Positions 1 through 35,763 of a stretch of 35,763 nucleotides of DNA are shown here, piece after piece. Under the pieces are notes generated by a model that ran no database searches, was not told the DNA's origin, and was given only the letters and a program-made list of their open reading frames with translations. The stretch is from an uncultured bacterium. Lineage in GTDB: Bacteria > Zixibacteria > MSB-5A5 > CAIYYT01. The position numbers were made by a program, and so were the translations under genes. Within the stretch, counting starts at the first letter, position 1, and every line of letters starts with the position of its first letter. Location of the stretch: contig CAIYYT010000058.1 in the NCBI GenBank assembly GCA_903930455.1, forward strand, positions 1-35,763, read 5' to 3'.

Positions 1-1
1 G

Positions 2-1816
2 TATCTTTACTTCCTGCAGGATAACACATTCAATCCGAAGCTTTGTCATGTCGAAGCGCGATTTATCTTCGACGAAGTAACCAAGCCGTTTTTAGTGGTT
101 CTGAAGTCTACCGACAAATCGCCGTTTATCGCGAACGCGGAAGGGAAGGGGGATGAGGAAAAGGGGGCCGACAAGGAGAAGAAGGACAAAGGCAAGGATA
201 AGGACAAAGGGAAGAAAGAGGACTCGGTAAAAGTGCAGATTGATTTTGCGAATATCGTCAATCGCAAAGTCGGTATCGAGGTTCCGGCCGGTAACTACGG
301 GCAACTTCGGGCGATCAAGGACAAAGTCTATTTTCTGTCGTACAAAGATCGCGGCATGATGCCGGAGGGCAAGGTGGAGGAAGGAGAAGGACCGCACGCA
401 CTTCATCTGTATGACATGAAGGAGAAAAAGGACACCGTCGTAATCGAGGGGATCGCAAGCTACGACATCTCCGATGACAACAGTGTTGTCGTAGTGAAGA
501 AGGAAGATCAGTTCATACAAATGGAAGCGGGAGCTGCCGAAGCTCCGAAGGAAGAAGACAAGGATGCGATCGTCAATCTCGATGGAGTGACCCTCGAAAT
601 CAATCCCCGCAATGAATGGAAGCAGATGTACAACGAAGCGTGGCGGCTGGAGCGGGATTTCTTCTACGATCCGAATATGCATGGGCTCAATTGGCCCAAG
701 GTCAGAGAGCAATATGGTGGTTTGATTGACCGCATTTCCACACGCGAGGAATTGAACGATCTTATTGGCGAGACAATTTCTGAGCTATCGGCAGGTCATA
801 CTTACGTCTGGGGAGGTGATAAGCGTGCAGCCAAGCCGATACCGGTGGGATTGCTTGGAGCCGATGTTACGGTAGACAAAGCAAGCGGGAAGTATCGGAT
901 AGCCAGAATACTGGCGCCACATCCGGGCACGCCAGGCGAATGCTCCCCCTTGGCGGAACCGGGGATCGATGTGAAAGTGGGCGACTTCCTGTTGGCCATC
1001 GACAACCAACCGGTGGATGGAGCCGATTACTACTTGAAGTATCTAGTTAATAAGGCCGACAAGCTCGTGCAGTTGACTGTGAATGATAAACCGACGCTGA
1101 CCGGCGCCAGACAGGTGATTGTTAAGCCGATGGCATCAGAAGATCAGCTTCGATATACAGATTGGGTCGAAGGCAGACGAGCATATGTGGAGAAAGCATC
1201 CGGTGGCAGGCTCGGATATATCTATATGTCGAATATGGATGCCGCCGGTCTGTCGGAGTTTGGTTGGCAGTATCCGCCACAGTTTGCGAAGGAAGGGCTG
1301 ATTCTGGATGTGCGTTACAACGGCGGTGGCTTTGTGGCGGAGATGATTCTGGCGCATCTGGCGCGTAAGGTGTGGTCGTTTGGGCCTCCGGGGAGATACG
1401 GAGTGGTATCGCCATTCCCAACGGATGCGTTCTATGGTTACATCGCGGTGGTTTGTAACGGCGAGACCAGATCGGATGGGGAGACCTTTACGGAAGGGGC
1501 GAAAGCGCTCCAACTGGGACCGGTGATCGGTGAACGAACGTGGGGAGGTTGGGTCGGTATTCGCTCCGACAAACCGCTGGCCGATCAGGGAATGGTGACC
1601 CTGCCGGAACAGCCAGGCTGGGGATTAAATGGTAAATGGATTATTGAAGGTTGGGGATCAGTTCCGGATATTGAAGTGACTGAAGACCCGGCTTCGATAA
1701 TGGCGGGCAAAGATCCGCAGTTGGATTATACGATTCAGTATCTCCTGAAGAAGATCGTGGAAGAGCCACGGAAATACCCGGCACGACCGGCGTTTCCGGA
1801 TAGGAGCATCAAGTAG
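2..1816 (+). CDS. Tricorn-like S41 family protease, C-terminal part (5' end outside window)
   Basis: The frame is open from base 2, so the gene begins before the window; an internal GTG at 95 is not a credible start. What is seen is the end of a beta-propeller, a lysine/glutamate-rich linker (about bases 135-230), a 'NEWKQMYNEAWRLERDFFYDPNMHG' type helical core (quoted only in part in findings), a PDZ-like region (about 840-1110) and the S41 catalytic core. Candidate catalytic residues are the His of AGHTYV (codon 797-799) and the Ser of TRSDGE (codon 1472-1474). Family knowledge: tricorn proteases are large peptidases that cut peptides released by upstream proteases; bacterial homologues are often exported or periplasmic. 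Location cannot be judged because the N-terminus is missing. It reads toward the DUF1648 gene but is separated from it by 108 bases with a hairpin. The family call is firm. Confidence 0.9.
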   Translation, partial: YLYFLQDNTFNPKLCHVEARFIFDEVTKPFLVVLKSTDKSPFIANAEGKGDEEKGADKEKKDKGKDKDKGKKEDSVKVQIDFANIVNRKVGIEVPAGNYGQLRAIKDKVYFLSYKDRGMMPEGKVEEGEGPHALHLYDMKEKKDTVVIEGIASYDISDDNSVVVVKKEDQFIQMEAGAAEAPKEEDKDAIVNLDGVTLEINPRNEWKQMYNEAWRLERDFFYDPNMHGLNWPKVREQYGGLIDRISTREELNDLIGETISELSAGHTYVWGGDKRAAKPIPVGLLGADVTVDKASGKYRIARILAPHPGTPGECSPLAEPGIDVKVGDFLLAIDNQPVDGADYYLKYLVNKADKLVQLTVNDKPTLTGARQVIVKPMASEDQLRYTDWVEGRRAYVEKASGGRLGYIYMSNMDAAGLSEFGWQYPPQFAKEGLILDVRYNGGGFVAEMILAHLARKVWSFGPPGRYGVVSPFPTDAFYGYIAVVCNGETRSDGETFTEGAKALQLGPVIGERTWGGWVGIRSDKPLADQGMVTLPEQPGWGLNGKWIIEGWGSVPDIEVTEDPASIMAGKDPQLDYTIQYLLKKIVEEPRKYPARPAFPDRSIK

Positions 1817-1846
1817 AGGTAACAGGTTAGGTTGAATTAGTTCGAG

Positions 1847-1867
1847 CGGGCGCACGCCGTGCGCCCG
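1847..1867. repeat. GC-rich palindrome, copy 1 (possible terminator)
   Basis: A perfect 9-bp stem (CGGGCGCAC / GTGCGCCCG) with a GCC loop lies 30 bases after the tricorn-like gene. There is no clear T tract, so it may be a repeat unit rather than a factor-independent terminator. A near-identical 17-base core recurs at 2476-2492, on the other side of the DUF1648 gene. Confidence 0.55.
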
Positions 1868-1924
1868 TTGCGCGAAGGATTCACGCTTTCAACCAATTGA
1901 TTCCTCGACTATTGTGCAGGTGTA

Positions 1925-2458
1925 ATGATCGACAAGAGTAGTGCGGGTAAGGCGATGGCAAAACCAATGCAAACGAAATTGGAGATACCGCGGTCACGGT
2001 TGGAGATCTACTTCGAAGTGGTCGCGGCGGTCGCGGTTGCGTTTGTGTTCATTTATCTGTCCGCGACGTGGACAGGGCTACCCGATAAGGTCCCGACGCA
2101 TTTCAATTTTGCCGGCACACCAGACCACTGGGGGAGCAAGTACTCGTTGCTGCTCTTATTGGGCGTTACGTTCGTGCTTTATGCGGGTCTGTCGATTTTG
2201 TCGCGATTCCCGCACATATATAATTATGCGTTTGCGATCACCGATGAAAACCGTCAGCGGCAATACCTGCTGGCGCGGCAGTTGGTGACAGCGCTCAAGG
2301 CTGAGTTGGTCTGTGTGTTTATCTTCATGACATGGCAGACGATCGGCGTGGCCCGTGGCAATGCAGGGGATTTGACAGTCTGGTTCACGCCGGTGTTTCT
2401 GGCGATCGTCTTCGGGACAATAGCTACCTATCTCTTTAAAGCATATCGCTCGCGGTAG
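1925..2458 (+). CDS. DUF1648 domain membrane protein
   Basis: A 177-residue integral membrane protein with four predicted helices at about residues 30-52, 80-101, 122-145 and 152-172. The loop after helix 1 carries the DUF1648 signature PTHFNFAGTPDHWGSK (57-72), which also occurs in SdpI-type immunity and sensor proteins. The biochemical role of the domain is unknown; SdpI homologues protect against secreted toxic peptides, but this protein is shorter than SdpI and I would not assign immunity. The ATG at 1925 follows an AGGTG ribosome site. It stands alone between two copies of a GC-rich palindrome, so it may be transcribed separately. Confidence 0.8.
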   Translation: MIDKSSAGKAMAKPMQTKLEIPRSRLEIYFEVVAAVAVAFVFIYLSATWTGLPDKVPTHFNFAGTPDHWGSKYSLLLLLGVTFVLYAGLSILSRFPHIYNYAFAITDENRQRQYLLARQLVTALKAELVCVFIFMTWQTIGVARGNAGDLTVWFTPVFLAIVFGTIATYLFKAYRSR

Positions 2459-2475
2459 ACTGCATCAAGCAAGCA

Positions 2476-2492
2476 GGCGCATGCCGTGTGCC
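2476..2492. repeat. GC-rich palindrome, copy 2
   Basis: The core GGCGCATGCCGTGTGCC matches 15 of 17 bases of the palindrome at 1849-1865. It lies between the convergent ends of the DUF1648 gene and the haem-binding protein gene. Pairing here needs G-T wobbles, so the hairpin is weaker than copy 1. Confidence 0.45.
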
Positions 2493-2496
2493 ACGA

Positions 2497-3072
2497 CTAT
2501 TGCCTTTCTTCAGGCGGGCTGGTGGGTTCAATACCGTGTGCTGAAAGCGCTTTCAGACTGATGTTGATCCAGTTGTAGATCGAGTCGGCTTCGGCTTGAG
2601 ACGGTTTGGCATCCCAGTGTATAAATCGGTACGACAGGGGCGGCATGTCGCCACCTTTCAGTTCATCATATATGCCCACCAGATCGTCGGCAACATTGCC
2701 ACGCTTACTAAAAGGAAAACCAGAGGACATGTTCAGGCGCTTTTGGGCACCGCGGATATCGCTTTCGATCATGCCTTTTATCACCGGCAACTTGTGATAC
2801 CAAGGAAAGCGGGTGCGATCGGTGTGGCAGTCAAAGCATCCCTTGACGAAGATCGGTTCCAGCGCCGCAAAACCACGGTTGATCTCGACATAAAGAGAAT
2901 CCTGGCTGGTCGCGGCTGTGTCCGAAAGCGTAAGAGATGAACTGTTGCCGGCGAGTTGAGCGGCGCCAATATTCGAGTGGTGAACTGGTAGCAGGGTGAT
3001 CGCTATTGCCAACGATAGCGATACGGCGATCAGGAAAATTGGAGATGTCAAGCTCCGGGACCTGTCCGGCAT
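2497..3072 (-). CDS. Exported haem-binding domain protein (single CxxCH)
   Basis: A 191-residue protein with an N-terminal hydrophobic segment (about residues 10-30) that acts as signal or anchor, then one c-type haem motif CFDCH (79-83). Downstream RFPWYHKLP, GGDMPP and a C-terminal 'SQAEADSIYNWI' stretch are typical of the haem-binding domain family PF14376. The protein is probably a periplasmic or membrane-anchored monohaem cytochrome; its redox partner is unknown. I place the start at the ATG 3072, preceded by GGAGGA; a longer start at 3108 would add twelve residues before the signal segment and lacks such a site. It is convergent with the DUF1648 gene and has no operon partner. Confidence 0.82.
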   Translation of the reverse strand: MPDRSRSLTSPIFLIAVSLSLAIAITLLPVHHSNIGAAQLAGNSSSLTLSDTAATSQDSLYVEINRGFAALEPIFVKGCFDCHTDRTRFPWYHKLPVIKGMIESDIRGAQKRLNMSSGFPFSKRGNVADDLVGIYDELKGGDMPPLSYRFIHWDAKPSQAEADSIYNWINISLKALSAHGIEPTSPPEERQ

Positions 3073-3578
3073 ATGTCCTCCGTTCGAGTTAAGCGTAGGT
3101 AATCTCATGCACTACAATCCAATACGCAAGCGAGGAACGAAACGATAGGCGGAGTCGTTCAATCGTACAGACGGGGATGAACTACATCTCTTCACGCACG
3201 TCCAATCTTTGAACATTTTGCAGAAATGCGCTAAAGATCTGTGATGGCGCTTTGCCGCTCATCCGATAGAAGACAATGTGGGGGAACTATTCGGGGCAAC
3301 TACCCAAAATGGGGGCAACACGGATCTTGAGGTGGGGTTAGGTAATTCAACCTCCCCTCAACAAAATCGTCAATGACTCATTCCCATTAAGCCCAGAATC
3401 TCGAAGACTCTCTCACGCATCGGACTATTGTCAGGGTCAAAGCGTCGCTGGAAGACTCTCCAGCGGCGCTGCTGTTTATGGTGGTGGAACGAGTTGTAGT
3501 TAGTGTCGGCTTCCTCACCTCCGTTTGACACGCATGTTGTGATACGGAAATGTCGAAATCGTGCGACCGCGAATTGTC
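3073..3578. other. Intergenic region without a convincing gene
   Basis: No reading frame here has protein-like composition over its full length. An 11-base imperfect inverted repeat (GAGGTGGGGTT at 3329-3339, AACCTCCCCTC at 3349-3359) can form a hairpin, but no T tract follows on either strand. A short minus-strand stretch at about 3370-3480 has coding-like codons, but I cannot place it in any family. Confidence 0.4.
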
Positions 3579-3607
3579 TTGACAAATTCAATCCATATTG
3601 CTATCCT
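3579..3607 (+). promoter_or_regulatory. Sigma-70 type promoter
   Basis: TTGACA (3579-3584) and TATCCT (3602-3607) are separated by 17 bases, a near-consensus housekeeping promoter. Its predicted start near 3614 would transcribe the frameshifted gene beginning at 3648 and possibly the M6 protease gene behind it. Confidence 0.6.
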
Positions 3608-3647
3608 TTTATATCATAGGGTGATCAATTGTCTTGCCTGAGCACCC

Positions 3648-4100
3648 ATGAGAGGTCGATATACTTTTCGGAAATGGGCTCATCCTAACCGTTTTTTTTG
3701 CTACTAATGGTTTCCACGCTGATCGCAATGGCGACTCCAAATCTATCAAGCGCAGCGCGAGAAGTGAATCAAATGCCACGCGCGTTTGCCGATAACAACA
3801 GCCGGTGGAATGAGTGCGTGTTGTTCGAAACCAACGCGGGTAGTGCGACCATGCGATTCACCAAGAGAAGTGTATCTTGCCAATTTGCGCATTACCTCGG
3901 CACGCGTAGCCTCGCTGTTTTTACGCCCTCTGTGGCACAGCGGCTTTCGTGTGCGTCGAACCGCGATTCGCGACCGTCAGATGCGGGTCGAAGTGACCTT
4001 CGCGGCAATAACGAAAGAGCGCATCAGAATACGACGCCAATGCCGGTCTGACGGATTCGGGGAAGTTCACTTGCGGAAGTTTAGGATTTTTCGATATTGA
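3648..4100 (+). pseudogene. Decayed gene for a secreted protein, frameshifted in a T8 run
   Basis: ATG at 3648 opens a signal-peptide N-region (MRGRYTFRKWAHPNRFF), then the frame hits a stop at 3705. In the neighbouring frame, immediately after a run of eight T (3692-3699), the reading continues as a hydrophobic segment (LLLMVSTLIAMATPNLSSA) and then MPRAFADNNSRWNECVLF and NAGSATMRFTK. One extra T would join the two into a normal signal peptide. The second part resembles, from memory, the N-terminal domain of large secreted FCB/Zixibacteria proteins (PLAFTENxGQWDExVLF, NAGGATMWFTKDG). Downstream similarity (VRVEVTF-like) appears in a different frame and the sequence ends at the M6 gene, so several frame changes and a truncation are likely. 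The upstream promoter is intact, suggesting recent decay. A sequencing error at the T run alone would not explain the truncation. Confidence 0.5.
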
Positions 4101-4113
4101 TGGAGAAAAACAG

Positions 4114-6534
4114 ATGAAATTGAGAAGCGCACTCTCGCGAACCTTCTTGGTGCTTTTGCACGGGATACCGGTGATGGTTTTCTGCCTGCTGTTGGCTTCT
4201 GAACAGGCGTTGTCTGTCCCGGCGGATCCCACCCGCACATTTGAAGTGATCCAGCCGGACGGAATCACGAAGCTCACTCTAAGGGTTATTGGTGATGAAA
4301 GAAACGGCCGTCTGGTCACGGAGGATGGTTACACAGTTGCCCAGGATGCCAAGGGCTGGTATTGCTATGCAGTTCTTGATGCTGCTGGAGAGCTTACGGC
4401 ATCGGTTCTGAAAGCGAATGCGTCACAAAAAAGAACTACCACGGAGAAAAGCTTCTTGGTACAGATCCCGCTGGGATTAGCGGCCACCAATAGGATCGGT
4501 AGACCTGATCCGGATGCTCTTGCTCGCACGACTGACAGGACTCTCATGAAGCGCGGGACTAGCACGACAAACAATGTGATGGTTATTCTTATCCGATTTG
4601 CTGATGAGACCAACACCTTTTCCGTCAGTGACTTCACCTCACTAATGAATGGCCCCACTTTCGATCTGGGTAGTCTCAAGACATACTACTCTGAGGTCTC
4701 ATATGGCGCCTTCACGATCGACGGAACAGCTGTTGGATTCTATACCGCAAGCCAGAATCGCGACTACTACAAATATGGTACAGGTACAGACCTTGAGTGG
4801 CAACGCGCCGCCATGTTGGCTCGCGAAGCTATTGTTGCCGCCCAGGGCGCTGGAGTGGACTTTGCTCCGTTTGACAATGATGGCGACGGTTATGTCGATG
4901 GTTTGTTTGTCGTTCATGTCGGGCCAGGCGCGGAATCAGGTAGTTCTAATTACCCCTGGTCTCACTCTTGGGATCTCGCCTCGGCTGGTCTCAGCCCGGT
5001 CTCCGCGAGCGGTAAGATAATCAACGGCTACACTATGGAACCGGAAATGGTTTGGACTGGTGTGCGCGCGACAATCGGCGTTTTTGCGCACGAATATGGG
5101 CACGCGATCGGACTTCCCGACCTTTATGATACGGATTACAGCAGTTCGGGAATCGGCAACTGGTGTTTGATGTCGGGAGGAAGCTGGAATGGTCCTGGTC
5201 GCAATGGGCAGTCGCCGGCCCATATGAGCGCCTGGTGCAAACAGCGGCTGGGTTGGTTGACCGCAAATCAGCTTCAATATGATGCTCTTAACCAGCCTAT
5301 TAGCCAAGCAGAAACCAACCAGACCTGTTTCAAGCTCAGGAGCACCTCGATGGCTACCACCGAATACTTCCTGGTAGAAAATCGACAAAAGGTAGGTTTC
5401 GATGCCTACTTACCCGGATGCGGAATAGCGATCTGGCACATCGATGACACCCAGACAAGCAACTCGAATGACAGTCATCGGTGGGTCGACCTTGAGGAGG
5501 CGGACAACAATCCGCCCAGCCAAGCCAGCGATCTTTGGACCTACGGCAAGACGTTTAACGAGGCTAGCGCTCCCAACAGCAATACATACAGCGGCGCGGC
5601 AACTTTGGTAGAAGTAAAAGTCCTGTCTACAGCTTGTGCCCAAACTATGATTGCCGACCTGAAGGTCGGTAGGGTCGGTGATTCTGATGGCGATGGTGTA
5701 GCTGATACGCTTGACAATTGCCCGACAGTCTCTAACCCCGACCAACTCAACACGGATGGCGATAGTCTTGGCAATGCCTGCGACAATTGTCCGACAGTCG
5801 CTAATCCCGACCAACGGGACACCGATGGTGATGGCTTGGGGGACGCCTGCGATCCCGACATCGACGATGATGGCATTATGAACGCCGTCGACAACTGCAA
5901 GTATATTGTCAACTCTTCACAAACCAACAGCGATACCGATAGTCTTGGTGACGCCTGCGACAACTGCCCGTTGGTGAACAATAATGATCAATGGGATTCC
6001 AACAGCGACGGAGTTGGTGACTGGTGCGACGGCAATCTGCATATTCATCCGGGTCCGATCCTCCCCAGCGCCTACCTCGACCGATGCTACTACCTGAAGC
6101 TCCAGAGTGCTGGTGGTGTAGGCCCCTACACGTGGTCGTTTGTAGGAGGCGACTTGCCTTACGGGCTGAGCTTCCAAGGTGGCACGGCCAGCACGATTTC
6201 CGGCAAGCCTACCTATAAATCAACTTTCTCTTTCACGGTCGCCCTGCATGATGGTAGCATTTCGGCCAAGGCCGACACGGCCACGCTGACTCTGACCGTC
6301 GTAGACCCGTCCTCCGTTGCCTATGTTGTTTGTGGCGACGTCAATGCCGATTGTATAGTCGACATCTCTGATGCCGTTTATCTGATTGCTTACATCTTTT
6401 CCGGTGGCTCGGCACCATCGCCATTGCTCGCTGGCGACGCCAGCTGTGACAGCATGGTCGATATCTCGGATGTGGTATACTTGCTTGCGTACATTTTCTC
6501 CGGCGGTGCGGCGCCCTGCCACGTTTGCAAATAG
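4114..6534 (+). CDS. Secreted M6 family metalloprotease with TSP3 repeats and dockerin
   Basis: An 806-residue secreted protease. A signal peptide covers about residues 1-37. The M6 (immune inhibitor A type) catalytic zinc motif is HEYGH at 326-330, followed by the family's AIGLPDLYD. Four or so thrombospondin type 3 calcium repeats ([30 protein letters not shown] and similar) span about 523-639. A putative Ig-like (He_PIG) region with LPYGLSF follows at about 650-725, and a two-repeat dockerin with paired [16 protein letters not shown] motifs lies at 740-806. Known role: M6 enzymes degrade extracellular proteins; TSP3 repeats bind calcium and act as stiff linkers; dockerins pair with cohesins. 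A cohesin partner is not in the window, so the dockerin may anchor the enzyme to a surface scaffold (inference). The ATG at 4114 follows TGGAG. Confidence 0.93.
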
Positions 6535-6554
6535 CAAATCAACCTGCGATTTCT

Positions 6555-6584
6555 GACCCCTCTCCTCCAATGGGGAGAGGGGTC
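6555..6584 (+). terminator. Probable terminator after the M6 protease gene
   Basis: A perfect 11-bp stem (GACCCCTCTCC / GGAGAGGGGTC) with an 8-base loop sits 20 bases after the stop codon. The T content after it is modest, so termination may be partial. Confidence 0.6.
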
Positions 6585-6673
6585 GGCATTCAGTTTCTAT
6601 ATTGCTTCTCCTAGTTCAAACCATATTTTCCAAAGAGTGCGCCGTATGGCTGGAAAGGGTGTATAATTCCTAC

Positions 6674-7219
6674 ATGACTGCCTGTCTGAAGATGCTTTTG
6701 GTTAGCCTGGTGATGCTGGGCTTGAGTGGCTGTGGGGAGCAACCCGATAACAACAAGCCTGTCGTCAAGAGTGCGGTCAGCGAGCCAGATCAGGTGATGA
6801 CCAATTCGGAGATCTACCTGACGAACAATGGCTGGCGCGCGGCGATTGTAAAATCCAATCTGCTCAAAGCCTACACCCGCATTGATACTACCCTCATATA
6901 TGGTGTCGAGGTCCGCTTCTTCGACTCCGCCGGTGTGCAGACCTCAACTCTGACGGCTGACTCGGGGAGAGTTAGTCAACGGACCAACATCATGTCAGTG
7001 ACCGGTCATGTCAAGGCCAACACCAAGGACAACAGAAGGTTGGTTTCTGATTCGCTGCGCTGGGATGCCAAAAACGACAAGGTCGTGACCGAAGGTCATG
7101 TTGAAGTCTATCGCGAGAACGGCTGGCTTTCGGGCGAAGGCCTGGAGACCGATCAGAGACTCAGTAAAGTATTGATAAAGCGTAACTTAAAGGGAAGCTT
7201 CAATGAACCGAATCAGTAG
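6674..7219 (+). CDS. lptC: LptC-like LPS export lipoprotein
   Basis: A 181-residue protein starting with a lipoprotein signal whose lipobox LSGC places the modified cysteine at residue 20. The rest is the beta-rich LptC/OstA-type fold: TLIYGVEVRFFDSAG, LTADSGRVSQRTN, and a repeated 'VTGHVKA...LVSDSLRWDAKNDKVVTEGHVEVY' pattern (not quoted in full). LptC bridges the inner-membrane transporter LptBFG and periplasmic LptA in lipopolysaccharide transport. Being a lipoprotein rather than a single-helix protein is seen in several non-proteobacterial LptCs. The ATG at 6674 makes a proper signal peptide; a longer reading from 6602 adds non-signal sequence. The gene overlaps the next one by 17 bases and lies upstream of lptB and rpoN, which supports the assignment. 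Confidence 0.82.
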   Translation: MTACLKMLLVSLVMLGLSGCGEQPDNNKPVVKSAVSEPDQVMTNSEIYLTNNGWRAAIVKSNLLKAYTRIDTTLIYGVEVRFFDSAGVQTSTLTADSGRVSQRTNIMSVTGHVKANTKDNRRLVSDSLRWDAKNDKVVTEGHVEVYRENGWLSGEGLETDQRLSKVLIKRNLKGSFNEPNQ

Positions 7220-7868
7220 GCGAGCAATAGATAGCACTATGAACAGGCCGATCTGCCATTTAGGATCATCCCAAGAAAGGTTGCTGAATTATGGAGCGTT
7301 ACAGGGAGTCGTACGTCTGGAAATGATCGGGTTGATACTTCTGGTTTGTACAGGACAGATGGTCGTCACCGAGGAGCTTAGTCCTGACAAATTTCGAAAG
7401 ATGGTACAGACTGAACTGGAAAAGACACAAGTCAAGATTGATTCAGTCGGGACCGCTCTGAAGGTGATGGCATTTGGAGATCCTACACGGGACTTCATGT
7501 TGGCGCCGATAATCCGCGCTGGTAAACTCGTTGCGGTGTATAAGGATGACCCCAAGCGAAATGGCGTGACTCCGCTTGCCAGTGCAGCGGTCTTGAAATC
7601 GGTCAGGCTTGACTTGTTCTCGGAAATCGGCGCTCGACAGGTTCTCCAGGATCGTGGGTATGCTTCTGGCGACCCGATTGCGGTGTCGGTGGGACCGTGT
7701 TCTCTCTTCGGAGTACTGGAGACAGGCTGGTATCTGCCTGTAGGGGAATCGTTTGTCTTGCTGTCCCTAGAGGGTCGAATAGTCTCCGAGTCGGATATTA
7801 CTCATTTCTGGCCGGGCAAGCTGGTGACATTCAGGCAAATTAGGGAACGGTTGCTGCCAAAAGAGTAA
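7203..7868 (+). CDS. Unknown protein between lptC and lptB
   Basis: I do not recognise this 221-residue protein. The ATG at 7203 overlaps the lptC end and has a good AGGGAAG ribosome site five bases upstream, so it is probably translated with lptC. It has an internal hydrophobic stretch near residues 40-55 (EMIGLILLVCTGQMVVTEEL), which may be a membrane segment or, if translation starts later, a signal. The C-terminal half is soluble-looking (YKDDPKRNGVTPLASAAVL, ILQ-poor, then a GWYLPVGESFVLLSLEGRIV beta-like stretch). It lacks the repeated beta pattern of OstA/LptA. The position between lptC and lptB is where lptA is usually found, so an envelope role is suggested by context only. Confidence 0.65.
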   Translation: MNRISRRAIDSTMNRPICHLGSSQERLLNYGALQGVVRLEMIGLILLVCTGQMVVTEELSPDKFRKMVQTELEKTQVKIDSVGTALKVMAFGDPTRDFMLAPIIRAGKLVAVYKDDPKRNGVTPLASAAVLKSVRLDLFSEIGARQVLQDRGYASGDPIAVSVGPCSLFGVLETGWYLPVGESFVLLSLEGRIVSESDITHFWPGKLVTFRQIRERLLPKE

Positions 7869-7947
7869 GCAAGAGGGTCGCCAAGAGCCGCGGGTTCCGG
7901 GAAAAAGAGTCAATGTAGACGTCAAAAACAGTGTATATTCAATAGGA

Positions 7948-8673
7948 ATGAGAAAATTACACTCTGATCGACTGGTTAAATACTATCGCAAACGCAAAGT
8001 TGTTGATGAGATATCCATTGAGGTTAACCAGGGCGAGGTAGTAGGTTTGCTCGGGCCAAATGGCGCCGGAAAGACTACAACATTCTACATGGTCATTGGT
8101 TTTATTCGTCCCCAGTCGGGCAAAGTGATGTTGGATGATCGCGAGATCGGCGGGCTTCCGATGTACAGGCGAGCGCGGCTCGGTATCGGATACCTAGCCC
8201 AAGAACCATCAATATTTCGGAAATTGACCGTTTGGCAAAATGTAATGGCGGTCGCGGAGACGATGTCACTGTCGCGGGGGGAGCGAATCGAGCGCGTGAA
8301 GATGATCTTGGAAGAGCTGAACGTCATGTCGCTAGCAAAATCGCGCGGTTATCAGCTTTCCGGGGGTGAACGACGGCGCGTGGAGATTGCGCGGGCTTTG
8401 GTGCTCAGTCCGAGCTTTATGTTGCTAGATGAACCATTCTCGGGGATCGACCCGATTGCTGTAGAGGATATTCAGCGGATCATCGGCTCTCTTAAGGAGA
8501 AGGGACTCGGGATTTTGATCACCGACCACAATGTTCGCGAGACGCTTGCGACAATCGACCGGGCGTACATAATGTGCGACGGGCGTATATTGAAGGCTGG
8601 GAGCGCCGAATTCCTGGCTTCCGATCCTGAAGCGCGGAAGATTTATCTGGGAGAGAAGTTCCGGTTAAACTGA
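7948..8673 (+). CDS. lptB: LPS export ABC transporter ATPase LptB
   Basis: A 241-residue ABC ATPase with Walker A GPNGAGKTT (36-44), Q-loop in AQEPSIFRKLTVWQNV, signature LSGGERRRVEIARAL, Walker B MLLDEPFSGID and switch ITDHNVRETL. The LTVWQNVMAV and EPFSGIDPIAVEDIQ stretches and the C-terminal YLGEKFRL are characteristic of LptB rather than amino-acid transporters. It energises extraction of lipopolysaccharide from the inner membrane with LptF and LptG, which are not in the window. Full length for the family. Placement directly before rpoN and after lptC is the classic arrangement. The AGGA just before the ATG at 7948 is closely spaced, so the ribosome site is weak. Confidence 0.95.
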   Translation: MRKLHSDRLVKYYRKRKVVDEISIEVNQGEVVGLLGPNGAGKTTTFYMVIGFIRPQSGKVMLDDREIGGLPMYRRARLGIGYLAQEPSIFRKLTVWQNVMAVAETMSLSRGERIERVKMILEELNVMSLAKSRGYQLSGGERRRVEIARALVLSPSFMLLDEPFSGIDPIAVEDIQRIIGSLKEKGLGILITDHNVRETLATIDRAYIMCDGRILKAGSAEFLASDPEARKIYLGEKFRLN

Positions 8674-8746
8674 TTGCAACCGTAGCCGATAATATAATTG
8701 GCGGGATGATCGTTCTCGTTAACCTATTATTGGACAAAAAGATAGT

Positions 8747-10144
8747 ATGCGACTTGACCTGACCCTGAGAATGACGCAGAAGCTGGCGCCGCAGCTAATT
8801 CAATCTTTGAAGATGCTGCAGATGCCGGTTCAAAAATTGGAGCAGGTCTTGCGGCATGAGCTCGCCGTTAACCCACTTCTGGAAGAAATCGAGACCGAAG
8901 AGCCCGAACAAGAGTCTCCCCAGGAAACCGAGTTGGTCTCCGAGCTAGATAACCGCAAAGAAGAAGACACTGTGGATTGGGAGGACTACCTCCGCGACGA
9001 TAGCGAGTATGATGTCAGGGAATATAAGAGTGAGAGCAAAGAGCTTCCGGAGTTTGGCGTTGCCAGTGAGAAGTCGCTTTACGAGTATCTTCTTGAACAG
9101 CTTAGCTACTTGAAACTCGCAGGTGAAGACATCGAAATTGCGGAATTCATTATCGGCAACATTGACGAGTCGGGTCTTCTGTCCTGCTCGGTCGAGGAAC
9201 TGGCCGAGACGCTCAAAGCCACGCCGGAACGTGTCGAACGCATTCTGATGAAGATTCAGCGTTTTGATCCGCCGGGTGTGGCCGCCCGTGATCTGAAGGA
9301 ATCCCTGATGTTGCAGTTGCGCGAACGCGGAATTGACAACAATCTTGCCTATCGGATCGTAGATGAACAACTGGAGACGCTTGATCGCAAGAGCCATCTT
9401 CAGATCGCGAAGACGCTTGGCGTGACTGTGGAGCGGGTACAAGAAGCGATGGACATTATCAAGACGCTGTCACCGCATCCCGCGTATGGACGATTTGCGC
9501 GTGCTGCAGCGGCGGTGATACCCGATCTGATCGTCGAAAAGATCGGAGAAGAATACGTCATCTCACACAATGATCGCAATGTCCCGCAATTGCGCGTCAA
9601 CGCCGGCTACAAGGAACTGCTTAGACGCGGCAACACCACGCCCAAAGAGACCAAGCAATATGTACGCGAGAAGCTGGAGCAAGCGCGCTGGCTGCTGAAT
9701 GCGATCAATCAGAGACGCAACACGATGATTCGTGTAATGCAGGCGGTCGTGCACGAACAGATAGAATGGTTTGAAAAGGGCGTTGAACATCTGCGCCCCC
9801 TGACAATGGAGAAGATCGCCGACATCGTAGAGATGAATGTCGCGACTATATCGCGGGTTTCGAGTGACAAGTATGTGCAGACGCCACATGGCGTATTTGA
9901 GATAAAGTACTTTTTCAATTCCGGCGTCAACACCGAGCACGGCGAACAACTTGCCAAGCGGACGGTTAAACAGGAGATTGAGAAGATAATCGCCTCCGAG
10001 GATATCGGTAAGCCGTTGTCTGATCAAGAAATCTTCAAACTGCTGAAGCAGCAGGAAATTAGTATTGCGCGCCGGACGGTGACGAAGTACCGTGAAGAGT
10101 TGAGGATATTGCCCGCCCGGTTCCGCCGGCGGACTACGACATAG
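8747..10144 (+). CDS. rpoN: RNA polymerase sigma-54 factor RpoN
   Basis: A 465-residue sigma-54. The N-terminal activator-interacting region is glutamine/leucine-rich (LAPQLIQSLKMLQMPVQKLE), followed by an acidic region (about 45-110), the core-binding domain with GFDPPGVAARDLKE-like sequence (here RFDPPGVAARDLKESL), the HTH region (EKIADIVEMNVATISRVSSD) and the RpoN box ARRTVTKYRE (441-450), which reads the -24 element. It directs transcription that depends on AAA+ enhancer-binding proteins; none is encoded in the window. It follows lptB by 73 bases and precedes hpf and hprK, the usual rpoN neighbourhood. Confidence 0.97.
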   Translation: MRLDLTLRMTQKLAPQLIQSLKMLQMPVQKLEQVLRHELAVNPLLEEIETEEPEQESPQETELVSELDNRKEEDTVDWEDYLRDDSEYDVREYKSESKELPEFGVASEKSLYEYLLEQLSYLKLAGEDIEIAEFIIGNIDESGLLSCSVEELAETLKATPERVERILMKIQRFDPPGVAARDLKESLMLQLRERGIDNNLAYRIVDEQLETLDRKSHLQIAKTLGVTVERVQEAMDIIKTLSPHPAYGRFARAAAAVIPDLIVEKIGEEYVISHNDRNVPQLRVNAGYKELLRRGNTTPKETKQYVREKLEQARWLLNAINQRRNTMIRVMQAVVHEQIEWFEKGVEHLRPLTMEKIADIVEMNVATISRVSSDKYVQTPHGVFEIKYFFNSGVNTEHGEQLAKRTVKQEIEKIIASEDIGKPLSDQEIFKLLKQQEISIARRTVTKYREELRILPARFRRRTTT

Positions 10145-10181
10145 GGCTGGAGCAGCCTTTACCTCTTTTGCCATTGGATGG

Positions 10182-10201
10182 TGAGGAATGCGTATTCCTC
10201 A
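10182..10201. repeat. Short hairpin between rpoN and hpf
   Basis: TGAGGAAT and ATTCCTCA form an 8-bp perfect stem with a GCGT loop, in the 192-base gap upstream of hpf. No T tract follows, so it is not a clear terminator; it may be an mRNA processing or attenuating structure. Confidence 0.4.
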
Positions 10202-10336
10202 TGTAGCGCAAATGAGTTGTTGGATCAAACATCAAGTAAGCTATACCTTCCTCAATCCCAAACCCAACGGGGGCGAAAACCGTGGAGTGGATCGAGCTTC
10301 TGTGGGCGTAAGCAAACCGATTTGAAAGGAGTCGTT

Positions 10337-10693
10337 ATGAAGATCAAAGTAACCGGCCGTCGGATCGAACTTTCCGAAGACATGAAGGGTCGAGCGACTA
10401 CGGAGATTGAGAAACTGGGCAGGTTCTTCGACAACATCATCTCGGCGAGTCTGGTGCTGACGCAGGATAAGCACCGTTTTGACGGCGAACTGACGATGAA
10501 CGTATCCCGCTCCAATTTGGTGGCGAAGGCCTCTACTGAAGATATGTTTGCGACGATCGAAGAGGTGACCGACAAGATGGCAGCACAACTCAAGAAGCAC
10601 AAAGAGAAGATCAAGGATCGCAAACAAAAAGTCGTCTCCGGTAAGAAGGCGAAAGTTGAACTCACGACCGCCGTCGATGAAGTGGAACTCTGA
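10337..10693 (+). CDS. hpf: Ribosome hibernation promoting factor (short HPF/YfiA family)
   Basis: A 118-residue protein of the S30AE family: MKIKVTGRRIELSEDMKG, then LTQDKHRFDGELTMNVS and DMFATIEEVTDKMAAQLKKHKEKIKDRK. These proteins bind the ribosomal decoding region and dimerise or idle 70S ribosomes in stationary phase. It has no C-terminal dimerisation domain, so it is the short form. The start at 10337 is set by AAAGGAG six bases upstream; an upstream extension to 10178 in the same frame is not protein-like. The position between rpoN and hprK is conserved in many Gram-negative bacteria. Confidence 0.93.
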   Translation: MKIKVTGRRIELSEDMKGRATTEIEKLGRFFDNIISASLVLTQDKHRFDGELTMNVSRSNLVAKASTEDMFATIEEVTDKMAAQLKKHKEKIKDRKQKVVSGKKAKVELTTAVDEVEL

Positions 10694-10708
10694 AAATCGG
10701 ATTGAACC

Positions 10709-11677
10709 ATGCCGTCGCTGACTGTTGATAAGCTGTACAAAGAACGCCGTGAGCTTTTGGATCTTACGCTGCTGGCGGGCGCCGACGGTATGTCGCGTCC
10801 GATCCAGACCAGCGAAATCTTTCGCCCCGGTTTGGCGCTCACTGGCTACACCGAACGCTTTGCCCACAGAAGGGTGCAAGTGCTTGGTGAAACCGAGATG
10901 AGTTATATTCAGTCACTTACCAGCGAACAACGGATCGCCGCACTCACCAGAATGGTGGCATTCGAGATGCCGATGATGGTTGCCAGCAAGGGGCTCGTGC
11001 CGCCGCGTGAGTTATTGGATATCTGTAACAAAACCAAACTGCCGTTGCTGTCGACGCGCTTTTCGACCACGGAATTGATCAACCGCATGTCGCTGTTTCT
11101 TGATAATTTCTTTGCGCCGTCAATAACCAAACACGGCACGCTGGTTGACGTCTACGGTGTCGGATTGCTCTACACCGGCAAGTCGGGTATCGGTAAGTCG
11201 GAATGCGCGCTTGATCTGGTTGAACGCGGTCATCGGTTGGTGGCGGACGACATGGTCAAACTGACGAAAAGGTCGCAGACGACGATACTCGGCGCTTCCA
11301 ATGAGTTGCTCGGACATCACATGGAAGTTCGCGGCATCGGCATCATCGATATCGAGAAACTGTTTGGTATTCGTGCGATCCGTCTGCAAAAACGGGTTGA
11401 AGTTGAAGTGCGGCTGACCTACTGGGAAGGCGGCGCTGAATACGAACGTCTGGGGCTGGAAGACCGCTACACTACGATTCTCGGCGTCGAGATTCCGGTG
11501 GTCGTGATTCCGATCTCTCCGGGGAAGAACATCACGGTGATTTCGGAAGTTATTGCGATGAACCATATGCTCAAAGTCTATGGCGAAAACGCGGCGGTCG
11601 AATTGTCAAAGCGTCTTTCAGAACGGCTGCATCGTCAGACGGTGACTTCAGACTATCTGGAATCCGACTTCGAGTAA
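10709..11677 (+). CDS. hprK: HPr kinase/phosphorylase
   Basis: A 322-residue HprK with an N-terminal regulatory domain (1-130), a P-loop GKSGIGKSE (157-165), and the C-terminal signature EVRGIGIIDIEKLFGIRAIR followed by the DRY-type loop and the family's 'PGKNITVISEVIAMNH'. It phosphorylates and dephosphorylates a serine in HPr, linking carbon status to gene control. No HPr or EIIA gene is seen in the window; in other bacteria ptsN or ptsH may follow. The gap to hpf is 15 bases, suggesting one transcript. A strong terminator begins 28 bases after the stop. Confidence 0.95.
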   Translation: MPSLTVDKLYKERRELLDLTLLAGADGMSRPIQTSEIFRPGLALTGYTERFAHRRVQVLGETEMSYIQSLTSEQRIAALTRMVAFEMPMMVASKGLVPPRELLDICNKTKLPLLSTRFSTTELINRMSLFLDNFFAPSITKHGTLVDVYGVGLLYTGKSGIGKSECALDLVERGHRLVADDMVKLTKRSQTTILGASNELLGHHMEVRGIGIIDIEKLFGIRAIRLQKRVEVEVRLTYWEGGAEYERLGLEDRYTTILGVEIPVVVIPISPGKNITVISEVIAMNHMLKVYGENAAVELSKRLSERLHRQTVTSDYLESDFE

Positions 11678-11704
11678 TCTGCAATCATAGTAACAGGCAA
11701 ATAC

Positions 11705-11740
11705 GCGCTGTCAGGAGGGGTTCCTGACGGCGCTTTATTT
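11705..11740 (+). terminator. Rho-independent terminator after hprK
   Basis: A 12-bp stem (GCGCTGTCAGGA / TCCTGACGGCGC, one wobble) with a 5-base loop is followed by TTTATTT. It closes the lptC-hprK cluster. Confidence 0.85.
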
Positions 11741-11747
11741 GGGGGTC

Positions 11748-11804
11748 GTAAGAGCAGGTCGCGACCCCATCGGAATCGGGGCGAACGGCTAAAGTCGCTC
11801 CTAC
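11748..11804. repeat. REP-like element between hprK and the glycosyltransferase
   Basis: The stretch begins GTAAGAGC and ends GCTCCTAC, an 8-base terminal inverted repeat with one mismatch, and contains GTCGCGACCCC / GGGGCGA inner arms and AAAGTCGC. It resembles the extragenic 'GTAGGAGCGAC' palindromes of many genomes. Its right end supplies the stop codon of the glycosyltransferase gene. Only one copy is in the window, so its repeat nature is from memory. Confidence 0.4.
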
Positions 11805-13207
11805 AAGCGTCGTCGGTAGAGTTGATGGCCAGGGTTGTTCCCTGCTCCCGGTAAGGGGATCAGTTCGTATCGCTCGACAAAGTTGGGTGTGGTCACAAGT
11901 GGAAGCGAGGCGGGATAGTCGGGATCGATAAAGAGCCATTCTGCGTTGGTTGAATCAGCAAAGCGGCGGTATTCCCCCGCGCGATTGTAAGAAACCGCCT
12001 GCGGTGTCACTAATCCATCGCGGTCGATGATGACGCCCCGGAAGTAATACCCAAGGTAGCCGATGTCCTCTGCCAGCACGCGGTCGTTCGGGCGAGCATG
12101 TTGGGTGAGGTAGTCGGCGGCGACACGGATGTCGTGATAAGTCGCCATCTCAAGGCGCAGATTGTCAAAACGACCAGTCAGATGAATAAGTGACGCCACA
12201 ACTACAAGTATAGATGCAACAGCAGGCACCCAGTTTGTATAGCCTGCTTTCCCAACCGGCACTTGTCGCAGCAAGTATACAAGTGCAATCGTAACGAAAA
12301 CGAAGCCAGTCGGATATACAGGGGCCGGATACCAGAAAAAGACATGCGTGCCGCTGATGACCAACGCGCCAAGATATGCGCCACACCAAAGGGCGATGAT
12401 ACCGAGTAGTCTGTCTTTGCGGAAGGCCAGTATCAATCCGAGAAGAAACAGCGGCCAGATGATCCAGCCGAATGGTGAGTTCATTCCCAGGGTGATTGCC
12501 AGATTCTGCCAACTGCTGAAACGCTCGTAGCCGGAATAGAGCGCCATTTTGGCGGTGAGAGAATTGGGTACGACCGATCCGAAGTAGAGATATGCAAACA
12601 ACAACCAGTTGCCGGCGATCAGCAAGATCGGAATTGCTTTGAGAAGAAGTTGTCGTCTATCGCGGACGATCGTGATGATAACGGTCAATACCAACAGCGC
12701 CCAACCTTCGGGGCGCGCTATGGCTGCCAGTGATGCGACCATGATCGCGGCAAGGTGCTTGCGAGTATAGAGCAGATATAGGCCTGATGTGATCAAGAGC
12801 GTGAAGAGCGCAGTCTCCATGCCGGCGATGTCACAAATCACCGAGCGCGGGAAGACGATATAGAAAACCGCAGGTAAAATGGCGAGCTTGCCAAGATCAA
12901 GATGTTGCGACCAACGGTACAGGATCAAGGTGGTCAGACCGGCGGCAGTCAGATTGATAAACAGCGCGGCGGTAAGACTTGGCATGCCGATCAGATTGAA
13001 TGCAGCGATCAGCAGTGTGAACAACGGCGTGGAAGTGCCCAGCACCCGTTCGCCAAGGTTGTAGACCAGGCCGTTGCCACTCGCGATGTTCGCAGCATAA
13101 CGAAACGTGATGAAGGCGTCATCGACGGCATAGCGTGTCGCGAAAAACACGACCGACCGCACGGCGATGGCGGCGAAGGAGAGAATGATGGGAGTAGATT
13201 TCTTCAT
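11801..13207 (-). CDS. GT-C type membrane glycosyltransferase (PMT/ArnT-like)
   Basis: A polytopic membrane protein of 468 residues with about ten hydrophobic helices. The first loop carries VDDAFITFRYAANIASGNGL, the double-aspartate motif typical of polyprenyl-phosphate-sugar dependent GT-C enzymes, followed by YNLGERVLGTSTPL. The C-terminal soluble part has AEDIGYLGYYF and IIDRDGLVTP, commonly found in this family. It probably transfers a sugar from a lipid carrier to a periplasmic acceptor, protein or polysaccharide; the acceptor cannot be told. Start chosen at ATG 13207 because it begins with a helix; the upstream 64 codons in the same frame are proline-rich and not protein-like. The ribosome site is weak. 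It lies after thsA with a 127-base gap and is probably unrelated to defence. Confidence 0.83.
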   Translation of the reverse strand: MKKSTPIILSFAAIAVRSVVFFATRYAVDDAFITFRYAANIASGNGLVYNLGERVLGTSTPLFTLLIAAFNLIGMPSLTAALFINLTAAGLTTLILYRWSQHLDLGKLAILPAVFYIVFPRSVICDIAGMETALFTLLITSGLYLLYTRKHLAAIMVASLAAIARPEGWALLVLTVIITIVRDRRQLLLKAIPILLIAGNWLLFAYLYFGSVVPNSLTAKMALYSGYERFSSWQNLAITLGMNSPFGWIIWPLFLLGLILAFRKDRLLGIIALWCGAYLGALVISGTHVFFWYPAPVYPTGFVFVTIALVYLLRQVPVGKAGYTNWVPAVASILVVVASLIHLTGRFDNLRLEMATYHDIRVAADYLTQHARPNDRVLAEDIGYLGYYFRGVIIDRDGLVTPQAVSYNRAGEYRRFADSTNAEWLFIDPDYPASLPLVTTPNFVERYELIPLPGAGNNPGHQLYRRRL

Positions 13208-13334
13208 CGGGGACAAAATAGGAAGGTGAAGGGGTGATGGGTAGGGAAATTGAGGGGGAAAGAATTCCGTTGGTTCGAATTTTTGTGTTTCGGGCTGCGG
13301 CGTGGGTGGAGATCGGAACCGCAGGGATTCCGAT

Positions 13335-14261
13335 CTACTGGACTGGTGTTCCGCTGGCCCGTTGATCGCCAGAGGAGAAAGAAGCATAGCGGCACACATG
13401 GCACAAATAGGAACCTAGCTCACTTAGAGAAATGTGCCAGTTGATGACGTCGCTTGGCGTGAGGACAATAGTCAGGCGATCAGCAAACGTTCTCTCAGCA
13501 CATGCAGCGACAAACGACATAATTGTTTCCTGAATGATCTCCTGTCGCGTTTGGCTGAGCCGACCAAATCCTGTGCCAAGTACCGGCATAACAAGATGCT
13601 CCTTCAATCCGCGTTGGTCAATAAACACCCACAGTTTTGCCAGGCAATCCTTCAGATCATCGAACGTTACATGAGCTACTCCATGTTCATTTATGTTCGC
13701 AATTGCGACGAAGTAGGCTGTACGATTCTTCGGATTCAGGCGAACGCACGTGCCGATCGGGTGTTGTAACACCTTTCCACGTCGACCCCCAGGTAGTATG
13801 ATACCGGGGACACCTCCAAGACCAGAAGATATCTCTCGGTCTAGTTGCTCCTCATCGCCGTAATACTTCTTGGTGAAAGTACCCTGAACACTTTTCTCCG
13901 ATATCAGTTCTCGCGATATGTGAGTGTCGAAAGTCGTGTTTGTTCCCACGATGAGAGCACCTGGCAAGGCGAAAACGTCGCCAATTACTAGTTCAATTGT
14001 GACATCTCGGCCATTCAGCTTGTGGGAGACCGATAGATGAGGCCGACACTTGTAAGCTGCGTATGCCACGCCGACAAGTCCAAATAGAGGCCACAGTCCC
14101 CTGATGAAATTAGGATACTTTGGGTCATTGACGACAAACGTTGTGAACTGCACCGCCACCCAAAGGAATCCGAAGGAACTCAAGAAGGCTGTAAGAGCCT
14201 CTGTTGACAGGAGTTTCTTGAGCCATTCGCGACAATACAGACGATATCGCTGAAATCTCAT
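13335..14261 (-). CDS. thsA: Thoeris effector ThsA, two-helix plus macro-domain type
   Basis: A 308-residue protein with two N-terminal transmembrane helices (about 22-44 and 55-72) and a C-terminal ThsA macro domain (formerly DUF6430, PF20016). Characteristic stretches are VGTNTTFDTHISRELISEKS, VQGTFTKKYYGDEEQLDREI, VAIANINEHGVAHVTFDDL and VMPVLGTGFGRLSQTRQEI. In Thoeris, a TIR protein senses infection and makes a nucleotide signal; a macro domain that binds this signal switches on the effector, here presumably acting at the membrane. This arrangement without SIR2 is the type II form. The start codon overlaps the thsB stop as ATGA, so the two are translationally coupled. The last 20 or so residues have unusual composition and may be an extension into former intergenic DNA. 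Confidence 0.85.
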   Translation of the reverse strand: MRFQRYRLYCREWLKKLLSTEALTAFLSSFGFLWVAVQFTTFVVNDPKYPNFIRGLWPLFGLVGVAYAAYKCRPHLSVSHKLNGRDVTIELVIGDVFALPGALIVGTNTTFDTHISRELISEKSVQGTFTKKYYGDEEQLDREISSGLGGVPGIILPGGRRGKVLQHPIGTCVRLNPKNRTAYFVAIANINEHGVAHVTFDDLKDCLAKLWVFIDQRGLKEHLVMPVLGTGFGRLSQTRQEIIQETIMSFVAACAERTFADRLTIVLTPSDVINWHISLSELGSYLCHVCRYASFSSGDQRASGTPVQ

Positions 14262-14761
14262 AGACTGAGTCCCCGATACACTTCATCTTTGTAGTAATAA
14301 GGACCTGACATGCCCGAGGCCAGCAGTCCGTCATGGCTTTTGGGCCAGTTATCAAGAGCATGTTGCATTATAGCAGCGTTAAAGGAAATATGGACAGCGA
14401 GAGTCTGTTGTGCCAACGATGGACAGCGCTCTCCATCCATGGAACGCCGGCCGTTTAGGTTCACGACGATAATCGGTAATTGACGAGAGATGGCTTGCTC
14501 GATTTCCCACCGAACGAATTTCGTAAGATATCGAGTTCGTTCCCCAACCAACAACACAAACAACTTAGAATTACGCATTCGCTCTGCCAATTGCGCTTTG
14601 ATTGAGCTGTCCTGACTGGAATCACGGGCTGTGTTCAGGTCATGGGCGTTGTAGAAATTGAACTCAATGCCATCGTTCTGTTTCCACGCTTGCATCAAGC
14701 GGTAGTACACTATGTCCAAATCACCGTCGAAGGACACGAATGTTTTATTTCGATATGGCAT
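14258..14761 (-). CDS. thsB: Thoeris TIR-domain sensor ThsB
   Basis: A 167-residue protein that is a single TIR domain of the ThsB/DUF1863 family (PF08937): KTFVSFDGDLDIVYYRLMQA, WKQNDGIEFNFYNAHDLN, IKAQLAERMRNSKLFVLLVG, and VRWEIEQAISRQLPIIVV, whose glutamate in WEIE is the expected catalytic residue. ThsB proteins detect phage infection and use NAD to make an ADP-ribose-based signal for ThsA. The ATG at 14761 has AAGGAG seven bases upstream. It is the first gene of a two-gene unit with thsA. The pairing of the two domains makes the system call secure. Confidence 0.88.
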   Translation of the reverse strand: MPYRNKTFVSFDGDLDIVYYRLMQAWKQNDGIEFNFYNAHDLNTARDSSQDSSIKAQLAERMRNSKLFVLLVGERTRYLTKFVRWEIEQAISRQLPIIVVNLNGRRSMDGERCPSLAQQTLAVHISFNAAIMQHALDNWPKSHDGLLASGMSGPYYYKDEVYRGLSL

Positions 14762-14976
14762 CGCTGCTCCTTTCCTTTTGCACCGGCGTTGTCGTGCTGA
14801 CGGGTCGACTGTCCCGAGCCTTTGATATCCTCTGTTCTTTCACCTTCTGCCTTGCCTTTCTCAGTCTCGTTAGCAAGACGCATTATCAGCAGCCAATGCC
14901 CGCTCTTTGCGCTTGTCGAGCGTCTGACCTGCCTTTCACGTCGGAGAGCTTCGTCTCTTGAATGTATTCTTGCGGA

Positions 14977-15005
14977 AGTATACAACTATTGGCCCGGCGA
15001 CGCAA
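14977..15005 (-). promoter_or_regulatory. Possible promoter for thsB-thsA
   Basis: On the minus strand TTGCGT (15005-15000) and TATACT (14982-14977) are 17 bases apart. The -10 is good, the -35 poor. Transcription would leave a leader of about 210 bases before thsB. The rest of the 352-base gap 14762-15113 shows no convincing gene. Confidence 0.4.
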
Positions 15006-15032
15006 ATAGATTTATTTGGCGTCTTTGAGAGA

Positions 15033-15058
15033 AACACAAACCCACCGCAAGCGGTGGG
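15033..15058 (-). terminator. Rho-independent terminator of the phosphotransacylase pair
   Basis: CCCACCGC and GCGGTGGG form the stem (15041-15058); reading the minus strand, it is followed by TTTGTGTTT (15040-15032). It lies 56 bases after the stop of the second gene. Confidence 0.7.
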
Positions 15059-15113
15059 GCACCAAATATCCTTGGTCAGGCAGGAATACCTAACCTACCG
15101 GAGCACGAAGAGC

Positions 15114-16022
15114 TTACTTCGCGGCGACAACGGCGAGGAGCAAGGAATTGTAGCGGACGGTTTCGCTATCGAATGAGGAACAAATCACTGCCGGCACTTT
15201 CCCGCCGAGAACAAGCAAGCCATAGTCGCTTTTAGTGTAGAGCGCAAAGGCTCGGTAAACACCGTAGCTGGTAGCGAGATTGGGACCGATCAGGATGTCG
15301 GCAAAACCGGCGACCGGGCCGGGAGCGCCTTTGTCTTTGGCGGCCGATTCGATCAGGGCGACATCCAAAGACAGCGGGCCGTCAACGAGGCAACCTTTGA
15401 TCTGGTTTTTGTCCGCCATCTTGGCGATCACTGCGGCCTCAATCGTAACCGGCATCTGCGGGTAGATCACTTCGACCGCCGCCAGCATTGCCGCTTTGGG
15501 CTGCTTGTTGCCGAGCTTGTGAGCGAGAGCGACGCTGTTGTTGAGGATGGCTACGAGATCCATTAGTTCGGGCTGCGGATTGACGATGGGATCGGAGATA
15601 AGGAGCAGCCGGTCGAGTTCGTTATTTTTGCAGACCATGATTCCCGAAACCAAATTCGGATGCACGCGGAATCCGAGTCGGCGTTCAAACAGGAGCGATA
15701 GGAAATCCTGTGTGCCGAAAACACCCTTGCAGATGCCTCCCACTTTGTTGTCGTGGATAAGTTCCTGCGCCATGTAAACCGAATGATTCGGATCGTCGGA
15801 TCGAACCAGTTCCCAACCACGCGTTTCGACACCGGCCTCTTTGGCGGCTTTGAGAATGGCTTCCTCTTCACCGATCAACACCGGTTTGATCAGCCGATTT
15901 TTCATCGCCCGGTCGAGCGCAGTAATCAATGTTGGTTCATGCGGTTCGACGCAGGCCAAGAGCACGGGGTCGGTTGCGCGTTCGCGCGCCAGTTTTTCGA
16001 TATCGGCGAAGTTGGCGGTCAT
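15114..16022 (-). CDS. Phosphate acetyl/butyryltransferase family protein, second of pair
   Basis: A 302-residue protein of the PTA_PTB family (PF01515), which moves acyl groups between CoA and phosphate. It keeps VDGPLSLDVAL and GFADILIGPNLATSYGVYRA, matching the DGP-LxxD and DI-L-PN regions of phosphate butyryltransferases. Near the C-terminus, where the family has a conserved Ser-Arg (SRsDs), it reads SSFDS (282-286), so the arginine is lost. The upstream partner keeps that arginine but has lost other residues. The ATG overlaps the partner's stop by four bases (ATGA), so the two are made together. With the neighbouring 3-hydroxybutyryl-CoA dehydrogenase and crotonase, a role in C4 acyl-CoA or branched acyl-CoA conversion is likely; no butyrate kinase is in the window. 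Confidence 0.85.
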   Translation of the reverse strand: MTANFADIEKLARERATDPVLLACVEPHEPTLITALDRAMKNRLIKPVLIGEEEAILKAAKEAGVETRGWELVRSDDPNHSVYMAQELIHDNKVGGICKGVFGTQDFLSLLFERRLGFRVHPNLVSGIMVCKNNELDRLLLISDPIVNPQPELMDLVAILNNSVALAHKLGNKQPKAAMLAAVEVIYPQMPVTIEAAVIAKMADKNQIKGCLVDGPLSLDVALIESAAKDKGAPGPVAGFADILIGPNLATSYGVYRAFALYTKSDYGLLVLGGKVPAVICSSFDSETVRYNSLLLAVVAAK

Positions 16023-16963
16023 TTCTTCATCCGTTTCAGGTGGTGCGACAACAAGCAGGCGATTGAAATCGACGCCAGTTTGTTGAATGCCGTGTCGGTG
16101 CGCGACACGAGACTAACCGGCACTTTGGCGCCGACAATGACACCGGCAAAGGTCGCGGGGGAGAACAGAATCAGCACCTTGGAGATGATATTACATTCCT
16201 CGATGGAGTCAACCAGAAGCACATCGGCATCGCCAGCGACATAGTTCTTGATACCGCGTTTCAGGGCGATTTCACGATTGGTGGCGGCTTCAAAGGTGAC
16301 CGGTCCGTAGATCTCGCAGTTTTCGATCTCGCCGCTTTTGCTCATGCCGGTGAGCTGCGCCGCTTCGGTGGTCGCGGGCATTTTGGGATGGATGTAGTCG
16401 ATCGGGGCCGATATGGCGACCTTGGGCTTTTCGTAGCCGAGCGTATGAAACAGCGACACGGCGTTCTCGATCAATTGTATCTTCTGCTCGAATGTCGGTT
16501 TGACCACCATTCCGCCGTCGGTAAGGCCAAGCAACTTGTGATAGCCGGGGAAGTTAAGTACCGCAACATGCGAGAGTGTGTTCTGTGTACGCAGGGAGAA
16601 GTCCTTGGAAAGGACAGTTTTAAGCAGCGCCGAAGTCGAAAGGAAACCCTTCTGAATCAGGTCAGCTTCACCCTTGTCGGCGGCCTGCGAGGCAAGATAG
16701 GCGGACTTGGCGGCGGAATCACAATCAACGATTGCGAAGCCGGAGTAGTCGATGCCATTGGTTGCGCCGATCTCCATGAGCTTTTTCTCGGAGCCGTAGA
16801 GAGTAAATTTGGCGATACCAAGTTTGGCCGCCTCGGAGCAGGCGCGCAGGACATCATCATCCTCCGCGGCGGCGACTGCCACCCGGAAAAGACCATACTC
16901 CTTGCCCAGAGCTTGGGCTTGTTCGATGATGCCGTTTGCAGTAGTAATCTTGTCTATAGCCAT
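16019..16963 (-). CDS. Phosphate acetyl/butyryltransferase family protein, first of pair
   Basis: A 314-residue PTA_PTB family protein. It keeps VIVGAKVPVSLVSRTDTAFN with the conserved Ser-Arg (287-288), but the usual GPL-xxD segment reads YGPVTFEAATN and the usual PN motif reads VDSIEECNIISK. Together with the downstream paralogue, which shows the opposite pattern, this suggests a heteromeric enzyme in which the subunits share one active site (inference). The start is the ATG at 16963; the ribosome site is weak and no better start is visible. It is divergent from the 3-hydroxybutyryl-CoA dehydrogenase gene, with 193 bases between them, so shared control is possible. Confidence 0.82.
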   Translation of the reverse strand: MAIDKITTANGIIEQAQALGKEYGLFRVAVAAAEDDDVLRACSEAAKLGIAKFTLYGSEKKLMEIGATNGIDYSGFAIVDCDSAAKSAYLASQAADKGEADLIQKGFLSTSALLKTVLSKDFSLRTQNTLSHVAVLNFPGYHKLLGLTDGGMVVKPTFEQKIQLIENAVSLFHTLGYEKPKVAISAPIDYIHPKMPATTEAAQLTGMSKSGEIENCEIYGPVTFEAATNREIALKRGIKNYVAGDADVLLVDSIEECNIISKVLILFSPATFAGVIVGAKVPVSLVSRTDTAFNKLASISIACLLSHHLKRMKK

Positions 16964-17088
16964 AGTCAGTTGACAAAATACGAATGCCCCAGATTGATGT
17001 CAACCACAATAAGTAGATGTGGTTTTCCGGGTAATCAAAGACAACGCGGCTTCGGTAAAGGGTCAGGAATAGGCTGCGAGCGTCTCGC

Positions 17089-17117
17089 TTGACAAATCCC
17101 GCGTGTTCATCTATTCT
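17089..17117 (+). promoter_or_regulatory. Sigma-70 promoter of the hydroxybutyryl-CoA dehydrogenase operon
   Basis: TTGACA (17089-17094), 17-base spacer, TATTCT (17112-17117). It lies 40 bases before the ATG of the dehydrogenase gene, in the divergent gap with the phosphotransacylase pair. Confidence 0.75.
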
Positions 17118-17156
17118 TGACTATCAAATCTCAAGCAAGCACATGAAGGAGGAGAA

Positions 17157-18011
17157 ATGACTATCAAGAAACTCGGGATTGTCGGGTTTGGACAAATGGG
17201 CTCCGGCATCGCACAAGTCGCGGCTGCCGCGGGTTATCCAGTCGTAGCGACGGATGAAAAGGACGAATTCCTTAAGAAGGGGCTGAGCCGTATTGAGGGA
17301 CTTTTCAACAAGGCCATCGAAAAAGGGAAAGCCACGGAAGAAGACAAGAAAAAGACGCTCGGCAACATCACGACCACCACCGACCTTGGGGCGTTTGCCG
17401 ACTGCGACCTGGTGATTGAAGCCATTGTCGAAAACCTCGATGCCAAGATTCAGGTCTATGAGACGCTTGACCGCGTCTGCAAACCAACTGCGATTTTCGC
17501 TTCCAACACGTCTTCGCTATCGATCACAGATATGGCGGTTGTCACTTCCCGACGCAGCCAATTTGTCGGGATGCATTTCTTCAATCCGGTGCCGGTGATG
17601 AAGCTGGTTGAAGTCGTACGCACCATCATGACCGACGACCAAACTTTCAACACAGCCGTGGCCTTTGCCGAGTCGGTTGGCAAGACCGTAGTCCGCGCCA
17701 AAGACACCTGCGGGTTTGTCGTCAACCTGCTGCTGATACCGTACTTGATCGACGCCATCCGCTGGTATGAGCATGGACTGGCGACCAAGGAAGACATCGA
17801 CAACGGCATGAAACTCGGTTGCGCTCACCCGATGGGACCGTTGGAGCTGACCGATTTTATCGGACTGGACACGGTTCTATACATCGGCGAAATCATGTTT
17901 GAAGAATTCCGCGAACCGCGTTACGCGCCGCCGCCGCTCTTGAAGCGGATGGTCAAGGCTGGATATCTTGGCAGGAAAAGCGGTCGCGGATTTTACGAAT
18001 ACAAGAAATGA
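17157..18011 (+). CDS. hbd: 3-hydroxybutyryl-CoA dehydrogenase
   Basis: A 284-residue NAD-dependent 3-hydroxyacyl-CoA dehydrogenase, the normal length for single-function enzymes. The Rossmann motif is GFGQMGSGIAQVAAAAGYPV (11-30), followed by FASNTSSLSITDMA, the family signature HFFNPVPVMKLVEVV and the C-terminal dimer domain with GCAHPMGPLELTDFIGLDT and LGRKSGRGFYEY. It interconverts acetoacetyl-CoA and 3-hydroxybutyryl-CoA, in butyrate metabolism or beta-oxidation. AAGGAGGAG before the ATG gives a strong start. It is followed at once by the enoyl-CoA hydratase gene, the next enzyme in the pathway. Confidence 0.95.
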   Translation: MTIKKLGIVGFGQMGSGIAQVAAAAGYPVVATDEKDEFLKKGLSRIEGLFNKAIEKGKATEEDKKKTLGNITTTTDLGAFADCDLVIEAIVENLDAKIQVYETLDRVCKPTAIFASNTSSLSITDMAVVTSRRSQFVGMHFFNPVPVMKLVEVVRTIMTDDQTFNTAVAFAESVGKTVVRAKDTCGFVVNLLLIPYLIDAIRWYEHGLATKEDIDNGMKLGCAHPMGPLELTDFIGLDTVLYIGEIMFEEFREPRYAPPPLLKRMVKAGYLGRKSGRGFYEYKK

Positions 18012-18019
18012 GGGAGACA

Positions 18020-18802
18020 ATGGTATTTCAAAACATCACGGTAGAAATCAGTAGCGCCAAAGCCACAATCACAATCAATCGACCCAAGGCGCTTAATGCT
18101 CTCAATCGCGAGACGCTGAAGGAAATTAAGGCGGCATTCACCGAACTAGAAACTGGTGGTGTGGTCCGTGTCTGCATTTTCACGGGGGCGGGCGAAAAGG
18201 CGTTTGTCGCCGGCGCCGATATTCCGGAGTTGAAGGAACTTAATCTCGTTTCCGGCAAGGAATTTGTGGAACTCGGTCATCAAACCTTCGCGCAGATCGA
18301 GCATTCGAAAATTGTCTCGATTGCTGCAATCAACGGATTTGCTCTGGGCGGCGGTTGTGAGTTTGCGATGGCAGCCGATATCCGGATGGCCTCGGATAAT
18401 GCCAAACTTGGCCAGCCGGAAGTTAACCTTGGGGTCATTCCCGGTTTTGGCGGCACCCAGCGGATGACCCGTCTGGTCGGCAGAGGGCGCGCAAAAGAGT
18501 TGATCTTCACGGCACGAATCATCACGGCTGAGGAAGCTTTGCGCATCGGCTTGGTCGAGAAAGTAGTGCCTGCCGACAAGCTTCTGGAAGAAGCCAACAA
18601 ACTCGCCGATCTGATTTTGTCCAAAGGGCCGTTGGCCGTGCAGTATGCCAAGGAAGTGATCAACCGCGGCGCCGATCTTGATCTGGCAAATGCGAATGGA
18701 TACGAGATGACGGCATTTGCGGCGTTGTGCGAAAGCGACGATAAAAACGAAGGGCTGACGGCATTTATGGAGAAGCGCGCGGCGGGGTTTAAGGGGAAGT
18801 AG
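18020..18802 (+). CDS. Enoyl-CoA hydratase (crotonase family)
   Basis: A 260-residue crotonase with the oxyanion-hole segments FVAGADIPEL and NGFALGGGCEFAMAADIRMA, and the two catalytic glutamates at 114 (GGGCE) and 134 (LGQPE), followed by GVIPGFGGTQRM. It hydrates crotonyl-CoA or related enoyl-CoAs. I use the ATG at 18020, preceded by GAGGGAG; an ATG at 18008 overlapping the previous stop (ATGA) is also possible and adds four residues. It forms a two-gene operon with hbd. Phosphotransacylase-family genes lie divergently, which suggests one C4 acyl-CoA pathway, although thiolase and acyl-CoA dehydrogenase are not in the window. Confidence 0.94.
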   Translation: MVFQNITVEISSAKATITINRPKALNALNRETLKEIKAAFTELETGGVVRVCIFTGAGEKAFVAGADIPELKELNLVSGKEFVELGHQTFAQIEHSKIVSIAAINGFALGGGCEFAMAADIRMASDNAKLGQPEVNLGVIPGFGGTQRMTRLVGRGRAKELIFTARIITAEEALRIGLVEKVVPADKLLEEANKLADLILSKGPLAVQYAKEVINRGADLDLANANGYEMTAFAALCESDDKNEGLTAFMEKRAAGFKGK

Positions 18803-18810
18803 GGGGGGAC

Positions 18811-18943
18811 GTCAAGGCCGCTTCGGTTTTGACGGTATCTGGTTGCGGATTTAGACGTTTTGTATTATCGTATATCATGTCATTGTTGCAATGGTAAAGT
18901 GAAAATGTACAAAGTGAAATGTCAAAACCGAAGCGGTTTTGAG
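18811..18943. repeat. Inverted pair of 23-base palindromic units (REP/MITE-like)
   Basis: A 16-base perfect inverted repeat, CCGCTTCGGTTTTGAC at 18818-18833 and GTCAAAACCGAAGCGG at 18921-18936, flanks an 87-base A/T-richer spacer. Extended to 23 bases (18811-18833 and 18921-18943), the units match at 20 of 23 positions in opposite orientation. The second unit is itself a hairpin (TCAAAACC / GGTTTTGA). The pair fills the gap between the crotonase gene and dgt, and its right end abuts the dgt ribosome site. Confidence 0.65.
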
Positions 18944-18968
18944 CTACGAAACTAGAAAGGTGGGCTCA

Positions 18969-20288
18969 ATGGACTGGCAGAAGCTGTTAAGCAGCAAACG
19001 CATTATTATCCCATCAGAATTCCATCGTGAAGCAGTACCGGATGCAAGAAGTGAATTTGAACGAGACTTTAGTCGGATTCTTTATTCAAACGCTTTTCGC
19101 AGGCTTCATAACAAAACGCAATTATTCCCTATGCCCGCGAATGACCATGTGCATTCTAGGCTAACGCACAGTCTTGAAGTCTCTGACGTCGGATGGGCAC
19201 TTGGAAGACTCTGCGGGCAGAGGATTATCGAAAAATATCCCATTTTACGCAATGTCGATATACAGGCAACAGACTTTGGAAACATTGTTGCCTCGGCATG
19301 CCTCGCACACGACATCGGTAATCCGCCATTTGGACATAAGGGAGAAGATGCCATAGCGTCGTTCTTTAGATCTGTAGAGGCAATCAACTATGTCAATTTG
19401 TTGTCGGACCATCAAACGGCAGATTTACAGGGCTTTGAGGGCAATGCTCAAGGACTGAGAATCATCTCCCGAATCAGCGAAAGGGTCAACAGAGGTGGAA
19501 TGAGGCTAACAGCAGCAACAGTGGGTGCATTCTCTAAGTATCCACAGTGCTCTACTTCCGTAAAGCCAGAAGCCACAGAGACAAAGGTTGATCGTAAATT
19601 TGGAATCTTCTCGACTGAATTGGACTACTTTCGAGAAGTTGCCAACGAGCTTGGTTTAATCGAATTAGAAACGAACTCCTGGTGTCGCCACCCGCTTGCC
19701 TTCTTGATGGAGGCGGCGGACGATATCTGCTATAACATCCTCGACCTAGAGGATGGGTTTATTCTAAAACTTGTCTCTTATGAATCGTTCCGCGACGTCA
19801 TACAACCAATAGCGCAGATCGAGAGCAGAAAGCTTGACGAATCGTCATCCTACTCAGAAAAAGTAGGTCACCTGAGAGCAAAGGCAATTGGCAGGCTGGT
19901 AGGAGAGGTAATCAGAATCTTCTCGGATCAGGAATCGGCCATTTTGCAGGGGGAGAGAAAGCATAATCTGATTGAGGATTCTGCCCTCAAAAAAGAAATC
20001 AAGGCCATTAAGGACATCACAAGATCAACGTGCTACGCAAGCCCAATAGTAGTCAAGACCGAAATTGCCGGCTATCGAGTATTGAAAACGGTCCTCTCCG
20101 AGCTCTTGACCGCTCTCTTTCGTGAAGATGGGAATGCGGGAATATGGGTCGTGGACCGGCCTCCGGGAGCCGCATCTCCGATTGACAAGATCATGTGGGC
20201 AACTGACTATGTCAGCTGCATGACAGACAGGTATGCAATTACTACCTACAGACATCTACTCGGAATCACTCTACCTGCCGATGAATAA
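18969..20288 (+). CDS. dgt: Deoxyguanosinetriphosphate triphosphohydrolase (dGTPase)
   Basis: A 439-residue HD-superfamily dGTPase. It begins with the family's FERDFSRILYSNAFRRLHNK, then QLFPMPANDHVHSRLTHSLE with the first metal His, and ACLAHDIGNPPFGHKGE with the HD pair, and ends with a C-terminal domain containing CYNILDLEDGF. The enzyme cleaves dGTP to deoxyguanosine and triphosphate, controlling dNTP pools; some family members restrict phage. Start at ATG 18969 behind AAAGGTGG; a TTG at 18939 would add ten residues, some inside the repeat. Codons are visibly A/T-richer than in hbd and the crotonase gene, and the flanks are repeats, which hints at transfer. Confidence 0.92.
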   Translation: MDWQKLLSSKRIIIPSEFHREAVPDARSEFERDFSRILYSNAFRRLHNKTQLFPMPANDHVHSRLTHSLEVSDVGWALGRLCGQRIIEKYPILRNVDIQATDFGNIVASACLAHDIGNPPFGHKGEDAIASFFRSVEAINYVNLLSDHQTADLQGFEGNAQGLRIISRISERVNRGGMRLTAATVGAFSKYPQCSTSVKPEATETKVDRKFGIFSTELDYFREVANELGLIELETNSWCRHPLAFLMEAADDICYNILDLEDGFILKLVSYESFRDVIQPIAQIESRKLDESSSYSEKVGHLRAKAIGRLVGEVIRIFSDQESAILQGERKHNLIEDSALKKEIKAIKDITRSTCYASPIVVKTEIAGYRVLKTVLSELLTALFREDGNAGIWVVDRPPGAASPIDKIMWATDYVSCMTDRYAITTYRHLLGITLPADE

Positions 20289-20615
20289 TAGTTCCGTAGG
20301 TCTGGTTGTTAGTGAAACGCTGAACCCAACATCTCTTGCATCTATGGTTGTCGGGTTTGGCGCTTCGCCGCAAACCCGACCTACCACTCTACAGTTAACT
20401 ATAAGGAATAGAAGAACCCATCTGTCGCTTCGCTATGGGTGGGCTACAGTCCTAAGAGAAACACGTCAAGACCAAAGTGGTATTGACCTGCACGGCCGAT
20501 TGTTCCTCCGGCTACACGAAATAAGAGCATAAGACGATACGTATACAGGGCGGCGGATGCAAGCACCTGCAGGAACAGGGAATCAGTTTTTCGAATTTGA
20601 CATCTTGGGTAACTG
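20289..20615. repeat. Intergenic region with two REP-like hairpins
   Basis: One hairpin has arms GTCGGGTTTG (20350-20359) and CAAACCCGAC (20371-20380) around a CTTCG-type loop and is continued by CTACC, a pattern common to extragenic repeats. A second has ACCCAT (20416-20421) and ATGGGT (20435-20440), again with GCTTCGC in the loop, followed by GGGCTAC. No gene is seen in the 327 bases; a short plus-strand frame overlapping the dgt end has no protein-like character. Confidence 0.5.
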
Positions 20616-21980
20616 ATGATTTTAGCACAACTGAAGAAAAGAATCAGGGACCGCATCTACTGTTACCTCCCTCTGCCCGATTACTACGGCGGGGATTTCA
20701 AGCGAATCTATAGCTTCCTCCAACAAAGCTGCCATTGGAGCAGAGAACAAGTCCAAGCATATAAACTGGAAAAGATTAGGGCGCTTCTGTCGCATGCCCA
20801 AGAGAATGTCCCCTACTACCGTGATCTCTTCAAAACAATTGGACTCGACATGCGGGACATCAAGAGCTTAGAAGATTTTTCTCAGATCCCGATTTTGAGC
20901 AGGAAGACGTTACAGGACAATCTCGAACAGCTCAAGGCCTCCAATTTCAAATCCTATAAGCCCCTGCGAACGCAAACTTCAGGGACCACGTCGCAGATGA
21001 CACTTCTCTATCGCAGTCAATACCAGGAAGCCTTTCGCAGAGCCGTAGTGTGGAGATTCCACAGTCAGCACGGTCACAACTTCCGTGACCGATGGGTGAA
21101 TATCGCCTGCCGCAGCTTTGATCCAAAATCGCCAGTCTGCGAGTACAATCGCCTGGAGAACTGTCTTTTAATCAATACTTATCACATTATCAGAGGATGT
21201 CGTGATGAGATCCTCGAAGCAATTCGAGACTTCCAGCCTACGATGATCTGGACTCATCCCAGCCCGCTGGGAATCCTTGCGGAGTATGCTCTATCAAAAG
21301 GGATTTTGCCAATAAGAGTGCCCGCGATCGCCACTTTTGCGGAGAAGATGTATCCCCACATGCGGAAAGTTCTCCAGGAGGTTTTCCCCGGCAAGTACAT
21401 CGATTACTTTGCCAACCGGGAGAACAGTTTCGCCTCCTGGGGCAACTCAGATGACAGATTTTATGAGGTTTCAGAATACTGTCATATGGAGGTTGCTCAC
21501 CGATGGTCGGATGACGTGACCGGCGACCTGATAACCACCAGTCTGCACAACTATGCCGTTCCGCTGATACGTTACGATCCCGGCGACATTGTCAAATGGT
21601 GCGGCTATCAGAATGATGACATTCCTTACCCCATGGTTGAGCTGCTCGGAGGGCGCGGTAAGGACATACTCGTTACTCGTGATGGTCTAACGGTGCCTTA
21701 CTTCTTGGCCTACATCGACGCCATGAATTTCGACAAGCTAAAGAAATATCAGATTGAGCAAGTTAGTCTGGACGAGATCGTCCTGAGAGTGGTTCCCAAG
21801 GATAACTACATCCGTCAGCAGGATGAGTCAATCCTCCTGAAGTATGCTTCAGAGTCCCTCGCCAACAAGTTCAGGATACGACTTGAGTATGTGGATGATA
21901 TCCCCCTGACTGACGGTGGCAAATATCGCCCAGTAATATCGAAACTCGCAGTCGAGTACTTTGACAGAAAGCCCAATTGA
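20616..21980 (+). CDS. CapK/PaaK-like adenylate-forming enzyme
   Basis: A 454-residue protein of the phenylacetate-CoA ligase-like (CapK) family. It shows SHAQENVPYYRDLFKTIGLD, ILSRKTLQDNL, the phosphate-binding loop as TQTSGTTSQMTLLYRS, IATFAEKMYPHMRKVLQEVF, and AVPLIRYDPGDIVKW followed by LLGGRGKDILVTRDGLTVP. These match adenylation core motifs, with RYDPGD the adenine/ribose site. CapK-like proteins activate carboxylates, often in cell-surface or capsule biosynthesis; substrate unknown. The usual glycine after SGTT is serine here (SGTTS). It begins with an ATG at 20616 after a weak site and has no operon partner; A/T-richer codons than the hbd operon suggest it shares the history of dgt. 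Confidence 0.85.
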   Translation: MILAQLKKRIRDRIYCYLPLPDYYGGDFKRIYSFLQQSCHWSREQVQAYKLEKIRALLSHAQENVPYYRDLFKTIGLDMRDIKSLEDFSQIPILSRKTLQDNLEQLKASNFKSYKPLRTQTSGTTSQMTLLYRSQYQEAFRRAVVWRFHSQHGHNFRDRWVNIACRSFDPKSPVCEYNRLENCLLINTYHIIRGCRDEILEAIRDFQPTMIWTHPSPLGILAEYALSKGILPIRVPAIATFAEKMYPHMRKVLQEVFPGKYIDYFANRENSFASWGNSDDRFYEVSEYCHMEVAHRWSDDVTGDLITTSLHNYAVPLIRYDPGDIVKWCGYQNDDIPYPMVELLGGRGKDILVTRDGLTVPYFLAYIDAMNFDKLKKYQIEQVSLDEIVLRVVPKDNYIRQQDESILLKYASESLANKFRIRLEYVDDIPLTDGGKYRPVISKLAVEYFDRKPN

Positions 21981-22070
21981 CGTCAGCTTCTGATAGCTCG
22001 GTGGCACGCAAAGCGCAACGGGAAGAGCACACGACTCTTGACCTGCACATAGAAACTTCGGGGATCAAAA

Positions 22071-22143
22071 TGGAGCAGAGCGGGATCGAACCGCCGACCT
22101 GTACGTTGCGAACGTACCGCTCTCCCAACTGAGCTACTGCCCC
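22071..22143 (-). tRNA. tRNA-Ala (CGC)
   Basis: On the minus strand the 73 bases fold as a complete cloverleaf: acceptor GGGGCAG / CTGCTCC with the alanine identity pair G3-U70, D arm GCTC...GAGC, anticodon stem GTACG / CGTAC with loop TTCGCAA (anticodon CGC), and T arm with loop TTCGATC. The discriminator is A and no CCA is encoded. It reads GCG codons. It stands alone between the CapK-like gene and the exporter gene. Confidence 0.96.
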
Positions 22144-22223
22144 ATACTTGCGATATCCAGTCAGGCAACACCTGCCCGATTGGCGCACGTGGCGATGTCA
22201 AGATATGTGTCGGCAGGATTTCG

Positions 22224-23090
22224 TCAAGGCGAAACTTTCCGCTCGTGGCCGAAAGAAAACGTAATTGCCGCGAAGATCAGCGCGGCTCCCAGCACGGTCA
22301 TCAATGTTGGTGACTCTCCGAACAGCATCAGCGCCCAGACACTTGCCATGATCGGTTCACCGAGAATAACTATCCCAACCAGATGCGCTTTGAAGTGCTT
22401 GAGCGAGTAGTTGAACAGCGAATGTCCAAGCAGGGTGGGAACGACCGCCAGCAGAATAAACCAGAGGTAATCGTGTGTCTGTCCGGGGAGGTGCGTCTTA
22501 CCGAATATAAACATTGCGGCTGTCAACAGCAGCGCCGAAGTTGCATAGAGGGGCAGCGTGTAGTTAATCGTGCCGAGCTTACCCACGAGCGTGCGTCCGA
22601 TCAAGAGATAAAATGCCGCCAAGAGCGCACCCGACAACGCTAGCAGGTCACCGACCAGATGTCCTTCCGATAACCGAAAATCTCCCCAACTAATCAGCGC
22701 CGCGCCAGTCAGTGCCAGCACGATCGCGAGATAACCCCATCTGTCGACTCGCTCCTTTAGGATCACATGCGCCAGAACCGTCAGGAACAGCGGTTGGATC
22801 GTCACCAGCACCGTCGCGCTCGATACGGAAGTCAGCGTCAATGCAGTGATCCAGACGGTAAAGTGCCCCGCCAGAAATGCTCCCGCCAAGGCGACCAACC
22901 AGCGCTCGCGTCCGCGCGGCAGGACAACTCGCTCCCGCTGTGACAGGTAGACGGGCAACAATATCAGCGATGCGAAGATCATCCGGTAGGCAGCGATCAC
23001 TAACGGATCGGAATGGCACAGACGGATAAGAGGCGCAGCCCAACTGGCGGCGATTGTGGCAAAGACGAGGATGAACAGGTTGCGGCTCAA
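22224..23090 (-). CDS. EamA/DMT superfamily transporter
   Basis: A 288-residue membrane protein with ten predicted helices in two EamA repeats, e.g. IRLCHSDPLVIAAYRMIFAS, TVLVTIQPLFLTVLAHVIL, and in the second half HSLFNYSLKHFKAHLVGIVI and LGEPIMASVWALMLFGESPT. DMT family members export metabolites or amino acids; the substrate cannot be told. The start is a TTG at 23090 with AAGGGA four bases upstream; no ATG lies nearby in frame before the first helix. It is downstream of the rrf2 gene but separated by a terminator, so it is not in the same transcript. Confidence 0.88.
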   Translation of the reverse strand: MSRNLFILVFATIAASWAAPLIRLCHSDPLVIAAYRMIFASLILLPVYLSQRERVVLPRGRERWLVALAGAFLAGHFTVWITALTLTSVSSATVLVTIQPLFLTVLAHVILKERVDRWGYLAIVLALTGAALISWGDFRLSEGHLVGDLLALSGALLAAFYLLIGRTLVGKLGTINYTLPLYATSALLLTAAMFIFGKTHLPGQTHDYLWFILLAVVPTLLGHSLFNYSLKHFKAHLVGIVILGEPIMASVWALMLFGESPTLMTVLGAALIFAAITFSFGHERKVSP

Positions 23091-23218
23091 AACGTCCCTT
23101 TCCGGCTACATGGAATCCGCGCAATGTAAGGCATCATTCCTCGAGAGACAATGCTATCGCCACCGGAAATTCTATCTCCCTGCGGGGAGGTCTGCTGATT
23201 AGGGCGTCGGCAAAAGGA

Positions 23219-23254
23219 CAAAAAAATGGGTGGCTGTCGCAAGGACAACCACCC
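23219..23254 (-). terminator. Rho-independent terminator after the Rrf2 gene
   Basis: GGGTGG / CCACCC plus an inner TGTC / GACA stem (23228-23254) is followed on the minus strand by seven T (23226-23220). It lies 22 bases after the rrf2-type stop codon. Confidence 0.88.
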
Positions 23255-23276
23255 GTTTGCGTAAAAACGCAATAAT

Positions 23277-23690
23277 CTACTTCTTAGTGCCGCGAAGCTT
23301 CACCATGGTCTCAGCCTTGAGAATGGCCTTGAGCTGCTTCTGTAGTTTGTCCCAGAACGGGAACATGGTGCAGCGCCCTGATTTATCGCAGTCGCAGCCG
23401 TCTTCGCCACGAACGCAGAGGTTGATCCCCAGTGGACCGTCCATCGCTTCGATGACATCAAGAACACTGACTTGGTTGGGTAACTTAGCCATCTGGTACC
23501 CGCCGTGTACGCCCTGATATGACTTGAGAATCTCGGCGCGGGTGAGCTCTTTGAGAATCTTCGCCAGAAAATCACGCGGCACGGATTCGGCTTCGGCGAT
23601 GGCGTTGATCGAATTGCGAATGTCCGTCGGCTGCTTGGAAATGTACAATACTGCTCGCAGCGCGTAGTCGGCTTTGCGGGAAATCTTCAT
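23277..23690 (-). CDS. Rrf2 family transcriptional regulator with Fe-S type cysteines
   Basis: A 137-residue Rrf2 winged-helix regulator: MKISRKADYALRAVLYISK, an HTH with INAIAEAESVPRDFLAKILK and GVHGGYQMAK wing. Four cysteines at 92, 99, 101 and 107 lie where IscR, NsrR and RsrR place their cluster ligands, so an iron-sulfur sensor of oxidants, NO or cluster status is likely. Start at ATG 23690 behind GGAG. The isc-like genes begin 3.5 kb away and could be targets, but no operator was identified. A promoter and a small ORF lie upstream and a terminator just downstream, so it is a self-contained unit. Confidence 0.9.
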   Translation of the reverse strand: MKISRKADYALRAVLYISKQPTDIRNSINAIAEAESVPRDFLAKILKELTRAEILKSYQGVHGGYQMAKLPNQVSVLDVIEAMDGPLGINLCVRGEDGCDCDKSGRCTMFPFWDKLQKQLKAILKAETMVKLRGTKK

Positions 23691-23733
23691 GCTCGGTTCA
23701 CTCCTTCATGAGCTTAGTTCGCTATGTTATCTC

Positions 23734-23799
23734 TTAAACGACCGAAAGCTGAATAAGTTTCCACAGATTCCCTGCCAGCAGGGTTGCTAACTCAATCAT
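23734..23799 (-). CDS. Candidate 21-residue leader peptide upstream of the Rrf2 gene
   Basis: Minus-strand ATG at 23799 is preceded by GAGGA with a 6-base spacing and encodes a 21-residue, mostly hydrophobic peptide (begins MIELATLLAG, ends with a stop 44 bases before the Rrf2 start). A second in-frame ATG at 23820 is almost at the predicted transcription start. The peptide could be a membrane microprotein or a leader for control of rrf2. I know of no family. A palindrome CCCTGC / GCAGGG lies inside it and might instead be an operator. Confidence 0.35.
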   Translation of the reverse strand: MIELATLLAGNLWKLIQLSVV

Positions 23800-23829
23800 C
23801 AACGGTCCTCTTTTACTCATAACTACGTA

Positions 23830-23858
23830 ATTATAGACAGATTTTCTAACAATGTAAA
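23830..23858 (-). promoter_or_regulatory. Sigma-70 promoter of the Rrf2 unit
   Basis: Reading the minus strand, TTTACA (23858-23853), a 17-base spacer, and a perfect TATAAT (23835-23830). Start expected near 23823. This is the strongest minus-strand promoter seen in the window. Confidence 0.75.
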
Positions 23859-24025
23859 TGGATTTCTGGGTAAAGGATAAAAAAAACTGGCCAGCCCGGT
23901 ACGGGAAGATAGACAAATATACAACGTCGGTCGATTTTGCTACCGTCGCGAGCCGTTCGCTCGATACAATCCGGTTGCACATTGCCCGACAATCGCTTAA
24001 TTGATACCAACCTGTCGGGGAGAAC

Positions 24026-25741
24026 ATGATCCGGATCGGACTCGGACAAATCAATCCTACCGTTGGCGATTTTGACGGAAACTCGCAGAAAATCGCCGGT
24101 TTTATTGCAGAGGCAAAAGCCCAGCAATGCGACCTCGTGCTTTTTCCGGAACTGGCGCTCTGTGGCTATCCGCCAGAGGATTTGCTGCTCAAAAAGGCGT
24201 TTGTCGGCGCAAACTGCCATTACTTGCGCAAACTCGCGACCATTTGTAAGGGGATCAATGTCATCTGCGGATACGCTGGTTCGCGGGGGGATAGCGTGTA
24301 TAATTCGGCCGCTGTCATTGGCAGTGGTAAGGTCTTGTTGTCTTACAACAAGATTGCGCTACCCAACTACGGGGTCTTTGATGAAAGGCGTTATTTCGTC
24401 CCGGGCAGCGAAGTCCCATTGCTGCAGCTCGGCAAAACACTGATTGGGATCAATATCTGCGAGGATATCTGGGTCTGTCCCGGGGTTACCGAACAGCAGG
24501 CAGCACTCGGAGCCCAACTGGTACTCAATATCTCCTCATCGCCATACCATAAGCACAAGGTGGAAGAGCGGATTGAAATGCTGCAGGATCGCGCCCGAAG
24601 CAACCATTGCTACGTTGGTTACATCAACTCCGTGGGGGGACAGGATGAACTGGTTTTTGACGGCGCCTCATTGGTGATCGACCCGACCGGCAAAGTGATT
24701 GCCAGAGCGGCACAGTTTGCAGAAGAACTATTGGTCGTCGATATACCGGAGATCAAAGAACATCGCCGTGGTCGGCAAGGACCTCGCGGCGATACTGATA
24801 TTTCTGCGCAAGGCTTTGCCGTCAGACGAGTGGAACTGAAAGTACCATCAGTCGGCAAACCGCGCCGTGCTCGCAAGGCCCAATGCGCGAAGCGACTGGT
24901 TGAGGCAGAGGAAGTGTATCAGGCGGTTACACTAGGCGTGCGCGACTATATCTATAAGAACGGTTTTCGACAAGTGATCATCGGTTTGTCCGGTGGTATC
25001 GACTCTGCGCTGACCGCCGCGATTGCGGTGGACGCGATCGGCAAGGAAAATGTATTCACATTGTTTCTGCCTTCGCGCTATAGTTCCGAACTATCCCGCG
25101 TCGCCGCCAAGCGGCAGGCGAAGCTACTAGGAATTCGAATGGATACCGTGTCGATTGACGAACTCTTTGAGGAGTATGAAGAGACGCTGGCGCCGCTCTT
25201 TCGCGATCCCAAGTCCGGTTTGACCGAGGAGAACCTGCAAGCGCGCATTCGGGGTAATATCCTGATGGCGTTCTCCAACAAACTCGGCTACTTGGTACTG
25301 AGTACGAGCAACAAGTCCGAAGCGGCGGTCGGTTACACGACCCTCTACGGTGACATGGTTGGTGGTTTCTCAGTGTTGAAGGATATCCCCAAAACGCTGG
25401 TTTACAAGATCTGCGAACATCTCAATCGCTTCCGGGGACGAGAAATCATCGCGCAGGAAATCATTGACCGCCCTCCCACGGCAGAGTTAAAGGACAACCA
25501 GTTAGACAGCGATTCACTGCCGCCGTACGAAATTCTCGACGAAATTCTGAGGTTGCACGTCGAGCTTGATTGGAATGATCGTGAGATCATCGCCGCCGGT
25601 TTTGAGAAAAGGACGGTGGAACGTGTGATCCGTATGGTCGGAGCAGCCGAGTATAAGCGTCGGCAGTCAGCGCCGGGCGTCAAAATCACACCCCGCGCTT
25701 TTGGCAAGGATCGTCGCTGGCCGATTACAAACAAGTTCTGA
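24026..25741 (+). CDS. nadE: Glutamine-dependent NAD+ synthetase
   Basis: A 571-residue two-domain enzyme. The N-terminal nitrilase-type glutaminase has the catalytic triad E42 (FPELALCGYPPEDLLL), K109 (SYNKIALPNYGVFDERRYF) and C145 (GINICEDIW). The C-terminal synthetase has the P-loop LSGGIDSALT near residue 321, STSNKSEAAVGYTTLYGDM and DRPPTAELKDNQLDSDSLPP. It makes NAD+ from deamido-NAD using glutamine. GGGGAGA six bases before ATG 24026 sets the start. The gene is full length and monocistronic, divergent from the Rrf2 unit. Confidence 0.97.
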   Translation: MIRIGLGQINPTVGDFDGNSQKIAGFIAEAKAQQCDLVLFPELALCGYPPEDLLLKKAFVGANCHYLRKLATICKGINVICGYAGSRGDSVYNSAAVIGSGKVLLSYNKIALPNYGVFDERRYFVPGSEVPLLQLGKTLIGINICEDIWVCPGVTEQQAALGAQLVLNISSSPYHKHKVEERIEMLQDRARSNHCYVGYINSVGGQDELVFDGASLVIDPTGKVIARAAQFAEELLVVDIPEIKEHRRGRQGPRGDTDISAQGFAVRRVELKVPSVGKPRRARKAQCAKRLVEAEEVYQAVTLGVRDYIYKNGFRQVIIGLSGGIDSALTAAIAVDAIGKENVFTLFLPSRYSSELSRVAAKRQAKLLGIRMDTVSIDELFEEYEETLAPLFRDPKSGLTEENLQARIRGNILMAFSNKLGYLVLSTSNKSEAAVGYTTLYGDMVGGFSVLKDIPKTLVYKICEHLNRFRGREIIAQEIIDRPPTAELKDNQLDSDSLPPYEILDEILRLHVELDWNDREIIAAGFEKRTVERVIRMVGAAEYKRRQSAPGVKITPRAFGKDRRWPITNKF

Positions 25742-25894
25742 GATACCGAGGGTTTGAGGACTAGATCCATGCGTGACTTTCGTAATGTTCGATGGTATTT
25801 GCACCTTTCCCACTTCGGAAGATCCGACCCATCCAATGAGCCGAGAATAGCTTGCGTAACATAGACAAACTAACCTGCGGACAAAGGAGGTTCG

Positions 25895-26347
25895 ATGCTG
25901 AAAGAGTTCAAAGAGTTTGCGATGCGTGGCAACGTCGTCGACATGGCGATCGGTATCATTATCGGCGCGGCATTCGGCTCAATTGTCACTTCGCTCGTTG
26001 CCGACGTGATCATGCCACCGATCGGATTGCTTCTGGGCAACGTTGATTTCTCCAATCTCTTCGTAACTTTGAGAAATGGAGCCGCGGCGGGACCATATTC
26101 ATCGGTGGCGCAGGCCAAAGCCGCCGGCGCCGTGACCCTCAACTATGGACTGTTCATAAACGCGGTAATCAGTTTCCTGATAGTTGCGTTTGCAGTCTTT
26201 ATCCTGATTCGCGCGATCAATAAGCTCAAACGTCCGGAAGTCAAGCCCGTAGAAGTGCCTGCCACCAAAGAGTGTGCTTACTGCTATTCTACGATTCCGA
26301 TCAAGGCGGTCCGCTGCCCGGCCTGCACTTCGGAACTGAAAGCATAG
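25895..26347 (+). CDS. mscL: Large-conductance mechanosensitive channel MscL with zinc ribbon
   Basis: A 150-residue MscL: N-terminal helix and TM1 [20 protein letters not shown] (10-29), periplasmic loop 55-80, TM2 [20 protein letters not shown] (87-106), then instead of the usual charged C-terminal coil alone there is a four-cysteine ribbon, CAYC (127-130) and CPAC (141-144). The channel opens under membrane tension to release osmolytes. The zinc-ribbon tail recurs in some MscL homologues of non-model bacteria. GGAGG seven bases before ATG 25895 gives a strong start. A bidirectional terminator follows. Confidence 0.96.
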
Positions 26348-26391
26348 CATCGACTTCTCACCGGAAGGATCTAGTCGAAACCACAATAACA

Positions 26392-26422
26392 AACCCCACC
26401 TCGTTTGCGACGGGGTGGGGTT
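26392..26422. terminator. Bidirectional terminator between mscL and the flavoprotein gene
   Basis: AACCCCACC (26392-26400) pairs with GGTGGGGTT (26414-26422) over a 13-base loop. It serves the converging mscL (+) and the long minus-strand array. The T tracts on both sides are short. Confidence 0.7.
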
Positions 26423-26455
26423 ACTATTCTGTCAGCTTATCGGTGAAGCTTGCAG

Positions 26456-27094
26456 CTACTTCCCTTTGCGGATGTCGGTCGAATAGCCGGGGAATGTACT
26501 CGCTTCGGGATTGCAGTATTTCTTGGCGTTGTTGATTGCTGTCGCTGCTTCAGCACTGGCGATCGTGATAAAATTCATCTCCTTGGGTTTGGCAATGACA
26601 TCACCACAGGCAAACAGGCCCGCTAGGTTGGTTTGCATGTTGGCATCGACAACGACACCGAGTTCGTTCACTTTCAGACCGATCTTCTTGAACGAGTCGA
26701 GCAAGACATTGTGCTTCTTCTGAAGATTCTGCAAAGTGCCGATTGCCAGCACCACGGTTGTGGAGAAATGATCGTTTTTGTCAGTCGAGATTTTCCAGAC
26801 CTTCTTGGTATTGTCAAAGGCCAGCGTGTTAACCTTCTCGCCTTTGCAGATCGTATGATCATACGCTGCCGCCTGCTCGATGAATCTTTCTGCCAGTTTT
26901 TCGGCGGTAATCAGCACAAAACCGGCGACGTCACGCAATACTTCGTTAGGGTATTCATGCACCAATGCGCCACCAAGAGCCTTGGTCGCTTCGATAACCT
27001 TGGTTCTGGCATCGCGCAGTCCAGCGTAGAAGGACCCGAACAGTCCCGCCGGTCCACCGCCGATAATCGTGATATCATAAACTTCTGTTGGCAT
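26456..27094 (-). CDS. Miniature TrxR-like flavoprotein lacking the NAD(P)H domain
   Basis: A 212-residue FAD protein of the thioredoxin reductase/ferredoxin-NADP reductase type 2 superfamily. The FAD N-terminal motif is IIGGGPAGLFGSFYAGLRDA (9-28), and the C-terminal FAD segment has NLAGLFACGDVIAKPKEMN followed by ASAEAATAINNAKKY. Between them the protein runs straight from VVLAIGTLQNL to GVVVDANMQTN: the central NAD(P)H-binding domain with its second GxGxxA motif (normally about 110 residues) is missing, and there is no CxxC redox pair. Normal relatives have 300-340 residues. The joined segments read smoothly and the GGAGG site before ATG 27094 is strong, so it looks like a real minimal protein, not a fragment. 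It is the last gene of the iscS-iscU-ferritin array, so a partner there may feed it electrons (inference). Confidence 0.85.
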   Translation of the reverse strand: MPTEVYDITIIGGGPAGLFGSFYAGLRDARTKVIEATKALGGALVHEYPNEVLRDVAGFVLITAEKLAERFIEQAAAYDHTICKGEKVNTLAFDNTKKVWKISTDKNDHFSTTVVLAIGTLQNLQKKHNVLLDSFKKIGLKVNELGVVVDANMQTNLAGLFACGDVIAKPKEMNFITIASAEAATAINNAKKYCNPEASTFPGYSTDIRKGK

Positions 27095-27146
27095 TGTCGA
27101 TTACCTCCGTTATTCCCTGAGCTTGCCTGGACACCATCCGGCGCCT

Positions 27147-27644
27147 CTATTCCTCCATCATTGCCGAGCCGTCATAGCTGAACCAGTCGGTATGACCGCG
27201 CAAGGATTCACGCTCGGCGGCGAGCAACTCATAGTGGCTATCTTCTTCGGCGACCAACTCGGCGAAGACTTCTCTAATGTCCTTGTCGGTGGCCTTGTCC
27301 TCACCGGATTTGTAATGCCTGGCGGACAAGCGCTCAGCTTCCAAAGCCAACTCGATGAGCCGAAACGTATCCTTCTCTGCCAGCGGCTTGTCACCGAAAG
27401 CATCCTTGAAAACACCGAGTCCTTGGGACGGCAAGTTTGTAGCTTCACCGCCGACACACTTGGCGTAAAGAGTACGCAGCCGGCGCTCGTGATTCATTTC
27501 GTCATTCGCCAGTTGCTCGATCTTCTTGCGCGCATCAGGATGCACGATTTTCTTCGCCAGCGTTGAATAGAAGTTCTGTCCCTCAATTTCGGTCTTGATG
27601 CCGAACTTGATTATTTCCGCGATTTCATGCTTGGGGTCGGACAT
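27147..27644 (-). CDS. Ferritin-like diiron protein (rubrerythrin-type domain)
   Basis: A 165-residue four-helix bundle with diiron ligands in EIEGQNFYSTLA, LANDEMNHERRLRTLY (ExxH), LALEAERLSARHYKS and AELVAEEDSHYELLAAE (ExxH). It ends in the GHTDWFSYD tail often seen in rubrerythrin-like proteins of anaerobes. No rubredoxin domain is present, so an external electron donor is needed for peroxide reduction; alternatively it may store or hand over iron. It sits 17 bases after iscU and 52 before the flavoprotein gene, so iron delivery or oxygen protection for cluster assembly is a reasonable inference. GGAG precedes ATG 27644. Confidence 0.88.
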   Translation of the reverse strand: MSDPKHEIAEIIKFGIKTEIEGQNFYSTLAKKIVHPDARKKIEQLANDEMNHERRLRTLYAKCVGGEATNLPSQGLGVFKDAFGDKPLAEKDTFRLIELALEAERLSARHYKSGEDKATDKDIREVFAELVAEEDSHYELLAAERESLRGHTDWFSYDGSAMMEE

Positions 27645-27661
27645 ATCATATCTCCATCGGA

Positions 27662-28072
27662 CTATACTTCGAAACTTCCGGGCTTCTGTTCCTGCGACTG
27701 GTTATACTGCTCCAGCGCCTTGATCAGCGCCTCTTCGGCCATCACCGAACAGTGCATCTTGACCGGCGGCAGACCGTCAAGCGCCTCGGCGACCGCCTGA
27801 TTCGATATCGACTTGGCTTCCTCCAGCGACTTGCCTTTGAGCATTTCGGTCAGCATTGAGGAAGTGGCAATGGCGGCGCCACAGCCAAAGGTTTTGAATT
27901 TCGCATCGACAATAATGCCGTTTTCGATTTTGAGGTATAAGCGCATCATGTCGCCGCAAGCGGGGTTACCAACATCCGCCACGACAGTGGCGTCGGCAAT
28001 CTCTCCCATATTGCGGGGATTGACGAAATGATCCATCACTTTTTTGGAATATGGCGAAGCACCTTCAGGCAT
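27662..28072 (-). CDS. iscU: Iron-sulfur cluster scaffold IscU/NifU-like
   Basis: A 136-residue IscU-type scaffold. All assembly residues are present: C39 and D41 (GNPACGDMM), C64 (FKTFGCGAAIATSS), H107 and C108 (VKMHCSVMAEEAL). It builds Fe-S clusters on three cysteines and passes them on. I place the start at ATG 28072 behind GGGAG; an in-frame ATG at 28108 would add twelve residues that the family lacks and has no ribosome site. It follows the IscS-like gene by 110 bases and precedes the ferritin-like gene. The scaffold is intact, in contrast to its partner, whose PLP lysine is missing. Confidence 0.93.
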   Translation of the reverse strand: MPEGASPYSKKVMDHFVNPRNMGEIADATVVADVGNPACGDMMRLYLKIENGIIVDAKFKTFGCGAAIATSSMLTEMLKGKSLEEAKSISNQAVAEALDGLPPVKMHCSVMAEEALIKALEQYNQSQEQKPGSFEV

Positions 28073-28182
28073 AATCACTCCCACTACAGATACGTTGGTC
28101 AAGGACATATCTATAGTATAGTAATTTATGCAAAATGCGTCCGGTTGGTACTACTTTCTTGGGCGATTTAGGATTCTAATTG

Positions 28183-29409
28183 TCATTGATACGGATTCTT
28201 CCCCTTCAGCTTGTCCGCCCACAAGGGAGACATGGCCAGCAGACGTTCGACAACCTGCGGAAAGATCTGAAGGAAATAGTCAACTTCGTTTGTGGTATTG
28301 CCCTTGCCCATCGAAACTGTGAGTGAACCGGAGCAGTACTCGGCAGGCACACCAACCGCGGTAAGGACATGTGATGCCGCCAGATCATGCTCATCCTGCC
28401 CTCTCATATTCGAGGCACACGCCGACCCGGAAGCGGTCTGGATGCCGTAGACATTGAGGAAAAGCAGAAGTGATTCCCCTTCAATGTATTCCATCCAGAA
28501 ACTAACATGACCCGGTAGTCGCTGTGATGGATGGCCAGTGAAATGCAGAAATTCGTATTTCTGTGACAGACCATCCCAGAGTCTCTGTTGCAGGCCGCTA
28601 AGATGTTCATGTCGCTGGGGCATTTCGGTCAATGCCAATTCTGCTGCTTTCGCCATACCAACTATACCCGCCAGATTTTCCGTGCCAGAACGATAGCCGC
28701 GTTCCTGAAATCCGCCGATGATTTGGGCTTCAAGCTTGATGCCGGGCTTCAGATAGAGAGCACCCACACCTTTGGGCCCATAGAAGTTGTGTGCCGAGAC
28801 CGTCAGGGCATCAACGCCAAGATCGACTACGTCGATGGGGATATTGCCTGCTGATGCGGCGGCATCACTATGGAAAAATATCCCTGCTTCCTTCGCGATA
28901 ATGGCTAGCTCCTTGATGTTCTGGATCGTGCCGATTTCGGATGAAGCGTGCTGAATTGAGATCAGCGCGGTGTCGCGGCGCATGGCGGCGTTAAGCTTGT
29001 CGGGATGTACCAATCCCAGATTATCCACCGGCAGCAATGTCAGGTCATAGCCCTCGCGCTTCAGTTTCAAACAAAGATTAATGACGGAGTAGTGCTCGAT
29101 TTCGGAGATGATCAGGTGCTTGCCGCGCTCTTGGTTAGCTTCAAGGTAGCCGCGTATTGCGAGGTTGTTCGCCTCCGTGGCGCCGGAAGTGAAGATGATT
29201 GTCTCGGCGGGGGCGTTGATCAGCCGGGCGACGGTTTCCCGCGATTGATCCAACTCCTGATTGGCCTCGACCCCCTTGGAGTGCACGTGTGATGACGGGT
29301 TGCCAAAACGTTCGGCGAAGTAGGGGAGCATCGCCTCGACCACTCTGGAATCGACCGGTGTAGTAGCGGCATGATCAAAATAGATGTTTCGTTGGGCGTC
29401 AGGTTGCAT
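28183..29409 (-). CDS. IscS/NifS-like cysteine desulfurase homologue with Asn in place of the PLP lysine
   Basis: A 408-residue fold-type I aminotransferase of the IscS family: YFDHAATTPVDSRVVEAMLP, FTSGATEANNLAIRG, H106 in EIEHYSV, GYRSGTENLAG, and the mobile-loop cysteine C331 in TASGSACAS. The residue that should form the Schiff base with PLP (SAHK in normal enzymes) is asparagine N208 in SAHNFYGPKGVGAL (codon AAC, complement of 28786-28788). Other cofactor contacts differ too: Asn-Asn-Glu is SSE (156-158), and the Gln of the HxDAxQ motif is A185 (HSDAAAS). Asp182 and His207 are kept. A known parallel is Archaeoglobus fulgidus IscS, which lacks this lysine. The loop after the cysteine has extra residues (NMRGQDEHDLA). 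GGAGG before ATG 29409 and close packing with iscU show a maintained gene. A normal desulfurase reaction is doubtful. Confidence 0.9.
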   Translation of the reverse strand: MQPDAQRNIYFDHAATTPVDSRVVEAMLPYFAERFGNPSSHVHSKGVEANQELDQSRETVARLINAPAETIIFTSGATEANNLAIRGYLEANQERGKHLIISEIEHYSVINLCLKLKREGYDLTLLPVDNLGLVHPDKLNAAMRRDTALISIQHASSEIGTIQNIKELAIIAKEAGIFFHSDAAASAGNIPIDVVDLGVDALTVSAHNFYGPKGVGALYLKPGIKLEAQIIGGFQERGYRSGTENLAGIVGMAKAAELALTEMPQRHEHLSGLQQRLWDGLSQKYEFLHFTGHPSQRLPGHVSFWMEYIEGESLLLFLNVYGIQTASGSACASNMRGQDEHDLAASHVLTAVGVPAEYCSGSLTVSMGKGNTTNEVDYFLQIFPQVVERLLAMSPLWADKLKGKNPYQ

Positions 29410-29524
29410 GGTTCACCTCCATGCAAATATACGCTGCACACAAAGCCGGTGCAAGGGGAAGCATTACTGCACTTATTAGACGCAATCCAAGGATAGCCAA
29501 ATCGCAGATACCGGACTGCTTGTC

Positions 29525-30538
29525 CTACTTGAAGATAATGAAGGCGACAGAGGCGAGGACGACGATCAGGATGATGATCCAGAGGGCGGGACTGATGCCA
29601 CGCTCTTTGGAAATCGCCACCTTGAAACTGACCGTAGCGCCTGCCGATGCAGAGGGAATCTCCGGTTCGGATGAAAACTTGGCAGCGATCACCTCGGCAA
29701 TACGCGCGATCTGGTTGTCTTCGCTCCAATCGATGGTTACGCGTCTAACTTCCTCGAAATCGGATATTTCCTCCTGATCAATGGCCTTGGCCACAACCAG
29801 CGTGATATTGTCGTTGCCGCCGGCTTCATTGGCTTTGGCAGTCAGCTCCTGCACTAACCGACTGATATCTTCCCCGCAAGAGGTTGCCGCTTTCAGGATG
29901 TCTGTATCGGATACCAGGCCGCACAATCCATCGGAACAGAGCAGAAACACGTCACCTGTGGCGAAACGAATTTGGGAAATATCCGTTCGGACGGCGGTAC
30001 GGGTGCCGAGAGCGCGGGTGATAACATTGCGGTTGACTAGATTTTCCGACTCTTCCTCAGTCAAATGGTGTTTCTCCATTACTTCGCTTATCCAGGAGTG
30101 ATCAATGGTCACCCGCTTGATATTACCATTGCGAATTAGATAAGCACGGCTGTCGCCAACATGGCAGATGGAGGCGACACCATCTTTAAAGTGGCAAGCC
30201 ACAACGGTTGTGCCCATGCCGGTGTGACTGGACGACTGCTTGGCGCGATCAATGATCCGCTGGTTGGCGACGGCGATGACTCCGACGAGGAGCTTGCCCT
30301 CAGGCGTGAGTTCTTCGGGATACGGGAAGCTCTCCCCCGTAAAGAGATCGAGGTCGTGTTCTTTGATGATCGCTGTGATTGTCTCGACCGCCAATTGCGA
30401 GGCGACCTCTCCCGCAGCATGCCCACCCATACCATCGCACACCATTATTAAATTCTGCTCGGTGAGAATGGCGTACGAGTCTTCGTTGTGGTCGCGCACC
30501 TTGCCGACATCGGTGCCACCGGCATAAAGCATCTGCAT
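29525..30538 (-). CDS. Membrane-anchored PP2C-type protein phosphatase
   Basis: A 337-residue PPM phosphatase with the metal-binding motifs in order: VRDHNEDSYAIL, MVCDGMGGHAAGEVASQLAV, SICHVGDSRAYLIR, FLLCSDGLCGLV and GGNDNITLVVAKA. It removes phosphate from Ser/Thr of partner proteins. After the domain (about residue 250) comes a linker and a C-terminal helix (PALWIIILIVVLASVAFIIF), so it is tail-anchored with the catalytic domain in the cytoplasm. It starts ten bases after the FHA gene and belongs with it and the kinase-like gene. All catalytic aspartates are present, so it should be active. Confidence 0.93.
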   Translation of the reverse strand: MQMLYAGGTDVGKVRDHNEDSYAILTEQNLIMVCDGMGGHAAGEVASQLAVETITAIIKEHDLDLFTGESFPYPEELTPEGKLLVGVIAVANQRIIDRAKQSSSHTGMGTTVVACHFKDGVASICHVGDSRAYLIRNGNIKRVTIDHSWISEVMEKHHLTEEESENLVNRNVITRALGTRTAVRTDISQIRFATGDVFLLCSDGLCGLVSDTDILKAATSCGEDISRLVQELTAKANEAGGNDNITLVVAKAIDQEEISDFEEVRRVTIDWSEDNQIARIAEVIAAKFSSEPEIPSASAGATVSFKVAISKERGISPALWIIILIVVLASVAFIIFK

Positions 30539-30547
30539 GTTCTTTTG

Positions 30548-31627
30548 TTACCTCAACAACAAGTATAGGGCAATAATTAGGATCACAATTACGGCTGCCA
30601 TGATTGCGATCAGTCGGGGATTGATCGGTCCGGCAAATGACATTGGCGCGAAGTTTTCTTGCCCACGAAAGCAGAGTCGCACAAAGACTTCTCCGGTCGG
30701 CGCGGGAATTGAGATGATATCCTCCGGAGCGATAAACTCTCGTTGCCCGGGTTCGATTATTTTGCGATTGATATAGGTGCGAAGCTGGCTGCGCTTGTCG
30801 GTCAGATAGAGTCCCTCATCAGTCGATGTGATTGCGCAATGCTCGCGTGAAACCGCCATTTCCGGCTGACCGTGTTCGTCGTGGTCGATCACCAGATCAC
30901 AGAGGGCGCGTTCCCTGCCGATAACGAATTCCTGCGTGTCGATTTCGAAAGCGCGGCCTTTGTGCTGGCCGGTGAGCACACAGAGCGTATAGACGGGTGT
31001 AATCTTCTGCTTCATAGACGCTTGGGGTTGCTCCGGTCTGGCTGCCGGCGGCTCCGGACGTACCGGACGCTCGGGAGCGGCAGTTGATCGATCGCGGTTT
31101 TCAGGAGGAGGCGTGGCTCGCGCCTGCTGTGCTTGTGCCGCTATGGCTTGCGAATCAATGATCATCGTCGCTTTTGCGGCGCCTTTGGGAGCGGGTCTTG
31201 GCGCTTGCGGAGCAGGTGTTGGTTCCGGCTTGGATTCGACAATTGGAATCGCCAGTGCGGTCCCTTGGTCAGGTGGCTTCGGAATGACCGGTTCGGGGTC
31301 GGGGGGCGCAGTTGACACAGGTATTGGTTGTTCCTGCTGTTCGTACTTGACTATCATGATGTAGTCGAGGAAACCAACCTTGTCGCCTTCATTCAAGACC
31401 GTCCGATCGCCGGCGGCAACGCCGTTGATGGTGAAAGCCAGATCGCGGGCGCGGCGTTCAATCTCATAACCCGAAGGTGTCTTGGCTATGAAAAAGAGGT
31501 CGCCCTCTATGCCGACAGTTTCGAGCTGGAAATCGACGGTGCTGCCTGATCCGACACGGGCGATATTGCCATCAAAATTGAAGACCTTATGGTCCATGCC
31601 ATTCTTAAGGACAATAAACTTCGCCAT
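30548..31627 (-). CDS. Tail-anchored protein with two FHA-like domains
   Basis: A 359-residue protein. A divergent FHA-like domain is at 1-95 (FNFDGNIARVGSG, INGVAAGDRTVLNEGDKV) and a recognisable FHA domain at about 205-325 (FEIDTQEFVIGRERALCDLV, then AVSREHCAIT and the TYINRKIIEPGQ turn). Between them lies a proline/alanine-rich linker (about 100-200) and at the end a transmembrane helix (LIAIMAAVIVILIIALYLLL). FHA domains bind phosphothreonine. Its start touches the stop of the kinase-like gene (1 base apart), and PP2C follows within 10 bases, so the three form a unit. The SREHC and GRE residues of the second domain suggest intact phosphopeptide binding; the first looks degenerate. Confidence 0.88.
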   Translation of the reverse strand: MAKFIVLKNGMDHKVFNFDGNIARVGSGSTVDFQLETVGIEGDLFFIAKTPSGYEIERRARDLAFTINGVAAGDRTVLNEGDKVGFLDYIMIVKYEQQEQPIPVSTAPPDPEPVIPKPPDQGTALAIPIVESKPEPTPAPQAPRPAPKGAAKATMIIDSQAIAAQAQQARATPPPENRDRSTAAPERPVRPEPPAARPEQPQASMKQKITPVYTLCVLTGQHKGRAFEIDTQEFVIGRERALCDLVIDHDEHGQPEMAVSREHCAITSTDEGLYLTDKRSQLRTYINRKIIEPGQREFIAPEDIISIPAPTGEVFVRLCFRGQENFAPMSFAGPINPRLIAIMAAVIVILIIALYLLLR

Positions 31628-34054
31628 TTACTTTCTCTTGATCTTGAGTGTCACCACGTAGGTCTCACCGGCTTTGACTTCTTGCTTCTCGTCATCGGAC
31701 TTGTAATCGGGATGGTTTGCCGTGAACTTGTATTTGCCCGGATCGAGACTCAGCTTGAGCATTCCTTCTTTGTCGGTTTTTCCGAAGTCGACGTTGTTTT
31801 TTTCTTTCTTCTTCTCGAGTTGCACTTCGGCGCTGATTGCCACACCGGCGACCGCAGTCTGCTTGTTGTCGAGCACGATAATTTTAACCTGCCCTTTGCC
31901 GGTAGTCGTTTCGACGACTTCGGTCTTTTCTTCCTTCTTTTCCTTTTTCTGCAGGGGACGCATCACGACGGTGATGACGTTTTGGGTCGGTGGAATTAGC
32001 GTGTCGATGTCATGATATCCGTCGGCGGATAGAGCCAGTCGGCAGGGGACGCCGGGGAGCCTGATCGTCATCGGTGTATTCTGGTTGACACTCTTGGTCT
32101 GTCCCTCATATGTAACGCTCTTGATCTTGCCGGAGGCGGTCCTGTCTGAGCCTTCTTCTTTTGCCGTAATCTCAACCGGACGGAATAGGAGCGATCGATA
32201 ACTTGGTTTGCGGCTTGCGAGCGGAGGCAGTTCAAGCTGTAGATTATCGTAGCCGGCCTTGCTGATTGTCAGGAGCGTTTTGTCATCACCAAAATCATAC
32301 TTCAAGGGTGTCTGTCCAATCTCAACACTTGTGGCGGCAACCACGACTGAGGCGCCATCGGGGAGGGTCACGATTTGGGTTTTGGGTCGTTCGGTGAACG
32401 AGCCGCTGATCTGGAAACCTCCGCCTGAAAGCTGGGTCGCCTCATAGCCGGCGGCGCTGAAAGACGCTATATCTGCCAGCACGACCGGTCCGGAACTAAG
32501 CATCGGCTTATTGGGAATCTCCAGAGCAATCTGAAGCGTGTCGGACGGTGAGGCGGCAACCCGGTGAGGAGTCGTTGCCTCAAGCAACTTGCCGTTCAAA
32601 GTGATCTTGGCGCCGACAGGGCTGGAATTGATTTCTACAACGGTCATCATCCGAATCGGCGCTTTGTCGAACTGATCGAAATTGGCAACCACTTGCGTGT
32701 CGGGACAGCATTTGTGTCTTAGCGTCAACATTCCCCCCTCTTTGGCAGAGAAAGTCAGGGGCGTTGTTCCCAATAGGGAATCACCGGCATAGACCGATAC
32801 ACCCTCGGGAATGGTGCTCAACCTGCCGGTTTTCATCTCTGACGCTGTGGAGCTGATGGCGTCCTTGCCACTTTTCTGTGTCAGTTTCTTGATCGAGATT
32901 GCCACGACTGCGACGAACAGAAACATGGCGATAATCCCAAGCACGAGCACCGTCTTGTTTCCACCGAATCCTCCGCGTTTGGCGCGTTTTAAGCGCTCGG
33001 CGTAGGGGACGTTGGAGATGCGGGTTTCCTGACCGGGACGGTCTTTGCGGTTTCCTTGTTGATCGTTTGGAGATTGATCGGTCATCGACTTTGTTCCTTC
33101 TTCTAGGTCTGCCCAAGTGAACACCCGGGTGCGAACGATCTGCCGTTCCTTGTCGGAATACGCCTGCAATTTAGGTGCTGCGGCGAATTTTCCAACAAAT
33201 ACTCTAATTGTTTTATCGGGTGAGACAAGCTGATCACGCAGCAGTTCATCCAATTTTTCGGCAAGGTTTATCGCATTGGCAATGCGCTGCTCCCGACGCA
33301 GTGTCAGACAGCCATCAACGAGTGCATAGACCCGTTTGTCGACGCGAGATCTCAGCGCCGAGAGATCATAGTTGCCGCGTACGATTGTCGCCATCAACTC
33401 GGAGACATTTTGTTGCGGGAACAAGCGTTTGCCGGTGAGCAATTCATAGGCGATCACCCCAAGACTAAAAATGTCGCAACGACGATCAAGCTCCAGCCCC
33501 TGGATTTGTTCTGGCACCAGATAGGCGACCTTATCGACGGTCTTCAATTCACCGGATTGGGGCAAGGCGAAATCTGTGACACGCACACCGCCATTTTCGG
33601 TCAGCAGAATCGTGTCGGGATTTAGACCGAGATGGTACAATGCCAGCGGCTTGCCGGTCAAATGATCGCGCAGATCATGCATTTCCGAAAGCAGATGTGC
33701 GACCTGACTGATCAGGTACAACGCGAGTTCAACCGGCAGGTCGATATCCTGATAGTGTTTGAGTAGCTGCCCCAGGCTCAATGTACGCGGGGCATCGGAG
33801 ATGATGTAGATCGTGCCGTCGTCAGCTTTGCGATGGGAGATGATTTGTTCGTTAGCGGCATGATTGACTTGTGCGAGGGCGAATGTCGCTACCAGATAGC
33901 GACGTACTTCCGGACTGGCAGCCATAGCGCGGGGGAAAATCTCGCGGAGATGCACTGGGCGCGAGAGTTCGTTGTCGCGGGCGGCATGAAGAACACTCCA
34001 GTGAGATTCACGGAGAATACCTTCGGATTCAAATCGATTGTCGAGGATGCGCAT
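31628..34054 (-). CDS. Membrane pseudokinase with PEGA domains
   Basis: An 808-residue protein: kinase-like domain (about 1-290), a low-complexity juxtamembrane stretch, one transmembrane helix (about 366-388), then repeated PEGA-type domains (SVYAGDSLLGTTPLTFSAKE, VGAKITLNGKLLEATTPHRV, and others) and a C-terminal carboxypeptidase-regulatory-like domain (about 710-808). Catalytic residues are changed: the ATP-lysine position is R37 (VHLREI), HRDLKPEN reads HLGLNPDT (141-148; catalytic Asp to Gly, Mg Asn to Thr), and DFG is DFA (161-163). The SLGVIAYELLTGKRLF helix is kept. This predicts a pseudokinase whose extracytoplasmic PEGA part binds a surface ligand. Start at ATG 34054, seven bases after GGAG; longer in-frame starts at 34060 and 34141 are less good. 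It is followed directly by the FHA and PP2C genes. Confidence 0.87.
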   Translation of the reverse strand: MRILDNRFESEGILRESHWSVLHAARDNELSRPVHLREIFPRAMAASPEVRRYLVATFALAQVNHAANEQIISHRKADDGTIYIISDAPRTLSLGQLLKHYQDIDLPVELALYLISQVAHLLSEMHDLRDHLTGKPLALYHLGLNPDTILLTENGGVRVTDFALPQSGELKTVDKVAYLVPEQIQGLELDRRCDIFSLGVIAYELLTGKRLFPQQNVSELMATIVRGNYDLSALRSRVDKRVYALVDGCLTLRREQRIANAINLAEKLDELLRDQLVSPDKTIRVFVGKFAAAPKLQAYSDKERQIVRTRVFTWADLEEGTKSMTDQSPNDQQGNRKDRPGQETRISNVPYAERLKRAKRGGFGGNKTVLVLGIIAMFLFVAVVAISIKKLTQKSGKDAISSTASEMKTGRLSTIPEGVSVYAGDSLLGTTPLTFSAKEGGMLTLRHKCCPDTQVVANFDQFDKAPIRMMTVVEINSSPVGAKITLNGKLLEATTPHRVAASPSDTLQIALEIPNKPMLSSGPVVLADIASFSAAGYEATQLSGGGFQISGSFTERPKTQIVTLPDGASVVVAATSVEIGQTPLKYDFGDDKTLLTISKAGYDNLQLELPPLASRKPSYRSLLFRPVEITAKEEGSDRTASGKIKSVTYEGQTKSVNQNTPMTIRLPGVPCRLALSADGYHDIDTLIPPTQNVITVVMRPLQKKEKKEEKTEVVETTTGKGQVKIIVLDNKQTAVAGVAISAEVQLEKKKEKNNVDFGKTDKEGMLKLSLDPGKYKFTANHPDYKSDDEKQEVKAGETYVVTLKIKRK

Positions 34055-34163
34055 GTTCATACTCCACCCGGGCAATTTCGCGGTGGTCGATTTGCATGGT
34101 CTATCGTGGGCGGCTCCGTCGAGCAGCCGCCGCAATATCAATCAATCCGACAGGAGCAGAGAG

Positions 34164-35738
34164 CTACCACCAAATTTGCTTGTCATCTTCAATCGTGAAA
34201 ACCCGTTCGTCTTTGTCCGAGCCGGTTGCCACTAGCCAGTAGAGACAATCGATTGGTACCTTTTCGAACACCAACGGATCCTTCCCGGCAGTTGCTTTTC
34301 CGAGCGACTGCCAGCCGTCCTGCCAATAGAAGAGTTCATATTCCGTGCCCGGTGTCGGTGGCTTCTTGGAAACGCCGTCGGTTGACACCTCCAGCACACG
34401 CGCAGTCGTCGCCGTCAGCTCCAATTTGGTCGTTGCGCCCTGTGTGGCTTTCAACGATTGTACGCTGCAATCATCGCGAATCAAGAAAGGTTCGCTTATC
34501 GGTTGGATTTTGCCGTCAATATAAAGCCCGACCAGCAGTACGACACCTTTTGCCATGTCAGTGAAGGTGACCGAACCGCTCTCGGCTCTGCGTCCCCAAT
34601 CAATCGGCTTCCATTCGCCTTCGTTGAAGACGCAGATGTAAGCGATGTCGATGGTATCAGGCGCAGGGAAGCTGAATGTTCGGGTTACACAGCAGACAGG
34701 CCCGTACTCGGCCGTAACATCCTTGTAGTTCTTGCCGGCCAACCAAGGGGCGAGCTTTTCCTGTTTGTGTGGCTGGAAGGCAAGGTTCTGCAGTTGTTTG
34801 CCATAGGTTTTGCGATAGACCTTGGCGAACTTGTGTGCAAGGCGGTAATCGCCGGGGTTGGATTCGGCGCCCATAAACGGTATCACTTGACCGTTCGGAG
34901 TCAAAATCGCGTTCCAAGCGTGATTATTGCCGCAGTTGGCCCAAAAGGGAGTGTAGTCGCTGGTGACCGCCAGACCATTAGCGCGCATGGCGTAGATGGT
35001 GGCATTGGTCATATCCTCGCAACGCCCCTTGTGCTTCGTCAACATCTCGGTGATACCCTGATCGGTGGGATGATAGTAATACCGTTCATCAAAACCAAAC
35101 CAGGTCATAACATCTTTGTTGATCAACTTTGCTGCCTCGATCGGATCGGTAGAATCGGCCATTTTCGCCGACAGGTCTTGATACTTGCTCCAGAATATCT
35201 CGCGCCAGTCTTCCAGCGGTTCATTGCTGCCGCGATAGGGAAGCACGTACTCACAGAACTGGTCAAACGTCAGTTTCTTCGCCCAGGGACGTTCGCGCCA
35301 GGCCTTGAAAGCATAGTCAATTTGTTTGATCAGAAAATCGGCAGTGATGACTTCAAGGTCCTCCAGAGTCTCCTTGCGGTCGAAATCGAGAGTCCCGTGT
35401 TTGGCTTCCAGTTGCTTGAAGTCGGCAGTTAGAGAGTCGTAATTGGGATAGTTGAGCGCGCTAAAATCGACGGCATTGCCAACCGTGTCCTTTAAGAAAT
35501 AGGTCACATAGCTGTGCCCTTCCATGTTGCCGATCAGGAAATACGCGGCCTGCAATTTGAGTGAATCATTGAATGCGGCGCAGTAGGCAAGCACCTTCTC
35601 TAGCTCGCCACGGTTTTTACCGGATTTTTCGAGGGCTTGAGTGACATCGTCAGGATATGCTGACTGCGGCGTTGCCGCAACCGCGATGCCGGCGATTAAC
35701 GTCATCAGTAGCACCAGAATTGTTATGCGTTTTCTCAC
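34164..35738 (-). CDS. Exported transglutaminase-like superfamily protein
   Basis: A 524-residue protein with a signal peptide (MRKRITILVLLMTLIAGIAV, 1-20) and a transglutaminase-like core: C240 (KHKGRCEDMTNATIYAMRAN) and H273 (NNHAWNAIL), with the acidic third residue probably within MGAESNPGDYR. The N-terminal third is helical (about 40-210), and the last 200 residues are beta-rich. Such proteins are often peptidases or protein crosslinkers of the periplasm or surface; substrate unknown. Start is GTG at 35738, behind AAGGAG; the gene is first in the long minus-strand array, with the pseudokinase gene 109 bases behind. An 'extracellular enzyme next to membrane sensor' arrangement suggests shared control, not proven. 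Confidence 0.87.
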   Translation of the reverse strand: MRKRITILVLLMTLIAGIAVAATPQSAYPDDVTQALEKSGKNRGELEKVLAYCAAFNDSLKLQAAYFLIGNMEGHSYVTYFLKDTVGNAVDFSALNYPNYDSLTADFKQLEAKHGTLDFDRKETLEDLEVITADFLIKQIDYAFKAWRERPWAKKLTFDQFCEYVLPYRGSNEPLEDWREIFWSKYQDLSAKMADSTDPIEAAKLINKDVMTWFGFDERYYYHPTDQGITEMLTKHKGRCEDMTNATIYAMRANGLAVTSDYTPFWANCGNNHAWNAILTPNGQVIPFMGAESNPGDYRLAHKFAKVYRKTYGKQLQNLAFQPHKQEKLAPWLAGKNYKDVTAEYGPVCCVTRTFSFPAPDTIDIAYICVFNEGEWKPIDWGRRAESGSVTFTDMAKGVVLLVGLYIDGKIQPISEPFLIRDDCSVQSLKATQGATTKLELTATTARVLEVSTDGVSKKPPTPGTEYELFYWQDGWQSLGKATAGKDPLVFEKVPIDCLYWLVATGSDKDERVFTIEDDKQIWW

Positions 35739-35763
35739 AAAGTCTCCTTATCGAGGATAGAAA

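Follow-up and report, generated by a model that had tools for sequence, protein, structure and literature searches.

The locus studied here raises the question of what a homologue of the cysteine desulfurase IscS can contribute to Fe-S cluster assembly once the lysine that normally binds pyridoxal phosphate (PLP) is missing. The window, which is the whole stretch of 35,763 nucleotides that was analysed, encodes on its minus strand (29409..28183; the first-pass annotation was silent on strand) a protein of 408 residues that was identified as an IscS homologue by gene calling and by family and structure matches (28183..29409). Alignment and a reading of the codon showed that position 208 (28786..28788), the site of the PLP lysine (E. 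coli Lys206), is AAC and specifies Asn. The motifs concerned read SAHN, SSE and HSDAAA, with Ser-Ser-Glu for Asn-Asn-Glu at codons 156-158 (28936..28944) and Ala for Gln183 at codon 185 (28855..28857). The mobile-loop cysteine C331 (28417..28419; E. coli Cys328) was retained, as were H106 and H207, and GGAGG was found upstream of the ATG. The first-pass annotation had described each of these residues, together with a good ribosome site, and all were as it stated, with the AAC codon at 28788..28786 of the minus strand. Beyond these, we found Thr at codon 364 (28318..28320), where the alignment has Arg354 of E. coli, a loss no less telling than the changes above; a gained cysteine at codon 359; and intact paralogues elsewhere in the genome.

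A profile search matched the protein to PF00266 with 273 bits, and its predicted structure (mean pLDDT 87.6, with the catalytic loop at low confidence) aligned with human NFS1, E. coli IscS and Archaeoglobus fulgidus IscS with a TM score of ~0.9. The window protein shares its class-V aminotransferase fold, length, loop cysteine and pairing with IscU with canonical IscS/NifS proteins (E. coli IscS; PDB 9wep), and was ~40-48% identical to the lysine-bearing IscS homologues compared. Unlike these PLP-dependent desulfurases, it lacks the Schiff-base lysine, Gln183 and Arg354, and it missed the NCBIfam equivalog cut-offs for both IscS (370 vs 643 bits) and NifS (436 vs 531 bits). The broad subfamily model NF002806 was the sole NCBI model that it passed, by a margin of 0.4 bits. 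For lysine-less proteins, automated annotation as 'cysteine desulfurase' will probably mislead.

Asn208 is not a sequencing error, since Asn recurs in an orthologue of 93% identity whose genome was assembled independently, and the lysine is missing from more than 90 homologues. Comparison with an orthologue from the same genus gave a dN/dS of ~0.07 (0.038/0.547), and the intact paralogue gave 0.056; lysine-less IscS is under purifying selection, as a conserved group. The earlier view that the locus reflects selected change and not decay was upheld by this value, by the conserved group and by the coordinated nature of the substitutions, and an Asn-containing clade was seen in the alignment. Relocation of the PLP lysine was also considered. 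The only lysine-rich column specific to the lysine-less proteins was position 260, where the window protein has Leu, and no conserved substitute lysine was present in the lysine-less sequences.

Within Zixiibacteriota, the phylum of the window, the lysine-less protein was encoded by 22 of 133 genomes, distributed over seven families. It was also present in 43 of 51 genomes of Deferribacterota, the phylum of Mucispirillum; two further types were found in many genomes of Brocadiia, the class of Scalindua, which are anammox planctomycetes. We compared residues across 120 distinct IscS-like sequences, 90 without the lysine and 30 with it. Gln183 and Arg354 (E. coli numbering) were lost along with the lysine in 90/90 sequences, the replacements at Arg354 being uncharged with the exception of one His, and Asn155 was lost in most. 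In the lysine-bearing set both Gln183 and Arg354 were present in 29/30, the exception being an archaeal protein with Lys but without Arg or Gln. His104, Asp180 and Cys328 were invariant in all 90 lysine-less sequences, and the Thr76 or Ser of the cofactor pocket was kept. A Thermoproteota homologue encoded beside an IscU (L020 3926-5170), which has the lysine and lacks both Arg and Gln, is a possible intermediate. Separately, many matches to a lysine-bearing desulfurase domain lay within long open frames of ~734-1150 aa (for example L003 427-2628), and these are possible fusion proteins.

The window protein belongs to a subtype of 70 sequences made up of Zixiibacteriota, Deferribacterota and Scalindua-type members. 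All 70 carry Trp305 and a gained second cysteine, Cys359 (28333..28335), at a position that is Ala in most lysine-bearing homologues. A His inserted after GNPSS (codon 41, 29287..29289) was present in 68/68 scorable members, and His at codon 301 (28507..28509) in 68/70. An acidic insertion of seven residues in the catalytic loop (28387..28407) was found in the Zixiibacteriota and Deferribacterota members but not in the Scalindua type. Neither Cys359 nor the inserted His was present in the 19 Brocadia-type members or in A. fulgidus IscS.

In a tree made without the trait columns, from one marker and limited sampling, the lysine-bearing sequence 9wep was placed between lysine-less types. An AU test rejected a clade of all lysine-less sequences together with A. 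fulgidus IscS (p 0.008), and with it a single origin shared with that protein; a single bacterial lysine-less clade of Zixiibacteriota, Deferribacterota, Scalindua and Brocadia types was not rejected (p 0.235), even with 9wep placed between types. Because A. fulgidus IscS does not group with the bacterial lysine-less proteins, the triple loss of lysine, Gln and Arg probably arose at least twice, as judged from this one marker and limited sampling.

This bears on the resemblance to A. fulgidus IscS that the first-pass annotation had pointed out. The archaeal protein (PDB 4eb5, 4eb7, 4hvk) is 46% identical to the window protein over the structural alignment, its PDB sequence likewise lacks the lysine, Arg and Gln, and it keeps the loop cysteine and pairs with IscU. 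It differs in having no C359, H41, W305 or loop insertion, and in keeping Asn-Asn-Glu. PMC7585200 describes a change of Lys to Asp, no desulfurase activity, and a Cys that serves as a ligand to the IscU cluster. The shared losses and the IscU pairing therefore stand, but common descent was rejected and the likeness looks convergent. Methanosarcina acetivorans IscS1 (MA0808), encoded beside IscU1, is likewise described as lacking the catalytic lysine and has been suggested to have an A. fulgidus IscS-like role (PMC7585200); its genome has three iscSU copies as well as SufBC.

We then analysed the genes around lysine-less iscS. The adjacent gene of the window encodes an IscU scaffold (27662..28072, minus strand; the open frame could begin at 28108) that scored 196.6 bits against TIGR03419, with a cut-off of 187.9. 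It retains all cluster ligands, and the intact set listed earlier (C39, D41, C64, H107 and C108) was recovered with numbering from M13 (28072), the better-placed start. A rubrerythrin-like protein (27147..27644, minus strand) and a short thioredoxin-reductase-like flavoprotein (26456..27094, minus strand) are the third and fourth genes of a probable operon, and both adjacencies are kept in a relative of the same genus. The flavoprotein has just 212 aa, and its central NADPH domain is apparently missing.

A canonical IscU was present in all 22 lysine-less Zixiibacteriota genomes, and full-length IscU was not found in four relatives without the lysine-less protein (G002, G003, G098 and G113, the last with a partial match). 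The iscU gene adjoins lysine-less iscS in most Zixiibacteriota and in Deferribacterota loci, and in several Brocadia-type loci of Brocadiia it is placed ~600 bp downstream. The two genes are not neighbours at most Scalindua loci, nor in families f2 and f17. The association was tightest in Deferribacterota, where the sole full-length IscU was on the same contig and within ~250 bp of the lysine-less gene in 40/40 genomes tested, with nfu following iscU in most loci opened. SufB/D was not found in 36/37 Deferribacterota, and the family was found in 14/14 control genomes; such absence counts are not absolute, because draft genomes can miss genes. In two members of that phylum, G170 and G171, the same locus position is taken by a lysine-bearing IscS, and no second IscS match was found.

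Other neighbours varied with lineage. In several Zixiibacteriota, NadA (quinolinate synthase, an Fe-S enzyme) is encoded beside iscU (L016 5644-6735, L018, L167, L122). At Scalindua loci (L012 2532-3578, L013), genes for a thioredoxin and a DsbD/CcdA-like membrane protein lie immediately upstream of lysine-less iscS. The PLP synthase genes pdxS-pdxT are directly upstream in family f9 and near in f10 (L008 2225-3815, L165, L168), an odd arrangement beside a protein without the PLP lysine and a hint that the cofactor may remain relevant to it.

A separate lysine-bearing IscS was encoded in nearly all genomes with the lysine-less protein. In the window genome it lies between an Rrf2 regulator and the tRNA thiolase MnmA, and in Deferribacterota its neighbours are Rrf2 and a hexapeptide acyltransferase resembling serine acetyltransferase. 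This gene context fits a division in which intact IscS would provide cysteine-dependent sulfur and the disabled IscS would serve IscU. The lysine-less pair is not the sole system in the window genome, since SufB, SufD and a SufS-like protein are also encoded there. A sulfidic, anaerobic way of life had been offered in support of the assignment. This argument is weak, because dsrA was not found in the window's complete genome, though 12 of the 20 lysine-less Zixiibacteriota tested have a dsrA above the family cut-off. Sulfate reduction as an explanation was rejected for this absence and for the patchy occurrence of dsrA in relatives.

Taken together, sequence comparison and gene context suggest, with a probability of roughly 0.6, that the lysine-less IscS is a catalytically disabled, dedicated partner of IscU in Fe-S cluster assembly. 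With the Schiff-base lysine, Gln183 and Arg354 all missing, it would be incapable of normal PLP-dependent cysteine desulfuration. In E. coli IscS, the substitutions K206A and Q183E abolish desulfurase activity, while R354K leaves it in place (PMC9978102), and the inactivity of the first two makes normal chemistry very unlikely in the lysine-less protein; by this analogy, desulfurase activity would have been lost. Moreover, H2S restores Fe-S assembly in anaerobic E. coli lacking iscS, provided that IscU is present (PMC13015791). The E. coli mutants, A. fulgidus IscS and this sulfide-fed IscU make a docking and thiol partner, with sulfur arriving as sulfide or persulfide, the simplest mechanism. 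The lysine-less protein would dimerise and dock IscU in the manner of IscS, and its mobile loop may present C331 to the growing cluster or to sulfur as it is delivered. Meanwhile the cluster would form on IscU from external sulfide or from sulfane sulfur produced elsewhere, with cysteine-dependent work such as tRNA thiolation left to the separate lysine-bearing IscS. Complex formation with IscU, the part played by C331 and the origin of the sulfur are all elements of this model that we infer. The idea of a non-desulfurase chaperone for IscU, put forward in the first-pass annotation, thus stood as regards the likely lost desulfurase chemistry and the partnership with IscU, and its sulfide- or persulfide-handling aspect belongs to the inferred part.

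Two extensions of this model are more tentative, and we would not bet on them at even odds. Most Deferribacterota, with a single IscU whose dedicated IscS would be unable to desulfurate cysteine, may run an ISC pathway that draws on sulfide or sulfane sulfur and is independent of cysteine, and the Cys359/His subtype may represent a sulfur- or metal-handling site rebuilt in the old PLP pocket.

Several observations count against the partner model, namely the pdxS-pdxT linkage in f9 and f10, the retention of some PLP by E. coli IscS K206A, the presence in nearly all of these genomes of an intact IscS that could serve IscU in trans, the failure to group with A. fulgidus IscS, and the non-adjacent iscU of f2, f17 and most Scalindua. 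Different readings follow from some of the evidence. C331, with C359 as a second thiol, could take sulfane sulfur from intact IscS, a rhodanese or a TusA-like carrier and relay it as a persulfide to IscU, so that cysteine would be the ultimate source. Such a relay overlaps the partner model and differs from it in the sulfur donor only. The co-occurrence of intact IscS in almost every genome, the second invariant cysteine of the window's subtype and the thioredoxin and DsbD/CcdA-like genes at Scalindua loci are consistent with it, but the second cysteine is missing from the Brocadia-type and A. fulgidus proteins and the gene neighbourhoods inspected showed no sulfur carrier, and we consider the relay possible though rather unlikely.

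The intact IscS might instead serve IscU in trans, leaving the lysine-less copy merely to regulate or stabilise the scaffold. An intact IscS is indeed present, and E. coli IscS works with a wide range of partners (PMC8300815). It is nevertheless the lysine-less gene that holds the operon position beside the sole scaffold in 40/40 Deferribacterota, and its invariant loop cysteine would be unneeded by a mere stabiliser, which makes an accessory or decoy role improbable.

Slightly more improbable still is that the protein binds PLP or a PLP adduct non-covalently, for altered PLP chemistry or PLP buffering. Its pocket keeps Asp180, His104 and Thr76 or Ser, some PLP stays on E. coli IscS K206A (PMC9978102), and pdxS-pdxT lies at hand in f9 and f10; however, that linkage is confined to these two families, and every member has lost the lysine, Gln183 and Arg354 jointly, most of them Asn155 as well. 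A pseudogene, assembly error or chance substitution has nothing in its favour except the missing lysine and is refuted by the open frame, the ribosome site, the dN/dS and the same change in independent assemblies and three phyla.

A lysine-less IscS beside IscU is already known from A. fulgidus and M. acetivorans, and has so far passed for a peculiarity of A. fulgidus and Methanosarcina; the present data show it to be conserved across three bacterial phyla. We found no description of the bacterial group in the literature searched, which was that available without subscription, and within that literature its bacterial breadth, the coordinated loss of Arg and Gln, the Cys359 type and the pairing with a sole IscU in Deferribacterota appear to be new. 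If the partner model is true, the Deferribacterota tested assemble their Fe-S clusters on a scaffold that has no desulfurase beside it, and sulfide-fed cluster assembly, a proposed early mode, could be put to the test in named bacteria, Mucispirillum schaedleri among them.

Two further features of the window were noted. An MscL channel (25895-26347) carries a C-terminal CxxC...CxxC tail that resembles a zinc ribbon. Upstream of iscS and on the same strand, a cluster at 29525-34141 encodes a PP2C phosphatase, an FHA protein and a Ser/Thr kinase with PEGA repeats.
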